Assembly (NCBI GenBank): GCA_019136515.1
Contig: JAGVUB010000158.1
Span: 1 to 64,000 of the forward strand
Source: Verrucomicrobiota bacterium
GTDB lineage: Bacteria; Verrucomicrobiota; Verrucomicrobiia; Opitutales; Opitutaceae
Direction: 5' to 3'
Length of the DNA: 64,000 nt
Positions 1 to 64,000 of this stretch are shown here, piece after piece (position 1 is the first letter of the stretch; every line of letters begins with the position of its first letter). The translations under genes were made by a program, and so were the position numbers. The notes beneath the pieces were generated by a model. The model did not search any database. It was not told where the DNA came from and saw nothing but the letters and a program-made list of their open reading frames with translations.

Positions 1-1170
1 AACGAACGTTCCGGAAGCGCTCCCCGAAAGATCCTTTGGGAAACCTCCCCGTTCCCAAACTGGCGCAGCCAGTTTGTTCAGCAGCCTGCGGACGAAGTCC
101 GACAGGCTGCTAGGTCGCGGCGCCAGGACGATTCCCCGCACGACTTCGGCCCGCAGACCATGGTCTCGCAACTGCCAGAGCTTCCACGATTCGCTCCAAA
201 GGAGCGGCCCGACAGTGACCAATGGCCAACTGACCAGAAGCACAAACACCAAGAGGAAGGCATAGGCAGGAAGCAGCGCCCGAACCTTGCCCATTGTTAT
301 CGTTCTGAATGCTTGGGACGGATGACTGCGTAGGTTCGCGAGCTCCGCCCGATACCGATCAATCGCCTCAACCTCTTGCGGTCCCAACCGTGCTCGCTCC
401 GCTTCAATCCGGCCCAACGTCGACGCGGCCTCGTCCCAGCGGCGGCGTCGCATGAAAAAAGCCGCGCAGTTGAACACGAGAGCCGGAAATCCCGCCGGAT
501 TCCGATCAAATACCAAGTGTGCCATCTCGGGGCCGCGTGCATCATCGATGGCGAGCAAATACGAAGCGACCATCTCGCGGGCTTCGATCTCTTCCGGATG
601 CCGGCTCAGCAGATCGGACAAGGTGTCGATCGCGTCCTCGGTGTTCCAGTCGAACAACTCCGCCTCGATCTTGAGGCGCGCCGCCCGACATTCGAACTCC
701 GATCTCCGGTCGATGAGCGTACGACAATCCTTGATCGCCGCTTTCCGCTCCAGTGCCGCCATTCGGATCTCCGCCTGGAGTAACAGCTTCTCGTCGGGAA
801 TCAGACCGGCGACCGGCGCCCACGATGCGAGCGCTTCGCCGCCACGAACAAGAGCGATCACCGGTGGTTCCTTCCACGCCTCGATTTCCGGTCGCGCGGT
901 CCTCGCCCAGCGAAGCACCTGGTTGACCTTGGCAAGATTCTTCAGCCCCGCGCCGCACTCGATCTTGGCCTGACGTGCCGAGGCAGGCACGAAGAACAAC
1001 TTGAGCCGGAACATTCCTCTACCGTTGTACGTGTACGGTACGTACTCGATACGTTCCAGGTCCGTCCATCGATGCCGGTACCCCCGAAACGGCCAACAGC
1101 GGATGCCGTCTTCGTCGACGGAATACCCCTGCCAGAAGGTAACTTTGGTCGGCTGGGGTGTTGCAGGCAT
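1..1170 (-). CDS. Membrane protein, PH-like N-terminus, helical repeats and one TM segment (partial)
   Basis: An uninterrupted minus-strand frame runs from an ATG at 1170 off the left edge, giving about 390 residues. Residues 8-90 (WQGYSVDEDGIRCWPF, then TDLERIEYVPYTYNGRG) look like a small beta-rich bacterial PH-type domain. Residues 90-285 are charged and helical, with a TPR-like stretch (DWNTEDAIDTLSDLLSRHPE, then RRRRWDEAASTLGRIEAERA). A hydrophobic segment near residues 296-322 (LLPAYAFLLVFVLLVSW) is a probable membrane helix. No clear Shine-Dalgarno precedes the ATG and the frame stays open upstream, so the start is approximate. Its composition is protein-like, unlike the plus-strand frames over the same DNA. 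Function unknown; possibly a membrane-anchored scaffold. Confidence 0.6.
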   Translation of the reverse strand, partial: MPATPQPTKVTFWQGYSVDEDGIRCWPFRGYRHRWTDLERIEYVPYTYNGRGMFRLKLFFVPASARQAKIECGAGLKNLAKVNQVLRWARTARPEIEAWKEPPVIALVRGGEALASWAPVAGLIPDEKLLLQAEIRMAALERKAAIKDCRTLIDRRSEFECRAARLKIEAELFDWNTEDAIDTLSDLLSRHPEEIEAREMVASYLLAIDDARGPEMAHLVFDRNPAGFPALVFNCAAFFMRRRRWDEAASTLGRIEAERARLGPQEVEAIDRYRAELANLRSHPSQAFRTITMGKVRALLPAYAFLLVFVLLVSWPLVTVGPLLWSESWKLWQLRDHGLRAEVVRGIVLAPRPSSLSDFVRRLLNKLAAPVWERGGFPKDLSGSASGTFV

Positions 1171-1452
1171 CCGCAAAGATGATTCGTCATCAAAGACCGG
1201 TGTCAAAAAGGAAGCCGTTCCAGGTTCGCCGTGCCGTGTCCGCGCCCAGCCCCGTGCCGCAACTCGTCACCGCCCACGGTACGTCGTCCACCGGCCGCAT
1301 TGCCCCTGTCGCCTGCCACCCACTCGGAGGCGCGCCGCGCCGTAGATTCCCGCATGTTCTGCGAGGGCACGAATGCCGAACGGCAGAACGCCACCGTCCA
1401 CCGGCCACTGGCAACCGGGGTCCGCGCCGCCGCATCAGTGTGTATCAGTGTG

Positions 1453-1470
1453 TTCTGCCGTACGGCAGAA
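1453..1470. repeat. 18-bp perfect dyad TTCTGCCGTACGGCAGAA
   Basis: A perfect palindrome. Full or near copies lie at 20391-20408, 42156-42173, 61275-61294, 62714-62727 and 62906-62923. Confidence 0.85.
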
Positions 1471-1525
1471 TGGTTCCACTTCCGTTCGGCCCGCCAGCAA
1501 CGCGCGCACGCGCGTCGCTACCCCC

Positions 1526-1605
1526 GGCCACTGGCAACCGTCCACCGTCCACCGGCTACCGCCCACCGGCAACCGTCCACCGTCCACCGCCCACCGGTCA
1601 CCACC
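1526..1605. repeat. Heptanucleotide repeat tract, CCACCGN type
   Basis: About eleven consecutive 7-bp units of the form (C/T)(C/A/T)ACCGN, for example CCACCGT, CAACCGT, CTACCGC and CCACCGG. The tract ends about 95 bp before the pyrB start. The same unit recurs across the window. Confidence 0.85.
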
Positions 1606-1699
1606 TCCCGTTTTCCTCTTTGACCGCCCCCGCCGCCGGTTTCACAAACACCCCCCAGCGGCCCGCGTCCCAGCACCACTCGCCACGCCGCCCATCTCC

Positions 1700-2647
<948 letters not shown>

Positions 2648-2693
2648 CCCGCCCGCCCCTTCTCCACCCCTTTCGCCGCACCGGCCCACCGCC

Positions 2694-3989
2694 ATGTCCA
2701 AGATTCTCTGGATCTCCAACGCCCGCGTCATCGATCCCGCCAACAAGCGCGACGCCGAGGGCGACGTCTTCGCCGTCGATGGCAAGATCGTCGCCAAGCT
2801 CACCGCCGAACAGAAGAAGAAGGCGCAGAAGATCGACGCCAAGGGCCTCGTCGCCGCCCCCGGCTTCGTCGACATCCACGTCCACTTCCGCGAGCCCGGC
2901 CAGACCCACAAGGAGACGATCGAGACCGGCTGCCGCGCCGCCGCCGCCGGCGGTTTCACCTCGGTCGTCTGCATGCCCAACACCACGCCGCCCGTCGACC
3001 ACGCCGGCACCGTGCAGTTCATCCAGGACGCGATCGAGCGCTCCGCCATCGTCCACGTGTATCCGACCGGTTGCATCACCGTCGGCATGAAGGGCCAGGC
3101 GCTCGCGCCCATCGGCTCGCTGGCCCGCGCCGGCTGCGTCGCCATCACCGACGACGGCATGTGCGTGCAGAACAACGAGCTCATGCGCCGCGCCGTCGAG
3201 TACGCGAAGATGTTCGGCATCCCCGTCATGGACCACTGTCAGGACTCCGCCATGACCCAGGGGGCGGTCATGAACGAGGGTTTCATGTCCACCAAGCTCG
3301 GCCTGAAGGGCTGGCCCAACGCCGCCGAGGACGTGATCGTCTCGCGCAACGTCATCCTCTCCACCTACACCGGCCACCAGATCCACCTCCAGCACCTCAG
3401 CTCGAAGTACTCGGTGGAGCTCGTCGGCCGCGCCAAGGCCCGCGGCGTCGCCATCACCGCCGAGGCCACCCCGCATCACATCGCCCTCACCGATGCGGCC
3501 ATCGCCGGCTACGACACCCACTTCAAGATGAACCCGCCGCTGCGCACCGACGAGGACCGCCGCTCGATCATCGAGGGCCTGCGCGACGGCACCATCGACT
3601 GCCTCGCCACCGACCACGCTCCGCACACTAACTTCGAGAAGGACAAGGAATTCGACTACGCCCCCTTCGGCATCCTCGGGCTGGAGACCGCGTTCGCGGT
3701 CTGCCACCAGACGCTCGTGCGCGAGAGCAAGTTCACCCTCCGGCGCCTCGTCGAGCTCATGACCGTCAAACCCGCCCAGGTCCTCAAGCTCCCGGCCGGC
3801 ACCCTCTCGCCCGACGCCGCCGCCGACATCGTGCTCTTCGACCCGAACGAGGAGTGGACCTACAACGCAACCGAGGGCTTCAGCAAGTCGTCGAACTCCC
3901 CGTGGCACGGCCGCAAGCTCCGCGGCAAGGTCAAGACCACCATCGTCGCTGGCAAGGTCGTCTACCAGGACGGCAGGATCGTCGCCTGA
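2694..3989 (+). CDS. pyrC: Dihydroorotase (type I)
   Basis: Cyclises N-carbamoyl-aspartate to dihydroorotate, the step after PyrB. The 431 residues and layout match type I amidohydrolase-fold dihydroorotases. The metal motif [11 protein letters not shown] begins at residue 60, with His62 and His64 as expected zinc ligands. Further signatures are the DHCQD region near 180, the HLQHLSSK strand, and the catalytic ATDHAPH motif near residue 304. Neighbouring pyrB and the 46-bp gap support an operon. The start follows a pyrimidine-rich leader with no Shine-Dalgarno sequence. Confidence 0.96.
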
Positions 3990-4043
3990 TTCCGGATCCC
4001 GCCACTGTTGCGGCTCCGCCACAGTGCTCGCCGACTCCGCTGC

Positions 4044-4067
4044 GTAGGGCGCGACCTTGGTCGCGCC
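4044..4067 (+). repeat. GTAG-headed REP element (GGCGCGACC type)
   Basis: GTAG followed by GGCGCGACC-TT-GGTCGCGCC, a 9-bp stem. A diverged copy at 47241-47262 provides the stop codon of the BNR-4 remnant. Confidence 0.75.
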
Positions 4068-4201
4068 GCCCGCTTCACCCCAGGCGAGCGCCGCTCCCAC
4101 CTCGAGCCGCCCCCGCTGCGCCGGAGCAACGCAACCCGCCGCGTCCGCTCCGATCATCACGCCACCTGGGTGTGGTGCACGAGAGCTGGACTTTCCTAGG
4201 G

Positions 4202-4254
4202 GTAGGGACGGCGCTCCGCGCCGTCCGCGGAGGTCGGCGGACCGGCGTCCCTAC
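4202..4254. repeat. Inverted REP pair, GTAGGGACGG ... CGTCCCTAC
   Basis: Begins GTAGGGACGGCGC and ends GCGTCCCTAC, so GTAG heads lie at both ends in opposite orientation. There is an internal hairpin GGACGGCG-CTC-CGCCGTCC-like at the left. This matches the BIME arrangement of REP sequences. Confidence 0.75.
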
Positions 4255-4350
4255 CGCGGCAAGACCGAGTCCTCCGTGTGGATTGAGGGCGTCCGCCCTT
4301 TCCCGACTTTCGGCTCGCGGGAGCATTTCGCCGTTCGCATTCTCCGGACC

Positions 4351-4773
4351 GTGAATTTGCAGCTCCCGCCCGGCGGCATCCTCCTCGGCCTCGGCACCGA
4401 CGTCATCGAGATCTCCCGTGTGGCCGGTGTCTACAAACGCCAGGGCGAGCGTTTCCTCCACCGCGTCTTCACCGCCGAGGAGCAAGCCTACTGCCTCGGG
4501 ATGAAGCATCCGGAGAAGCATCTCGCCGCGCGCTTCGCCGCCAAGGAGGCGATCTCCAAGGCCTTCTCCACCGGCATCGGTGCCGAACTCGGCTGGAACT
4601 CCATGTCCATCTACCACGGCCCCCGCCACGAGCCCCATGTCCGCCTCGACGAGAAGGGCCTCGCTCTCCTCGCCCATGTCGGCGGCACGCGCGTCCTGCT
4701 CAGCATCGCCCACTCCGATACCGTCGCCATCGCCTTCGCCGCCATCGTCCGCTGCGACGACGCCGATCCCTGA
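4351..4773 (+). CDS. acpS: Holo-[acyl-carrier-protein] synthase
   Basis: Transfers the 4'-phosphopantetheine arm from CoA to acyl carrier protein, activating it for fatty acid synthesis. About 140 residues, the usual AcpS size. The Mg-binding motif GTDVIEISR comes soon after the start, and the second signature RFAAKEAISKAF contains the acidic KEA ligand. The C-terminus HVRLDEKG...LLSIAHSDTVAIAFA is also typical. The GTG at 4351 is chosen because it gives a normal N-terminus (VNLQLPPGG); a start slightly further upstream cannot be excluded. Confidence 0.92.
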   Translation: MNLQLPPGGILLGLGTDVIEISRVAGVYKRQGERFLHRVFTAEEQAYCLGMKHPEKHLAARFAAKEAISKAFSTGIGAELGWNSMSIYHGPRHEPHVRLDEKGLALLAHVGGTRVLLSIAHSDTVAIAFAAIVRCDDADP

Positions 4774-4821
4774 CGAATGGCCGGCGGGCAATGCCCCGTC
4801 ATTCCTGTTAGGCAGAACTCC

Positions 4822-5445
4822 ATGATTCGAAAACTCCTGAGCCTACTTGCCGTGGGAAGCATCGCGGCGGCGCAGTCCGAACCGCCCGCTGTGAAACCAG
4901 ACCCCGCGAAGATCTATCCATACGTCGTTCCTTCGGGCTACTTCGACGCCGCGGGAGGGAATTCGAGGTCCGTCAGTTGGCCACTGGGACACGGTTTACA
5001 TATCGCCCTCGTGCACGATCTCGGCGGCTTGGTCCGAAATGTTCTCCCTGATGAGTTGTCGGCACTCGGAATGTCCGCAGAGGAGGCGAAGGCCCGCGCG
5101 ATTCGTAATCTTGAGTCTCTGGCGATGTCCGGAGCGATCGGGCAGCGGAGATTCGATGCTGGCCCGGAGAAGAGGCCATTTGTTCTGTTCGGCGGGCATT
5201 GGGCGGCGGCCACCTGCATTCTGCTCCCAGAGTTGCGTCAGATGGGTGTGAAGACTGTCGGTGCCGAGGAGCTGTGCGTATGCATCCCGCATCGGGAAGC
5301 CCTCCTGATGTTCTCGAAGGGCGACAGAGCGTATCGCGATGCCATGCGCAGGATGATTAGGCAGAAGGAGAGCGATGGCAGAAAAATGCTCTCGTTCGAG
5401 TTGTTCGAACTCACGCCCAGCGGGCTCGCAGAGCAGAAAGATTGA
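4822..5445 (+). CDS. Exported DUF1444/YtpQ-like protein
   Basis: 207 residues starting at ATG 4822 (MIRKLLSLLAVGSIAAAQ), which gives a signal peptide with a likely cut after the AxA near residue 17. An in-frame ATG at 4777 would spoil that signal. The mature part has LVHDLGGLVRNVLPDELSALGMS, LRNLESL-like helices, LLPELRQMG and CVCIPHREALLMF, the order of elements in the DUF1444 (YtpQ) family. The biochemical role of that family is not established. Most family members are cytoplasmic, so an exported version is unusual. The last codons run into the heptanucleotide tract before nnr. Confidence 0.7.
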   Translation: MIRKLLSLLAVGSIAAAQSEPPAVKPDPAKIYPYVVPSGYFDAAGGNSRSVSWPLGHGLHIALVHDLGGLVRNVLPDELSALGMSAEEAKARAIRNLESLAMSGAIGQRRFDAGPEKRPFVLFGGHWAAATCILLPELRQMGVKTVGAEELCVCIPHREALLMFSKGDRAYRDAMRRMIRQKESDGRKMLSFELFELTPSGLAEQKD

Positions 5446-5460
5446 AACGGCAACCATCCG

Positions 5461-5544
5461 CCACCGCCCGTCGCCCATCGCCCACTGCCCACCGTCCACC
5501 ACCCACCGTCCACCACCCACCGCCCACCGCCCACCGTCCACCGA
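5461..5544 (+). repeat. Perfectly phased heptanucleotide tract, 12 units
   Basis: Exactly 84 bp, readable as twelve consecutive 7-mers (CCACCGC, CCGTCGC, CCATCGC, CCACTGC, CCACCGT, CCACCAC and so on). It fills the whole space between the stop of the DUF1444-like gene at 5445 and the GTG of nnr at 5547, where a ribosome binding site would lie. Confidence 0.9.
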
Positions 5545-5546
5545 AC

Positions 5547-7124
5547 GTGCACCGCTACGCCCATCCCGTTTTCTCCTGCAAGGAAGCCCTCGACTGGGAG
5601 CGCCGCCAGCTCATCGGCGGTGAGGCGGCCGAGTGGGCCGCGATGCAGCGGGCCGGCCGCGGGGTCGCCCGCGCCATCCTGCGCGACGCCGCCGAGGCCG
5701 GCGGGCTCCGCCCCGCCGCCCGCCTCCTCGTGCTCGCCGGCAAGGGCCACAACGGCGGCGACGCCCTCCTCGCCGCCCGCGCCCTCCTCGCCGCGCGTCC
5801 CCAGGCCACAGTGACAGTCGCCGCCGCCTTCGGCGAGCGCGCCTTCCGCCCCCTCGCCGCCCGCGCCTGGCGTGAGCTCCTCGCCGCCGCGCCCGATCGC
5901 GTCGAGACCGTCGGCGCCCGCGCCCTGCGCGACCGCGTCGCCGCCGAGGAGGAGTGGGACCTCTGCCTCGATGGCATCCTCGGCCTCCAATTCCGCCTCC
6001 CGCTCCCGGCCGACCTCGCCAACCTCCTCGCCACCCTCAACGAGCACCGCTCCTTCGGCCTGCGCGTCGCCGTCGACCTGCCCACCGGGGTGGGCGCGGA
6101 GAACGCCCCCGTCGCCTTCCGCGCCGACTTCACCTACGCCACCGGCATCGTGAAGGAGCCCGTGCTCCGCGCCGCCGCCGCGCCCTCGGTCGGCCGCCTG
6201 CGCTACCTCGACCTCGGTTTCTTCGACGCCGCCGAGCCGTCGCTCGTGCACCAGCACGCGCTCACCGCCGACGTCCTCGACCCGCTCCGCGAGCTGCGTC
6301 CGGCCGGCTGCGACAAGCGCACCTTCGGGCACCTCCTGATCGTCGCCGGCTCATGCGCCATGCCCGGTGCCGCGCTCATGGCCACGCTCGCCGCCTTGCG
6401 CAGCGGCGTCGGCCTCGTCACCGCAGTCGTACCGGAGAGTGTCGCCGCCGCCTTCGCCGCCCGTGCCCCCGAGGCGATGTGGGTGCCCGCCTCCGAGACC
6501 CCTGAAGGCTCCCTCGCCCTCGAGAACCTCACTGCGCTCCGCCCGCACCTCGAACGCGCCACCGCGCTCCTCGTCGGCCCCGGCCTCGGCCGCGAGCGCG
6601 AGACCCAGGCGCTCATCCAGGGCCTGCTCGCACTCGCCGCCTGCCCGGTCGTGCTCGATGCCGATGCGCTCCAGCCGCAAGTGGTTGAAACCCTCGGCGT
6701 GAAGTCCGCCCGCCCGGTCGTGATCACTCCGCACCTCGGCGAGTTTGCCCGTCTCCGTGGTTCGAACACCGCCGGCCCCGTCGAGAACGCCGAGCTCGTC
6801 GACTTCGCCATGGCGCGCAACGTCACCGCCATCCTCAAGGGCCCGGTCTCCCGCCTCACCGACGGCCACTCCGTCTGGCATAGCCTCTTCGGCGGGCCCG
6901 TGCTCGCCCGCGGCGGCAGCGGCGACGTCCTCGCCGGTCTGGTCGCCGGCCGCCTCGCCACCGGCGGCGAGGATGGCCCGCTCGTCCGCGTCGCCCAGGG
7001 TCTCGTCTGGCACGGCCTCGCCGCCGACCGCCTCGCCCGTCACCAAGGAGCCACGTCCGCCGTCACCACTGATCTCCTCGCCCACCTCGCCCCCACGCTC
7101 AACGAAAGCGCCCATGAGCCGTGA
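5547..7124 (+). CDS. nnr: Bifunctional NAD(P)H-hydrate epimerase / ADP-dependent dehydratase
   Basis: Repairs damaged NAD(P)H: the N-terminal domain interconverts R and S hydrates and the C-terminal domain dehydrates the S form using ADP. 525 residues, the full length for the fused form. The YjeF_N-type domain covers about residues 1-220, with LAGKGHNGGDAL. The ribokinase-like dehydratase domain covers 225-525, with VGPGLGRERE, DADALQ, TPHLGEFARL and RGGSGDVLAGLVAG. The start is GTG at 5547, the first codon after the repeat tract; an in-frame ATG at 5442 would prepend 35 repeat-derived residues. The end overlaps dprA by 11 bp. Confidence 0.92.
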   Translation: MHRYAHPVFSCKEALDWERRQLIGGEAAEWAAMQRAGRGVARAILRDAAEAGGLRPAARLLVLAGKGHNGGDALLAARALLAARPQATVTVAAAFGERAFRPLAARAWRELLAAAPDRVETVGARALRDRVAAEEEWDLCLDGILGLQFRLPLPADLANLLATLNEHRSFGLRVAVDLPTGVGAENAPVAFRADFTYATGIVKEPVLRAAAAPSVGRLRYLDLGFFDAAEPSLVHQHALTADVLDPLRELRPAGCDKRTFGHLLIVAGSCAMPGAALMATLAALRSGVGLVTAVVPESVAAAFAARAPEAMWVPASETPEGSLALENLTALRPHLERATALLVGPGLGRERETQALIQGLLALAACPVVLDADALQPQVVETLGVKSARPVVITPHLGEFARLRGSNTAGPVENAELVDFAMARNVTAILKGPVSRLTDGHSVWHSLFGGPVLARGGSGDVLAGLVAGRLATGGEDGPLVRVAQGLVWHGLAADRLARHQGATSAVTTDLLAHLAPTLNESAHEP

Positions 7125-8238
7125 GCTGAACGAACTGCAGGCCCTCCTCGTTCTCAACGCCCTGCCCAACATCGGGCCCATCACGACCAACCGCCTGCTC
7201 GAGACCCTCGGCGGCGATCCGCGGCGCGTCTTCGCCGCCGAGGCGAGGACCCTGCAGGCCGTGCGCGGCGTCGGCCCCGTCATCGCCGACTACCTCCTCC
7301 ACTGGGAGGAACACTTCGACCTCGCCCGCGAGGAGGACCGGCTCGCCAAGGCCCGTGCCGAGTTCATCCCCACCCGCGATCCGCGCTACCCGGCCGCTCT
7401 GCGCGAGATCCACGACCCACCGATCGGCCTGTACCAGAAGGGCAGCTACAGCTGGGACCGTCCCGGCGTCGCCATCGTCGGCAGCCGCCGCACCACTCTC
7501 TACGGCCAGTCGGTCGCGAAACGTTTCGCCGGCGAGCTCGCGCGCGCGGGCTTCTGCGTGATCAGCGGACTCGCCCGCGGGATCGACACCGCTGCGCACG
7601 AGGGCGCGCTCGAGGCGGGCGGCGCCACCGCCGCCGTGCTCGGCACCGGCATCGACATCGTCTATCCGCCGGAGAACCTCGATCTCTACCGCCGCGTCGA
7701 GGCCGGCGGCGCGATCGTCTCCGAGTTTCCCTTCGGCCGGCGCGCCGACCGCCAGAGCTTCGCCATGCGCAACCGCATCGTCTCCGGTCTCTGCACCGCC
7801 GTCGTCGTGGTCGAGAGCGATGTCGACGGAGGGTCGATGATCACCGCGAAGTTCGCCGGCGAGCAGGGCCGCCCCCTCTTCGCCGTGCCCGGGCGCATCG
7901 ACCAGCCCACCAGCGCCGGTTGCCACCAACTCATCCGCGACGGCGCCACCCTCTGCACCAGCGTCGACGACATCCTCGCCGAGCTTCAGTCGCTCCCCGG
8001 TCTGCATCCCGCCGCGCGCGCCGCGGTCCGCAGCGGCGCCGCGAAACCCGTCCCCGCCCTCACCGAACCCGAGGCCAAGACCCAAGCCGCCTTCGCCGGC
8101 GGCGAGATCCTCACGCTCGACGCCCTCCTCGAGAAGACCGGCCTCGCCTATGCCGACCTCGCCCCCGCACTGATGATGCTCGAGCTCAAGAAGCTCGTCG
8201 CCAAGCGCCTCGACGGCACCTACGAAGCCCGCGGGTGA
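7114..8238 (+). CDS. dprA: DNA-processing protein DprA
   Basis: Binds incoming single-stranded DNA during natural transformation and loads RecA. 374 residues in three parts: an N-terminal HhH/SAM-like helical region (LNALPNIGPITTNRLLE), a Rossmann-like DprA domain of about residues 100-310 (VAIVGSRRTTLYG, SGLARGIDTAAHEGAL, GTGIDIVYPPEN, RNRIVSGLC, EQGRPLFAVPG), and a C-terminal winged-helix of DML1 type (LDALLEKTGLAYADLAPALMMLELKK). The ATG at 7114 lies inside the end of nnr, suggesting translational coupling. It hints at competence, though no com genes are in view. Confidence 0.95.
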   Translation: MSRELNELQALLVLNALPNIGPITTNRLLETLGGDPRRVFAAEARTLQAVRGVGPVIADYLLHWEEHFDLAREEDRLAKARAEFIPTRDPRYPAALREIHDPPIGLYQKGSYSWDRPGVAIVGSRRTTLYGQSVAKRFAGELARAGFCVISGLARGIDTAAHEGALEAGGATAAVLGTGIDIVYPPENLDLYRRVEAGGAIVSEFPFGRRADRQSFAMRNRIVSGLCTAVVVVESDVDGGSMITAKFAGEQGRPLFAVPGRIDQPTSAGCHQLIRDGATLCTSVDDILAELQSLPGLHPAARAAVRSGAAKPVPALTEPEAKTQAAFAGGEILTLDALLEKTGLAYADLAPALMMLELKKLVAKRLDGTYEARG

Positions 8239-8271
8239 GCGAGCGCCTTGTGCGTGCACTCCCCGTGCAGC

Positions 8272-8430
8272 AGCGAAACTCGCCAGAATTTCGACCGCAT
8301 CCGCCAACCTGCGTCCGCACAACTCAAAGGCCTCGGCGACCTTCGCCACACCACAGATCGTCGCATAGCGAAACCCGCCAAGGGTTTCGACATGGAGCGG
8401 CCGGACGAGGCTCTGGTGAGCTTCGCCACA
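8272..8430. repeat. Cluster of GTAGCGAAA-type REP elements
   Basis: Three diverged copies fill the gap between convergent dprA and the oxidoreductase gene: 8272-8293 (AGCGAAACTCGCCAGAATTT), 8366-8390 (TAGCGAAACCCGCCAAGGGT) and an inverted half copy near 8411-8430. Each forms a hairpin around CGCCA. As they lie between convergent genes they may serve as bidirectional terminators. Confidence 0.75.
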
Positions 8431-8467
8431 ACTGGCATCTGCTTAGCACTCGCGCCGCCTTGTCCCC

Positions 8468-9967
8468 TCACGGCGTCCAGCTGCACGCCGGGGGCATCGG
8501 CAAGGGTTCGCTACGGTCCGGCATCGCGGCACCGACCGGCTTGCACAGCCCGGTCACCAGATCCGCGATGCGCACCGGTTCCCCGGTGACGAAGCAACGG
8601 TTCGCCGCGGCACCTATGAGGCATGAGGCGGCGCCCGCGTGCTCGTCGGACGCCCGCAGGCAGGGATCGGCCGGCGGATTCTCCAGCAGCAAATCGGCGA
8701 GCATCACCGGATCGCCGCCGCCGTGACCGCCCACACCGGTGCGCGGCGTGATCTCCTGCGCCGGACCGCGCAACGGGAAGAGTCGGGTTGATATCGCCCC
8801 GCGGGCGCGTTCGACACGCTGCGGCTCGTTGCCCGCGGCGTAGGTCGACTCGACCTCGCCGTGCTCCAACCGCCCCTTGGTGCCGTTGAAAACAATGCGG
8901 TAGCCCTCCCAAGCATTGAAGGCGTTGAGCGAGTAACTGAGCGTCGCGCCGGTGTCGTACTTCACCATCACGTTCATCGTGTCCTCGATGTCGATGTCCG
9001 GCCGGAACACGCAGCGGTCGCGGAAGTACCCGTCGTGGTGCTCCTGGTCGAGGTAGAGCCGCTTGAGCCGCGGCGCGGCGGCCATATCGAGAGCGAAGGT
9101 GCACCGGGCCTTCTCCGGGCAGGTGTGGCAACGCTCATGCGGGTCCTGCAGTCCGAGCCGTCGCGCCGTCGCCGGGGTGTAGAACTCCCGTTTGCCGGTC
9201 GCCCACACCGTCTCGGGCAGCGCGCCGAGCCACCAGTTCACGAGATCGAAATGGTGCGTCGCCTTGTGGATCATCAGCCCGCCCGAATTCTCCTTCCGGC
9301 TGTGCCAGCGCCGGAAATAGTCGGCGCCGTGGTGGGTATCCAGCATCCAGTGGAAATCGACCGAGAGGATGTCGCCGATCGCGCCCTGCATCAGCAACTC
9401 CTTCACCTGCGTGCGCGGCGGCGAGTAGCGATAGTTGAACGCCACCCGGCAGCGTCGCCCGGTCCGCGCCGTCGCATCGAGGATGCGCTGGCACTTCTCC
9501 GGCGTGGTCGTCATCGGCTTCTCGGTGATCACGTCGCAGCCGGCCTCGAGCGCACGCACGATGTAGTCGTCGTGAGTCGCGTCGACCGTGGTCACGATCA
9601 CCACGTCCGGGCGAGTTTCCCGCAGCATGCGGTCGAAATCCTCCGCCGCATAGCCCGGCGGGAGCGCCGCGCCAAACTCCAGCGAGCGCTGCCGTGCCAG
9701 CTCCAGCCGGCCGGGGTTGCGGTCGCACAGTCCGACCATCTCGCAATGCGCGCCAAACGTCTGCTGCACGGCACGCTGGTGCATCTCGGAGCGCGAGCCC
9801 AACCCGACTTGGGCAAACCGTCGCCGCCGCACCGGCTGGTTCACCGCCGTGGCCGCCCAGCCCGTCGCGGCGAGGCCAAGTCCCGCCACTGCGATTGTCT
9901 TCACGAACGTCCGACGGTCGACGGCAGCACCAGTCTGGGAACATGGAGATTGCGGCGATTGTTTCAT
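8468..9967 (-). CDS. Tat-exported Gfo/Idh/MocA family oxidoreductase
   Basis: 499 residues. The N-terminus has a Tat-type signal (DRRTFVKTIAVAGLGLAATGWA), so export in folded form with bound NAD(P) is likely. The Rossmann fold starts at RRRFAQVGLGSRS, followed by EKPMTTTPEKC (the conserved EKP motif) and the family's C-terminal alpha/beta domain with GGLMIHKATHHFDLVNWWLG. A cluster HERCHTCPEKARC (four Cys/His) is unusual and might bind metal. The family acts on sugars, inositols and their derivatives; the substrate here cannot be read from the sequence. The CDS is on the same strand as the NTPase gene upstream. Confidence 0.85.
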   Translation of the reverse strand: MKQSPQSPCSQTGAAVDRRTFVKTIAVAGLGLAATGWAATAVNQPVRRRRFAQVGLGSRSEMHQRAVQQTFGAHCEMVGLCDRNPGRLELARQRSLEFGAALPPGYAAEDFDRMLRETRPDVVIVTTVDATHDDYIVRALEAGCDVITEKPMTTTPEKCQRILDATARTGRRCRVAFNYRYSPPRTQVKELLMQGAIGDILSVDFHWMLDTHHGADYFRRWHSRKENSGGLMIHKATHHFDLVNWWLGALPETVWATGKREFYTPATARRLGLQDPHERCHTCPEKARCTFALDMAAAPRLKRLYLDQEHHDGYFRDRCVFRPDIDIEDTMNVMVKYDTGATLSYSLNAFNAWEGYRIVFNGTKGRLEHGEVESTYAAGNEPQRVERARGAISTRLFPLRGPAQEITPRTGVGGHGGGDPVMLADLLLENPPADPCLRASDEHAGAASCLIGAAANRCFVTGEPVRIADLVTGLCKPVGAAMPDRSEPLPMPPACSWTP

Positions 9968-10276
9968 TTGCGGCAGGGAGGTTCAGGGTGAGATGGCGTC
10001 CGGCGGCAGCTCTCCGGCGAAGCGAGACCGGGGAATCGCGCCATCCGGAGGAGATGACGTGGGGACCGATCCCCGTCATAACGACCCCCGCCGCCGGCGC
10101 CAGAGCCAACAGTCTCGGCGGTGCCGCATCTTCCAACAGAAATGCGTCTGCCCCCCGAGGGCGTCGGTCCCGGGCACAGAATGACCAGCGCGACACGGCC
10201 CCCGTGTGCGCCCCACCCGGTTGCACCCCGCATGAGTGTCTGACGGACAACGCCCTGACGTGGCGAGAGCCGCCAA
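9968..10276. other. Gap between NTPase and oxidoreductase genes
   Basis: No recognisable gene. The NTPase frame passes through it without a stop, but its translation (Arg-, Gly- and Ser-rich) is not protein-like. A GTAGCGAAA-related REP copy lies at 10259-10284, where recognisable NTPase sequence ends. No promoter for the oxidoreductase could be identified. Confidence 0.5.
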
Positions 10277-12224
10277 GGCCTTCGCAAGAATGCGTGGCCA
10301 CACCCGAATCGATATACGGCTCCTCGCTCGCCCCCCGGAGCCGCTCGACCTTGCGACGCTCCTCCACCAGGCGCTGTTGGAGCGCGCTCGCCCGCGCCTC
10401 GAGGAGATTGACCACGCCGCGGGCGTGCTCGACGCGTTCCTCGTGTTGCCGTCGAGCGGCGCTCGCGTGATCGACCGCCGCGGGTCGCCGCCCGCGCTTC
10501 ATCGCCGGCGTTCCAATACCAACCCCGATGAGGATCGCGCCCAACAGCAGGAAGGTGAGCCGCTGATTGTCGGTGAACAACGCTACCCAGAAGCACACCA
10601 CGCCGACGCCGTTGGCCAGCAGCGAGGCGCCGAGCCGCACCACATCCTCGTCGATGCGGCTGCGCCACTCCCGATGCGTGTCCTGCACCCGCGCGGAGAC
10701 CTGGCCCCGCGCTGTCTCCAGCTCCTTGAACAAATCGTCGCGGTCACGCTCCAACCGCGCCAGCCCGTCGGCCGCGGACCTGAGCGCGATCTGCAACTCG
10801 CCGGCCCGTTCGGCCCAGAGCCGCGCGACCTTCTCGCGCAACGCGCTGCGCGCCGGATCGCCCCTGGCCTCCGCATAACGTTCGAGCAATGGCCGCAGCT
10901 CCTCGGCGAGCTGGAAGTTGTCCGCCGGAGTGGCTCCGAAAGCCGCGCTGTGAGCACGCACGAAACGCTCCAGCTCCGTCCCCGCCTCCGCCCCGTAGCA
11001 GGCGCGCAATACCGCACCGTCAAAGAACCGGAAGACGACCAGCCGCGCCGCTTCGTCGCGTTCCTCCTCGCTGGGGAAGTACCCCGCAAGAGCGTCGAGC
11101 AGGTCGCCCATCTCCTGGGCGCGCCGGGCGACCGCGGGGTAACGCGGCACCAGTTTCTCCTGCACCAGTCGCGCGATCGCCCCGGGCAACCACAGGCCAC
11201 CACGTTGCAGGCTGCCGAAGATCGGCACCGTCACCGTCGCCGACAACAGCCCGGCGACCTGTCCGAGCCCCTCGGGACCCAGCACGAGACGCACTCCCTC
11301 CTCGGTCGCAAAACCCAACCCCGCCACTGCGAGCATCGCGGCTGCCTGCGCCTCATCGCAGCGGTCGACCGCCGCCGCCATTTCGTCCATGGGACGAATA
11401 CGATGGCGCAACAGCTCGAGCATCGCGCCCGGCAGGCCCTCGCCGATCTCGTGGCAGGCCTTCGCCTCGGTGCTGCGGCGCGCGTAGAGCGCGAGCAACT
11501 CCACGCTCTCGGCCTCGCTCATCGGCGGGATCTCGACCGAGAAGAATCGCATCGGCTGGGCATTCCAGGCCACCGGTTCGAGCTCGGTCGCCAATGCCCA
11601 TTCCCCCACAAGAATCAGCGCGTAGTCGAGGTGCGCGCGCACCTCGTCGAGTCGCGGAAGGAACACGTCCGCCAGCCAGCGCGCAATCCCCGCAGGCAGC
11701 ACATCGAAGTCGTCGAGCACGAGCGCCACCAACTGAAACTTCGGCCGCACGAAACCGCGTTTCTCCATCCCGCAGTCGTAGAACTCATGGAACAGCGCGT
11801 TGAGCAGCGCCCGCGCCGAAGAGTCATCGAGCCGGTTACCGACACCGGCCAGTCGTGTCGCCGCCCCACCCACCAACCCGCCACCGATCGGCAGTTTCGC
11901 CGCAAACGCGCGCAACCACGCCGCCTCGTCCATCCCGGGCGACAGATCGGGTTGCACCACCGACACCGGCCGACCCGAGCGGACCAGTCGGCCAAGTGCC
12001 TCCTCCACAAACCGGCTCTTGCCGCAACCCGGTGCGCCGGTGACCGCCACAATGCGCGCCGATGAGCGCGGATCCTCCGAGACTGCGCCGATGAACTGCG
12101 CCAGTTGCGACTCGCGCCCCACGAACCGCGAAACCAGCCGCCCGGGCGCGTCGCCGCCGCCCGCGGTGCCGCGCAGGCGGGCGGAGCGGATCTTCCTGGG
12201 TTCGTTTCCGGTGGGGGCACTCAC
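10277..12224 (-). CDS. Membrane-anchored STAND/AAA-type P-loop NTPase, 3' end disturbed
   Basis: Coordinates give the recognisable coding part. From a GTG at 12224 it reads VSAPTGNEPRKIR, then SRFVGRESQLAQF and the Walker A VTGAPGCGKSRFVEEA near residues 50-65. A Walker B-like ALVLDDFDVLP follows near 145. The C-terminal third has a coiled coil (LARLERDRDDLFKELETARG), two hydrophobic segments (GVGVVCFWVALF and LTFLLLGAILIGVGIG) and a second coiled coil ending EERRKVERLRGASEEPY. The fold suggests a signalling ATPase, but no partner is visible. No in-frame stop appears until 9135, deep inside the oxidoreductase gene; recognisable protein ends where a REP copy begins at about 10284. The start is uncertain because upstream in-frame sequence is repeat-derived. 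Confidence 0.65.
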
Positions 12225-12364
12225 AATGGTGGCTGAGTTCGGCCCTATCCCATCGGCCGCTTTCCCCGCCGCCCAAATGGAATCGCCCACCGGGCAGGCT
12301 CGCCCGGTGCCCTGTCGCCGGCCGCGCCGTTGCGCCGTGCCAGCGGGCCCGCTCCGCCTCCGCC

Positions 12365-12390
12365 GTAGCGATGCCCGTGAGGGCATCGAT
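12365..12390 (+). repeat. GTAGCGATGCCC REP element, copy 1
   Basis: GTAG plus the hairpin CGATGCCC-GTGA-GGGCATCG. The same element recurs 287 bp downstream. Confidence 0.85.
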
Positions 12391-12651
12391 CCGTCCTCCG
12401 CGTCCTCTGCGTCTCCGCGTGCGCCCCTTCCGCCATCGGGCCCGATCTGGCCTCACCCGGAGCCGCGGAGCGCAAAGACCGGCGGCGTCCCGCGTCGTAG
12501 CGAAACGCGTGAGCGTTTCGATCCCGTCCGCCCCCCCCCTGCCTTGGTGGCCACGAAAAGGCACGAAGAGACACAATAAGCAGAGGCCTGAACCACGGAA
12601 ACCACCGGATCCACGGGGCCGTGACTGCGGGCCAGCTTCCGCCCCTCCGCC

Positions 12652-12677
12652 GTAGCGATGCCCGTGAGGGCATCGAT
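12652..12677 (+). repeat. GTAGCGATGCCC REP element, copy 2
   Basis: The same element as at 12365, identical through the hairpin. It is followed directly by heptanucleotide units, so two repeat families abut here. Confidence 0.85.
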
Positions 12678-12680
12678 CCG

Positions 12681-12722
12681 CCCACCGTCCACCGGCAACC
12701 GCCCACCGGCAACCGTCCACCG
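12681..12722 (+). repeat. Heptanucleotide tract, 6 units
   Basis: Six phased 7-mers: CCCACCG, TCCACCG, GCAACCG, CCCACCG, GCAACCG, TCCACCG. Confidence 0.85.
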
Positions 12723-12868
12723 AATTTTCTCCGGTGCCGCTTCGAAAATCGCGTCGCTGGCCGATAGAGTACCTCGAGGAGTTTCCTCGCACCGGCCCAC
12801 CCCGCCGCGTGGCCGGTGCGAAGAGGCGCCCGCCCACCCCAACCGTCCACCCACCCCGCCCGGACGCC

Positions 12869-15379
12869 ATGAATACCCACCTGCCCCCGCTCCGCCTCGC
12901 CGGCGCCGCCCTCGCGGCAATCGCCGCGCTCGCCTCCGCCGCCCTCGCCGCCGCCGACTTCGAGCCGCGCATCGAGCAGCTCCTCGCCCAGCTCACGCTC
13001 GAGGAGAAAGTCCATCTCCTCTCCGGCGATACAAGCGACTTCAACGCCCAGGGCCTTCCCCGCCTCGGCATTCCCTCCATTCCGATGGGCGACGGCCCGG
13101 CCGGCATCCGTATCGGTCGTTCCACCGCGTTTCCCGCGCCCATCACCCTCGCAGCCTCCTGGGACGCGGCGCTGGCCACGCGGTTCGGCGACGCCCTCGC
13201 GGCCGAAACCCTCGCCAAAGGCCGCACCTGTATTCTCGGTCCCTGCGTCGGCATCCACCGTTTCCCGCTCAACGGGCGCAACTTCGAGAGCTTCGGAGAG
13301 GATCCCTGGCTCACCTCCCGGCTGGGCGTGGCCGTCATCCGCGGCGTGCAGGCGCGCGGCGTGATCCCCGCCGTGAAGCACTTCGCCGTCAACGACCAGG
13401 AGTGGGAACGCCGCGAGATCGATGTCCGCGTCGACGAGCGCACGCTGCGCGAGATTCACCTGCCCGCCTTCGAAGCCGCCGTGACGGAGGCCGGCGTCTG
13501 GTCCGTGATGGCCTCCTACAACCGCATCAACGGCCCCCACGCCAGCCAATCTGCCCCGTTGCTCACCGACATTCTCAAGGGCGACTGGGGCTTCCGCGGC
13601 ATCGTCATGTCCGACTGGGAATCCGTCTACAGCGATGTCGGCGCCGCCCGCGCCGGCCTCGACCTCGAGATGCCCTCCGCCCTCTGGTTCGGAGAGACCC
13701 TCGTCAAGGCCGTGCGCGACGGCCGAGTGCCCGAGGCGGTGATCGACGACAAGATCCGCCGCCACCTCCGCGTGCGTTTCGAGGCCGGGCTCTTCGACCG
13801 CCCCGCGCCGAGCGAGGACGAGTCCGTCATCCGCAGCGCGGCCCATGTCGCCCTCGCCCGCGAAATCGCCGCCAAGGGCATCGTGCTCCTCAAGAACGAC
13901 GGCCTGCTCCCCCTCGCACCGGAGCGCCTGCACCGTGTCGCCCTCATCGGCCCGGCGATGAACCACGCCCGCACCGGCGGCGGCGGCAGTTCGCTCGTCC
14001 TGCCCTGGCGCACGGTCACGCCGCTCGAGGGCATCACCGCGCTGCTCGGCGAGCGCGTCGAGTGCACCTTCGCCGAGGGTGTCTCCATCGACATGTACCG
14101 CCCGGCGCCCATCCCGGCCGAGTATTTCCACACCCCCGACGGCGCCAGCCCGGGCTTGGTGGCGGAATACTTCGACAACGCCGACTGCTCCGGCGCGCCG
14201 CTCTACACCCAGATCGAGCCCCGCGCCTGCTTCGAGCTCATCGGCGGTTCGCCCGACCCGCGTCTCAACAAGGACTTGTTCTCCATCCGCTGGACCGGCC
14301 GCTTCACCCCGCCGGTCACGCACGACTACGAGCTCACCCTCTTCAGCGACGACGGCTCCCGTCTCTGGCTCGACGGCCGGCTCGTCATCGACCACTGGGG
14401 CGCGCACAGCCTCGCGCCCAAGACCGCCACGATCCGCCTCGAGGCCGGCCGCAGCTACGCCGTGCGCATCGAGTTCTGCGAACTCGGCGGCGACGCCACC
14501 ATGATCTGCGGCTGGCGCGCCCCCGACGACCGCACCCCGCCCCCCACCATCGACGCCGCCGTGGCCGCCGCCCGCGGCGCCGATGCCGCCATTGTCGCCG
14601 TCGGGCTCGCCTCGTTCCTCGAGGGCGAAGGCCGCGATGTCGCCGATTTCCGGTTGCCCGGCGGGCAGGACGAGCTCGTCCAGGCCGTCGCCGCCGCCAA
14701 CCCGAACACCGTGGTGGTCGTCTACGGCGGCGTGCCGCAGCTGGTCGAGCACTGGCTCGGCAACGTGCGCGCCGTCTTCGCCGCATTCTACCCCGGCCAG
14801 GAGGGCGGCAGCGCCCTGGCCGACCTGCTCTTCGGCCGGCTCTCCCCCTCCGGCAAGCTCCCCTTCTCCTACATCCAGCACCGGGAACAATCGCCCGCCT
14901 TTGCCGACTACGGGAAGCCCGACCTCAAGTCGCGCTACACCGAAGGCGTCTTCGTCGGCTACCGTTGGCTCGACCACCACGGGCTCGCGCCGCTCTTCCC
15001 CTTCGGCCACGGCCTCGCGTACACAACTTTCCGGTACGACGACCTCCACCTCGCACCCGGCACCGGCGACACCGTGTGCACCGCCACCCTCGCCGTGACC
15101 AACACCGGCACCATGGCGGCCGAGGAGATCGTGCAACTCTACGTCGCCCCGCCCGCCACCGCGCCCGTCGCCCGCCCGCCGCAGGAGCTCAAGGCCTTCG
15201 CCCGCGTCGCCCTCGCCCCCGGCGAGACCCGCACCGTCACGCTCCCGCTCGGCCCGCGCGCCTTCCAGTATTTCGATCCCGCCGCCCGCGCCTGGACCAC
15301 CGCCCCCGGCCGGTACGAGTTCCGAGTCGGCGCCTCCTCTCGCGACATCCGCATCACCACTCCCTTCACCCGCCCCTAG
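12869..15379 (+). CDS. Secreted GH3 beta-glycosidase with PA14 insert
   Basis: Releases terminal beta-linked sugars (beta-glucosidase or beta-xylosidase type) from oligosaccharides. 836 residues: a signal peptide (LAGAALAAIAALASAALAAA), the GH3 TIM-barrel domain, and the GH3 C-terminal sandwich interrupted by a PA14 domain at about residues 430-575 (LVAEYFDNADCSG, YELTLFSDDGSRLWLDG), then a fibronectin-III-like tail. The nucleophile is expected to be Asp249 in GIVMSDWESVY; KHFAVNDQEWER is also conserved. PA14 inserts often shape the active site or bind glycans. The start at 12869 is chosen for the signal peptide; the 45 upstream in-frame codons are low complexity. It opens the pectin region. 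Confidence 0.93.
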   Translation: MNTHLPPLRLAGAALAAIAALASAALAAADFEPRIEQLLAQLTLEEKVHLLSGDTSDFNAQGLPRLGIPSIPMGDGPAGIRIGRSTAFPAPITLAASWDAALATRFGDALAAETLAKGRTCILGPCVGIHRFPLNGRNFESFGEDPWLTSRLGVAVIRGVQARGVIPAVKHFAVNDQEWERREIDVRVDERTLREIHLPAFEAAVTEAGVWSVMASYNRINGPHASQSAPLLTDILKGDWGFRGIVMSDWESVYSDVGAARAGLDLEMPSALWFGETLVKAVRDGRVPEAVIDDKIRRHLRVRFEAGLFDRPAPSEDESVIRSAAHVALAREIAAKGIVLLKNDGLLPLAPERLHRVALIGPAMNHARTGGGGSSLVLPWRTVTPLEGITALLGERVECTFAEGVSIDMYRPAPIPAEYFHTPDGASPGLVAEYFDNADCSGAPLYTQIEPRACFELIGGSPDPRLNKDLFSIRWTGRFTPPVTHDYELTLFSDDGSRLWLDGRLVIDHWGAHSLAPKTATIRLEAGRSYAVRIEFCELGGDATMICGWRAPDDRTPPPTIDAAVAAARGADAAIVAVGLASFLEGEGRDVADFRLPGGQDELVQAVAAANPNTVVVVYGGVPQLVEHWLGNVRAVFAAFYPGQEGGSALADLLFGRLSPSGKLPFSYIQHREQSPAFADYGKPDLKSRYTEGVFVGYRWLDHHGLAPLFPFGHGLAYTTFRYDDLHLAPGTGDTVCTATLAVTNTGTMAAEEIVQLYVAPPATAPVARPPQELKAFARVALAPGETRTVTLPLGPRAFQYFDPAARAWTTAPGRYEFRVGASSRDIRITTPFTRP

Positions 15380-15618
15380 CGAATCCGTCGAGTGGCAAGT
15401 GGCGAGGGAGACCTCGTGCACAGGGAATGTTTCGCACGGAGAGATGCTTGGATACACGACCACCTCGTCCTTCGTAGCGCCGCGAGCGGTTCCCATCCGC
15501 ACCCCTGGATAACAACGACCCTGAGCAGGAGAGGTGCACCCGGTCGGGAGTATCGACCGGACTGTAAGAACGGTGTCGGTTTGCGGAACGCACGCGCCCT
15601 GCCACGGTCGGGGGCGAC

Positions 15619-16650
15619 ATGCCCCGCCCTTGCTTCCTCCTGGCGCTGCTGCTCGGCGTCCTCTCCCAACCGGCGTTCGCCGCCGACACCGTGCCACCGG
15701 TCACAGTCTATCCCAACCCGCTGATCACGCAGCGCGCCGACCCGTTCATCCGGCGCCACAGCGACGGCTTCTACTATTTCACCGCCACCGTCCCCGAGTA
15801 CGACCGCATCGAACTCCGCCGAGCGCCGACCCTCGCCGGACTCGCCGCCGCGGAGCCGAAGACCATCTGGACCAGGCACCCCACCGGCCCGATGGGCGCC
15901 CACATCTGGGCACCAGAACTCCACCACATCGACGGCAAGTGGTTCATCTATTTCGCCGCCGGCGCCGCCGAGAAGATCTGGGACATCCACATCTACGTCC
16001 TTGAGAACTCCGCCGCCAACCCACTCGAGGGCGAGTGGATCGAGCGCGGCCAACTCCGCACCCAGTGGGAAACCTTCGCGCTCGACGCCACCACCTTCGA
16101 GCACCGCGGAGTCCGCTACCTCGTCTGGGCCCAGCGCGATCCTTCGGTGAAAAACAACACCGACCTCTACATCGCGCGCATGGCCTCGCCCATCACCATC
16201 GAGGGCACGCCCGTCCGCCTCTCCCGTCCCGAGTTCGACTGGGAAAAGGTCCGCTACGAGGTCAACGAGGGCCCCGCCGTCCTCGTCCGCCACGGCCGCG
16301 TCTTCGTCACCTACTCCGCCGCTGGCACCGGCGCCGAGTACTGCATGGGCCTGCTCACCGCCTCCGAGGACGCCGACCTCCTCGATCCGAAATCCTGGCA
16401 CAAGTCGCCCACTCCCGTCTTCGCCACCAGCGAAGCCGCCGGCATCTTCGGTCCCGGCCACAACAACTTCACCGTCGCCGAGGACGGCACGACCGACCTC
16501 CTCGTCTACCACGCGCGCAACTACCGCGACATCGTCGGCGACCCGCTCCGCGACCCCAACCGCCACACCCGCGTCCAGCCCATCCGCTGGAGCGCCGACG
16601 GCACGCCCGACTTCGGCACGCCGCTTCCCGAGACACCCGCCACCCAATGA
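15619..16650 (+). CDS. Secreted GH43 arabinofuranosidase-like enzyme
   Basis: 343 residues with a signal peptide (MPRPCFLLALLLGVLSQPAFA). The five-bladed propeller shows the GH43 triad: base Asp in QRADPFIRR, pKa-modulating Asp in LDATTFEHRG, and acid Glu in YEVNEGPAVLV. The sequence order (YYFTATVPEYDRIELRRA, IWAPELHHIDGKWFIYF, GPGHNNFTV) resembles exo-alpha-1,5-L-arabinofuranosidases of GH43, so removal of arabinan side chains from pectin is likely. A GGGGGCGA stretch just before the ATG is one of the few Shine-Dalgarno-like sites here. Its TGA overlaps the GH35 ATG (ATGA), so the two are coupled. Confidence 0.9.
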   Translation: MPRPCFLLALLLGVLSQPAFAADTVPPVTVYPNPLITQRADPFIRRHSDGFYYFTATVPEYDRIELRRAPTLAGLAAAEPKTIWTRHPTGPMGAHIWAPELHHIDGKWFIYFAAGAAEKIWDIHIYVLENSAANPLEGEWIERGQLRTQWETFALDATTFEHRGVRYLVWAQRDPSVKNNTDLYIARMASPITIEGTPVRLSRPEFDWEKVRYEVNEGPAVLVRHGRVFVTYSAAGTGAEYCMGLLTASEDADLLDPKSWHKSPTPVFATSEAAGIFGPGHNNFTVAEDGTTDLLVYHARNYRDIVGDPLRDPNRHTRVQPIRWSADGTPDFGTPLPETPATQ

Positions 16651-19139
16651 CACGCGCCCTTCTCCCCTTGCTCGCCGCCACCTCTCTCGCCGCCGCGCCG
16701 CTCTCCGTCACGCTCGTCCCGCCCGCGGCTCCGGAGATTGGATTCAACCTCGGCACCGCGGCCAATCCCGCCGGCGCCACGATCACCGCCGATAGCCAGT
16801 GCCTGCTCCGCGACGGCCGGCCGTGGACGCCCGTCATGGGCGAGTTCCACTACTCGCGCTACCCCACCGCCGAATGGCGCGAGGAGCTCCTCAAGATGAA
16901 GGCCGGCGGCATCGACATCGTCGCCACCTACGTTTTCTGGATCCACCACGAGGAGACCGAAGGCGACTGGAACTGGGCCGGCAACCACGACCTCCGCCGC
17001 TTCGTCGAGACCGCGAAGGAGGCCGGCCTGCACGTCATCGTCCGTTGCGGCCCGTGGTGCCACGGCGAGGTGCGCAACGGCGGCCTGCCCGACTGGATCG
17101 TCGCCCGCGGCCAGGCCCGCACCGACGATCCCGCCTACCTCGCCAGCGCCACCAAGCTCTACCGGCAGATCGCCGCCCAGCTCCGCGGCCTGCTCTGGAA
17201 GGACGGTGGCCCCGTCATCGGCATCCAGTTGGAGAACGAATACCGCGGCCCCGCCGAACACCTGCTCACGCTCAAGCGCATCGCCCGCGAGGCCGGTCTC
17301 GACACCCCCCTCTACACCCGCACCGGCTGGCCCGAGCTGAAGACCCCGCTGCCCTTCGGCGAAATCCTCCCGCTCTACGGCGTCTACGCCGAGGGCTTCT
17401 GGGACCGCGAGCTCACCGCCATGCCCGGCAATTACTGGGCCGGCTTCCACTTCTCCACCCTGCGCTCCGACGCGAACATCGCCAACGAGGCCCTCGGCCG
17501 CCGCGAGACCCGCGACGCAGCCGACATCGCCCGGTATCCATACCTCACCTGCGAGATCGGCGGCGGTATGATGAGCGCCTACCACCGCCGCATCCTCGTC
17601 GACCCGCTCGACATCGAGTCGACCACCCTCATCAAGCTCGGCTCCGGCAGCACCTCGCCCGGCTACTACATGTACCACGGCGGCACCAACCCCGTCGGCC
17701 GCCTCTCGACACTCATGGAGGACCAGGCGACGGCGATGACGTTCTGGAACGACATGCCGGTGCTCAACTACGACTTCCAGGCTCCGCTCGGCCAATACGG
17801 CCAGGTCCGCCCGCACTACCACCGCCTCCGCCGCCTCCACCTCTTCCTGCATAGCTTCGGCGCCGCGCTCGCCCGCACCGCCGTCGCCCTGCCCAACCAG
17901 CGCCCCGCCGGCCGCGACGACCTCGCGACGCTCCGCTGGTCCGCCCGCTCCGACGGCCACCGCGGCTTCCTCTTCGTGAGCAACCACGAACGCGGCCGCA
18001 CGCTCCCGCCGAAGGCCGACGTGCAGTTCACGCTCGCGCCGCTCGGCCTCACGTTCCCCGCGCAGCCGATCACCGTGCCCACCGGCGCCGCGTTCCTGTG
18101 GCCATTCAACCTCGACCTCGGCCACGGCGTCACCCTCGCCTACGCCACCGCGCAGCCGCTCACCGTCCTCGACGACGGCGCCACGCGGACCTTCGTCTTC
18201 GCCGAGACACCCGGCATCCCCGCCGAGTTCGCGTTCGAGGGGAAAGGCATCGCCGGCACCATCCAACACCGAGCCTGCCAGATGCCCGAGGACCGCCGCG
18301 TCTTCAGCGACGTCAAACCGCTCGCCGACACCGCAATCTCCCTTCGCACCACCGACGATCACGAGATCCAGATCGTCCTGCTCAGCGACGCCGATTCGCT
18401 CGCCCTCTGGCGCGGCAGGTACCGCGGCCGCGAGCGGCTGTTCCTGACTGAAGGAACGGACACACTCGCGGTCGACGGCGACCACCTCCGCATCACCGCC
18501 GAACCTCGTAGCGAAACTCGCCAGAGTTTCGACCGCGCGGTCTCGAACGAAAGCCTTGGCGGCTTTCGCTACACCAACGCCGAACCGTCCCGACTGCTCT
18601 TTGCATTCCCTTCCGACGGACTCGAAATCAACGGGCTAAACAGACCGCAACTGTTCGAGCCTCTCGCCGTCACCCTCCCCACCGCCACCACCACGTCCGT
18701 TGCCATCGAGCCGCTCCGTCCCGCCGGACCGCCGCGCACGATCGGGCTCGGCCGCAATTGCCCCACGCCGGTCGCCGCCGCGCCGCGCGATGCCGACTTC
18801 GCCGCCGCCGCCGTCTGGCGGATCAAGCTCCCGGCCAACCTCGATCTCTCCGCCAATCCACTGCTGCGCCTCCACTACCGCGGCGATGTCGCCCGCGTGA
18901 AGATCGGCGACACCTTCATCATGGACGACTTCTACAACGGCGAACCGCTGGAGATCGGCCTCGCCCGCCACGCCGACTCGCTGAAGACCGGCGGCGAGCT
19001 CACCGTCGAGATTCTCTCGCTCCAGCGAGGCGCCCCGATCTTCCTCCCTCCCGCCGCGCAGCTCCGCGACACCGACGGCGCCGCCGTCGCCGAACTCAGC
19101 GCCGCGGAGATCATCACGCGACCGTCACGCAATCTGTAG
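16647..19139 (+). CDS. Secreted GH35 beta-galactosidase carrying an in-frame REP pair
   Basis: Removes terminal beta-galactose, probably from pectic galactan. 830 residues: a signal peptide (MTRALLPLLAATSLAAAP) and a GH35 TIM barrel (GEFHYSRYPTAEWREELLKM) with acid/base Glu198 in QLENEY and nucleophile Glu303 in TCEIGGG. Beta-domains follow. Residues 621-643 are encoded by an inverted pair of REP elements inserted without breaking the frame (18507-18573), between two conserved-looking beta-strand regions. The TAG stop is the TAG of a GTAGGTCCGG repeat that starts at 19136. The start overlaps the GH43 stop. Confidence 0.93.
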   Translation: MTRALLPLLAATSLAAAPLSVTLVPPAAPEIGFNLGTAANPAGATITADSQCLLRDGRPWTPVMGEFHYSRYPTAEWREELLKMKAGGIDIVATYVFWIHHEETEGDWNWAGNHDLRRFVETAKEAGLHVIVRCGPWCHGEVRNGGLPDWIVARGQARTDDPAYLASATKLYRQIAAQLRGLLWKDGGPVIGIQLENEYRGPAEHLLTLKRIAREAGLDTPLYTRTGWPELKTPLPFGEILPLYGVYAEGFWDRELTAMPGNYWAGFHFSTLRSDANIANEALGRRETRDAADIARYPYLTCEIGGGMMSAYHRRILVDPLDIESTTLIKLGSGSTSPGYYMYHGGTNPVGRLSTLMEDQATAMTFWNDMPVLNYDFQAPLGQYGQVRPHYHRLRRLHLFLHSFGAALARTAVALPNQRPAGRDDLATLRWSARSDGHRGFLFVSNHERGRTLPPKADVQFTLAPLGLTFPAQPITVPTGAAFLWPFNLDLGHGVTLAYATAQPLTVLDDGATRTFVFAETPGIPAEFAFEGKGIAGTIQHRACQMPEDRRVFSDVKPLADTAISLRTTDDHEIQIVLLSDADSLALWRGRYRGRERLFLTEGTDTLAVDGDHLRITAEPRSETRQSFDRAVSNESLGGFRYTNAEPSRLLFAFPSDGLEINGLNRPQLFEPLAVTLPTATTTSVAIEPLRPAGPPRTIGLGRNCPTPVAAAPRDADFAAAAVWRIKLPANLDLSANPLLRLHYRGDVARVKIGDTFIMDDFYNGEPLEIGLARHADSLKTGGELTVEILSLQRGAPIFLPPAAQLRDTDGAAVAELSAAEIITRPSRNL
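18507..18573. repeat. Inverted REP pair inside the GH35 coding sequence
   Basis: Left arm GTAGCGAAACTCGCCAGAG; right arm ends GGCGGCTTTCGCTAC. Both belong to the GTAGCGAAA family that is otherwise intergenic (8272, 27672, 53171). It is read in frame as about 23 residues (SETRQSFDRAVSNESLGGFR). Confidence 0.9.
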
Positions 19140-19250
19140 GTCCGGTCTCCGACCGGACACGTCTGGCACGGTCAACGCATCAGGCCTGGCACTGCTCATA
19201 CCACCCCTTTCGGCTCACGTCCAAGGCGACCGGTCGAAGACCGGTCCTCC
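19136..19250. repeat. GTAGGTCCGG REP pair, copy 1
   Basis: Left end GTAGGTCCGGTCTCCGACC, right end GACCGGTCGAAGACCGGTCC. Its first four bases contain the GH35 stop codon. Confidence 0.85.
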
Positions 19251-19404
19251 CTGCGCGCGGAAAAGCCAACTGCGTTCACCGTCACCCGACCTTCCGCCAC
19301 GCCCTGAGCCGATCCTCCAGACTGTCCGGCAACGGGTCGCTCGCCGCCGACCACCGCGGCCGGCGTTCTTTCCGCTCACGCTTTCATCCCCCAACGCTAT
19401 TCCC

Positions 19405-20241
19405 ATGAACCTCGGAGTCCGCGCCCACGATTTCGGCAAACTTCCGGTCGAGGAACTCGCCCGCCAGATTGCCGCCCACGGCCTGAACTGCATCCAGCTC
19501 GCGCCCGTGAAGGCGCTGGCCGGCTGCGACAACGACACGGCCGGCATCGACCTCGGCTTCGCCGCCGAGGTGCACGAGACCTTCCGCCGTCACGGCATCC
19601 ACATTTCGGTGCTCGGTTGCTACATCAACCTCGGCGACCGCGATGCCGCCTCGCGCCGCCCGCAGCTCGAGCGATTCAAACATCACCTCCGCGCCGCCAA
19701 AGCCTTCGGCTGTCCCATCGTCGGCACCGAAACCGGCTCGCTCAACTCCGACTACTCTCGCCACCCCGACAACGGCGGCGACGAGGCCTTCGGCATCGTG
19801 CTCGAAAGCGTGCGTGAGCTCGTGCGCGAGGCCGAGCGGTGCGGCGCCATCGTCTGTATCGAGGCGGTCGAGCGTTATGTGATCTCCTCGCCGCAGCGCC
19901 TGCGGCGCCTCGTAGACGAGATCGCCTCACCGTACCTCAAGGTCATCTACGACCCGGTGAACCTCCTCTGGTCGACCAACTGCGAACGCGAGGCCGCGAT
20001 CCTCGACGACGCGCACCGTTCGCTCGGCGAGCACGTGCGCATCCTTCACGCCAAGGACTACACGATCGAGAACAACGCCTTCCGCGAGCTGTCTGCCGGC
20101 CAAGGCCGGCTCAACTACCGCCAGGTGTTCCAGTGGCTGAAGACTCAGCCCCAGCCGATCGACATACTGCTGGAGAACACGCATCCCGCCTCGATCTCCC
20201 GCACGATCGAGTTTGTGCAGCAATCCTATCGCGAGGCTTGA
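19405..20241 (+). CDS. Sugar phosphate isomerase/epimerase family TIM-barrel protein
   Basis: 278 residues without a signal peptide, so cytoplasmic. The xylose-isomerase-like/AP endonuclease 2 fold is indicated by LARQIAAHGLNCIQL, GIHISVLGCYINLGD, GTETGSL, IEAVERYVISS, KVIYDPVNLLW and VRILHAKDYTIENN, which place the expected metal ligands (Glu, Asp, His, Glu). Such proteins isomerise or epimerise sugars or inositols released by neighbouring hydrolases; the substrate is unknown. The 164-bp gap to GH35 is largely a REP pair. Confidence 0.8.
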   Translation: MNLGVRAHDFGKLPVEELARQIAAHGLNCIQLAPVKALAGCDNDTAGIDLGFAAEVHETFRRHGIHISVLGCYINLGDRDAASRRPQLERFKHHLRAAKAFGCPIVGTETGSLNSDYSRHPDNGGDEAFGIVLESVRELVREAERCGAIVCIEAVERYVISSPQRLRRLVDEIASPYLKVIYDPVNLLWSTNCEREAAILDDAHRSLGEHVRILHAKDYTIENNAFRELSAGQGRLNYRQVFQWLKTQPQPIDILLENTHPASISRTIEFVQQSYREA

Positions 20242-20390
20242 GGCTATACGAGACAGTTGGCCACAGAGGGCACAGGGATAAGGCAAGAGTACACGGAGAG
20301 ATCGGGGAGAAACAGGAGGCCCAAGGAGCTCACCATCGGGTGAGTAGGCCGGACCAGATTTCTCCTCCCCAGGTATCTCTCTGCCGCAGG

Positions 20391-20408
20391 TTCTGCCGAA
20401 CGGCAGAA
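20391..20408. repeat. 18-bp dyad copy
   Basis: TTCTGCCGAACGGCAGAA, a one-base variant of the copy at 1453. Confidence 0.8.
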
Positions 20409-20635
20409 TGATCTCTTGCCTCCTCTCCTCTGCCTCCGTGCCCGTCAGGACTGCCGTTTCTTGGTTGAGACGTTCTTGCGTCAGCGAGCTTCGAGTCGTC
20501 GCGCGGCACGCCCCATCGACGCGATCCGTCTCGCCACGCTCGGGATCGCGTAGCCCTGCCGTTCAGCAGAGCGGCGCGAAAGCAGAGTTGCCGGCGTCGT
20601 TCGGAATTGCCCCGCACCCAATCCGCCCGGGGGCG

Positions 20636-20677
20636 CCGGAGAGAGGATGCAACCGATCCCCTAATCCCTCTCTCCGG
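20636..20677. terminator. Probable bidirectional terminator hairpin
   Basis: CCGGAGAGAGG and CCTCTCTCCGG form a perfect 11-bp stem around a 20-nt loop, between the 3' ends of the convergent isomerase and GH105 genes. No T-run follows on either strand, so it could be a hairpin-only terminator or another repeat. Confidence 0.45.
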
Positions 20678-20715
20678 ACTTCTATCCCCCAAACAGTCAG
20701 ACGGACAATTCGCGC

Positions 20716-22947
20716 TCACCGCCTCGCGCGCTTGCGCAAGCGAGGCACCTCGGCCGCGTGCTCAGCGGCGACGCCCCGCGGCTTCAGGCACTGTGTGAGC
20801 CGGTGCACCTCCACGCCCGCCAGCAAGACGATGCCGATGCCGTGCGTGTCGTTGAGATTCCAGAGCAGGTCCTGCTTGTAGTAGTCGGAGGTGAAGGAGA
20901 ACTCCGAACCGCGGCAGACGCCGTGCACGTTGCCAAGCCGGTCGATCGAGGTGCGATTGAGCGCCTCCCAAGCCTTGAACACCGCACGCACGTACGTCTC
21001 CGGCTGCTCGAGCCAACCGTACTGTACACCACGCGAGAACGCGTAGGCGAACATCGCGGTGCAGGACGTCTCGGGATAGGCGTCGTGCTCGTCGAGCACC
21101 TGATGCCACATGCCGGCTGCATCCTGTTGCGCCAGAACCCCGGTGCAAAGCTCTCGAAACATCGCCACCAGATCGTCGCGCAAAGCGTGGGTCGAAGGTA
21201 GCACGGCCAACAACTCCGACAGCGAAAAGAGCACCCAACCGTTGCCCCGGCCCCACGGAATGCCCGTCGCCTTGCCCCGGTGCAGGTCGTGGACGTGCGA
21301 CATCAGTTTCTTCCCGGGGATGAAAAGCATCTTCCGGAAACCGAGGAACTGCCGCGCCGCGTCGTCGACATAGCGCGTTTCGCCCGTGAGCTCGAAGTAC
21401 CGGCACAGGAACGGCACACTCATGTACAGATCGTCGGCCCAGAGGGTATCCTCGTGGAAGACGTGCATGAGGTGCTTGCGGAAGAACGTGCCGTCGGGCA
21501 GACGCACCTGTTGGTTGGAGATAAAGTCCGCCACATAGTCGGCGATCGCCCGCCCGCCCGGGATCTCGAAATACTTCATCACCTCGAGCAGCGAGGAGCC
21601 GAACGAGCCGCAGTCGTCGAGACTGTCGATGCTGGTGAGCAGGTGGTGGACATTGGTCGCCCCGCCGTATTGCTGCCGATCCCACATCGCATAGTCGAAG
21701 ATGTCGGCGCAGAACCGCATGTGGTCGACGAGGTATCGCTGCGTCTCCTCCGAGCCGAGCAGCCGCGAGCTGTGCAGCAGGCCGTAGAGAGTCACCCCAA
21801 GCGGGTAGTTCCAGCGTCCGTAAAGCGCGTTGTCGTTGTAGGGTCGCACCCAGGCGTCGGGGGCGTCGAGCCGCCAATAGGTGGCACCGTCGCGGCCCGG
21901 GACGAGCTTGTGGAGATGGCGCAGCGCGGCGAGGTCGCCGGTCTTTCCCTCGTCGAGCGGACCGGCGAAGATCCACGGTGTCGAGGCCCCCTGAAGATTG
22001 CATGGGCTGGCCAACGCCACCGCTTCGCGGCCGCGCCGGAAGCCGAGCTCGAAGCCCCAGTCGCGGGCTCCGCATCGGGCGCGCACCATCACCTCCTGGT
22101 GCCCGAACGGTATCCGAACCTTCACGGAAAACGCGCCGGCCTTTTCGGTGGCGAACACCGGCACGTCGCCCACGACCACTTCGACCGGCCCACGAGCGCT
22201 ACCGGAGAGCACGTACTCCACCTGCCCGGGCGCGAGGAACAGACCACGCGTCCAAGCAATGGCGACAGCGCCCGGCTGCAGGCCGAAGATCCGGCGGCAC
22301 TGTCCCTGCACCTGCTGCGCCTTCGGCCACTGCCGCCGCGGCAGCCAGACCGCACCGGACTCGGACTCCGTGGAGTCCCGGCCCGGGATGCTCGCCAGCT
22401 CGGACGCCAACGGCTCCGTGAAGATCCAGCCCTCCTGCCCACCTCGTTCGGCGGTCGGCATGAGGAAATAGTACGAGAGCTTGCCCAGCCAGGTGCCGAA
22501 GATACCGCCGAAACCGGCGCCGGTCTTTTTGAACCGCAGCACCACATGGTTCCAGCCCGCTTCCAGTGAGAGCACGAGGTGCTGCCGCTGCTCGGGATAG
22601 CGCTCCTCCACGAAGGTCGAGCGGAAGACGGGCTGCCGGTTCACGTACACGACCGTCGGGCACTGCACGGAAAGGTCGAACTTGAGCTCACTCGCCCGCT
22701 CGCTCCAGATCCGCGCCCACGCATAAACGAAGACGCCCGCGTCCGCCTGCGGGAAATCGCGGTTGAAGTCCGCCACATAGCGATAGTCCTTGCCTCGTAC
22801 GATTCCCGTCCGCGCGCAGGGCCGGTACACCGGAGCGTGCGGCGGATTCACGCCGCGGTAGCGGCGCATGATCGCATCAAGCGTCTTCTCTGTCTGCAGG
22901 CCCGCCTGCGCGTGCATGCTCAGGTGATCTTCAAAATAGAAACCCAT
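20716..22947 (-). CDS. Cytoplasmic GH105 unsaturated rhamnogalacturonyl hydrolase with N-terminal beta module
   Basis: Removes the unsaturated galacturonic acid left at the non-reducing end after pectate or rhamnogalacturonan lyase action. 743 residues, about twice a plain GH105. The first 350 or so residues form a beta-rich module (VYVNRQPVF, GWNHVVLRFKKTG). The (alpha/alpha)6 barrel follows, with WADDLYMSVPFL, GIPWGRGNGWVLFSLSE and AYPETSCTAMFAYAFSRG, the usual GH105 signatures including the catalytic Asp of the DDLYM motif. There is no signal peptide, so it acts on imported oligosaccharides. The ATG at 22947 is preferred over an upstream frame extension lacking similarity. Confidence 0.9.
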   Translation of the reverse strand: MGFYFEDHLSMHAQAGLQTEKTLDAIMRRYRGVNPPHAPVYRPCARTGIVRGKDYRYVADFNRDFPQADAGVFVYAWARIWSERASELKFDLSVQCPTVVYVNRQPVFRSTFVEERYPEQRQHLVLSLEAGWNHVVLRFKKTGAGFGGIFGTWLGKLSYYFLMPTAERGGQEGWIFTEPLASELASIPGRDSTESESGAVWLPRRQWPKAQQVQGQCRRIFGLQPGAVAIAWTRGLFLAPGQVEYVLSGSARGPVEVVVGDVPVFATEKAGAFSVKVRIPFGHQEVMVRARCGARDWGFELGFRRGREAVALASPCNLQGASTPWIFAGPLDEGKTGDLAALRHLHKLVPGRDGATYWRLDAPDAWVRPYNDNALYGRWNYPLGVTLYGLLHSSRLLGSEETQRYLVDHMRFCADIFDYAMWDRQQYGGATNVHHLLTSIDSLDDCGSFGSSLLEVMKYFEIPGGRAIADYVADFISNQQVRLPDGTFFRKHLMHVFHEDTLWADDLYMSVPFLCRYFELTGETRYVDDAARQFLGFRKMLFIPGKKLMSHVHDLHRGKATGIPWGRGNGWVLFSLSELLAVLPSTHALRDDLVAMFRELCTGVLAQQDAAGMWHQVLDEHDAYPETSCTAMFAYAFSRGVQYGWLEQPETYVRAVFKAWEALNRTSIDRLGNVHGVCRGSEFSFTSDYYKQDLLWNLNDTHGIGIVLLAGVEVHRLTQCLKPRGVAAEHAAEVPRLRKRARR

Positions 22948-23123
22948 GACGGTGGAGATTGGTAAATTGGAGAGGGATGCGTCGCTGGCGCGCCGTGGAC
23001 TCGAACTGGGGGAAAAAAACGGGAGGATTCCGGCAATCAACTGGTATGCGTGGGGCCCTCCGCACACCGGTCGCCCGGCGACAAAGCGACATTGCAAGGA
23101 CGGCCGCCCCCCACAACGGGGCC

Positions 23124-23144
23124 CTGCTCTGACCGTCAGAGCAG
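23124..23144. terminator. Hairpin downstream of the PL26-like gene
   Basis: CTGCTCTGA-CCG-TCAGAGCAG, a perfect 9-bp stem with a 3-nt loop, 86 bp past the stop of the minus-strand PL26-like gene. No T-tract follows. It could end that transcript or modulate GH105 expression. Confidence 0.4.
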
Positions 23145-23229
23145 CCGCGACCACCGCCAAACGCAGCCACCGGTGAGGAAGCCCCGGATCCTTCCGCAGG
23201 GCACGCGACCGGTTGCCGACCCCGCGCGC

Positions 23230-25935
23230 TCACGGCTTCTCCTCCGGCAGCTGCGCACCGACCAGCGCGAGGTTCTGGATCGTGGCCAGTCCCCATTGCG
23301 CCGTCCCATTGGTGGATACCCAGGCGGCTTCGTCGACCGGCCGCAGCACCGCGGGGCCGGTCAGCCGCTGCGCCACATGCCGCTGCGCCTGCCCGCGGCC
23401 TTCGGCGCCTTCCGCGCGGAAGTACTCCGTCCAGGCCCGCCGCGCGAGCGCTTCGTCGCCGGTCACCCGCGCCGCGTACGCGGTCAATCGCGAATGGCCC
23501 TGCTGGAGGCTGATGCCCTTCAACGGCTGGCCGAACCGCTTCGCCTGCTCGGCGGCCGGGGCGTTGTAGAGGACACAATAGTCGAGCCACGCCTGCCGGA
23601 ACGTCGGTTCGTCGAGGAGCTGCACCAGTTCGGCGCATACCTCCACCAAACCGAAGACCGCGCTCAGGTGCGAAACCGACACCCGGTCGCTGTCCGACTT
23701 TGCGAACACCCCGCTGTCGAGATCGAGCCGGGCGCCGCCGGTGAAGAACCCGTGCGGCTGCGCCGCGATCGAGCGCATGCTCGCCAGCAGGCGGTCGCGC
23801 ACGCGCGCGTCTCCAGTCCGCTCCCACTCCGTGAGCCAGGCCGAGGCCGCCGCGCCCCAGTCGGTGCCGAACCCGGCATAGACTTCCTTCGCGTTCGGGT
23901 CGGCGGCCGTCACCCGGTCCGGGGCGACCTTGCGGTTCGCCTGCACCGTGGCCAGCGCCCGCACCGCCTCGACCTGCTCGCGCATGAGGTCGCCCACACG
24001 CTCGTCGCCGGTGAGATAGTAGTAGTAGCGGCGGTTGGCCGCCGTGCTGATCCGCAACTGCTTCGCGCTGCACCCCCAGTGCAGGACGTTGTGCCGCGAC
24101 CCCAGCGGCGCGAAACGCCCGATGTGGTGCACATCGACCTCGCCGGTGTGACGCGTCATCGCCTCGGCGAAGCGGAACACGTCCGCCCGGCCGGTCCGCA
24201 GGTAGTACAGCCACAGCCAGAGATCGGTCGAGAGCTCGGAGTTGTCCCAGGCGAAACCGCCCACGTCGTATTTCCACTCGTGGCGGTCGGTGTCGTAGCT
24301 GTGCATCACGTCGCCAAAGTTCCAAAACCCGTACCAGCGCCGCTGGTCGCGCTGGCCCTCGTAGAATCGGAAATGCCAGTCCAGCTCGTCCTCGAGCGCC
24401 GCGCGGGCGGGCGTCGAGCGGTCGACCGGCGCCCAAAGCCGGCCGAACACTTCGCACGACTGGAGGTACTGCGGGGTCGTCGTCAGCACCGGCGGCGTGC
24501 GCACGACCTCGGCCATCCGCGCCAAGCGCTCGCGCGACGGCGTGGCGGGCAGAGTCCAGAGGTACAGCTCGCTCGTACGGGCCACGCCCTCCGGCTTGTC
24601 GAAGCCGGGCTCATAGTCCTCGTAGGTGATCTGCATCGCCTCGAGCTGCTCGGCGTAGGTGTTGTAGCCCGCCCCGCTGTGGTAGCCGCGCAGGTCCATC
24701 GCCCCGGCCCGCGGCGACCACAGCCAGAGCGTCACCTCCGCAGTCTCGCCCGTCGCACCGCGGATCGAAAGCTCACCCGGATAACTCTGCCAGAAATTGC
24801 GGATACCGAACGCCACGCCGCCCTGCGGCGTGCCGACGTAGCCGAGCCCGCCCGCACGCTGGCCGCGCGCCGCCGTGAGCCAGGAGCAGCCCTCCTCGGT
24901 GCGTTTCGTCAGCTCGAAGCCGTCGGCGCTGGACTGGAACAGGCTCCAGTCGCCAAAGGCCGGCACATACTGCATGCGCCCGCCCGCAGCCGGGTTCCAG
25001 GTGCCCACCGGCGGCGTGGCCTCGCCAGCGATCTGGGCCGCGCGCACCGCGGCCCCCGGATCGCGCCGCAGGCCCGTCACCGTGCGCACCGCCTCGCCGA
25101 ACAAGCCGTCGCCCTCTCCCGAGAAGCGGACATGGCGGTCGTGAAGCTCGCCGCGCAGCGGCACGTCGAACCGCAAGCCGAGCCCGCGGATGAAGTCCTT
25201 CCGTTCGTCGCCGTCGTACACGATCGTGTGCACCACCCGCACGGCCTCGCCGCCGGCGTAGAAGTACAACCGCACCACAAACGGCAGCCAATTGCGTCCG
25301 GCCGCGGCATGGTGTCCCCGGATCTTCACCACCGCACGCACCGGGCCGCTCTGTTCCAGCACGACCTCGGCGATCTCGCCGGTAAAAAGCTCGGGCTCCA
25401 GGCCGCCCTCGGGCGCGTCCTGCCGGAGCAGCACAAGCCGGCCGTTGCGCAGAGTCTCGCCGCCCGCGCGCCGCACCTGGGGAATCAGCACGGTCCCCGT
25501 CCTCGCCACCCGCGCGACGATCACACCGGTGTCGATCTCGTAGGCGCCGTTCTCCTCGCGCACGCACAACGGCCGGGCCGGTGCCGTCGCCGGGCCGGCA
25601 GCCACCATCGCGTTCGCGGGCAACGCCTGCCCCGCGGGAATGGCATGCGCCGTCCACTTCAGCGAGCCGTCGGGCCAGTAGGCGAGCGGCCAACTCTGCA
25701 GCGGCACCGTGGCTCCGTCCGCACCGCGCAGGACGAATGCAGTGTCCTTCGCCTGCATGCCCTTGGGCCACGGCAGGCCCCACGTCGCGCCCGGCTGCTC
25801 CGCCGGAGCGGCGCCGTCAAGCCAGCGGACCTCGGCCGCCGGTTGTCCGGCGCCGGGTTGGGCCGCCGGCAGGGCGGCGCACGTGAGAATCGTCAAGGCC
25901 AGGGTGAGCGAGCGAAAGAAGATGGATCGGAGCAT
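23230..25935 (-). CDS. Exported PcRGLX/YetA-like lyase (PL26-type)
   Basis: 901 residues with an N-terminal signal (MLRSIFFRSLTLALTILTCAALPAAQ). The order of an N-terminal beta domain (VRWLDGAAP, GLPWPKG, LPLAYWPDGSLKW-like), central beta sandwich (VHTIVYDGDERKDFIRGLGLRFDVPL) and C-terminal alpha/alpha barrel (RRWYGFWNFGDVMHSYD, GFAWDNSELSTDLWLWLYY, HHIGRFAPLGSRHNVLHWGC) resembles the exo-rhamnogalacturonan lyase family of PcRGLX and bacterial YetA. It probably cleaves rhamnogalacturonan backbone from a chain end by beta-elimination, producing the substrate of GH105. Family assignment is by recognised motifs only. rhaM lies 98 bp upstream on the same strand. Confidence 0.78.
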   Translation of the reverse strand: MLRSIFFRSLTLALTILTCAALPAAQPGAGQPAAEVRWLDGAAPAEQPGATWGLPWPKGMQAKDTAFVLRGADGATVPLQSWPLAYWPDGSLKWTAHAIPAGQALPANAMVAAGPATAPARPLCVREENGAYEIDTGVIVARVARTGTVLIPQVRRAGGETLRNGRLVLLRQDAPEGGLEPELFTGEIAEVVLEQSGPVRAVVKIRGHHAAAGRNWLPFVVRLYFYAGGEAVRVVHTIVYDGDERKDFIRGLGLRFDVPLRGELHDRHVRFSGEGDGLFGEAVRTVTGLRRDPGAAVRAAQIAGEATPPVGTWNPAAGGRMQYVPAFGDWSLFQSSADGFELTKRTEEGCSWLTAARGQRAGGLGYVGTPQGGVAFGIRNFWQSYPGELSIRGATGETAEVTLWLWSPRAGAMDLRGYHSGAGYNTYAEQLEAMQITYEDYEPGFDKPEGVARTSELYLWTLPATPSRERLARMAEVVRTPPVLTTTPQYLQSCEVFGRLWAPVDRSTPARAALEDELDWHFRFYEGQRDQRRWYGFWNFGDVMHSYDTDRHEWKYDVGGFAWDNSELSTDLWLWLYYLRTGRADVFRFAEAMTRHTGEVDVHHIGRFAPLGSRHNVLHWGCSAKQLRISTAANRRYYYYLTGDERVGDLMREQVEAVRALATVQANRKVAPDRVTAADPNAKEVYAGFGTDWGAAASAWLTEWERTGDARVRDRLLASMRSIAAQPHGFFTGGARLDLDSGVFAKSDSDRVSVSHLSAVFGLVEVCAELVQLLDEPTFRQAWLDYCVLYNAPAAEQAKRFGQPLKGISLQQGHSRLTAYAARVTGDEALARRAWTEYFRAEGAEGRGQAQRHVAQRLTGPAVLRPVDEAAWVSTNGTAQWGLATIQNLALVGAQLPEEKP

Positions 25936-26033
25936 GGGAGAAGACGGTTTTGCAGGCTGTTGACACGATCTCGGCGAAGGCGGGCACCCGGCCGGCGACC
26001 GCCCGCCGGAGCTGGCACCGCCACGCGAAGACT

Positions 26034-26348
26034 TCAGGCGAGATGGAAAACCTCGCGCAGCTCGCGCGAGACCGGGCTGTTGTCCGGGTTGCTCGGCATC
26101 ACGTCGCCCATGTATTTCCACCAGCGCTGGCACTCGGGGGTCGCGGCGATCGCGGCCCAGCGGGCCTCGTCCTCGATCTCCACATACCCGAAGAGCTGCC
26201 GGGTCTCCGGGTGCAGGAAGATCGAGTAGTTGTGCGCGCCGTGGGACTTCAGCACCGCCTCGAGCTCGGCCCAGATCGGCCGGTGGCGGCGTTCGTACTC
26301 GGCCTCGCAGCCGGCGTTGACGGACATGACGAATGCTTTGCGGATCAT
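26034..26348 (-). CDS. rhaM: L-rhamnose mutarotase
   Basis: Interconverts alpha and beta anomers of L-rhamnose, speeding entry into the rhamnose pathway. 104 residues, the family norm. The catalytic His lies in [30 protein letters not shown] and [20 protein letters not shown] are characteristic. The ATG at 26348 is the first in-frame start giving the conserved N-terminus ([13 protein letters not shown]). No rhamnose isomerase, kinase or aldolase is in the window, so those steps are elsewhere. Divergent from the LacI gene, which suits shared regulation. Confidence 0.93.
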
Positions 26349-26602
26349 GGGCATTGGGGTGTGGAGCACGACTCTGCCCGGAAGCCGTGGCGGGACCACC
26401 CCTCGCCCTGCGTGACAGTTCGAAAGCCGCAACCGCCGCTCCGTTTCGTGCAGCGCAACCGGGGCCGGCTGCGCGCGCTTGGCGCCGGCCCCGGTTGGGG
26501 TTACTCCGGCGCGGTTCCCGCTCGGTCCGCCACGCTCGGATCGACGTGCCAGTCGAGTTTTCCGTTGAACTCGGTGCATGAACCTCGTTTCTCATCGGCC
26601 CG
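26349..26602. promoter_or_regulatory. Divergent control region between rhaM and the LacI-type regulator
   Basis: 254 bp separating two divergent genes, so both promoters must lie here. A perfect 12-bp inverted repeat AACCGGGGCCGG / CCGGCCCCGGTT (26457-26468, 26485-26496) surrounds a 16-nt centre. A weaker CGAGTT/AACTCG pair is at 26554-26573. Either could be a binding site for the adjacent LacI regulator; neither is proved. Confidence 0.5.
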
Positions 26603-27646
26603 ATGGCCGCCCCTACTCTGCGCACCTTGGCCCGCACCCTTGGGCTCTCCCGAACCACGATTTCGGATGCGTTGCGCGGCTCCCCCCGCGTCAACCCGCA
26701 GACGGCCGAGCGCGTGCGCGCCGCCGCGAAGGCCGCCGGCTACGAGAGCAACCCGCTCACCGGCACCGTCATGTCGCTGCTGCGCCGCTCACGCAGCCAG
26801 AAATTCCGGGGCGTGCTCGCTGCGATCGAGATGGTCGACGCGGACCGTCCGCAGCACGCCGTCCGTTACAACGAACGCGTGCTCGCCGGCGTATCCGAAC
26901 GGGCCGACACCCTCGGTTTCAAGGTCGAGCGTTTCCAGATCGCCCAAAACGGGCTCAAGCTGAGCCGGCTCGATACCATCCTCCAGACGCGCGGCATCCA
27001 CGCCATGGTCGTCCTCCCCGCCTCGGGCTTCCCCGACTTGGCGAACCTGCGCTGGCAACAGTACACCGCCGTCTACATCGACTACTTCATCGACCACCCG
27101 CCGCTGCACTGCATCTGCTCGGACCATTACCGCTCGATGGTGGCGCTGCTCCAGCAGCTTTACACACGCGGATTCCGGCGCCCCGGTCTGTTCATCGAGA
27201 TCACCCACGACGAACGCCTGCACTACCGCTGGGAAGGGGCCTTCCTCGCCCTCCAGAAGTACCTGCCGTCCACCACCGCCGTCCCGGCCCTGCGCCTGCC
27301 GACGGTGACCCGCGCCGGCTTCATGGCGTGGTTCAAGAAATACGATCCCGACGTCGTGATCGGCCACCAACCCGTCGCCATCGAGTGGATGAAGGAGTGC
27401 GGCGCCAAGGTGCCGGAGACCCACTCGTTCGTCTGCCTGAACTCCCTCCGCACCGACGGCGAGTGCGCCGCGCTCGACCTGCAGGCCTCGCACCTCGGCA
27501 TGCGCGCCGCCGAACTCGTGATCGGCCAGCTCCTCCACAACGAGCTCGGCGTGCCGGTCGAACCTTCCCTCACGACCATTCCGGCCAAGCTGCTCGAGGG
27601 TCCCACGCTGCGACTCGCGGCACCGCCCGAGGCATCCGCTCCGTAG
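26603..27646 (+). CDS. LacI-family transcriptional regulator
   Basis: 347 residues. The N-terminal helix-turn-helix (LARTLGLSRTTISDALRGSP, then VNPQTAERVRAAAKAAGYESNP with the hinge) is classic LacI/GalR. The periplasmic-binding-like core spans about 65-347 (FRGVLAAIEMVD, LPASGFPDLANLRWQQYTAVYIDY). It probably senses a pectin-derived sugar such as a rhamnose or galacturonate derivative, inferred only from the neighbours. It lies divergent to rhaM. The stop codon is again in a GTAG context (GCTCCGTAGCAGC), but the following sequence is not a clear REP copy. Confidence 0.92.
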   Translation: MAAPTLRTLARTLGLSRTTISDALRGSPRVNPQTAERVRAAAKAAGYESNPLTGTVMSLLRRSRSQKFRGVLAAIEMVDADRPQHAVRYNERVLAGVSERADTLGFKVERFQIAQNGLKLSRLDTILQTRGIHAMVVLPASGFPDLANLRWQQYTAVYIDYFIDHPPLHCICSDHYRSMVALLQQLYTRGFRRPGLFIEITHDERLHYRWEGAFLALQKYLPSTTAVPALRLPTVTRAGFMAWFKKYDPDVVIGHQPVAIEWMKECGAKVPETHSFVCLNSLRTDGECAALDLQASHLGMRAAELVIGQLLHNELGVPVEPSLTTIPAKLLEGPTLRLAAPPEASAP

Positions 27647-27671
27647 CAGCGGTTCCATCGCGGCGTTTCCT

Positions 27672-27747
27672 GGTGGCGAAGCTCGGCAAGAGTTTCGCGC
27701 GTGCGGCGCCCTCCGGCACACCGAAGGCCTTGGCGGCCTTCGCCACG
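27672..27747. repeat. GTAGCGAAA-family REP pair (GTGGCGAA variant)
   Basis: Left arm GTGGCGAAGCTCGGCAAGAG, right arm ending GGCGGCCTTCGCCAC. It lies between the convergent LacI-type and GH43-CE12-CE12 genes. Confidence 0.75.
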
Positions 27748-27787
27748 GCCGAAGCGCCGCAACCGCGTCCACGCGGGAGCCGCCGCC

Positions 27788-30310
27788 TCAGCGCAGATAC
27801 GGCACCAGCGGCGCGCCGGGCAGACGTCGAAGCGCCTCCGCCACGAGCGCGGCGTTCAACTCCGCCCCCGCGCGGCTGGTGTGCGTGTGTTCGTCGGCAA
27901 AAAGCGGTTCCACCGCATCGGCGCCGAGCGCGTCGTAGCGTTGCGCGACCAGCGCGTTGAGATCGATGAACCCGATCTGCTCCTCCACGGCAACCTGCCG
28001 CGCCCACGCGGCATGCCCGTCGGCCGTGGAGCGCACGACCTTCCCGTCAACCCACTTCTTGCGCGGCACGGGCGAGCAGAGGATCGGAGTGACGCCGAGC
28101 GCCTTGGCTTCGCGGATGTACTGCCGCAGGTACCAGCCGTAGGTGTGCACGATCTCGTGCTGCTTCGTGATGAGATTGTCGATCGCCTCGGTCTCCTCGC
28201 CCACGCCCATGAGCGTGCCGCGCGCCCGCTTCTCGTCGTTGACCGGCGAGTCGTCGTTGTGGCCGAATTGGATGACGAGGAAATCGCCCCTCTTCATGAG
28301 CATCTTCGCGCGGCCCCAGTGGCCCTGGGTCGTGAACGTCCGGCTGCTCAGTCCGCCGATGGCGCGGTTGACCACATTGAGCTTCACGGTGTCGACCAGC
28401 GCAGGCAGTGCGTCGCCCCACCCCCACTGCCCGCCTTCGCCGTCACCCCGGCCGTTGCGCACCGTGGAGTCGCCGATGAGCACCACGCTCGGCAGCGAAG
28501 GATCGGCGGGCTCGGGCAAGTTGAGCCAGCCGATGGAGTCCTTCTCCACCGCCATCCCCTTGGCCGAGAGAAACGCGTCCCACGGGGATTTCCGCAAACC
28601 ACGCAATCCCGCCACCACCGCCGCCGCGGTGAAGTCCGCTCCGGCCGGAGTGGTGTGTGTGTGGTCCTTCGCGAAGAACGCCGCCACTTTCTCCGCCCCA
28701 AGTTCCTGGTAGGAGTCCGCGAGAATCCGGGAGAGGTCGACAAACGCGATCCCCTCGCGCTCGGCGATCGCGCGATCCCAAGCCCGGAAGGAGCCGGAAC
28801 CGCGCTCCACTTTTCCGTCGGTCCAGATGTTGCGCAACGTGAGCGAGAGCAGGATCGGCGTGGCGCCCCGCGCCTTCACGTCGGCCACCATCTTGCGGAT
28901 ATACCAGCCGAAGGTGCGCACGATCTCGTGCTTCTTCGTGACGGCGTTGTCGATCTCCGTGCTCTCCTCGCCGAGGCCAGGCAACGACCCGCGCGCCCGC
29001 AGGGGCCGGGTGGAGCCGGGCGGCTCCTCGTTGATCGCGCCGCCGTCGTTGTGGCCAAACTGGATCAGCACGAAGTCGCCCGCCTTCACCTCGGCGAGCA
29101 GTTCGTCCCATAGTCCCTCGGTGATGAAGGTCCGGCTGCTGCGACCGCCGCGGGCGCGGTTGACGACGTTGATCTTCGCGGTGTCGAAATAGTCGGCAAA
29201 CGGCACCGCCCAGCCTTGCTGCGCGTCCCCGCCGCTGCGGGCCGCCGTGGAATCGCCGGCGATGAAAACCGTGGGCAACTTCGGATCACGCGGCCGCGCG
29301 GTGGCGGCCGGATTGACCGCCAGATCGGGAGCCGGAGTCGCGACAGCGGCCGGGGTTGTCGCCGGCGCGGCGGGCCGAGCAGCCTTGATCCGCTCCACCA
29401 GCGCGCGCGGCACCTCCAGCATCGTGCCATGGCGCGCGCCGGACGGCAGGCTCACGGAACTGGTGACGTCCTCCCACATATTGAGGTCGCGCGAGCGCAG
29501 CGCTCCGTAGTGTTTCTCCTTGTAGACGTCGAAAAACAGGAGCGTGTCGGCGCCAACGCGGATCGCCGTCGGGCCCTCCACCCAATCGCGGGAGATCGGG
29601 GCGCCGAAATCGCGCCACGGACCCGCGGGGGCGTCGGCCACGGCAACGCGAAGGTTCTTCTTCACCGGATTCACGGTCTCGTCCTTCACGACGAGCCGGA
29701 ACCTACCGTCGGCGCCAGGCAACGGCGCGGCGTCGATCACGCTGAACCCCGGGTCGCAGAACAAGCGCGTGGACTCGAAAGCTTTCCAGTCCGCCGTGGT
29801 GGTGGAGTAGAGACGATGGTTGAGCGCGCCCTCGGAGGCTCCCGCCGTCTCGGGAAATCTGCCCGGGATCGTCGAAGCCCAGTAGACGAGAAAACGGGAA
29901 CGTTGCGCGTCCCAGACCACCTCCGGCGCCCACGCGTTGCGGGTCGCCGGCTCATGCTCCATCACCGGGACCGACTGCTGCTCGGACCACGTGAGGAAGT
30001 CGCGCGTCGACGCGTGGCCGATGCCGCGGTCCCACCAACCGGTGGTCCAAACGAGGTGGTACGTGCCGTCCGGCCCGACGGCGACCGACGGGTCGCGCAT
30101 CAGCTTGTCCTTGCCGATCTGGGGCGCGAGGAAGCTCCCGCCGCCGCCGAGCGCCGCCCACCGGTACCCGTCCGCACTCCACGCGAGGTGCAGCCCGTCG
30201 GCGCCGTTGCCGGTGAAGTAGGTGAAGAGGTACACGGTGTCGGCCGCGCGCGCGGCGACGGCTAGAACCAGCAACACGAGGACGTGGCGGAGAAATCGGG
30301 CGAAGGACAT
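27788..30310 (-). CDS. Secreted three-domain protein: GH43-like propeller plus two CE12 acetylesterase domains
   Basis: 840 residues. Signal peptide 1-22 (FLRHVLVLLVLAVAARA). Residues 23-310 form a GH43-like propeller: YLFTYFTGNGADGLHLAWS, base-type Asp73 in LMRDPSV, acid-type Glu245 in VEGPTAI. An Ala/Pro linker spans about 311-343. SGNH domain 1 (345-590) has the nucleophile motif IAGDSTAARSG (Ser354), IQFGHNDGG and DHTHTTPAG. SGNH domain 2 (605-840) has LIGDSTVRNG (Ser615), IQFGHNDDS and DEHTHTSRAG. Both esterase triads look intact. The role is probably removal of O-acetyl groups and arabinose-type decorations from rhamnogalacturonan. Such a triple fusion is unusual. The start at 30310 is chosen for the signal peptide. 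Confidence 0.88.
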   Translation of the reverse strand: MSFARFLRHVLVLLVLAVAARAADTVYLFTYFTGNGADGLHLAWSADGYRWAALGGGGSFLAPQIGKDKLMRDPSVAVGPDGTYHLVWTTGWWDRGIGHASTRDFLTWSEQQSVPVMEHEPATRNAWAPEVVWDAQRSRFLVYWASTIPGRFPETAGASEGALNHRLYSTTTADWKAFESTRLFCDPGFSVIDAAPLPGADGRFRLVVKDETVNPVKKNLRVAVADAPAGPWRDFGAPISRDWVEGPTAIRVGADTLLFFDVYKEKHYGALRSRDLNMWEDVTSSVSLPSGARHGTMLEVPRALVERIKAARPAAPATTPAAVATPAPDLAVNPAATARPRDPKLPTVFIAGDSTAARSGGDAQQGWAVPFADYFDTAKINVVNRARGGRSSRTFITEGLWDELLAEVKAGDFVLIQFGHNDGGAINEEPPGSTRPLRARGSLPGLGEESTEIDNAVTKKHEIVRTFGWYIRKMVADVKARGATPILLSLTLRNIWTDGKVERGSGSFRAWDRAIAEREGIAFVDLSRILADSYQELGAEKVAAFFAKDHTHTTPAGADFTAAAVVAGLRGLRKSPWDAFLSAKGMAVEKDSIGWLNLPEPADPSLPSVVLIGDSTVRNGRGDGEGGQWGWGDALPALVDTVKLNVVNRAIGGLSSRTFTTQGHWGRAKMLMKRGDFLVIQFGHNDDSPVNDEKRARGTLMGVGEETEAIDNLITKQHEIVHTYGWYLRQYIREAKALGVTPILCSPVPRKKWVDGKVVRSTADGHAAWARQVAVEEQIGFIDLNALVAQRYDALGADAVEPLFADEHTHTSRAGAELNAALVAEALRRLPGAPLVPYLR

Positions 30311-30346
30311 GGGGAAGGACGGATATACTCTGTTTCCGAAGTTGAG

Positions 30347-30553
30347 GTAGGTCCGGTCTTCGACCGGACCCTGACCGCCGAACTGGACCCTACAGGCGCA
30401 AGCCATCGGAATAGACCACGGAATCCACCGATGGGCACGGATGACCAGAATTCCATTCGTGAGAATCCGTGTGATCCGTGGTCAACATCATCCTGGGTTT
30501 CTTGATTCAAACAACACCCCGAGCCACGGAAGGCCGGTCGAAGACCGGCCCTA
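30347..30553. repeat. GTAGGTCCGG REP pair, long copy with nested inverted repeat
   Basis: Left arm GTAGGTCCGGTCTTCGACC at 30347, right arm ending GACCGGCCCTAC. The 160-bp interior carries its own inverted repeat of CCACGGAATCCAC-like and ATCCGTGTGATCCGTGG sequence (30416-30481). It fills the space between the fusion gene and the symporter gene. Confidence 0.75.
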
Positions 30554-30573
30554 CCCCGGAGGCCCGCCAAACC

Positions 30574-32604
30574 TCAGCCGTTCGCCGCCCACTTGAGCAG
30601 CAGCACGAAGAGACCGACGATCGAGAAGGACACGGCGCAGCACGCAAGGAAGCCGATGGTGTCGGCCTTGTTCCAGCGGCAGAACTCCCAATTCGAACTC
30701 GGGATGAGCTTGGTGTGGTCGAAGCGGGTCGGGTTCTTGCGGGTCTCCTCCATCGCGGCGACCTCCAGCTCCGGCGTGTCGCCCACCGGCGTCTTCATCT
30801 TGCCGTAGAACTGCTCGACCCGGTTGCGATCGGTGCGCGGGGTGAACCAGCTCACGAGCATCAGGACGGCGAACGGGAACAGGCCGTCGAAGAAGAACTG
30901 CGCCGTCATGCGTTGGCTCGGCGAGAGCGCGGCGACATCGAGTCCGACCTTGTTCATCAGCCAGCACTCAAGGTTGAACCGGCCGCTGCCCACCAGCGGG
31001 CTGGAGAGATCGTCGGCCTTCTCATGCACGACAGTTGCGAAGTACACCCCCGCGGGCTTGCCGGCCGGCGTCATCGAGACCTGGGCGAGCGACTGGTTGT
31101 GGCTGAGCATGGGGAACTTGGAGGCCGTCCACGGCACGATCAGGATGAAGATCGTCGAGAGCACGACGCAGGCCCACACGGCCTGCACGGTCAGGCGTCG
31201 CCAGAAATAGATCATCAGCACGCAGGCTCCGAAGGGGATGTTGACCGTGAGCACAATGTTCACGATCGAGAGGAAATCGCCCATCAGCCACGCCGACACC
31301 GCGCCGAGCGCGAGCACCACCACGATGGTGCAGCGGGCGTAGAACACGCCCTGGAGCTGGGTGATGTTGGGCCAGATCTGGCGATAGACGTTGCGCACGA
31401 ACAGCGAGGAGACGGCGAGCGCCTTGGCGGCCAGCGTCGACATCGTGCCGGCGAGCACGCCCGCGAGCATCATGCCGATCAGGCCGGGCCCGAGCAGTTT
31501 GTTGGAGAGCGCGCCCCAGGTGGAGTCCGGATCCGAGATACCGCCCGGGCCAAAGATGGCCACCGCGATCAGGCCGGCGAACGCCCAGAGGATGATCATG
31601 AAGCGCTTCAGGTACGTGCCCGACACGCCGCTACGAGCGGCCATCTCGTTCTTGGCCGAACCGCAGATGCCCATGTTGTGGCTCAGTCCGCCGTTCTGCA
31701 CGATGCTCACCAGCAGGATGGCGCACAAGCTGGCGACGGAGAACTGCCCGGCATTTCCCGAGCCGAAGAGGTCGAACATCTGCTTGGGGACGCGCTGCCC
31801 CAACTCATGCCAGCCGCCGATCGCACTCAACCCGACCGGGATCAGCAGCAGCGAGAACACGATGATGAGCACGCTCTGCAGCCCCTCGTTGACCGCGGCG
31901 GCCGACATGCCGCCGAGCACGATGTAGGAGCCGACCACCGCCGCGAAGACGATGTAGAAGAGCACATTGGGCAGCAGCGTGATGTAGCTGTGCAACTCGC
32001 CGCGGGCGCTGCGGTCGCGCAGCAGATCGAGCTGGGTCTGCTGCTCCGGTGCCAGCGCACCCGCTGCCGCCTGTTTCTCGAGCACCTTGAGCTGATTGTA
32101 GCCCTCGACAGAAGCCCGTTCCTCGGCCGTCCACTGAGTCTCCTGCTTCACGACCAGGGACGAGGCGATCTTGTAGGCGGTGACATTGGCGAAGCCGAGG
32201 AACACGCACGCCACCAGAATCTGGAACAGCGCGTAGAACCGGCTCAGCTTCATGCTCGCAAAACGATCCTCGAAGAGATCGGAGACCGTGGTGAGACGCG
32301 CGCGCCGGAACCACACGTTCATGAACCAGAAGTACGGGTTCATGAAAACGGTCTGGAACGAGAGCCACGAACCCGGCGCGCCCTGCTGATAGACGAAACT
32401 CGCCGTGCTCACCGCGCCGGAGGGCTCGGTCGCGTTGCCGAAGTTGAGGAAGAACTGGTAGAGCTTGCCCAGCTTGCGGCCGGCCAGGAAGTAGCCGTCC
32501 TCCGAGGTGTTGCCCTTCGACGCACGCTTGCCGATGTAGACGACGGCCGCGAGGTAGGCCAGGACGATGAGAATATCGATGATGTGGAGGCTGCCGAAGC
32601 GCAT
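30574..32604 (-). CDS. SSS-family sodium:solute symporter
   Basis: 676 residues with about 14 hydrophobic segments from residue 8 on (LHIIDILIVLAYLAAVVYIG). The N-terminal SSS signature is GYFLAGRKLGKLYQFFLNFGNATEPSG, with SMKLSRFYALF, VLGGMSAAAVNEGLQSVLIIV and MLAGVLAGTMSTLAAKALAVSSLFVRNVYR later. It sits in the inner membrane and probably takes up a pectin-derived sugar, uronate or oligosaccharide with sodium. It is longer than typical (about 500 residues), with an extra loop near residues 170-205 and a C-terminal tail. The location inside the pectin region suggests it passes on what the TonB receptor brings into the periplasm. Confidence 0.9.
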   Translation of the reverse strand: MRFGSLHIIDILIVLAYLAAVVYIGKRASKGNTSEDGYFLAGRKLGKLYQFFLNFGNATEPSGAVSTASFVYQQGAPGSWLSFQTVFMNPYFWFMNVWFRRARLTTVSDLFEDRFASMKLSRFYALFQILVACVFLGFANVTAYKIASSLVVKQETQWTAEERASVEGYNQLKVLEKQAAAGALAPEQQTQLDLLRDRSARGELHSYITLLPNVLFYIVFAAVVGSYIVLGGMSAAAVNEGLQSVLIIVFSLLLIPVGLSAIGGWHELGQRVPKQMFDLFGSGNAGQFSVASLCAILLVSIVQNGGLSHNMGICGSAKNEMAARSGVSGTYLKRFMIILWAFAGLIAVAIFGPGGISDPDSTWGALSNKLLGPGLIGMMLAGVLAGTMSTLAAKALAVSSLFVRNVYRQIWPNITQLQGVFYARCTIVVVLALGAVSAWLMGDFLSIVNIVLTVNIPFGACVLMIYFWRRLTVQAVWACVVLSTIFILIVPWTASKFPMLSHNQSLAQVSMTPAGKPAGVYFATVVHEKADDLSSPLVGSGRFNLECWLMNKVGLDVAALSPSQRMTAQFFFDGLFPFAVLMLVSWFTPRTDRNRVEQFYGKMKTPVGDTPELEVAAMEETRKNPTRFDHTKLIPSSNWEFCRWNKADTIGFLACCAVSFSIVGLFVLLLKWAANG

Positions 32605-32879
32605 GGGATAGGGGGCGAGAGTTGAACCGGAAGAGCCGGACCGAGCAGGGCGCGGCGACCGGCACGCCGCGACCATGCGCCACGCCGGGCGCCGATTCAA
32701 TCCCCACCACCGGTCGCGAATGTCGGACAGTTCAGTCCGCCGAGTGTGACCGGCATACTCGCCGCTGCACCCCAGTTCGCTAGCTCAAAGGCTGGCGCCA
32801 CGCCCTGCGCTTCGCCCGCACTATGGCGTACGCTGCTGTATGGCGGAGCTGCCTGCGCCCCTGACTCTGCAGTCACGAG

Positions 32880-35066
32880 TCACTCGCCGAGATACTCCCG
32901 AGCCAACGCGAGATTACGCAGGGCGGTCGGCTCGCCGGGTCGGAGCCGCAGGACCTCCTCGTAGGTGGCGATCGCCTCGCGCAGCCGGCCTGTCACCATC
33001 TTGCAGTTACCGAGGTTCGTCCGTGCCTGCACATGCGATGGATCGAGCCGCAGGACCTCGGCATACGCCGCCTCGGCATCCGCATAGAGTCGCTTCCCAG
33101 CCAAGATGTTGCCGTTGGAAAAATGGGCCTCCGCAAGGCTACAGTCCAAGCGGATGGCCTCTCGTACGCTCGCTTCGGCCGCAGCCGTGGCACCGCGGAC
33201 CGCCAGGCAATTGCCAAGTGCCAGATGAGCCGCCGCAAGGCCCGGCCGAAGCCGGGTCGCCTCGCGGTAGCACGCCTCGGAGCGATGGGAGTCGCCGCGG
33301 CGTTCGTACAGTCGACCGAGGTGGTAGTGTATCTCCGGAACGCTCGGGGCAAGTTCGAGCGCGCGCCGCAGCAGCCGCTCCGCCTCGTCTAGCCGGTTCC
33401 GCCCAACCAGCAGCGCGCCGAGGTTCAAGGCGGCGTCGTACGCGGATGGATCGAGCTTCAGCGTGGCGCGGTACTGGTCCGCCGCCTCGTCCTCGCGCCC
33501 GAGCTTTGAGAGGGTCTGGCCGAGGTTGAAGCGCGCATCCACCAGATTCGGATCGGCGGCACAAGCGGCGCGCAAGTGGACCTCGGCGTCCACGTGCCGG
33601 CCGCCGGACAGCAGGAGCGCACCGAGGTTGGAATGCGCATAGGCGTGCATCGGCTGCAGCTCGATACAGCGATCGTACTGTTCGACGGCCTCCGCCTCGC
33701 GCCCGGCGGCCGCGAGGGCGACGCCGAGGTTGTTGCGGGCGCGGGGGTTGTCGGGTCGCTTCGCGACCGTGTCCTGCCACAGGGAGAGATCCGTGCGGTA
33801 AACCTCGTTGCGCTGCCAGGCCAGCCCCCCGAGCATTAGCGCGACCCCAGCCGCGACGCAGGCAGACATACCGGGCCGGCGCCGGGCAACCGCCAGGTGC
33901 GCAACTAATGTGGCGACCAGCAAGACCACTGCCGCCAGCGGCAGATACATGCGGTGCTCCGCGATCGTCTGCGTCGCCACAGGCACGATGCTCGAACTCG
34001 GTGCCAACAAGAGAAAGAAGGCAATGCCCAGGAAACCTTCGGCCCGGTTGCGCCAGAGCGCCCACAGGGCCGCCACGCCTACGGCGGCCAGCACTAGCAG
34101 CCCCGGTAGCGCCTGCTTCCACGAGCCGACGGTAACAACGCCGTAATCGAACACCTGTCCGGTCGGCCAGAACGCAAGCCGCAGGTAATGGGGAATCGCC
34201 ACCGCCTGCGTCTGGAGATAGGTCCATGAATCGACAGCCGACCCGAAGCCGGCGGAGCCGCCACGCCCGGGATTGCTCCAGACGAGAGCTGCAAGCATGA
34301 GCCAACACACCGCCAGAGCGCCATGCAGCCGCCAGCGCGCCCTCAAGGCGCCGGCAAACGTGCCCGCAGCAAAAACGCGGTCGTAGAGCAACACCAACAA
34401 CGGCGCCATGACCATCGTTTCCTTTGTCGCCATGCCTAGGAAACAGGCGACGACCGCGGCAACGGCCCAGCCCCGCCCGTGCCGGCCATCGGCCGAGACC
34501 GCACGTGAAACACCATAGAGCGTGAGCAGCAGAAACAGGCCCGCCAAAGACTCGGCGCGTTGCGAAACGTACGTCACCGCCCCCGTCTGCAATGGATGCA
34601 AGGCCCAGCACGCCGCGGCGGCTCCAGCAAACAATGTCGCCGCAAACCTGTCACCGCCCCCACGCAACGCCAGCGTACGTCGCACCGTCCCGAAGAGAAG
34701 CAGCGTCGCCACGGCATGGATCGCCAGATTCGTGACATGGTAACCGAAGGGAGCGAGCTCCCCGCAGGCATAGTTCAACGCGAAACTCAGATTCAGCACC
34801 GGCCGGCCGCTGACAGTCTCGCCCGCGCTGGCGGGCGGCAAAAGCCACCGAAGCGGGGCGAACTCGCGGATGCTGGCGTTACCAACCACCGAAGAATGGT
34901 CGTCCAGCACAAAGGGGGCATAAAGTGTGTTCGACCAGGCAAGACCGACCAGGACCACCAGAATCAGCGGCAACCAATAGCGGACCCGAGCGGAAGCCGA
35001 TCTGGTCGGCGCCGCCATAGGCGATGATCGAGCGGGTGGTGGAGTTCGGAGCGGGCGTGCAGGCAT
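32880..35066 (-). CDS. TMTC-like membrane protein with C-terminal TPR repeats
   Basis: 728 residues (712 if the ATG at 35018 is used). The N-terminal 430 residues have about ten membrane segments, with early VLDDHSSVVGNASI and RPVLNLSFALNYACGELAPFGYHVTNLAIH. This layout is typical of bacterial relatives of TMTC O-mannosyltransferases (GT-C fold, acidic residues in the first loop). Residues 440-728 hold eight TPR units plus a partial ninth. A protein glycosylation role is plausible but unproven. It lies between the transporter and the TonB receptor yet need not belong to the pectin system. Confidence 0.8.
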   Translation of the reverse strand: MPARPLRTPPPARSSPMAAPTRSASARVRYWLPLILVVLVGLAWSNTLYAPFVLDDHSSVVGNASIREFAPLRWLLPPASAGETVSGRPVLNLSFALNYACGELAPFGYHVTNLAIHAVATLLLFGTVRRTLALRGGGDRFAATLFAGAAAACWALHPLQTGAVTYVSQRAESLAGLFLLLTLYGVSRAVSADGRHGRGWAVAAVVACFLGMATKETMVMAPLLVLLYDRVFAAGTFAGALRARWRLHGALAVCWLMLAALVWSNPGRGGSAGFGSAVDSWTYLQTQAVAIPHYLRLAFWPTGQVFDYGVVTVGSWKQALPGLLVLAAVGVAALWALWRNRAEGFLGIAFFLLLAPSSSIVPVATQTIAEHRMYLPLAAVVLLVATLVAHLAVARRRPGMSACVAAGVALMLGGLAWQRNEVYRTDLSLWQDTVAKRPDNPRARNNLGVALAAAGREAEAVEQYDRCIELQPMHAYAHSNLGALLLSGGRHVDAEVHLRAACAADPNLVDARFNLGQTLSKLGREDEAADQYRATLKLDPSAYDAALNLGALLVGRNRLDEAERLLRRALELAPSVPEIHYHLGRLYERRGDSHRSEACYREATRLRPGLAAAHLALGNCLAVRGATAAAEASVREAIRLDCSLAEAHFSNGNILAGKRLYADAEAAYAEVLRLDPSHVQARTNLGNCKMVTGRLREAIATYEEVLRLRPGEPTALRNLALAREYLGE

Positions 35067-35151
35067 CGGGATTCCTGTGTGGGTGGCAGAGCGTGGACGA
35101 TCTGGGAGAGGCTAGAGCACAGCATGCCGACTCTCGCACGTGTGCAAAACA

Positions 35152-35179
35152 AAGCGCTCCCTCGGTGGAGGGAGCGCTT
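35152..35179 (-). terminator. Intrinsic terminator after the TonB receptor gene
   Basis: A perfect 12-bp stem AAGCGCTCCCTC / GAGGGAGCGCTT with loop CACC (minus-strand reading) lies 38 bp past the receptor stop. It is followed on the minus strand by TTTGTTTTG. This is the clearest rho-independent terminator in the window. Confidence 0.85.
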
Positions 35180-35216
35180 CGGGAGCTATGCTGCAAACGT
35201 TGCTGCTTACCGGCGA

Positions 35217-38200
35217 TCAGAAGTCGAAGGTGGTCGTCAGCACAAACTGACGCGGATCGACAATACGGAACGAGTACGGCGTGCCATCGTAGTTCACAGC
35301 CACCGGACGCAGACCGCCGCTCTCGAACACATTGTTCACGTTCAACTGGATCTTCATCTGCACCTTGCCCTTGTAGATCGGGCGCTTGTAGGAGATCCAG
35401 AGATCGGTGTAGTAATGCTCCTTGTCGTAGATCGGGCGAGTAATGTCAGACATGTCCATCACCGGTACCCCGTTGTACAGGTTCACGCCGCTGGCCTTGC
35501 CGTAGTAGCCGATCACGGCCTTGGACTCCCAACGCTCGCCACCGCCGACCGCGAACCCCTTGAGCCGTCCCTGTTCGAAGGCGTAGCTCGTGATGAACGC
35601 GGCTCGATACTTGCGTTGCCCCTGGGCCGACTGGCCATTCATATCCCGATCCAACGTGAGCAGGGGCTGCACCACCCCGTTAAAGTACGCCTCGGGGTTC
35701 GCGGAGGTCTTCTCCGGGAAGACGTTGCTGTCATAGCCGTACGAACTCCAGAAGTTCGTAAGGTCGACCGCACGTCCATCGCCGCTGGCCGCGTAGGTTT
35801 CGTAGGTGGCGAAATGCTGGTACTGCGGCAGCAGATAGTCGCTGGCCTTCGCAGAAGTCCAGACGGCCATTCGCTGCGCCAACCAAGGCTCGATCTCCGG
35901 ATACAGGTTCGTGTACTTCGTATCCTGCTTGCCGAAGGTCGCCTTCATCGTCCACCCCGGCGTGGGCGTGTAGTTGATCTCCACTTCCATGCCCTCGGCC
36001 TCCGCGTTGCGGGTGGCACCGACCGTATAGGGCAATACATAATAGTTGTAGGGCAACTGCCAGATCTCTTCGGCTGCAGCCTGAATCGCCAGTTCCTTCG
36101 GCGAATTGGCGGGTATGGTGTCATTCCATGCTTGGGTGGTCGGATCGTCACCCATGTTGATTCGAGCGATGGTTCGGCACCAGTTCCTGAAGAGTGTGGA
36201 GTCGACAAGATCCCTCACCCGGGCTCCCGATGTTGGGAGCGCAACATTCTCATTCGTGTTCGAGGCCTTGAACCACGTCACACGAGCGAACAGCTTCTCG
36301 TCGAACAACGAGAACTGGAAGCCATAGTCTTCACCGTCACCAGTCGGTTTCGGCAAAATCTTGCCGTAGAAATCACCCAAGGCCGAGCCGGGCGGGTTGA
36401 AGTTGCCCGACTTGTTGTAGCTGAGGCCGAAACTCCGAACGAATTGCCAGAAGCCCGACCCACCAGAGGCCCGGCTTTCGACCGCGGTCCATCCCTTGAA
36501 CGGGCGGAACACGCCCCCGATCGTGCGGGTGGTGCCGGTCAACTCGCTGTACGGGCCCCAGCGATTGAAGAGCAAATCCCGATTGAAGTAGCCATCCACA
36601 AACTTGTCGCCCGCGGTGATGGCCTCGGCGATCACATTGCCGTCCGAGTCCTTGACCGCCGCCGTCCCTGTATTGGTCACCCGAGCCTTGAACTTGTCCT
36701 GACGCACACCAAAGGTCGCGATGATCCGGTCGTTCCACAGATAGCTGGTGATGCCAGCACTGAGCGAGTCGACAATCCGTTGATTTCGAGCGGTACCGGC
36801 ATCCATGTCCACAAACGAGGTCGTCACCCCCATCGGCTGGAAGCTGCTGGTGTCGTAATCGTACGTCGAAATGTTGCCGCTGTAGGTGAGATCATCCCAA
36901 TACCCGGCAGACCGTGTGACCACTCCGTTGGGATCATCAGGTGATGCGAGGTAATAGCTGCGTCGCAGCGTGTTGCCGGTGACAAAAGCCCAACCGCTGG
37001 GCGTGCCATCGGCGTTATCGTTCTGATTGTTCAAGAAACGATACTTGGCCGCATCGCTGCCGGCAGAAACAAAGCCGAGACGCTGACGAACCGACGTCAT
37101 CATAGTTTCATCGCGCGACCACATGCCGAGGACCTGATGGCGGCCCAGCCATTTGCTCCACCCCTTGTTCCGGGTGAAGTCCGGCGTCCACGCCAACATC
37201 GCGCGATAGTGGTCGTCCAGATTCTCAGTGATATAGCTATCCGGATTATCATCCGAAACGTAGGGCTTGCCAAAATAGGGATTGGGCGAGCCATCCGGCT
37301 GGGTGAGGTTGGTATCGACGTACAGCGTGGCCACATTCATCTGCGCAACGGTATAGTTGGTGCGCTGGAAGAAATCCTGGCGGAACCAACCGGCATTCAG
37401 GTGGAGATCCCACGGCAACGCCTGGTCCAACTCGACATTGTAGTTCGTGTTCCGCTGGGACCCGAAGTTCATCGAGTTGAGATTAACCTCGGTCCAATCG
37501 TAGATGGATTTGTCGGTAACCCCGGGATATTTGTAAGCGCCGTCCTTGATGCCGTTGCCATACCCGGTCCAACCGTTCGACTGGGTATAGGTGCGAGTAT
37601 AGATGTCCGCCCAAGTCGAATTGGCCCAGACATTTGCCGCCGACGGATATTTCGTCGGATAAGCCGTCGGGCTCGCCGACGTCCCCCAGCCGGTGTAATA
37701 GGTGTACGCGTAGGTGGGCTGGTACCAGCTCTGCAGCTCGCCATCCGCAATCTGCATGACATTGCGGCCGGCGAGAGCGGTGCTCGTGGTGATACCAGGG
37801 ACAAACAAGCTGTTCGCGAAGGGCTGCCCGGCGACGTAGGCCGGAACGCCCGAAGGAGCGACGGCCGTCCAGTTGGTGCCGAAGACGTTCACACCGTTGT
37901 AGGTGGTCTTGGCCGAGTTCCACTTGCTTGCATCATAGCCCGGCAGGGTCGCAATGAAGTTGCGCAGATCGTTGGCGTAGGGCGAGGAAGCGTTGTCCAC
38001 CACCATGCTCAGGGCTTTGCCCGTCGCCAAGCTCATGATCTTGTGGGTGGTCGGGTCGTAGTACGGCTGGCCCGCGAGGTTCCATTGCGTCACGAAATCG
38101 CGCGGCGTGAGCGTGTTCGGCCGCCGGTTGTCGTTGTCGTAGCTCTCGACGTTCGCCTTGATCGTCGTCCCCTTGAACGGCTTGAAGGTGATCGCTCCGT

Positions 38201-39011
38201 AGAGACGCTTCGTCCGGTCATAGGAGGGCTTTCGGTCGAAGTGGCGCTCGTCGTAGAGCGCAGCGCCGTAGATCGCCAGCTTGTCCTTGATCAGGGGCTG
38301 GTTGAAGCTGAGGCTCGAGCGGAAGGATCCATACTGGTCGAAGCGGAACGCCACCCGCGCGTTCTGCCGCACGAGGTTCGCCGAAGCTGTGCTCTGGTTG
38401 GCGATACCCGCCGGACTGCCGAGGCCGAACAGCATCGAATTCGGGCCACGGCTGATTTCCACCGACTGGGTGTTGTATGCGTCGAACGGAACCGCGGCGA
38501 TGGACGGGTAGTAGTTGATCGCCGAACTCGGAGTGCCGAGGCCGCGCACGCGATTGGCGCCCGCCACCGTGTAGGAGGCGACGGAGTTGCCCTGCGTGCC
38601 GCCGGCGTTCACGTCAAGCACACCGTCGCCACGCATGCTCTGGGTACCCGGGGTATAGGTGAGCGATCCTTCGGTGTTCACCTCGTACCGGAAGATGTCG
38701 TTCAGGTCGGTCGACGCCGTATCTTCCATCTGCTGCATCGTGATGACCGAGATCGATGCACCGAGGTCGGCGAGATTCGTGTTCAGGCGGCTACCAGCAA
38801 GCGTGTTCGCCGCATAGTAGCCCTTGTCTGCACTCGCGGTCACCTCGAACGGCGACAGCACGACGATCTCTTCTTCGCCGGCAGCGGGCTCGGGCGGCGT
38901 GGCGGCAGGCGCGGCCTGCTGCGCCAGACCACACGTTGTGGCGGACAAGGCGAGCAACGATACCGGCAGGTATCGATTGCGCGTTTTTGAGGTATGCTTG
39001 TATCGGGTCAT
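35217..39011 (-). CDS. TonB-dependent outer membrane receptor
   Basis: 1264 residues. A signal peptide (RYLPVSLLALSATTCGLAQ) is followed by an acidic linker and the TonB-box-like EEIVVLSPFEVTASADKGYY. The plug domain has GSRLNTNLADLGASISVITM, the EDTASTDLNDIFRY loop and VEISRGPNSMLFGLGSPAG. The long beta-barrel ends VLTTTFDF, the terminal aromatic expected of outer membrane proteins. It should import oligosaccharides larger than porins allow, powered by TonB-ExbBD. No SusD lipoprotein gene neighbours it, unlike Bacteroidota pectin loci; this SusD-less form is usual for Opitutaceae. A strong terminator follows. Confidence 0.95.
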   Translation of the reverse strand: MTRYKHTSKTRNRYLPVSLLALSATTCGLAQQAAPAATPPEPAAGEEEIVVLSPFEVTASADKGYYAANTLAGSRLNTNLADLGASISVITMQQMEDTASTDLNDIFRYEVNTEGSLTYTPGTQSMRGDGVLDVNAGGTQGNSVASYTVAGANRVRGLGTPSSAINYYPSIAAVPFDAYNTQSVEISRGPNSMLFGLGSPAGIANQSTASANLVRQNARVAFRFDQYGSFRSSLSFNQPLIKDKLAIYGAALYDERHFDRKPSYDRTKRLYGAITFKPFKGTTIKANVESYDNDNRRPNTLTPRDFVTQWNLAGQPYYDPTTHKIMSLATGKALSMVVDNASSPYANDLRNFIATLPGYDASKWNSAKTTYNGVNVFGTNWTAVAPSGVPAYVAGQPFANSLFVPGITTSTALAGRNVMQIADGELQSWYQPTYAYTYYTGWGTSASPTAYPTKYPSAANVWANSTWADIYTRTYTQSNGWTGYGNGIKDGAYKYPGVTDKSIYDWTEVNLNSMNFGSQRNTNYNVELDQALPWDLHLNAGWFRQDFFQRTNYTVAQMNVATLYVDTNLTQPDGSPNPYFGKPYVSDDNPDSYITENLDDHYRAMLAWTPDFTRNKGWSKWLGRHQVLGMWSRDETMMTSVRQRLGFVSAGSDAAKYRFLNNQNDNADGTPSGWAFVTGNTLRRSYYLASPDDPNGVVTRSAGYWDDLTYSGNISTYDYDTSSFQPMGVTTSFVDMDAGTARNQRIVDSLSAGITSYLWNDRIIATFGVRQDKFKARVTNTGTAAVKDSDGNVIAEAITAGDKFVDGYFNRDLLFNRWGPYSELTGTTRTIGGVFRPFKGWTAVESRASGGSGFWQFVRSFGLSYNKSGNFNPPGSALGDFYGKILPKPTGDGEDYGFQFSLFDEKLFARVTWFKASNTNENVALPTSGARVRDLVDSTLFRNWCRTIARINMGDDPTTQAWNDTIPANSPKELAIQAAAEEIWQLPYNYYVLPYTVGATRNAEAEGMEVEINYTPTPGWTMKATFGKQDTKYTNLYPEIEPWLAQRMAVWTSAKASDYLLPQYQHFATYETYAASGDGRAVDLTNFWSSYGYDSNVFPEKTSANPEAYFNGVVQPLLTLDRDMNGQSAQGQRKYRAAFITSYAFEQGRLKGFAVGGGERWESKAVIGYYGKASGVNLYNGVPVMDMSDITRPIYDKEHYYTDLWISYKRPIYKGKVQMKIQLNVNNVFESGGLRPVAVNYDGTPYSFRIVDPRQFVLTTTFDF

Positions 39012-39420
39012 GGATGTGCTTGTTTTTCGACGGAAGCGATTCTCGGTGGTGTGGGGTGGATGCAGACACCGCGGGGATATGGGCTCGCACCCTATGCGAA
39101 ACAACGGGGCCTGCAAAAACCACTGGGGTTGGTCTGTCGGTTCCCCGCATAGAAGCTCCCCCGTTTTTCCTGACAACCGCACCCCCATCAGACAGTCCGC
39201 ATCGCTCCGCCCCATACCCACGCCGTGGGAGGAGGATCACCCCATCCAACACGCAACGAGCCCCGGTCGCCTCCAACTGCGCCGTGCTCTTGACGGTCCG
39301 AGATCCTGCCGGTTGGCCGATGATCCCGGTCCGTGCGACGGTCACCGCGCCACACGCCGCCGCCCAACCCCGCGCCACACCGGCAACACCCCGCTCCCCC
39401 ACTTCGCCGACGCTTCCGCC
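39012..39420. promoter_or_regulatory. Divergent intergenic region, TonB receptor / esterase
   Basis: 409 bp with no gene. It must carry promoters for two divergent transcription units. A 7-bp inverted pair CTATGCG / CGCATAG lies about 45 bp apart near 39091-39152, and the segment 39100-39180 is A/C-rich compared with its surroundings. No confident -35/-10 or regulator site could be read. The esterase frame is open here but shows no conserved protein sequence. Confidence 0.4.
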
Positions 39421-40389
39421 ATGTCTACCCTCCGCCTGCTTCTCGTCGCTATCCCCGCCCTCTCCGCCACTATGTTGACCGCCCTCCCCGCACCGTCGAC
39501 CGGCAACCGGCCACCGGTCACCGTTCCCGCCGCCACTCCCACGACTGTCCCGCTCTGGCCGGAGGGCGTTCCTGATGCCCGACCCGAGATCGGACCCGAA
39601 CAGGTCGATGCCAACGGCAAGGTCACGCGTATCGCCGAGCCCACGCTCACGATCGTTCCGCCCGCCATCGACCGGCCCAACGGCACCGCGGTGATCATCT
39701 GCCCGGGCGGCGGCTACGTCGGTCTCTCCCGCCAACGCGAGGGCTTCCAGTATGCCAACTGGCTCAGCACGCTCGGCGTCACCGCGTTCGTGCTCACCAA
39801 CCGGGTCGGCGACTACGGCCACCCGGCCCCCCTGCAGGACGTGCTCCGTGCCGTCCGCCTCGTGCGCTCCCGCGCTGTCGAATTCCGTATCGATCCGTCC
39901 CGCGTCGGAGTGATGGGCAGCTCGGCCGGCGGACACCTCGCCGCCTGCGCCGGCACGCTCTTCGACCACCCGGCCGGCCGGACCGGCGCCGCGTTGGACG
40001 CCGTATCCGCCCGTCCGGACTTCCTGCTCCTGATGTACCCGGTCATCACCCTCGACGATCCGGTCGCCCATGCCGGTTCGCGGCGGGCGTTGCTCGGCGC
40101 ACAACCAGCGCCCGAGCTGCTCCGCCTGCTCTCCGTCGAGAAACAGGTCACGGCCGCCACGCCGCCGACCCTGCTCATCCATACCCAGGAGGACCAGAGC
40201 GTCCCGGTCGAGAACAGCATCCTCTTCTTCCAGGCGCTCACCCGCGCCCGCGTGCCCGCCGAGATGTATCTTTTCGAGCACGGCGGCCACGGCATGGGCA
40301 TGCGCGACGGCCTCGGCACCGCCTCCGACTGGCCCCGCCGCGCCGAGGAATGGCTCCGCGCCCGCGGGTTGCTCACGTCCGCCCGTTAG
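39421..40389 (+). CDS. Secreted alpha/beta-hydrolase, acetylesterase type
   Basis: 322 residues. Signal peptide MSTLRLLLVAIPALSATMLTA, then a short repeat-encoded linker (PSTGNRPPVTVPAATPTT) from in-frame heptanucleotide units at 39491-39525. The hydrolase core has the oxyanion motif CPGGGYVGLS, the nucleophile elbow GVMGSSAGGHLA, and acid and base in HTQEDQSVPVEN and FEHGGHGMGM. It resembles BD-FAE/Axe-type acetyl xylan or pectin acetylesterases and would deacetylate pectic oligosaccharides. The ATG at 39421 is chosen for the signal peptide. It starts the plus-strand half of the pectin region. Confidence 0.88.
   Translation: MSTLRLLLVAIPALSATMLTALPAPSTGNRPPVTVPAATPTTVPLWPEGVPDARPEIGPEQVDANGKVTRIAEPTLTIVPPAIDRPNGTAVIICPGGGYVGLSRQREGFQYANWLSTLGVTAFVLTNRVGDYGHPAPLQDVLRAVRLVRSRAVEFRIDPSRVGVMGSSAGGHLAACAGTLFDHPAGRTGAALDAVSARPDFLLLMYPVITLDDPVAHAGSRRALLGAQPAPELLRLLSVEKQVTAATPPTLLIHTQEDQSVPVENSILFFQALTRARVPAEMYLFEHGGHGMGMRDGLGTASDWPRRAEEWLRARGLLTSAR
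39491..39525 (+). repeat. In-frame heptanucleotide tract in the esterase gene
   Basis: Five 7-bp units (CACCGTC, GACCGGC, AACCGGC, CACCGGT, CACCGTT) directly after the signal-peptide codons. Confidence 0.75.
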
Positions 40390-40468
40390 CCGTCCGTTCT
40401 CCGGGTTCCGCCTTCCGTTCGGAGTCTCTTTCCAGTGTCCGCCTTCCGGTCTCCTCCCGATTTTTCCC

Positions 40469-41866
40469 ATGCACCGCCCCGCCGCCCTCGCCTTCGTCCT
40501 TCTCCCCGCGGCCGCCCTCGCCGCGACCGCACCAACCGCCGACAAGCCCGAACCCGCCGTGGCGTTGTCCCAACTCCAGGCGGGCCGCGTCGCTCCCGCC
40601 TACCCGGTTCCCTACGAACTTGCGAGCGTCGACCAGATCGAGGCGGTTCTCTCTCGCATCCACAGTTATCTCACAACAGCCAGCCCCGTTCGGATCGTCG
40701 ACCGCGACACCAAGCAACCCGCGGCCGACCTCGCCCACCTGCCGCCCCACCCCGGTCTCGCCCGCACCGACTTCCTCCTCACCAGCTACGAATGGGGCGT
40801 CACCTACGCCGGCATGCTCCACGCCGCCACTGCCACCGGCGACCCGCGCTTCACCGCCTACGTCGACGAACGCCTCCATGCCGTAACCACCCTCGCGGCG
40901 CATCTCCGGCAACACCCGGTCGCCTACGACGACCTGCCGCCGCGCGACCGCAACCTCGTGCTGCGCGGCGTGCTCCACCCGCAGACGCTCGACGACAGCG
41001 GCGCAATGGCCGCGGCGATGATCAAGGCCGCCCGCGCCGGCCTCCGGCCCGATCAGCTCCGCCCCTGGATCGACAACTACCTCACCTGGATTCGCACGGG
41101 CCAGTATCGTTTCGCCGACGGCACCCTCGCCCGCAACCGCCCCATGCCCAACTCGCTCTGGCTCGACGACCTCTACATGAGCGTCCCCGCGCTTGCGCAG
41201 ATGGGCGCGCTCACCGGCGACACCACCTGCATCGACGACGCCGTGAAGCAGATCCTCCAGTTCTCCGCCCGGATGTTCGTCCCCGAGCGCGGCCTCTACC
41301 GCCACGGCTGGGTGGAGAGCATGGAGCCGCACCCGTATTTCCCGTGGGCCCGTGCGAACGGCTGGGCGGTCGTCGCCATGGCGGAACTGCTCGAGGTGCT
41401 GCCCGCCGAGCACCCTGGCCGCGCCAGCGTTCTCGCCCAGTATCGCGCCCACGTCGCCGGCCTCGCCGCCGTGCAGGATGCCTCCGGCCTCTGGCACCAG
41501 CTGCTCGACCGTCCGGATACCTATCTGGAGACCTCCGCCTCCGCGATGTTCGTCTACGCCATCGCCCGCGGCATCAATCGCGGCTGGCTCGATGCCAAGG
41601 CCTACGGCCCGATGGCCGCCATCGGCTGGAACGCTGTTGCCGCAAAGGTCAACGCGACCGGACAGGTCGAGGGCACCTGCGTCGGCACCGGCATGGGATT
41701 CGAGCCGATGTTCTACGCCTACCGGCCAACCAGCCCCCTCGCCGCCCACGGATACGGTCCCGTCCTGCTCGCCGGCGCCGAGATGATCGTCCTTCGCCAA
41801 GGCGCCGGCGCCTTGGCCGTCATCCACGACGGCGGCCTGCACTTCGACCGCGCCACTGGCCACTGA
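40469..41866 (+). CDS. Secreted GH105 unsaturated glucuronyl/rhamnogalacturonyl hydrolase
   Basis: 465 residues. Signal peptide MHRPAALAFVLLPAAALAAT, then an (alpha/alpha)6 barrel with SLWLDDLYMSVPALAQMG, EPHPYFPWARANGWAVVAMAELLEVLP and TYLETSASAMFVYAIARGINRGW, the GH105 signature set. It removes the 4,5-unsaturated uronic acid from lyase products. Being exported, it complements the signal-less GH105 at 20716. The leader before the ATG is a pyrimidine-rich stretch without a Shine-Dalgarno sequence. A REP pair follows 5 bp after the stop. Confidence 0.92.
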   Translation: MHRPAALAFVLLPAAALAATAPTADKPEPAVALSQLQAGRVAPAYPVPYELASVDQIEAVLSRIHSYLTTASPVRIVDRDTKQPAADLAHLPPHPGLARTDFLLTSYEWGVTYAGMLHAATATGDPRFTAYVDERLHAVTTLAAHLRQHPVAYDDLPPRDRNLVLRGVLHPQTLDDSGAMAAAMIKAARAGLRPDQLRPWIDNYLTWIRTGQYRFADGTLARNRPMPNSLWLDDLYMSVPALAQMGALTGDTTCIDDAVKQILQFSARMFVPERGLYRHGWVESMEPHPYFPWARANGWAVVAMAELLEVLPAEHPGRASVLAQYRAHVAGLAAVQDASGLWHQLLDRPDTYLETSASAMFVYAIARGINRGWLDAKAYGPMAAIGWNAVAAKVNATGQVEGTCVGTGMGFEPMFYAYRPTSPLAAHGYGPVLLAGAEMIVLRQGAGALAVIHDGGLHFDRATGH

Positions 41867-41871
41867 GCCCA

Positions 41872-41972
41872 GTAGGTCCGGTCTCCAACCGGACACCCCC
41901 GATACCAGTCCTCGCCTCTCGCCCACCACCACCCAGCAGCACCCGCCGCAACGGGTCGGAGACCGGTCCTAC
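41872..41972. repeat. GTAGGTCCGG REP pair, copy 3
   Basis: Left arm GTAGGTCCGGTCTCCAACC, right arm GTCGGAGACCGGTCCTAC. The interior shares ATACCAG with other copies. Confidence 0.88.
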
Positions 41973-42067
41973 CCATCGTCCCCCCACCACCGGCCGCCCG
42001 CCGTTCCAGTTTTCCTGATTTCCACAGTCTCCCGCCGCCGTCCGTCGGCATCCCACCGACCTCCGCC

Positions 42068-42102
42068 CAATCGCAAATCGGCAATCCAGAATCGAAATTC
42101 CC
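42068..42102 (+). repeat. Second-family heptanucleotide leader before PL11
   Basis: Five phased 7-mers run exactly up to the start codon: CAATCGC, AAATCGG, CAATCCA, GAATCGA, AATTCCC, then ATG at 42103. There is no Shine-Dalgarno sequence. Confidence 0.8.
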
Positions 42103-44181
42103 ATGCGCCTCCCCCTCTCCCTCCTCGCCTTCTCCACCGCCGTCTCCTTGGCCCATTCTGCCGTACGGCAGAACGCGCCCGCCACACCGGCCACCGACCA
42201 CCGGCCACCGGCCACCGAACTCCGCGTCATGGAGAGTCTCGGCCGCGGTGTCGTCGCCATCCACCAACCCAACGGCGCCGTGTTCGTCTCATGGAGACTC
42301 CTCGCCACCGATCCGGCCGGCACCGCCTTCAACCTCTACCGCACCACCGCCGCTGCCGATCCCTCCCCCGACGCCGGTCCATTCGGCTCGCGCCCCGATT
42401 CCGCCGCCGGCCCGATGAAGCTCAATGCCGAACCATTGCGCGACGTAACTTGGTTTCTCGATACCAACGCCCGCCTCGAACGCGAGACCGCCTATTTCGT
42501 CCGCCCCGTCGTCGACGGCCGCGAGGGCGACCCGAGTGCCGTGTTCACGATCGCCGCCGGCACCCCGCCGCGGCCCTACGTCTCCATCCCGCTCCAGACA
42601 CCCGCCGGCTACACCCCCGGCGACGCCTCCGCCGGCGACCTCGATGGCGATGGCGAATACGAGATCGTCCTCAAGCAGGAGCAGCGCCCCCAGGACAACT
42701 CCCGCCCCGGCCTCACCGGCGAGACCCTCCTCCAAGCCTACAAGCTCGACGGCCGCCACCTCTGGACGATCAACCTCGGCAAAAACATCCGCGAAGGCGC
42801 GCACTACACCCAGTTCATGGTGTACGACCTCGACAGCGACGGCCGCGCCGAGGTCGCCTGCAAGACCGCCGACGGCACCCTCGACGGCACCGGCCAGCCC
42901 ATCGGCGATCCCGCCGCCGACTGGCGTTCCCTCGGTTCCGAGTCCGTCCCCACCACCGACTCCGCCGGCGCCCAGAAAACATCCCAAGGCCTAGTCGCCC
43001 GCACCGAGGGCACCATCCTCCGCGGCCCCGAGTACCTGACCATCTTCGACGGCCGCACCGGCGCCGCGCTCGCCACCACCGCCTACGTTCCCGGCCGCCA
43101 TCCCGACACCCAGGACCCCTCCACCGAGCAGATGAAGGCCGTCTGGGGCGATGGTTACGGCAACCGCTCCGACCGCTTCCTCGCCTGCGTCGCCTACCTC
43201 GACGGGGTTCACCCGAGCCTGGTCATGTGCCGCGGTTACTACACGCGCGCCGTGCTCGCCGCCTGGGACTGGCGCGACGGCAAGCTCTCGCAGCGCTGGG
43301 TCTTCGACTCCGACTCCTCCGAGGCCAACCGCGCCTACCGTGGTCAAGGCAACCACAACCTCTCCGTCGCCGATGTCGATCGCGACGGCCGCGACGAGAT
43401 CGTCTACGGTGCCGCCGTGATCGACGACGACGGCACCGGCCTCTACTCCACCGGCTGGGGTCACGGCGACGCCCTCCACGTCGGCGATCTCGTACCCGCT
43501 AATCCGGGACTCGAAATCTTCGACATCCAGGAACGTTTCGACCAGCAGGGCATGAGCCTGCGCGACGCCGCCACCGGTCGTATCATCTTCACCATCCCCT
43601 CCGTGAAGGCCGACGAGGACGGCGGAGACAAGGGCGAGGGCCCCGGTCGCGGCAACGCCTTCAACATCGATCCCCGCTTCCGCGGCGCCGAGTGCTGGGC
43701 CGCCGGGTCCGGCATGGACGGGCTCTACGCCGCCGACGGCAAACGCCTTCTCGACCGTCGCCCACGCGGTTTCCCCACCAACTTCGGCATCCTCTGGGAC
43801 GGCGATCTGCTCCACGAACTCCTCGACCAGAACCGCATCGTGAAGTGGAACTGGCAGACCGGCACGATCGACCCGCTTCTCGTCGCCCACGCCTGCGTCT
43901 CCAACAACAGCACCAAGGCCACGCCCGCCCTCAGCGCCGATCTCTTCGGCGACTGGCGCGAGGAGGTCGTCTGGCGCACCCGCGACAACAAGGAGCTGCG
44001 CATCTACACCACGACGACCCCGACGAAGCACCGCCTCGTCACGCTCATGCACGACTCCGTCTACCGCCTCGCCATCGCGTGGCAGAACGTCGCCTACAAC
44101 CAGCCGCCGCACCCAAGCTTCTACCTCGACGATTCCGCTCCGCTCCCGCCCGCCCCGCTCATCGCCGTGCCGCGCCAGTAG
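42103..44181 (+). CDS. Secreted rhamnogalacturonan lyase, PL11 family
   Basis: Cleaves the rhamnose-galacturonate backbone of RG-I by beta-elimination. 692 residues. The signal peptide is followed by a repeat-encoded segment (HSAVRQNAPATPATDHRPPA) and then the YesW/YesX-like fold from ELRVMESLGRGVVAI onward. Calcium-site motifs DLDGDGEYEIVLK, DLDSDGRAEVACKTADGT and DVDRDGRDEIVYGA mark the eight-bladed propeller; GWGHGDALHVGDL and NNSTKATPALSADLFGDWREE are typical of PL11. The 18-bp dyad and five heptanucleotide units lie inside the N-terminal codons. The TAG stop belongs to the downstream GTAGGTCCGG repeat. Confidence 0.95.
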   Translation: MRLPLSLLAFSTAVSLAHSAVRQNAPATPATDHRPPATELRVMESLGRGVVAIHQPNGAVFVSWRLLATDPAGTAFNLYRTTAAADPSPDAGPFGSRPDSAAGPMKLNAEPLRDVTWFLDTNARLERETAYFVRPVVDGREGDPSAVFTIAAGTPPRPYVSIPLQTPAGYTPGDASAGDLDGDGEYEIVLKQEQRPQDNSRPGLTGETLLQAYKLDGRHLWTINLGKNIREGAHYTQFMVYDLDSDGRAEVACKTADGTLDGTGQPIGDPAADWRSLGSESVPTTDSAGAQKTSQGLVARTEGTILRGPEYLTIFDGRTGAALATTAYVPGRHPDTQDPSTEQMKAVWGDGYGNRSDRFLACVAYLDGVHPSLVMCRGYYTRAVLAAWDWRDGKLSQRWVFDSDSSEANRAYRGQGNHNLSVADVDRDGRDEIVYGAAVIDDDGTGLYSTGWGHGDALHVGDLVPANPGLEIFDIQERFDQQGMSLRDAATGRIIFTIPSVKADEDGGDKGEGPGRGNAFNIDPRFRGAECWAAGSGMDGLYAADGKRLLDRRPRGFPTNFGILWDGDLLHELLDQNRIVKWNWQTGTIDPLLVAHACVSNNSTKATPALSADLFGDWREEVVWRTRDNKELRIYTTTTPTKHRLVTLMHDSVYRLAIAWQNVAYNQPPHPSFYLDDSAPLPPAPLIAVPRQ
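42156..42173 (+). repeat. 18-bp dyad inside the PL11 N-terminal codons
   Basis: TTCTGCCGTACGGCAGAA, identical to the intergenic copy at 1453, here encoding part of HSAVRQN. Confidence 0.88.
42184..42218 (+). repeat. In-frame heptanucleotide tract in PL11
   Basis: Five units ACACCGG, CCACCGA, CCACCGG, CCACCGG, CCACCGA, just before the mature domain. Confidence 0.85.
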
Positions 44182-44282
44182 GTCCGGTCTTCGACCGGAC
44201 ACCCTCGATACCAGCCACCGCACCACGCCCCGCGTCGTCCGACCCAGCATTATCCACCGCGACCGGTCGGAGACCGGCCCTA
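44178..44282. repeat. GTAGGTCCGG REP pair, copy 4 (supplies PL11 stop)
   Basis: Left arm starts in the final codons of PL11 (GCCAGTAGGTCCGG). The right arm reads GACCGGTCGGAGACCGGCCC. The interior contains CCTCGATACCAGCC, close to copies at 45500 and 51286. Confidence 0.9.
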
Positions 44283-44334
44283 CGCACCGATCCCGCCCGC
44301 TGCGGGACGCCGAGCTCCAGCTCGGTCATCCGCC

Positions 44335-44420
44335 CAATCGCCGATCGGCAATCTCAGATCGAAGATCCTCCGCGGCACCCGCCCATTCCGCCCGCTCCGC
44401 AATCCGAAATCCGCAATCCC
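44335..44420 (+). repeat. Second-family heptanucleotide leader before GH43
   Basis: CAATCGC, CGATCGG, CAATCTC, AGATCGA, AGATCCT at 44335-44369. CGCTCCG, CAATCCG, AAATCCG, CAATCCC then run up to the ATG at 44421. Confidence 0.8.
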
Positions 44421-45503
44421 ATGCGCCGCCTGATCCCTTCCGTCGTGCTTCCGTTTCTCGTCGTGGTCCTGCCGGCGCACTCCGGGCAAAGTTCACCGGC
44501 CATTGGCGCCCGGCCACAGGACACCCGCAACCGACAACCGTCCGCCGCCCACCGTTCACCGTCCACCGATAGCGCCGCGTCCACCGCCATGGCCACCAAC
44601 CCCATCGTCTCCCACCTCTTCACCGCCGATCCGGCCGCGCGAGTCTTCGGCGACCGCCTCTATGTCTACACCTCGCATGACGAGAAGGACGCCACCTACT
44701 TCGACATGTTCGACTGGCGGCTCTTCTCCACCGCCGACCTCGCCACTTGGCAGGACCACGGCTCGGTCTTCGGCCTGACGGGGTTCGCGTGGGCCGAGAA
44801 GTGGGCCTGGGCGCCCGACGCCGTGCACGCCAACGGCCGCTACTACCTCTTCCTTCCCACCGACCGCGCCCGCATCGGCGTCGCGGTCGGCGACTCGCCC
44901 ACCGGCCCCTTCCGCGACGCCATCGGCCGCCCGCTGCTCGACAAGGCCCTGATGCCCGAGGTCGGCCCCGAGCCGATCGACCCCGCCGTCCTCCTCGACG
45001 ACGACGGCACCGCGTACCTGTATTTCGGATGCCGTTTCCCCAAGTTTGTGAAGCTCGCCCCCTCGCTCACCGAGCTTGCCGGTCCCGTGCAAGATGTCGC
45101 GTTGCTCGATCCACAGGGCAACCCCGTTCCCGTCGCCGCACCCGAGAAACAACCCGCGCTCCCCATGGGCTACGGCGAGGCGCCGTTCCTCTTCAAACGC
45201 GAGGGCCGCTACTACTTCGTCTACTCCAACGGCTGGGCCAAGGAGTCGACGCTCGTCTACGCCATCGGCGACTCGCCGACCGGTCCATTCACCTACCAGG
45301 GCGAGGTGATGAAGCACGTGCCCTGCGTCACCCACCACGGCTCCGTCGTCGCCTTCCGCGGCAAGTGGTACGTCGTCTACCACACCAGCGAGCTCTCCGG
45401 CGGGAACATGTTCCGCCGCGCGGTCTGCATCGACGAACTCACCTTCGACTCCTCCGGCCGGATCATCCCCGTCATCGCGACTCCGTCCGCGAGGACCCCG
45501 TAG
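44421..45503 (+). CDS. Secreted GH43 glycosidase with repeat-encoded linker
   Basis: 360 residues. Signal peptide MRRLIPSVVLPFLVVVLPAHS is followed by a 35-residue linker encoded by heptanucleotide repeats (ARPQDTRNRQPSAAHRSPST). The five-bladed propeller begins at NPIVSHLFTADPAARVFGD, with the base Asp in TADPAAR. The pKa-modulating Asp is in IDPAVLLDDDG, and the acid Glu in GYGEAPFLFKREG. It probably acts on arabinan, xylan or galactan decorations of pectin; the exact linkage is uncertain. An in-frame ATG at 44589 (MATNPIVSH) would drop the signal peptide and linker and is less likely. The stop TAG is part of a GTAGGTCCGG repeat. Confidence 0.88.
   Translation: MRRLIPSVVLPFLVVVLPAHSGQSSPAIGARPQDTRNRQPSAAHRSPSTDSAASTAMATNPIVSHLFTADPAARVFGDRLYVYTSHDEKDATYFDMFDWRLFSTADLATWQDHGSVFGLTGFAWAEKWAWAPDAVHANGRYYLFLPTDRARIGVAVGDSPTGPFRDAIGRPLLDKALMPEVGPEPIDPAVLLDDDGTAYLYFGCRFPKFVKLAPSLTELAGPVQDVALLDPQGNPVPVAAPEKQPALPMGYGEAPFLFKREGRYYFVYSNGWAKESTLVYAIGDSPTGPFTYQGEVMKHVPCVTHHGSVVAFRGKWYVVYHTSELSGGNMFRRAVCIDELTFDSSGRIIPVIATPSARTP
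44491..44570 (+). repeat. In-frame heptanucleotide tract in GH43
   Basis: About 80 bp of degenerate CCACCGN/CAACCGN units between the signal peptide and catalytic domain. Confidence 0.8.
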
Positions 45504-45604
45504 GTCCGGTCTCCGACCGGGCCGCCCCGGCTCCAGCCCACGCACCACAACTCGCGCCGTTCCACCCTGCATCATCCGCCGCGACCGGTCACAGACCGGT
45601 CCTA
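45500..45604. repeat. GTAGGTCCGG REP pair, copy 5 (supplies GH43 stop)
   Basis: Left arm GTAGGTCCGGTCTCCGACC at the GH43 stop, right arm GACCGGTCACAGACCGGTCC. Confidence 0.88.
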
Positions 45605-45712
45605 CGCACCGTTTCAACCCTCCAATTTTGTGTTTGGCGTTGAACGTCCGAAGTTCCTCGCGTCTCCGCCAGTTGCAGTTCGGCGCTTCGAAACCGCAAC
45701 TTCCATCCTCCC

Positions 45713-47244
45713 ATGCGCCGCCTCCTCTCCTACCTCGGCCTCGTCCTTCCGCTTCTCCTCGTGGCGCAGACGGCCCTGCCGGCGCACTCCGGCCAAGGTT
45801 CACCGTCCACCGGCAACCGGACACCGGCAACCGGGCCTGCCGTGACACCGGCCACTGGCGACCGGCCGCAAGACACCGGCAACCGACAACCGGCCACCGC
45901 TCACCGTCCACAGTCCACCGCCCACCGCCTCCTGCCCATCGCCGACGACGCTTGGTCCGGCACCTCCGTCAACGTCATCGCCGGTCTCCAGAATTCGATC
46001 ATCACCGACCGATCCTCCCAGTACGCCGCCTTCTACGCCGCCGATGCCACCCTCGTCCTCGCGCACCGCGAGATCGGCAGCGACACCTGGTCCACGCAGC
46101 GCACCGGGCTGACCGGCCACCCGACCGACGCCCACAACACCGTCGCTATCGCCGTCGACGGCGACGGCTTCCTCCACGTCGCCTGGGACCATCACGACAA
46201 TCCGCTCAACTACGCCCGCAGCGTGGCACCCGGCTCGCTCGAGCTCGGCCCGCGCCAGCCCATGACCGGCCGTCACGAGAACAGCGTCACCTATCCCTCC
46301 TTCCTGCGCCTGCCCGACGGCGACCTCCTCTTCCTCTATCGCGACGGCCGCTCCGGCCGCGGCAACCTCGCGCTCAACCGCTACAACATCCGCACCAAGA
46401 CTTGGACACAGGTGCAGCCGAACCTCATCGACGGCGAGGGCCGGCGCAGCGCCTACTCCTCCGTCACCATCGACTCGAGCGGCGTGCTCCACCTCGCCTG
46501 GGTCTGGCGCGACACCCCCGACGTCGCACCGGAGAGCCACTGCGCGTTCCCATCACCGCCGCCACCGCCGACTACGCCCTGCGCCTCCCGGCCGGCCGGT
46601 CATTGATGAACCCGCCCAGCCTCGGCACCGACGAGCAGGGCTGGCCCTACCTCGCCAGCTACTGGTGTCCGGACGGTTCGGATATTCCGCAATTCCACCT
46701 CGTGACGCGCGATGCGGATCGCTGGGTGGTGCAGCCGGTCACCCGGCGAACCACTCCGTTCGTCCTCGCCGGCACCTCCACCAAGCGCCCCCCGCTCTCC
46801 CGCGCCATCGTCGTCGCCCGAAGCGAACCGACGACGGCACGCGCCGCCTGTGTCGTCTACCGCGACGACGAGCGCGGCGGCCGCATCGTCGCCGCCGAAT
46901 GCCGCGACCTCGGCCGGTCCGAGTGGGAGTACCACGAGTTGACCACCGGATCCGTCGGTGCCTGGGAGCCTTCGTTCGATCCCGCTCAATGGTCACGCTC
47001 CGGACAGCTTCACCTCCTCGTCCAACGCGTTGAGCAGCGCGATGGCGACGACCAGCGCGCCGCCGTCGCGCCACCGAGCCCCATCGCCTCGCTGATCTGG
47101 GTACCATTCGCCGCCGGCCCCACCATCACGCGCTCCCCTGTACCACAAAGCTCCCCTCCGCCGCTTCGAAGCACCCACGCGCACCGCCAGAATTCACCGA
47201 GCCCCGGCGCGGTCCTTCGACCAACCGCCGCCGCGATCCCGTAG
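45713..47244 (+). pseudogene. BNR-4 family secreted propeller protein, broken by a deletion/frameshift
   Basis: Frame 1 (45713-46606) encodes a signal peptide (MRRLLSYLGLVLPLLLVAQT), a long repeat-derived linker and blades with VAWDHHDNPLNYARS, SVTYPSFLRLPDGDLLFLYRDG and HLAWVWRDTPDVAPES. It then runs into meaningless Pro-rich sequence. The continuation is in another frame from about 46535: EPLRVPITAATADYALRLPAG, DEQGWPYLASYWCPDGSDIPQ, to a stop at 47244. Intact relatives would have about 15-20 residues between the halves, so a small deletion that shifted the frame is likely. The family includes polysaccharide lyases and related propellers acting on uronate-rhamnose linkages. A sequencing error is possible. 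The final stop is the TAG of a GTAGGGCGCG repeat. Confidence 0.75.
45800..45930 (+). repeat. Longest in-frame heptanucleotide tract
   Basis: About 130 bp of degenerate CCACCGN, CAACCGG and ACACCGG units, encoding a Pro/Thr/Asn/Arg/His linker in the BNR-4 remnant. Confidence 0.85.
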
Positions 47245-47262
47245 GGCGCGAGCTTGGTCGCA
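47241..47262 (+). repeat. GTAGGGCGCG REP copy at the BNR-4 stop
   Basis: GTAGGGCGCGAGCTTGGTCG, the sister of the copy at 4044. Its TAG (47242-47244) closes the reading frame. Confidence 0.75.
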
Positions 47263-47362
47263 CCTCCTTCGCCCGCCAAACTGCCGCCTGATCCCCGATC
47301 GCACCCACGGACCGAACAAGCTCGCTCCCCACCGCCAGCGATCTGCTTCAACCGCCAATCCC

Positions 47363-48355
47363 ATGCTCCGCCGCTCACTCCTCATACTCATCCTCGTTGC
47401 CCTTGCGTCTGTGCTGCCTCCACCAGCGGCCGCCGCCTCCACACCGCCCGCCGGCAACCGTTCACCGGCCACCGTCCTCGCCGACGAGCGCGTGCTCTGG
47501 ATGGGCGACAGCATCACCCAGGCGGGCGGCTACGTGACCTTCGTCGAGTACTACCTCGCCCGCGCCTACCCGCAGGAGCGATTCGACATCGTCGCCATCG
47601 GACTGAACAGCGAAACGGTCTCCGGCCTCACCGAGTCGACCCACGGTTCCATCCGTCCCTGCGCGCTCGACCGCCTGCCCCGCGCGCTCGAGTTGGTGAA
47701 GCCCACCGTCGTCGTCGCCTGCTACGGCATGAACGACGGCATCTACCACCCGCCCGCCGCCGAGCGCCAGCAGGCCTTCGAGGCCGGCATCCGAAAACTC
47801 CTTGCAACCTGCCGCGCCGCTCGCGCCCGGGTCATCCTGCTGACCCCGCCACCGTTCGACCGCGTCCCGCCCGGCCGCCACCTCCAGCCCGCCACCGCTC
47901 CAGTCTTCGGTTACGGCACTCCCTACGAGGCCTACGACGACGTGCTCGCCGCCTTCGCCCGCTGGGAGACGACGCTTCCCTCCGACCGCGCGCTGGTGAT
48001 CGATCTCCACACCGGCGTGAACGCCTACCTCGCCCAGCGCCGCCAGACCACGCCCGCCTTCACCCTCGCGCCCGACGCCGTCCACCCCGGCGACCTCGGC
48101 CATCTCCTCATGGCGCAACTCGTCCTCCGCGGCCTCGGCTTCGAGCTTCCCGCCACCGCATCCGATCTCGACGCCGAGCTCGCCCGCATCCAGGCCGACC
48201 CGCTCTACCCGCTGATCAAGCAGCAGCGCGAGAAACGCTCCGAGGGCTGGCGCGCCGCCGTCGGCCTACCCGCCGCCGCCATCAACGCCGACGCCGAGTG
48301 CGCCGAGCTCCAGCCACAGATCGACACTCTGCTCGCCCCCGCCGCCAACCGCTGA
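47363..48355 (+). CDS. Secreted SGNH/GDSL hydrolase
   Basis: 330 residues. Signal peptide MLRRSLLILILVALASVLPPPAAA, then a short repeat-derived bridge (STPPAGNRSPATV). The SGNH core has block I WMGDSITQAGGY, block III CYGMNDGIY (Asn of the oxyanion hole), and the C-terminal DAVHPGDLGHLLMA with Asp and His of the triad. It is probably an acetylesterase for pectin or hemicellulose. The leader ends CAACCGC, CAATCCC, ATG. The stop is one base before the GH28 start, so translation is likely coupled. Confidence 0.88.
   Translation: MLRRSLLILILVALASVLPPPAAAASTPPAGNRSPATVLADERVLWMGDSITQAGGYVTFVEYYLARAYPQERFDIVAIGLNSETVSGLTESTHGSIRPCALDRLPRALELVKPTVVVACYGMNDGIYHPPAAERQQAFEAGIRKLLATCRAARARVILLTPPPFDRVPPGRHLQPATAPVFGYGTPYEAYDDVLAAFARWETTLPSDRALVIDLHTGVNAYLAQRRQTTPAFTLAPDAVHPGDLGHLLMAQLVLRGLGFELPATASDLDAELARIQADPLYPLIKQQREKRSEGWRAAVGLPAAAINADAECAELQPQIDTLLAPAANR
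47448..47476 (+). repeat. Short in-frame heptanucleotide tract in the SGNH gene
   Basis: About four units (CCGGCAACCG, TTCACCGGCCACCG context), again immediately after the signal peptide. Confidence 0.65.
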
Positions 48356-48356
48356 A

Positions 48357-49991
48357 ATGCTCCGTCTCGGCCCATTCGTCTTCGCCCTCCTCATGACCGC
48401 CGCCACTCTTCTCCCCGCCGCCGAATTCAATGTGCGCGCCTTCGGCGCCAAGGGCGACGGCATCGCCCTCGACTCCCCCGCGATCAACGCCGCCATCGAG
48501 GCCGCCAGCGCCGCCGGCGGCGGCACCGTGCGCGTCCCCGCCGGCACCTACCTCTGCTTCTCCCTTCGCCTGCGCAGCCACCTGCGCCTCGAGCTCGACC
48601 CCGGCGCCATCATCCGCGCCGCCCAGCCCGCCCCCAGCTTCGGCGCCTACGACGACCCCGAACCCAACGACTGGGGCGACCTCCACCAGTACCAGGACTT
48701 TGGGCACAGCCACTGGCACAACAGCCTGCTCTGGGGCGAGAACCTCGAGAACGTCTCCATCGTCGGCCCCGGCCTGATCGACGGCACCTCCGGCCTCGTC
48801 CGCCACGCGAGCTACGCCTCCACCGGCCCCAACGGCACCGTCGCCCGCGGCGCCGCCACCGGCACGCCGCCGCCCGAAGTCCGCGGTCTCGGCAACAAGG
48901 CCATCGCGCTCAAGAACTGCCGCGGTGTCATCCTCCGCGACTTCTCCATCCTCAACGGCGGCCACTTCGCCCTCCTCGCCACAGGCGTCGACCACCTCAC
49001 CTGCGACAACCTCCGCCTCGACACCAACCGCGATGGGCTCGACATCGACGGCTGCCGCCACGTCCGCATCTCCGACTGCGCCGTCAACACCCCCAACGAC
49101 GACGCCATCGTGCTCAAGACCAGTTACGCCCTCGGCGAACTGCGCGCCTGCGAGAACATCACCATCACCGGCTGCACCGTCAGCGGCTACGACATCGGCT
49201 CGCTGCTCGACGGCACCTTCCGCCGCACCGTCACCCACGCGCCCGACCGCGACGGCCCCACCGGCCGCATCAAGATCGGCACCGAGTCCAACGGCGACTT
49301 CCGCAACATCACCGTCGCGAACTGCACCTTCGACCGCTCGCGCGGCCTCGCCCTCGAGTCCGTCGACGGCGCCGTGATCGAGGACATCGTCGTCACCAAC
49401 CTCACCCTGCGCGACGTCTCCAACTCCCCGATCTTTCTACGCCTCGGCAACCGCGCCCGCGGTCCCGATGGCACGCCCGTCGGCGCGATCCGCCGCGTGA
49501 AGATCAGCCACGTGACCGCCTCCGGCACCGACGGCCGCTTCCCCATCCTCCTCGTCGGACTGCCCGACCACCCACTCGAGCACATCACCCTCTCCGACAT
49601 CCACGTCGCCTCCCGCGGCGGCATCACGCTCGCCGATGTCGCCGCCCAGTCCGAGACACACATCAACGCCTTCTTCCTCCGCGCCGACGAGCCCGGCGTC
49701 ACCGGTCCGCGCGAACCCTTCGCCGTGCCGGAGCGCCCGCGCGCCTATCCCGAGCCGAGCATGTTCGGCCTGCTTCCCGCCTCCGCGCTGTTCGCTCGTC
49801 ACGTGCGCCATCTCACCGTGCGCGACCTCCGCTACGAGTTCGCCGCGCACGACGAGCGCCCGCTCATCGTGCTCGACGACGCCGAGGATATCACCTTCAG
49901 CCGCTTCCGCTCCCCCTCGCCCACCGGCCCCGCGTACCACCTCACCAACGTCCACGCTCTCGAAACGATCCACTGCACCCCCGCGCCGTAG
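48357..49991 (+). CDS. Secreted GH28 polygalacturonase/rhamnogalacturonase-like hydrolase
   Basis: 544 residues, signal peptide MLRLGPFVFALLMTAATLLPAA, then a right-handed beta-helix starting FNVRAFGAKGDGIALDSPAINAAI. GH28 active-site motifs: NRDGLDIDG (first Asp), TPNDDAIVLKTS (Asp pair) and GRIKIGTES (substrate-binding RIK). The usual GHG catalytic-site motif is not recognisable; the matching region reads SGYDIGSLLDG. That may mark a divergent subgroup with rhamnogalacturonan or a modified galacturonan as substrate. It probably hydrolyses alpha-galacturonosyl bonds in the backbone. The stop context is CCGTAGTCC. A REP pair follows at 50033. Confidence 0.9.
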   Translation: MLRLGPFVFALLMTAATLLPAAEFNVRAFGAKGDGIALDSPAINAAIEAASAAGGGTVRVPAGTYLCFSLRLRSHLRLELDPGAIIRAAQPAPSFGAYDDPEPNDWGDLHQYQDFGHSHWHNSLLWGENLENVSIVGPGLIDGTSGLVRHASYASTGPNGTVARGAATGTPPPEVRGLGNKAIALKNCRGVILRDFSILNGGHFALLATGVDHLTCDNLRLDTNRDGLDIDGCRHVRISDCAVNTPNDDAIVLKTSYALGELRACENITITGCTVSGYDIGSLLDGTFRRTVTHAPDRDGPTGRIKIGTESNGDFRNITVANCTFDRSRGLALESVDGAVIEDIVVTNLTLRDVSNSPIFLRLGNRARGPDGTPVGAIRRVKISHVTASGTDGRFPILLVGLPDHPLEHITLSDIHVASRGGITLADVAAQSETHINAFFLRADEPGVTGPREPFAVPERPRAYPEPSMFGLLPASALFARHVRHLTVRDLRYEFAAHDERPLIVLDDAEDITFSRFRSPSPTGPAYHLTNVHALETIHCTPAP

Positions 49992-50032
49992 TCCTCCACT
50001 GTGGCGCCGCTCGCCAGCTCCGTGATCCGCCC

Positions 50033-50153
50033 GTAGGTCCGGTCTCCGACCGGACACCCGCGACACCGGCCCATACCCCACGCCACAAACCACCCACGCC
50101 TCACGCCGCTCCACCCGGCAACACCCCCGCAACCGGTCGGAGACCGGTCCTAC
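50033..50153. repeat. GTAGGTCCGG REP pair, copy 6
   Basis: Left arm GTAGGTCCGGTCTCCGACC, right arm AACCGGTCGGAGACCGGTCC then TAC, downstream of GH28. Confidence 0.9.
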
Positions 50154-50257
50154 CCACCCTCCCGCTCGCCTTGGGAACGCCGACCTCCCGCTAGGCCCCT
50201 CCGCCCGTTCCGCAATCTCGAAGGTTCTCCCGCACAAGAGAACGCACTCAGCAATCC

Positions 50258-51289
50258 ATGCGCGCCCGCACTTCCATCATCGTCCTCGGCCTCGCCCTCG
50301 CGCTGCTGCCTCTTGCCCGCGCCGAATCCGCCCAACCGCCGGCCTTCGCCACGGCGCAGCGCATCCGCGTGATCGTCGACAATGACTTCGGCGGCGACCC
50401 CGACGGTCTCTTTCTCCTCGCCCACCTGCTCCTTTCGTCCTCGACCGACGTCCGCGGCATCATCGCCTCGCAACATCACGCCACCGGTTTCTACGGACAC
50501 CCCGGCACGCCGGCGCACGCGCACGAACAGGCCTCCGCCCTGCTCCGCCTCGTCGCGCCCAACCTCGCCCCGCGCCTCGTGCTCGGATCCGCCACCGGTC
50601 TCGCCGACCGCCAGACTCCGGCCGACTCCGCCGGTGCGCGCCTCATCGTGCAGGAAGCCCTGCGCGACGACACCACGGTCCCGCTCTACGTCCTCTGCGG
50701 CGGCGGGCTTACCAACATCGCCAGCGCCTACCTCCTCGACCCGCGCATCGCCTCGCGCCTGCGCCTCGTCTGGATCGGCGGCCCCGAGCACCCCGGCCAC
50801 GCCCAGCCGCCGCCCGGTGCCGGGAATGTCGAATACAACCTCAGCATCGACCGCCTAGCCGCCCAGGTCGTCTTCAACATCTCCGCGATCCCGCTCTGGC
50901 AGGTCCCACGCGACGCCTACCGGCAGGCGCTCGTCTCCACCGCGGAACTCTCCGCCCGGATCGACGCCCACGCCCCGCTCGGTGCCTTCCTTCTCGGCAG
51001 CCTCGACGATCTCCTCCAGCGCGCCCAGGGCTCGCTCGGCGAAGCTTACGTCCTCGGCGACAACCCGCTCGTTCTCCTCTCTGCCCTGCAATCCTCCTGG
51101 GAACGCGATCCGTCCTCGAGCCGCTACGTCGAGCTCCCTGCTCCGCTCATCAACGACGCCGGCGCCTACGAACCCAACCCCGCCGGCCGGCCAATCCGCG
51201 TCTACACGACCTTGGACACCAGGCTGCTCTTCGAGGATCTCTACGCCAAAATCCACCGCTTCGATCATCCGAGATCTCCTACGCCGTAG
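50258..51289 (+). CDS. Exported nucleoside hydrolase-like protein
   Basis: 343 residues with a signal peptide (MRARTSIIVLGLALALLPLARAE). The IUNH-like fold is shown by the calcium-binding N-terminus RVIVDNDFGGDPDGLFLLAHLLL, a variant of the DTDxGxDDA motif, and by VPLYVLCGGGLTNIA and RLRLVWIGGPEHPG. NVEYNLSIDRLAAQVVF supplies further ligands. Intracellular relatives split ribonucleosides; exported ones in polysaccharide loci may act on other N- or O-glycosides, so the substrate is open. The leader ends CAATCC before the ATG. The TAG stop is supplied by a GTAGGTCCGG repeat. Confidence 0.82.
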   Translation: MRARTSIIVLGLALALLPLARAESAQPPAFATAQRIRVIVDNDFGGDPDGLFLLAHLLLSSSTDVRGIIASQHHATGFYGHPGTPAHAHEQASALLRLVAPNLAPRLVLGSATGLADRQTPADSAGARLIVQEALRDDTTVPLYVLCGGGLTNIASAYLLDPRIASRLRLVWIGGPEHPGHAQPPPGAGNVEYNLSIDRLAAQVVFNISAIPLWQVPRDAYRQALVSTAELSARIDAHAPLGAFLLGSLDDLLQRAQGSLGEAYVLGDNPLVLLSALQSSWERDPSSSRYVELPAPLINDAGAYEPNPAGRPIRVYTTLDTRLLFEDLYAKIHRFDHPRSPTP

Positions 51290-51391
51290 GTCCGGTCTCC
51301 GACCGGACACCCTCGGCACCAGCACGTCTCTCCTCCCGCCGCCTTCATTCCCATCGGTATCCGCTGCGACCGGTCGAAGACCGGTCCTACC
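51286..51391. repeat. GTAGGTCCGG REP pair, copy 7 (supplies stop)
   Basis: Left arm GTAGGTCCGGTCTCCGACC starting in the last codons of the nucleoside-hydrolase-like gene, right arm GACCGGTCGAAGACCGGTCC then TAC. Confidence 0.9.
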
Positions 51392-51439
51392 CGTCGATCA
51401 AACTCGCCCCTCTCGCTTCGCTACCTCCAAACCCGCTCG

Positions 51440-51577
51440 CCGTCCCTCCGCCCAATCTCCAATCCCGAAGGTTCTTCCGAATGGGAGAAGGCAATCGCAA
51501 ATCGAAAATCCGCCGCGCTCCGGCCATTCCGCAATCCGGCCACTCCGCAATCCGCCATTCCGCACTCCGCAATCCCC
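51440..51577 (+). repeat. Second-family heptanucleotide leader before CE12
   Basis: Degenerate CAATCCG-like units (CAATCTC, CAATCCC, CAATCGC, AAATCGA, AAATCCG, CATTCCG, CAATCCG, CACTCCG, CAATCCC) run to the ATG at 51578. Phase slips by one or two bases in places. Confidence 0.75.
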
Positions 51578-53113
51578 ATGCGCCTCCCCGCCGCCATCTC
51601 CACCCTCCCGGTTCTCTTTGCCACCCTTGCCGCCCCCCTCGCCGTGGCGCAGGCGGCCCAACCTGCGAATCCGACTTCCGTGGCACCGCCCACTGTCAAC
51701 CGTTCACCGTCCACCGATAGCGCCGCCGTTTCACCGGCCACCGACCACCGGCCACCGCTCACCGGCCCCGCGCCACGCGCCTTCGACTTCACCCAGCTCA
51801 CCGCTGCCGACACCTTCACCGCCGAGCGCGGCTACGGCTTCGACCTCGGCACCGCCCCTTCCGCCACCTCCCAATCGGTGGCGCAGGGTTCCCTGCCTGC
51901 GAAATCCGCCGTCGCCGGCACGGAGGCCGGCGCCACACCGTCCACTTCGTCCCAGACCGTGGCGCAGGCGTCCCTGCCTGCGATCCCCACCTCCGCCACA
52001 TCCCCGACCGCCGGCACCGCGCCCTCCGCCGCGAACACCCCGTTCTACTTCTCCGTCGCCGTACCCGAGGGGAACTACCGCGTCACCGTCACCTTCGGCG
52101 ACACCACCGCGCCCTCCGCCAACACCGTGAAAGCCGAGTCGCGCCAGCTCCTCCTCGAGTCGCTCGCCACCCGGCCCGGCGAGCTCGCCACCCGCACGTT
52201 CACCGTCAACGTGCGCAACGCCACGCTGCCCCCGCCGCCACAGAACGCCCCCGGCGGCACCGCCGTGCTCCTCAACCCACGCGAGGTCGGGCTGCTGCGC
52301 TGGGACGACAAGCTCACGCTCGAGTTCAACGGCGCCGCCCCGCGCATCCGCTCCGTGGAGATCGCGCCCGCGCCCGACGCGCCGACCGTCTTCCTCGCCG
52401 GCGACTCGACCGTGACCGACCAGCCGCACGAGCCCGCCGCCGGCTGGGGCCAGATGCTCCCGCGTTTCCTCCGCCCCGATGTCGCCGTCGCCAACCACGC
52501 CGAGTCCGGCGAGACGCTGAAGTCCTTCCTCTCCGAGCTGCGCCTGGCGAAGATCCTCGCGCAGATGAAGGCGGGCGACTTCCTCTTCATCCAGTTCGGC
52601 CACAACGACGAGAAGAAGCAGTGGCCGCAGACGTACGTCGAGGCGCGCACGACCTACAAGGCCTACCTGCGCGCCTTCATCGCCGAAGCGCGCCTGCGCG
52701 GTGCCACGCCAGTCCTCGTCACCTCCATGCAGCGCCGCACCTTCGACGAGCACGGCAGGATCAAAAACACCCACGGCGACTACCCCGCCGCCGTGCGCGA
52801 GGTCGCCGCCGAGGAGAAGGTCGCCCTCGTCGACCTCGACCGCGCCAGCACCGCCTTCTACGAGGCGCTCGGTCCCGAGCGCGCCCCGCTCGCCTTCAGC
52901 GCCGGGGGCAAGGACGCCACTCACCACAACAACTACGGCGGCTTCCAGCTCGCCAAGGTCGTCGCCCAAGCGCTCCGCGACGCCGGTCCCGAGCTCGCCG
53001 CCCTCGTGTCTCCGGATTTCAACGGTTTCGATCCCGCGCATCCGGACGCCCCCGAGACCTTCGCGCTTCCCGCCAGCCCCGCCCGCAGCGACGCCGCCCT
53101 CCGCGGCAACTGA
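51578..53113 (+). CDS. Secreted CE12 rhamnogalacturonan acetylesterase with repeat-expanded N-terminal domain
   Basis: 511 residues. A signal peptide (LPVLFATLAAPLAVAQA) precedes a repeat-encoded linker (TVNRSPSTDSAAVSPATDHR) and a galactose-binding-like domain (RAFDFTQLTAADTFTAERGYGFDLG ... PFYFSVAVPEGNYRVTVTFGD). That domain is split by about 50 residues encoded by GTGGCGCAGG repeats. The CE12 catalytic domain runs from about residue 265: FLAGDSTVTDQ (Ser), AESGETLKSFLSE, IQFGHNDEKKQ and DATHHNNYGG (Asp/His). It removes acetyl groups from RG-I galacturonate, opening the chain to PL11 and GH28. The domain split would probably form a flexible loop. Confidence 0.92.
   Translation: MRLPAAISTLPVLFATLAAPLAVAQAAQPANPTSVAPPTVNRSPSTDSAAVSPATDHRPPLTGPAPRAFDFTQLTAADTFTAERGYGFDLGTAPSATSQSVAQGSLPAKSAVAGTEAGATPSTSSQTVAQASLPAIPTSATSPTAGTAPSAANTPFYFSVAVPEGNYRVTVTFGDTTAPSANTVKAESRQLLLESLATRPGELATRTFTVNVRNATLPPPPQNAPGGTAVLLNPREVGLLRWDDKLTLEFNGAAPRIRSVEIAPAPDAPTVFLAGDSTVTDQPHEPAAGWGQMLPRFLRPDVAVANHAESGETLKSFLSELRLAKILAQMKAGDFLFIQFGHNDEKKQWPQTYVEARTTYKAYLRAFIAEARLRGATPVLVTSMQRRTFDEHGRIKNTHGDYPAAVREVAAEEKVALVDLDRASTAFYEALGPERAPLAFSAGGKDATHHNNYGGFQLAKVVAQALRDAGPELAALVSPDFNGFDPAHPDAPETFALPASPARSDAALRGN
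51684..51766 (+). repeat. In-frame heptanucleotide tract in CE12
   Basis: Degenerate CCACCGN units interrupted by AGCGCCGCC, encoding the linker after the signal peptide. Confidence 0.8.
51878..51982 (+). repeat. GTGGCGCAGG elements inside CE12 coding sequence
   Basis: GTGGCGCAGGGTTCCCTGCC at 51878, an inverted partner ending CCGGCGCCAC at 51936, and GTGGCGCAGGCGTCCCTGCC at 51959. A further degenerate copy at 51644 encodes the end of the signal peptide. Confidence 0.8.
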
Positions 53114-53170
53114 GTCGCCGCGCTTCTCGAATGAGTTCCGCGTGGCACCGCTCGCGAGAGCGGCGAATCC

Positions 53171-53335
53171 GTAGCGAAACTCGCCAAGAGTTTCGCCGGC
53201 CGCCCAGCACCGCCCGCGCAGCGCCTCCCGTAGCGAAAGCCGCCAAGGCTTTCGTCCGAGCCGCCAGCCGTCGAAGTTCTGGCGAACTTCGCTACACCGC
53301 AGACGTGGACGTAGCGAAACCCGCCAAGGGTTTCG
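53171..53335. repeat. Array of four GTAGCGAAA REP elements
   Basis: Copies at 53171, 53230, 53270-53294 (inverted, ending TTCGCTAC) and 53311. Each is a hairpin such as CGAAAGCC-GCCAA-GGCTTTCG. They fill the gap between the convergent CE12 and ThuA-like genes. Confidence 0.88.
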
Positions 53336-53344
53336 TCGCCTCGT

Positions 53345-54001
53345 TCAGCTCTGCGTCCGCCCCGCGGACCACCGTGCGCTGCGCCGCACCAATGCAGCGT
53401 AGCCGGCATTCTCGAACGCCGCCGCGGTGTGCCCGGGCTGCAGATTCACCACGCGGCCCGCGCCACGCGCCAGCGCCCAACCGGCCGACCAGTGGCGCCC
53501 GGCCTGCTCGTAGCGGAGGAACGCACCAGCCTCCACGTCGGGCTCAAACTCGTACCTGTACGGTTCCTCCCGCATCGCAAAGCCGTCCAGCCCGACGGGG
53601 ATCGGGTGCGTGCCCACAAAACCGTACGGCATCGTCTCCTGCTCGGGATGTCCGGTGAACGCCGCGCCGAGCACCGGCCGCAGCCACGGGTGCTTCGCCC
53701 AGCAGATGCCGTTGTGCAGCACCAGCAGTCCGCCGCCGCGGTTCACGAAATCAATCAGCCCAGCCGCCGCGGCATCGGGCAGCACGGAGTCCCACACATC
53801 GGCATAGCCGACCACCAGCCGCACACCGGCCAGCCCGGACGTGAGTTCGCCGGTGTCCTCCGTGAAGCGGAGCGCAAAGTCGGCGTCGAGGATCGCGCGC
53901 AACGCCGGCTCGACGGCGCCGAGCGGGTGGTACGGCGCCACGCGGTTGCCGAACACGACCGCGCTCGGCGGTTTTCCGGTCTCCATTTCAGTGGCGATCA
54001 T
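53345..54001 (-). CDS. ThuA-like glutamine-amidotransferase-fold protein
   Basis: 218 residues from ATG 54001, or 213 from the ATG at 53986. The flavodoxin-like ThuA fold shows AVVFGNRVAPYHPLG, GVRLVVGYADVWDS, FVNRGGGLLVLHNGICW, HPIPVGLDGFAMREEPYRYEF and GRVVNLQPGHTAAAFENAGY. ThuA-type proteins occur in carbohydrate utilisation loci (the namesake in trehalose/sucrose use), but their reaction is not settled. No signal peptide. It lies at the right edge of the pectin region with REP elements on both sides. Confidence 0.8.
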   Translation of the reverse strand: MIATEMETGKPPSAVVFGNRVAPYHPLGAVEPALRAILDADFALRFTEDTGELTSGLAGVRLVVGYADVWDSVLPDAAAAGLIDFVNRGGGLLVLHNGICWAKHPWLRPVLGAAFTGHPEQETMPYGFVGTHPIPVGLDGFAMREEPYRYEFEPDVEAGAFLRYEQAGRHWSAGWALARGAGRVVNLQPGHTAAAFENAGYAALVRRSARWSAGRTQS

Positions 54002-54012
54002 GGAAGCGAACC

Positions 54013-54100
54013 GTAGGTCCAGTCTCCGACTGGACGCCAAAGGACGTGAGCCAGTGGCCATGTCTTGAGCCGGATGCGTCCGGTCGGAGACCGGACCTAC
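54013..54100. repeat. GTAGGTCCAG REP pair, copy 8
   Basis: Left arm GTAGGTCCAGTCTCCGACT, right arm GTCGGAGACCGGACCTAC, a short 88-bp copy just upstream of the ThuA-like start. Confidence 0.85.
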
Positions 54101-54191
54101 GCGATGAGCAGGCCAGTTGGCGGTTCCACCAGCGGTGCATGGCGGTTCGCTCACGGATTTCCGGCAATTGCGTGGTCACGGAGCGGCAGTT

Positions 54192-54914
54192 TCACCAGGG
54201 CAGGTCTTTGCCATGCAGATCGAAGTAGTCGGGGCGCTCGCCGGCCGGACACGTCGCGCGCTGCGCGATCGCAGCGAGCACGAGGCGCGCGGCCTCCTCC
54301 GGCTCGTACGTCGCTTTCTCGTTCTTCGCGCCATGCATGTACGAGCGGATGTAGCCGGGGTGCACCAGCATCGCGCGGCCGCCCAGCGGCAGCAGGCGCT
54401 TGTGGATGAGCGCGGCCTCCATGTTCAGCGCAGCCTTCGACATCGTGTAGCCGAACCAGCGGTCGCGCCAGTTCTGGCCGATGCTGCCGGCCTCGGAAGA
54501 GATGTTCACGAGCAGCTTCTCGCGCCCAGCGATCAGCAGACTCCACAGCTCATGCGTCACCCGCAGCGGGCCGATGGCATTGATCCGGATCGTCTCCAGC
54601 ACCTCGTTGGGATCGAACGGCGCATCGCCGACGGAAAACTCGATGTCGCCGAGGATGCCGGCGTTGTTGCACAGCACATCCACGCTCGACGTCAGCTCAC
54701 GAATTCGCCGCGCCGCCGCCGCGATGTTCGCGGCATCGCCAAGCTCCAACGGCACCAGCGACAGCCGCCCGGAAAAACGTTCGGCCAGCGGCCGGAGCAC
54801 CGCGTCCTTGTCGTCGCGGTAGGTCGCGATCACCCGGTCGCCAGCTTCCAGCGACAGCGCCGCCAACGCGTGGCCGAGCCCGCGGTCCGTTCCGGTGACG
54901 ACGACGGTTCTCAT
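54192..54914 (-). CDS. Short-chain dehydrogenase/reductase
   Basis: 240 residues. Classical SDR features: a nucleotide-binding N-terminus VVVTGTDRGLGHALA (TGxxxGxG), DVLCNNAGI (NNAG), a catalytic Ser in VNISSEAGSIG, and YTMSKAALN (YxxxK). The product is cytoplasmic and NAD(P)-dependent. The substrate cannot be assigned. It is separated from the ThuA-like gene by a REP pair and from opgH by 56 bp, so membership in either unit is unclear. Confidence 0.9.
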   Translation of the reverse strand: MRTVVVTGTDRGLGHALAALSLEAGDRVIATYRDDKDAVLRPLAERFSGRLSLVPLELGDAANIAAAARRIRELTSSVDVLCNNAGILGDIEFSVGDAPFDPNEVLETIRINAIGPLRVTHELWSLLIAGREKLLVNISSEAGSIGQNWRDRWFGYTMSKAALNMEAALIHKRLLPLGGRAMLVHPGYIRSYMHGAKNEKATYEPEEAARLVLAAIAQRATCPAGERPDYFDLHGKDLPW

Positions 54915-54970
54915 GCCGGTGGGTAGTTACGTGGTGGGCGACGCCGCGGTTTCACCCCGTGGCGCCGCGC

Positions 54971-57142
54971 TCATCGATAGAGCGCGGTGACCGGCTGGGC
55001 CGTGAGCACGTTGTACTGACGCACCGCGAGTTGCCACCAGTCGGCGAGCTCGGTCTGCGGGCGCCGCCAGAGCTCGCGGTGGAGCCACGTCATGCTCTCG
55101 GGGTCGAGCAGGAGCGCGCGTTTCTCGCGGGGCGTGAGCTTCTTCGGCCCCTCGCGCAGCAGCCGCTCGCGCAGCAGCAGAAAGTACTCGCGCGTGGCCG
55201 CCCCCGGGCGGCGCTGGCGCTGGAGCGAGACGTGGAGGGCGTTGATGTAGGGGTCGACCACCGCCTGCAGCAGGCCGTAGTCGTCGCGCAGCTCCTCGAT
55301 GGGCCGCATGTGCTGGTAGCACTCGGCGAGGTTCTTCTCGAGACGCCGCAATTCGTACGGCGGATGCGACTCCTCGGGAAAAAGGAATAGCCCCCAGCGC
55401 CGCGTAACCTCGCCGATCTTCGCGCTGCCCAGCAGGAGCGAGAGCGGGATCGCGAGCAACATCCCGGCCAGCACCGGACTGAGCCACCAGAAGAAGGAGC
55501 GCAGGACGACGTACGCCGAGATGCCCCAGACGATGCCGAAGACCGTCTGTCCCCAGTGCGTGAGGATGGCCTCGCGCCAGTCGTTGCCCTCGGCGTCGCG
55601 CCGCTGGGTGACCCAGCCCACGCCCTGCCCGAGCAGCGTGAACACGACGAATTTCGAGTGGAAGAGCATGTTGATCGGCGCGAGCAGCGACGAGAGCACG
55701 ACCTCGAGCACCGCGCTGAGCACCATGCGCAGCCGGCCGCCGTACGACGGCCGTCGGCCTTCCGGTCCCCATTGCACGATCACGCCGAGGATCTTCGGCA
55801 GGAAGAGCATCACGAGCGTGAGCCCGAAGAGCGCGAGGGTCTGCGGGACCTCGAAATAGTAGCCGAGGCCCTCGAGCACGAGCTCGTCGACCGGGCGCTG
55901 GTGGCCGGCGGTGACCTGATCGAACACGTGGATCGTGCTCAGCAGCAGGAAAAACAGCCACAGGGGCGAGGCCAGGTAGCCCATGATGCCCATGAACAGA
56001 TGCAAGCGGCTGGCCCCGCGCAGGCCCTTGGCGAAGAGCAACCATGAGTGCTGCAGGTTGCCCTGGCACCAGCGGCGGTCGCGTTTGGCGCTGTCGATCA
56101 CCGAGGGCGGGCCCTCCTCGAAACTGCCGTCGAGATCGTAGGCGAGCCACACGCTCCAGCCCGCGCGGGCCATCAGCGCGGCCTCGACAAAGTCGTGGCT
56201 GAGGATGCGCCCGCCGAACGGCTCCGTCCCGGGCAGATCGGGCAGGCTGCAGTGCTCCATGAACTGCGCGGTGCGGATCACCGCGTTGTGTCCCCAGAAA
56301 TTACCCTCGCCCTGCTGCCAGTAGTTCAGGCCGGCGAGGAAGACCGGGCTGTAGAGCCGGTTGGCGAACTGCTGAAGGCGGGCGAAGAGCGTCTCGCCCC
56401 GGATCAGCCGCGGCACGCTCTGGAGGATGCCCACCTTCGGGTTGCGCTCCATCAGCTGCACCATCCGGACCAGCGCGCGCCCGGTCATGATGCTGTCGGC
56501 GTCGAGCACGGCGAAGTAGCGGTACTTGCTGCCCCAGCGACGGAGGAAGTCGGCCACGTTGCCGCTCTTCTTGTTTATCCCCTGCCGGCGTTTGCGGTAG
56601 AAGATGCGGCCGAAGCCGCCCACCTGTTTGCACAACTCGACCCAGGCGAGCTCCTCCTGGATCCATTTGTTGGGGTCGGAGGTGTCGCTGAGGATGAAGA
56701 AGTCGAAGTGCGCCAGCTTGCCCGTCTCCTCCAGCGAGCGGTAGATCACGCGCAGCCCCTCGAACACCCGGCTGGAGTCCTCGTTGCACACTGGCATGAC
56801 GATCGCCGTCGGCCCGAGCGGGGCGTCGGCGTCGTCGAGCGGCAGCGTGCGCTGGATGCGCCGCAGGTCGCCGCCGCGGTTGAGCACGTAGAAGCCGAAC
56901 AGCGCGTGCCCGAAGCCGGTGGCGACATGCGCGAACAGGATGACGAACAGCGCGAGCACCACCCACTCGATCGGGCTCATGTGCCCGGGCCGCGCGCCGC
57001 TGTTCCAGAGCAGATCGGCCATGAACCACGCCGCCAGGGTGGTGAGCAGGAAGATCGTCGTGAAGAAGAGGAAACGCCGTTTCACCACGCGGCGGCGGTC
57101 GAACCGGTCGGCGACGAAGAGGGTGGGAGCGGAGGCGGGCAT
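54971..57142 (-). CDS. opgH: Osmoregulated periplasmic glucan glucosyltransferase
   Basis: Inner-membrane GT2 enzyme that polymerises beta-1,2-glucan from UDP-glucose for export to the periplasm. 723 residues. Two N-terminal membrane helices (FLFFTTIFLLTTLAAWFM; WVVLALFVILFAHVATGFG) come first. The cytoplasmic GT2 domain follows with FFILSDTSDPNKW, AVLDADSIMTG near residue 212, LSHDFVEAALMARAGW, and the QxxRW-type RRWCQGN near 354. Further helices come after it. It is shorter than Escherichia coli OpgH (about 847), mainly at the N-terminus. It is the last gene of the ribE-udg-opgG-orf208-opgH unit, 4 bp after orf208. Confidence 0.95.
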   Translation of the reverse strand: MPASAPTLFVADRFDRRRVVKRRFLFFTTIFLLTTLAAWFMADLLWNSGARPGHMSPIEWVVLALFVILFAHVATGFGHALFGFYVLNRGGDLRRIQRTLPLDDADAPLGPTAIVMPVCNEDSSRVFEGLRVIYRSLEETGKLAHFDFFILSDTSDPNKWIQEELAWVELCKQVGGFGRIFYRKRRQGINKKSGNVADFLRRWGSKYRYFAVLDADSIMTGRALVRMVQLMERNPKVGILQSVPRLIRGETLFARLQQFANRLYSPVFLAGLNYWQQGEGNFWGHNAVIRTAQFMEHCSLPDLPGTEPFGGRILSHDFVEAALMARAGWSVWLAYDLDGSFEEGPPSVIDSAKRDRRWCQGNLQHSWLLFAKGLRGASRLHLFMGIMGYLASPLWLFFLLLSTIHVFDQVTAGHQRPVDELVLEGLGYYFEVPQTLALFGLTLVMLFLPKILGVIVQWGPEGRRPSYGGRLRMVLSAVLEVVLSSLLAPINMLFHSKFVVFTLLGQGVGWVTQRRDAEGNDWREAILTHWGQTVFGIVWGISAYVVLRSFFWWLSPVLAGMLLAIPLSLLLGSAKIGEVTRRWGLFLFPEESHPPYELRRLEKNLAECYQHMRPIEELRDDYGLLQAVVDPYINALHVSLQRQRRPGAATREYFLLLRERLLREGPKKLTPREKRALLLDPESMTWLHRELWRRPQTELADWWQLAVRQYNVLTAQPVTALYR

Positions 57143-57146
57143 GGTC

Positions 57147-57773
57147 TCAGCGTCGGGTGAGGGCGAACACCGCGGCCATCACCGCGGCAAACAGCGCCCA
57201 CAGCAGCAGCAGGCGGATCAACGGCCAGCGCTCGAGCGTGTCGAGCGTGTCGCCCGCGGCCTCGGGCAACACCCCGAGATCGATCTCGCGCGGCACCATG
57301 TTGGAGACGGCGAGGTCGGGACCGGCCTGCAGCGCGCTCTTCTCCATCGCGATTCGCGCCTCGCCGGGCGTGTGCTCCTCGTCGAGGAAGGCGTAGGGCC
57401 AGCGCGTGGGCAGGTCGCTGAGCAGCATCGCCACGCGCGCCTGCGCGGCGAGCCGGTCGTGCGGCAACCCCTCCGCCTTGAGCTGCGCGGCGAACCACGC
57501 CTGCATGATCCGATCGATCTCCTCGGCGGCCAGCACCACCGGGTCGAGTGCGGGATTCGCCTCGTGGCGGTGGGCGGCGCACTCGAGCACGCGCTCGATC
57601 ACCCGGCTCTGGTGCAGCCGGTTGTGGATGCGGTGCGCGCGCAGATAGTCCTCGACGCGCACATACGCCGCGTTCCATTGGTCGAGCGTGCCGGTGCGCG
57701 GCTGGAAGCCGCTCAGCCGCGACAGGCCGGGCCGGAAGTCGCTCGTCGGGGGACTGACGGCTTCGTCGCTCAA
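57147..57773 (-). CDS. Unknown tail-anchored protein between opgG and opgH
   Basis: 208 residues. No ATG gives a sensible start; a TTG at 57773 overlaps the opgG stop as TTGA, so translation probably reinitiates there. The first 45 residues are polar (SDEAVSPPTSDFRPG). Residues 45-150 are helical (AYVRVEDYLRAHRIHNRLHQ, EEIDRIMQAWFAAQL), and a single hydrophobic segment near the C-terminus (PLIRLLLLWALFAAVMAAVF) suggests a tail anchor. I do not recognise the family. The position implies a role in glucan synthesis, perhaps linking OpgG and OpgH, but that is inference. Confidence 0.75.
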   Translation of the reverse strand: MSDEAVSPPTSDFRPGLSRLSGFQPRTGTLDQWNAAYVRVEDYLRAHRIHNRLHQSRVIERVLECAAHRHEANPALDPVVLAAEEIDRIMQAWFAAQLKAEGLPHDRLAAQARVAMLLSDLPTRWPYAFLDEEHTPGEARIAMEKSALQAGPDLAVSNMVPREIDLGVLPEAAGDTLDTLERWPLIRLLLLWALFAAVMAAVFALTRR

Positions 57774-59356
57774 GGCTGCCAGCGATAGCTCCAAGTCTCG
57801 GTCAGGACGTTGTCGTCCTTGCGCAGGAACGCCCGCAGCTCGACCGGTTTGCCGCTGCCGTCGGGCTTGAGCTCGAAGGCCAGCCGCCAGCTGTAGTCGT
57901 TGCTGTTGCGCTGCGTGTTGACCCCCTCGAGCGTCGCGCCGGCGCCGACCGAGACGACGCCCTCGACCCCTTCGCCCTGCCGGCCCAGCACCGGTCCGGC
58001 AAAGTCGACGACAAAGCGCTTCAGGTCGGGTCGACCCATCACGGTCGAGGGCCGGGTGGCGATGGTGTAGCCGGCCGGCGGGCGCTTGCCCAGGTCGGTG
58101 AGCCAATGCAGGTCGTACTCGAATTCGTAGGGCTCGCCGATCGCCGGGCATTTCTCGGGCGACCAGAAAGCGACGATGTTGTCCATCGTCTCGTCGGGCG
58201 TCGGCAGCTCGGTCAACACCACGGAGCCGCGGCCCCAGTCGCCGACCGGCTCGACCCACACGCTCGGGCGTTGGTGGTAATGGGCCTCGAGGTCCTGGTA
58301 GTGGTCGAAGTTGCGGTCGCGCTGGAGCAGGCCGAAGCCGCGCACGTTCTCCGCGGCGAGGTAGGCCATGGTGACCTGCTTCGGGTTGTCGACCGGGCGC
58401 CAGAGCCACTCGCCGGTGCTGTGCAGCACCAGCAGGCCGTCGGAGTCGTGCACCTCGGGACGGTAGTCGCCGTTGGTGGTGCCGGAGTTCTCGCCGTGCC
58501 AGAACATGCTGGAGAAGGGCGCCAGCCCGAGCAGGCCGATCGGCTCGCGCAGGTAGAGCGTGGCGCGCACCCGCATCGTCGTGTCGTTGCCGGGTTTGAT
58601 CGCGAAGCGGTACGCGCCGGTTACGCGCCTGCTGTCCATCAGCGCGTAAACCACGACCTCCTTCGCGTCGGGCGTGGGTCGCTCCAGCCAGAACTCGCGG
58701 AAGACGGGGAACTCCTCGCCGGAGGGAGCCGCGGTGTCGACCGCCAGGCCGCGAGCCGACAGGCCGTAGTGCTGGCCCTTGCCCAAGGCGCGGAAGTAGC
58801 TCGCGCCGAGGAACACCGCCAGCTCGTCGAGGTATTCGGGGCGGTTGAGCGCGTAATGGATGCGGAAGCCCGCATAGCCCATGTCGCGCGGGATCGACTC
58901 GTTGAAGCTGTTCTTCCCGTAGTCGAAGAACCGCCGGCTGAAGGGGAAGGGGATCTCGCGCTTCCCGTCGAGCTCGTGGATCTGCACCGTCTCGTGAAAC
59001 AGCCAGCCCGGGTGGAAGAACTGCACCTGGAACGGCAGCTGGTCCTCGCGCCAGAGCGAGCGGTCGGTGCGGAAGCGGATGTCGCGGTGCTGGTCGTAGT
59101 TGATCTTCGGCGGCAGCAGCCAGTCGGGCACGCGGGTGGGCGGCCGCTCGAACGGCTTCGCGGCGAGGTTCTTCGCGCGGTACTGCAGCTCCTGATAGTC
59201 GAAGCCGTAGTCCCCGCTCGCGGGCAGGGCGGCGGGCACGAGGGCCAGCAGCACGAGGGCCGCACAGGCGACCAACGGCCGGCGGCGGGGAGCGCGGGCG
59301 ACTTCGTTTCGGGCCGAACCGGGGGTGACGGCGGCGGGCGACGGGAGTGAGTTCAT
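57770..59356 (-). CDS. opgG: Glucan biosynthesis protein G
   Basis: Periplasmic protein needed to build or branch osmoregulated periplasmic glucans. 528 residues with a long signal region (RRRPLVACAALVLLALVPAALPAS). The MdoG beta-sandwich is recognisable: YGFDYQELQYRAKNLAAKPF, YDQHRDIRFRTDRSLW, GYAGFRIHYALN, LGASYFRALGKGQHYGLSARGLAVDTA, WLERPTPDAKEVVVYALMDS, GEWLWRPVDNP and FGLLQRDRNFDHYQDLEA. The start overlaps the stop of the uracil-DNA glycosylase gene (ATGA) and its stop overlaps the next gene's TTG. Confidence 0.95.
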   Translation of the reverse strand: MNSLPSPAAVTPGSARNEVARAPRRRPLVACAALVLLALVPAALPASGDYGFDYQELQYRAKNLAAKPFERPPTRVPDWLLPPKINYDQHRDIRFRTDRSLWREDQLPFQVQFFHPGWLFHETVQIHELDGKREIPFPFSRRFFDYGKNSFNESIPRDMGYAGFRIHYALNRPEYLDELAVFLGASYFRALGKGQHYGLSARGLAVDTAAPSGEEFPVFREFWLERPTPDAKEVVVYALMDSRRVTGAYRFAIKPGNDTTMRVRATLYLREPIGLLGLAPFSSMFWHGENSGTTNGDYRPEVHDSDGLLVLHSTGEWLWRPVDNPKQVTMAYLAAENVRGFGLLQRDRNFDHYQDLEAHYHQRPSVWVEPVGDWGRGSVVLTELPTPDETMDNIVAFWSPEKCPAIGEPYEFEYDLHWLTDLGKRPPAGYTIATRPSTVMGRPDLKRFVVDFAGPVLGRQGEGVEGVVSVGAGATLEGVNTQRNSNDYSWRLAFELKPDGSGKPVELRAFLRKDDNVLTETWSYRWQP

Positions 59357-60390
59357 CGTTCGAGGAAGAAATTGCGCTGACGCTCGCTGATCGGCAACGG
59401 CGCGCGCTCCATGACCTTCAGCAGGTCCTCCCAGACCACGCGCTTGGCGCGGTTGGAGTTGTTCCGGAGCAGATACGACGGGTGGTAGGTGACCATCACC
59501 GGGCGACCGGCGAAGCTGTGCCAGCGCCCGCGGATCTCGCCCAGCGCCTTGAAGCTGCCCGCGCCGAGCAGGCCCGCGGAGGCCGTCGCGCCCAGCGCCA
59601 CGATCACCTCCGGCTGCACAATCTCCAGCTGCGCCTTCAGGTACGGCAGGCAGTAGGCCATCTCCTCGGCCGTCGGCGGGCGGTTGCCGATCTGCTCGAC
59701 GCCGGGCGGCGTCGGCATCTCCGGCCGCCAGTTCATGATGTTGCCGATGTAGACCTGGCCGCGGTCGACACCCATCGCCTTGATCATCTTGGTGAGGAGC
59801 TGCCCGGCCGCGCCCACGAACGGCTCGCCCTGCACCTCCTCGTCGGCGCCCGGCGCCTCGCCGCAGAAAAAGATCTTCGCATCCAACGTTCCGACACCGA
59901 GCACGACCTTCTTGCCCGGTCGCACGTGTGCGCGGCAGACCGGGTCGTTCTCGACCTTGTCCTTCAACCACGCCCATCGCGTGGCCTTGTCGCCCTCGGG
60001 CAGCGTGAACACGGGCGCGGGCGGGATCGCCGCCCCCTCCTGCGCCGGCGCGATCTTCAGCGCCGGCTTGGCCGCCGATGCGCTGTCGCCGAACAATGCC
60101 GCGCCGCGCTCCTTGCGGGCCGGCTCCCGGATGGGTTCCGGCTCCGCCGCCGCCGGCGCACGCCGCACGAAGGAGGCACCGTCATCGGGCTTCGCGACCG
60201 CCGGCCGCGAGATCGGAGACTCGGGCGGAACAGGCGCTCCGGCCTCGCCCGCCGCGCCGCGGTTCTGCGCGGCCACCGCCGCGCGCAGGGCGACCAGCGT
60301 ATCCTCGCCGACGGCGACAGTCTTGTCGCCGGCCGTCTTGCGGCGCCGAAGCTCCTCGGCCACCGCGAGCAGTTGTTCACGCAACGCCAT
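59353..60390 (-). CDS. Uracil-DNA glycosylase family 4-like, without iron-sulfur ligands
   Basis: Removes uracil from DNA to start base-excision repair. 345 residues: a 120-residue Ala/Pro-rich N-terminal extension, then the glycosylase domain with GEAPGADEEVQGEPFVGAAG, YIGNIMNWRPE and the C-terminal YHPSYLLRNNSNR. Family 4 enzymes bind a 4Fe-4S cluster through four Cys. Here the expected CxxC reads CRAH and the KCRPP Cys is replaced (NWRPE), leaving too few ligands. It may be a cluster-less branch. It is sandwiched between ribE (3-bp gap) and opgG (4-bp overlap), an odd but tight operon. Confidence 0.88.
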   Translation of the reverse strand: MALREQLLAVAEELRRRKTAGDKTVAVGEDTLVALRAAVAAQNRGAAGEAGAPVPPESPISRPAVAKPDDGASFVRRAPAAAEPEPIREPARKERGAALFGDSASAAKPALKIAPAQEGAAIPPAPVFTLPEGDKATRWAWLKDKVENDPVCRAHVRPGKKVVLGVGTLDAKIFFCGEAPGADEEVQGEPFVGAAGQLLTKMIKAMGVDRGQVYIGNIMNWRPEMPTPPGVEQIGNRPPTAEEMAYCLPYLKAQLEIVQPEVIVALGATASAGLLGAGSFKALGEIRGRWHSFAGRPVMVTYHPSYLLRNNSNRAKRVVWEDLLKVMERAPLPISERQRNFFLER

Positions 60391-60393
60391 GGC

Positions 60394-60975
60394 TCAGTTC
60401 TGCCAAATCGGCTTCACCGGCACGGCCGGCGGGGGGCCGCCCGCCGCCTCCGCGCGCAACGCCAGCAGCCGGTCCACGTACTTGGCCAGCATGTCGAACT
60501 CGAGATTCACCCGGTCGCCCTCGGTCACCTCGACCACCGTCAACGACACGCCGTCGACCGCGATGCTGCCCTTCGGCACAAGCAGGCCGCGGTGCTGCGC
60601 CGGGTAGCGAACCCGCAGATACCGGTCGGCCCCGCGCGGCTCGAGCACGGCGATCTCGCCCGGGCCGTCGACATGGCCCGTCACGAAATGCCCGCCCATC
60701 TTGCCGTCGGGCCGCAGGCTGCGCTCGAGGTTCACCACCCCGCCCGCACCGACCTGCGCGATGTTGGTCAGGCGCACCGTCTCCTCGAGCAGGTCGAAGC
60801 TCAGCCGGTTGCCCGCGAGGGCGACGACGGTCAGGCAACAGCCGTTCACGGCGATGCTGTCGCCGACGTTCGTGCCCGGCACGACCAGCGCCGCCTCGAC
60901 CACGAGGCGCCAGGCGGCGGCCTGGTGCTCGAAGGAAACGACGCGTCCGACTTCTTCGACGATCCCGGTGAACAT
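60394..60975 (-). CDS. ribE: Riboflavin synthase, alpha chain
   Basis: Converts two 6,7-dimethyl-8-ribityllumazine molecules to riboflavin. 193 residues, the family norm, with the invariant start [12 protein letters not shown] and two lumazine-binding repeats: [14 protein letters not shown] ... [11 protein letters not shown] and [15 protein letters not shown] ... [13 protein letters not shown]. The ATG at 60975 gives the canonical N-terminus. No FMN riboswitch consensus is seen upstream. It is the first gene of the ribE-udg-opgG-orf208-opgH unit. Confidence 0.96.
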
Positions 60976-61102
60976 GGGCGACGAGCATCGGCCTCCCCCG
61001 CGCCCCCGCAATCGATTTCTGGCGCCCCCACCGGCCGCCGAAATCCGCGCAGCAGAGTTAACCGACCTGACTGCGCACCCTGTCCCCTACCCTCTGGCGT
61101 CC

Positions 61103-61187
61103 GCCCGCGATCAGCGGGCGCCCCCCCCACCTTCCCTGCGGCGATCAGCCGCAGGACACCTTCAAGGCTTCGCCCATTGGCGAAGCC
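61103..61187. repeat. Three consecutive hairpins, two sharing the loop GATCA
   Basis: GCCCGC-GATCA-GCGGGC (61103-61119), CTGCGGC-GATCA-GCCGCAG (61136-61154) and GGCTTCGCC-CATT-GGCGAAGCC (61166-61187). All stems are perfect. They lie between the SafE-like stop and ribE on the same strand. Confidence 0.75.
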
Positions 61188-61274
61188 CATCAGTGGTTCA
61201 CCCTCTCCGGGAAAGCACGCGTGCAAAACCTGGAACTCACGAACTCAGGAATCCGAGTTCCGGAGAAGGGAACC

Positions 61275-61294
61275 GCTCTGCCGTACGGCAGAGC
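61275..61294. repeat. 20-bp perfect palindrome
   Basis: GCTCTGCCGTACGGCAGAGC, an extended variant of the 18-bp dyad. Confidence 0.85.
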
Positions 61295-61512
61295 GCACTG
61301 CATGGTTTCCCGAGAACCCAGCGCCACACCGGCAGCCAAGATGGCTCCTCTCCGTTCCTGATTTCCTGATTTCCACATTCCTCTCCGGAACCCGCCCACC
61401 GTCTCCCTCCTTCCGTCCACTGGCCACCGGCAACCGGCTACCGCCCACAGCCCCCCGCCAACCATCGGCCATCTGCCTTCCGCCATCGTCCTTCCTCCTT
61501 CAGCCTTCCCTC

Positions 61513-62211
61513 TCACCACGGCACCACGGTATGCGCATGGAACCACTCGTGGATCGCCGGCACGCCGCGCACGATCGTCACAACGCCGAGTACGATCAGC
61601 GTCGCCCCCGCCAACCGCAACAGCCAACGCCGCCCCCCCGCCAGCAGCTTCGCGCCGAACAACGCCGTGAGCGTCAACCCGGGGATCGTCGCGGCACCGA
61701 ACAACGCCGCGCCCGCCGCCGCCTTCGTCACGGAGCCGAAACCCGCCGCGTACACCAGGGCCATCAGCGACAGGCCGCAGGGCAGAAAACCGTTGAGCCA
61801 GCCGATCAGCACGCTGCGCCACCACGTCGGCGCCCGCAGCACCGCACCGAGCGCACCGCACCAACGGCGCCCATCGACCCAGCGCTGCGCGCCCGGAGAA
61901 AGCCGCAGTTCCAGCATATAGGCCAACCCCAGCGCCACCATGCCGAGACCGACGACCGCGCTCATCGCATTCTGCACCCAGGGCAGCACGCCGCGACCCG
62001 CGATCCAGCCGCCCACCACACTGAACAGCACGGCCAGGAAGACGTATGTGAGCGTCTTGCCGAGCTGATACGCCAGGCTCCGGCCGACGACCGCCGCGGC
62101 TCCGCCCGGCCCCGCGGCCGCCGCCACCACGAACGGCCCGCACATGCCGATGCAGTGCCCCGTGCCGAACAGGCCCATCAACAGCAGCGCGAGGTAGTCG
62201 CCGGAGGTCAT
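61513..62211 (-). CDS. SafE/DsbD-like six-helix membrane protein
   Basis: 232 residues with about six membrane helices. The N-terminal motif LFGTGHCIGMCGPFVVA and the mid-protein GWLNGFLPCGLSLMALVYA are the two conserved Cys-containing motifs of the UPF/DsbD-transmembrane (SafE, UreH-like) family. Members move electrons or transition metals across the inner membrane, often beside cytochrome oxidase or copper genes, none of which are visible here. A ThiS-like small gene starts 127 bp away on the opposite strand. Confidence 0.85.
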   Translation of the reverse strand: MTSGDYLALLLMGLFGTGHCIGMCGPFVVAAAAGPGGAAAVVGRSLAYQLGKTLTYVFLAVLFSVVGGWIAGRGVLPWVQNAMSAVVGLGMVALGLAYMLELRLSPGAQRWVDGRRWCGALGAVLRAPTWWRSVLIGWLNGFLPCGLSLMALVYAAGFGSVTKAAAGAALFGAATIPGLTLTALFGAKLLAGGRRWLLRLAGATLIVLGVVTIVRGVPAIHEWFHAHTVVPW

Positions 62212-62338
62212 CGCGGGGCCATCGTCATGGCACCGCCGCCCGCCGCCAATCGCAATCGCGCCCGGCTCGGGCGTCGCCGTTCGCCGTTGCCCGGCGCCGC
62301 CCCGCCGCTATCCCCGAAACCCGCCAGGCCGCACCGCC

Positions 62339-62551
62339 ATGTCGCTCCAGATCACCTTCACGTTCGACGGCACCCCGTACACCCGGCCCCCCGGCTGCAC
62401 CATCGGGGACTTCCTGTGCGAGCAGGGTCTCCGGCTCGAGCGATTGGCCATCGAATACAATGGCCGCGACCTCACGCCCGCGGAGGCCGCGCATCTCCTG
62501 CTCCGCCACGGCGACCAACTCCGGACCCGCCCGCGCCGCGCGGAAGCCTGA
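62339..62551 (+). CDS. ThiS/MoaD-like small beta-grasp protein lacking the terminal Gly-Gly
   Basis: 70 residues. A beta-grasp pattern is suggested by LQITFTFDGTPYTRPPG, TIGDFLCEQGLRLERLAIEYNGRDLTP and EAAHLLLRHGDQLRTR, which parallels ThiS (LALNG, then an LxxGDxLxI strand). The C-terminus ends RRAEA rather than the GG needed for thiocarboxylate activation, so it is unlikely to be a functional sulfur carrier of that type. Alternatively it is an unrelated small protein. The GC-rich frame and the match of strands give moderate support. Confidence 0.6.
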   Translation: MSLQITFTFDGTPYTRPPGCTIGDFLCEQGLRLERLAIEYNGRDLTPAEAAHLLLRHGDQLRTRPRRAEA

Positions 62552-62840
62552 GCGGCCCGCCGCAACCTCCGCCGCGGCCGATCAGTCGCGCGTCGGGTCG
62601 GCGCGTGACGAGCGCCAGAAAGCCGAGAAGTCCGGAAGCGGCGAACGGCTCGATCGTCCCACCGACGGTTCGGCTCTCGCCCCTCGTCCGCATCGCCTCC
62701 ACCTCAGCATTCGCTGCCGTACGGCAGAACGGTTCCACTCCTCCGTTCAGTCCGTCGCGCCGCTGCGCCGTCGCGCGAAATTCTCCGTGGTTTCATTTCC
62801 GCCGTCACCCCGTCATCCGCGTCTGTATTCCGAGCGCTGG

Positions 62841-62876
62841 TCACCGTCCACCGCCCACCGGCAACCGGCTACCGCT
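62841..62876 (+). repeat. Heptanucleotide tract
   Basis: Five phased units from TCACCGTCCACCGCCCACCG onward, ending in CTACCGC. Confidence 0.75.
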
Positions 62877-62900
62877 CCCCACTCGGAGGCGCATCGCGCC

Positions 62901-62923
62901 GTAGATTCTGCCGAACGGCAGAA
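62901..62923 (+). repeat. GTAG-headed dyad copy
   Basis: GTAGA followed by TTCTGCCGAACGGCAGAA, which joins the GTAG signature to the 18-bp dyad. Confidence 0.7.
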
Positions 62924-63093
62924 CGCCCACCGGCCACCGCCGGCTTTCCCGCTCAACTCGCCGGCCGCGCAACCGATGCCCGAGTGCGTTTTTCCCCGCA
63001 GTTGTGGTTTGTGCGCCGCTCCGGCCCTACCCATCGTCGGCCCATCACCAACGCGCGTCCGCCGCTCCGGCTGCGGGCGTTCCCCCCTACGAA

Positions 63094-64000
63094 ATGAAAC
63101 TTCTCGATCTCAACCGGCACGGCGGCATCGGCGCCAGCTGCCACCTCGTGCAACTCGGCGACGTCCGCATCATCATCGATTGCGGCCTGCACCCCAAGCT
63201 CACCGGGGCCGAGGCCACGCCCGACCTCTCCCCGCTCGACGGTCTCGAGGTCGACCTGATCATCATCACTCACTGCCACCTCGACCACATCGGCTCCCTG
63301 CCGCTGCTGCTCCGCCGCCAGCTTCGCGCCCCGGTCGTGATGTCCTCCTCCAGCGCACTCCTGCTCGCGCGCATGCTCCACAACTCGGTCAGCGTAATGG
63401 AACGCCAGCGCGAGGAGCAGTCCCGCGGCGACCTCCCGCTCTTCACCCACGAGGAGGTCGACCGCTGCGCCCAACGCTTCCACTCCCTCGCCTTCGGCCA
63501 GACGCGCAAGATCAGCGGCGCCAAGGACGACGTCGAGGTGACCCTCCACCCCGCCGGCCATGTCGCCGGCGCCGCCGGCGTCGAGCTCCGGCACAAGGGC
63601 CGCCACATCTTCTTCTCCGGCGATGTGCTCTTCGAGGGCCAGCGCACCGTCCCCGGCGCCCGGTTCCCCGCCGGCCGCTTCGACACCATCGTGCTCGAGA
63701 CCACCCACGGCGCCACCGAACCCGTCGCCGGCCGCACCCGCGAGTCCGAGATCAACCGCCTGCTCGACACGGTCAACCACACCATCGCCCGCGGCGGGTC
63801 CGTGCTCATCCCCGTCTTCGCCCTCGGCCGTCACCAGGAGTTGCTCACCATCTTCCACGACGCCCGCGAGAACCGCCGCCTCGCCAAGTGCCCGATCTAC
63901 AGCTCCGGCCTCGGCATCGATCTGTGCGACTACTTCGACGACGTCGCACGCAAGACCAGCCACGTCCACTTCAGCCGCTCCGTGCTCAAGGCCCTCAAGG
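63094..64000 (+). CDS. Metallo-beta-lactamase/beta-CASP family hydrolase (partial)
   Basis: 302 codons from ATG 63094 to the right edge with no stop. The MBL metal motif is THCHLDHIG (His60, His62, Asp64, His65). HPAGHVAGAAGVELRHKG and FFSGDVLFEGQRTV supply further His and Asp ligands. The beta-CASP insertion starts with DTIVLETTHGA and IARGGSVLIPVFALGRHQELL. Such proteins are RNA-processing exo/endonucleases related to CPSF73 and bacterial RNase J-like enzymes. The N-terminus MKLLDLNRHGGIGASCHLV supports the start. Confidence 0.9.
   Translation, partial: MKLLDLNRHGGIGASCHLVQLGDVRIIIDCGLHPKLTGAEATPDLSPLDGLEVDLIIITHCHLDHIGSLPLLLRRQLRAPVVMSSSSALLLARMLHNSVSVMERQREEQSRGDLPLFTHEEVDRCAQRFHSLAFGQTRKISGAKDDVEVTLHPAGHVAGAAGVELRHKGRHIFFSGDVLFEGQRTVPGARFPAGRFDTIVLETTHGATEPVAGRTRESEINRLLDTVNHTIARGGSVLIPVFALGRHQELLTIFHDARENRRLAKCPIYSSGLGIDLCDYFDDVARKTSHVHFSRSVLKALK

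Follow-up and report, generated by a model that had tools for sequence, protein, structure and literature searches.

The window analysed here (the whole 64,000-nucleotide stretch of DNA) raises the question of why degenerate heptanucleotide tracts are read in frame directly after the signal peptides of several secreted enzymes, and whether this position is special to the repeat or is one of a number of places where the repeat is tolerated. Heptameric repeats are common in bacteria, have been little studied, and are described as mainly intergenic. The initial annotation of this DNA proposed that the tracts form linkers at signal-peptide junctions and that a change in the number of 7-bp units could switch the enzymes on and off. 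The tracts themselves were present at the positions it had named, both outside genes (1391-1418 with 1521-1597, 5454-5544, 12682-12723, 61417-61489 and 62841-62875) and in frame in six secreted enzymes, where they follow the signal peptide. The hydrophilic linkers with a seven-codon periodicity that it had placed between signal peptide and mature domain also agree with the sequence, in that the in-frame translation is open.

Tracts of the window and the genes that carry them

The tracts, all on the plus strand, are given below; G000 denotes this genome, and G001 and G002 are congeners.

1391..1418, +: four C[CA]ACCGN units, located in the pyrB 5' region
1521..1597, +: tract of 11 units 5' of the pyrB gene (1700-2647), found in G002 and not in G001
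5454..5544, +: 13-unit tract immediately 5' of the gene at 5547; also of the CCACCGN type in G002, a GCCTTCN heptad in G001
12682..12723, +: 6-unit tract about 150 bp 5' of the GH3 gene at 12869
39490..39524, +: 5-unit in-frame tract after the signal peptide of a BD-FAE-type esterase (39421-40389)
42068..42095, +: related tract of the CAATCGN type, shortly 5' of the PL11 start codon
42184..42218, +: 5-unit in-frame tract separating the signal peptide of PL11 (42103-44181) from its RGI_lyase domain
44493..44569, +: in-frame tract, about 11 units long, after the signal peptide and before the GH43 domain (gene 44421-45503)
45800..45928, +: longest in-frame tract, after the signal peptide of BNR-4 (gene 45713-46606, broken near 46550)
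47441..47475, +: 5-unit in-frame tract after the signal peptide of an SGNH/GDSL hydrolase (47363-48355)
51683..51717 and 51731..51765, +: two in-frame tracts after the signal peptide of a CE12-like GDSL hydrolase (51578-53113)
61417..61489, +: intergenic tract flanked by two minus-strand genes
62841..62875, +: 5-unit intergenic tract 5' of the gene at 63094

The six secreted-enzyme genes lie between 39 and 53 kb, and each carries one or two in-frame tracts between a hydrophobic N-terminus and the first recognisable domain. The reading frames of all six continue through the tracts, and the Pfam domains start past them (RGI_lyase at residue 41 of PL11, GH43 at residue 59, BNR_4 at residue 103); signal peptides were assigned by a crude rule, not by SignalP. 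The junction pattern would be lost if the true starts lay downstream of the tracts, and this could apply to the GH43 gene alone among the six: a second ATG at 44589, immediately past the tract, is favoured by the gene finder, and the start at 44421 yields a good signal peptide. The BNR-4 gene has a deletion and a frameshift near 46550, outside its tract, and about 25 residues are missing in comparison with its relative in G005; judged from these features it is probably a remnant, and an assembly error could also account for the break.

The GH43 and BNR-4 genes duplicate each other in their 5' segments and tracts (87% over 75 bp, 80% over 61 bp), and the CE12 and BNR-4 genes share 130 bp at 71% identity, indicating that the six junction cases are not independent insertions. 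The sequence ACCGATAGCGCC was considered as a recurring end of the tracts and was rejected, as it is present in the GH43 and CE12 genes only.

The repeat unit and its census in the genome

The unit has the consensus C-[C/A]-A-C-C-G-N, in which positions 1, 3, 4, 5 and 6 (C, A, C, C and G) are almost invariant in the tracts, position 2 is C or A, and position 7 is unconstrained. The plus strand of the window holds 18 CMACCGN chains of at least three units, against 2.0 (order-1) or 4.5 (order-5) in simulated sequence, and a search of the complete genome for (CMACCGN)x3 returned 82 matches against none for the same pattern read backwards. A wider pattern, CMWYCNG, gave no usable control comparison, its reversed form resembling the CCACCGN type. 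In 577 kb of the genome, made up of stretches picked mostly around tracts, 71 regions with a period of 7 were detected, and apart from the multiples of 7 no period had more than 6; a 140-kb sample picked irrespective of tracts held three period-7 regions and none or one for the other periods. Seven, with its multiples, was thus the sole tandem period enriched in the sample, and in this respect, as in its dispersal and mainly intergenic location, the repeat belongs with the heptameric simple sequence repeats. Contingency repeats are near-perfect and readily change their number of units, whereas 40 of 72 tracts here have no exact extra unit at all and just 3 of the 72 have two or more.

With a strict definition the whole genome contains 45 tracts spread over about 30 contigs, all of which were examined in context; 29 are intergenic, 15 lie in coding DNA in the sense orientation and one is antisense, so that about two thirds are intergenic and about a third (16 of 45) overlap coding DNA. 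A looser definition, applied to the sampled stretches only, gave 47 intergenic, 24 coding sense and one coding antisense tract. The density in the sampled stretches was 0.43 tracts per kb of non-coding DNA versus 0.05 per kb of coding DNA.

Whether the coding copies favour signal-peptide junctions was judged from a junction zone defined as residues 15 to 70 from the start of signal-peptide genes, which makes up 5.4% of the coding length. Inside the window all coding tracts fall in this zone (3/3 strict, 6/6 loose). The window was chosen because it shows the pattern, and therefore the fair test is the figure obtained outside it, where junctions account for just 1 of 13 strict coding tracts and for 2 of 19 loose ones. 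The general tie to signal-peptide junctions that had been proposed is not supported beyond the window: with 0.7 expected among the 13 strict tracts, they are nearly as common elsewhere in coding DNA, and the junction excess is slight at most. A mechanism confined to signal peptides was rejected on the same grounds, the coding tracts outside the window being rarely at junctions.

The sense strand has properties that could account for its prevalence in coding DNA. Because 7 and 3 have no common factor, it specifies one Pro/Thr/His/Arg-rich heptapeptide whichever frame is used (PPSTVHR, PPATGHR and QPATGNR are examples), while the antisense strand yields peptides resembling TVDGGRW. Among the 61 tracts of at least 35 bp, all three frames are open in 52 on the sense strand and in 20 on the antisense strand, the mean hydropathy is -1.30 for sense and -0.24 for antisense peptides, and the sense RNA is predicted to fold more weakly than the antisense RNA in every case (61/61). 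Stop-free frames, a hydrophilic peptide and weak RNA folding would each be able to favour sense copies within genes.

Taken with the data presented below, the census documents dispersal, a sense bias, maintenance of the reading frame, sites that tolerate length change, and turnover between congeners. We consider it fairly probable that the tracts represent a dispersed, degenerate heptanucleotide repeat, neutral or selfish, which is tolerated in genes where a hydrophilic, stop-free and weakly folded insert is harmless, and that the signal-peptide position is one such tolerated site among several. The repeat would have multiplied within this Opitutaceae genus, in all likelihood as DNA that is neutral or selfish, and selection would purge frame-breaking gains and losses, copies in structured parts of proteins, and antisense copies, leaving coding copies that resemble designed linkers. 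The cluster of junction tracts in the window may then reflect tolerant sites in secreted enzymes together with the copying of 5' segments between neighbouring genes. Some tracts are old and could have acquired a use. A stronger statement, according to which the spreading repeat is a frame-independent maker of linkers in both secreted and housekeeping enzymes, with some of the linkers now kept for their function, is one that we regard as tentative and on the whole doubtful.

Intergenic and coding tracts among related genomes

The strict pattern has 82 matches in this genome, 100 in G002 and one in G001, and most of the family has few or nearly none. Its distribution over the phylum is uneven, with matches in 16 of the 289 sampled genomes, and four-unit matches also occur in unrelated phyla. 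Other heptads, of the CAATCNG/CCGCAAT and GCCTTCN types, are found in the same genus. The acpS-nnrD spacer carries CCACCGN units in G000 and G002 and GCCTTCN units in G001 (L216 2134-2330, compared with 5454-5544 of the window), and the orthologous pyrB spacer of G001 has no CCACCGN tract.

The location of the intergenic tracts bears on an explanation in which the repeat acts in the mRNA leader, or as a nucleic-acid site, to control translation or termination, for example through weakly folded C-rich RNA or a structure of the G-rich complement, with the coding copies as by-products. The tracts are oriented with the following gene in 32 of 45 cases (P 0.007; the mis-started GH43 gene is counted among the 32), and many lie 16-60 nt upstream of its start, a leaning and a closeness that could be compatible with a role in the 5' leader, as could the weak folding of the sense RNA. 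Similar positions have been described for TAACTGA repeats (PMC4679880) and for GGGAATC repeats (PMC4692102). The strand bias of the coding copies could likewise reflect a role at the RNA level. However, 13 of the 45 intergenic tracts have the opposite orientation, no common function is apparent among the genes downstream of the intergenic tracts, the repeat is nearly missing from most related genera, congeners carry different types of unit at the one spacer mentioned above, and the G runs of the complement are of two residues only. A leader or nucleic-acid function as the general explanation therefore seems unlikely.

Coding tracts away from signal-peptide junctions were found in genes for MnmA, RsmB, OGT, UvrA, a DinG-like helicase, an AztC/ZnuA-like metal-binding protein, a NapH-like iron-sulphur protein and a heavy-metal P-type ATPase (NCBIfam names), in a gene whose product we read as AsmA-like, and in others. 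Taken together, the coding tracts of the genome sit in segments whose length varies freely among orthologues, which may be hairpin loops, linkers between domains, C-terminal tails or the junctions of signal peptide and mature protein. Residues 128-178 of MnmA have no equivalent in solved MnmA structures; the corresponding loop has 54 residues in G000, 52 in G002, 77 in G001, 25 in G005, 7 in G004 and 26 in a sixth genome of the family. A structure of MnmA predicted from four sequences was too poor for use (mean pLDDT 46.7).

Two genes deserve separate mention. The UvrA gene (L029 6681-12842) encodes 2053 residues with a duplicated architecture and contains inserts from two heptad families, which are read as SAFRNPQS and PPTTGHR peptides. 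The only antisense coding tract is in the heavy-metal P-type ATPase gene (L038 6862-9456), where a second G-rich heptad-like insert, ETGNREPETDDRRPDTG, is present too.

All 11 coding sites compared in G002, and all 7 measured in G001, differ in length from those of G000 and remain in frame. No out-of-frame allele was seen in these 18 orthologous comparisons, which were between species only and required open frames for alignment; the maintenance of the frame is for this reason support rather than proof. Heptad-like peptides in several loops of G000 are also present in G002 and partly in G001, and their occurrence in matching loops of G002 indicates that parts of the tracts predate the split of G000 and G002. 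The sequence within the loops turns over, and more distant relatives lack the inserts; a clean empty site marking an insertion event within coding DNA was not caught among the relatives compared.

One could envisage that the in-frame tracts were recruited, and have been retained, as useful disordered Pro/Thr-rich linkers. The persistence of heptad-derived peptides at matching loops of G000 and G002, the preserved frame and the junction and linker positions are all in keeping with such use. On the other hand, the MnmA loop ranges from 7 to 77 residues among relatives, the sequence of the loops turns over, and more distant relatives manage without tracts; we consider recruitment quite improbable as the general explanation. 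The frame-sensitive switching that had been suggested is unsupported, since the frame is kept despite the changes in length and the units are degenerate, an exact extra unit being missing from 40 of the 72 tracts. Phase variation of secreted enzymes through junction linkers has very little likelihood in our estimation: it would suit the six of six window coding tracts that follow signal peptides and the frame shift that one gained or lost unit would cause, yet junction tracts are only 1 of the 13 strict coding tracts elsewhere, the exact repeats are short, all orthologous sites compared are in frame, and the longest coding tract belongs to the BNR-4 gene, which is broken at another point.

Described repeat families and other repeats in the same DNA

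The reading we favour, a dispersed repeat tolerated in genes, can be set beside the repeat systems already described. Cyanobacterial STRR sequences are tandem repeats of seven bases, and those of Calothrix are cited in PMC4692102. They have other units, and translation as linkers is not described in the sources consulted. PMC4692102 describes the GGGAATC and GGGGA(C/T)T heptamers found in Xanthomonas and Nostoc, which share with CMACCGN a degenerate seven-base tandem unit, dispersal, a mostly intergenic location, a C-rich strand that is the coding strand shortly upstream of genes, and long repeats that two related species do not carry at the same genes. Their units have G runs of three, with four units preferred, which points to quadruplexes; the complement of CMACCGN, NCGGTGG, has G runs of two, unlike the runs of three that would let GGGNATC repeats form a three-layer quadruplex. 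They overlap coding regions in 7-11% of cases, compared with 16 of the 45 CMACCGN tracts, and in-frame linkers in conserved enzymes are not described for them in that part of the report (PMC4692102).

The TAACTGA direct repeats found in Beggiatoaceae, Cyanobacteria and Bacteroidetes, for which a role in the mRNA leader has been proposed (one is discussed for GGGAATC repeats in PMC4692102), are also seven-base repeats with a patchy distribution over distant taxa, mostly just 5' of start codons, and a few are translated, one of them within an RNA polymerase beta-prime-like protein, in a region that varies (PMC4679880). Because their forward units have stops in all frames, their coding copies are mostly in reverse orientation and at protein ends (PMC4679880). 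CMACCGN has a different unit, its sense strand is stop-free, and its copies have internal positions in conserved enzymes.

Rickettsia palindromic elements have palindromic units of 100-150 bp and are dispersed within pre-existing open reading frames that they leave intact (Ogata et al. 2000, cited in PMC3767692). CMACCGN copies likewise keep the frame within MnmA, RsmB, OGT, the AsmA-like protein and others, a likeness in effect and not one of membership, as the tracts are 7-bp direct tandem repeats. The enterobacterial repeats RU-1 to RU-3 are small intergenic repeats that also provide open frames within genes, including those of signal-peptide proteins; they differ in being like mobile elements, with units of 103-168 bp and no heptad tracts (PMC2759123). 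The CMACCGN repeat thus behaves like the dispersed heptamers outside genes and like the Rickettsia elements inside them, and does not have the sequence hallmarks that define any one of the described families.

As far as the literature searched shows, it is new that so large a share of the tracts is coding and that a heptad recurs as an in-frame insert in conserved enzymes. Nothing on heptads in Verrucomicrobia was found in that search, in which subscription journals were largely not covered, so a prior account may exist. Since about a third of the tracts are in coding frames, many of them in conserved enzymes, and relatives with and without the repeat are available, a direct test is possible of how simple repeats generate new protein segments and of which traits (absence of stops, a frame-independent peptide, solubility of the peptide, weakly folded RNA) make coding repeats tolerable.

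Other repeats were observed in the same DNA. One of them, GTAGGTCCGGTCTCCGACCGG ... CCGGTCGGAGACCGGCCCTAC, is palindromic, measures about 115-125 bp and is situated at the ends of genes in the window (44178-44283, 45500-45620 and 51286-51408), with further copies at 41869-41983 and 50033-50217. The PL11, GH43 and nucleoside hydrolase genes take their stop codon from the TAG of its left arm, and in the 577 kb examined there are 18 left arms and four stop codons supplied in this way. An 18-bp palindrome, TTCTGCCGTACGGCAGAA, is present at 42156-42173 and 1453-1470 of the window and is found between genes as well; in the signal-peptide region of PL11 it is translated in frame as SAVRQNA, and a similar peptide occurs in the AsmA-like protein (L009). 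In-frame translation of a further repeat gives VAQASLPA, twice in CE12 (window 51870-51985), in the AsmA-like protein (L009 16684-19998) and in a third gene (L040 4796-6199). The AsmA-like protein contains pieces of several repeat families.
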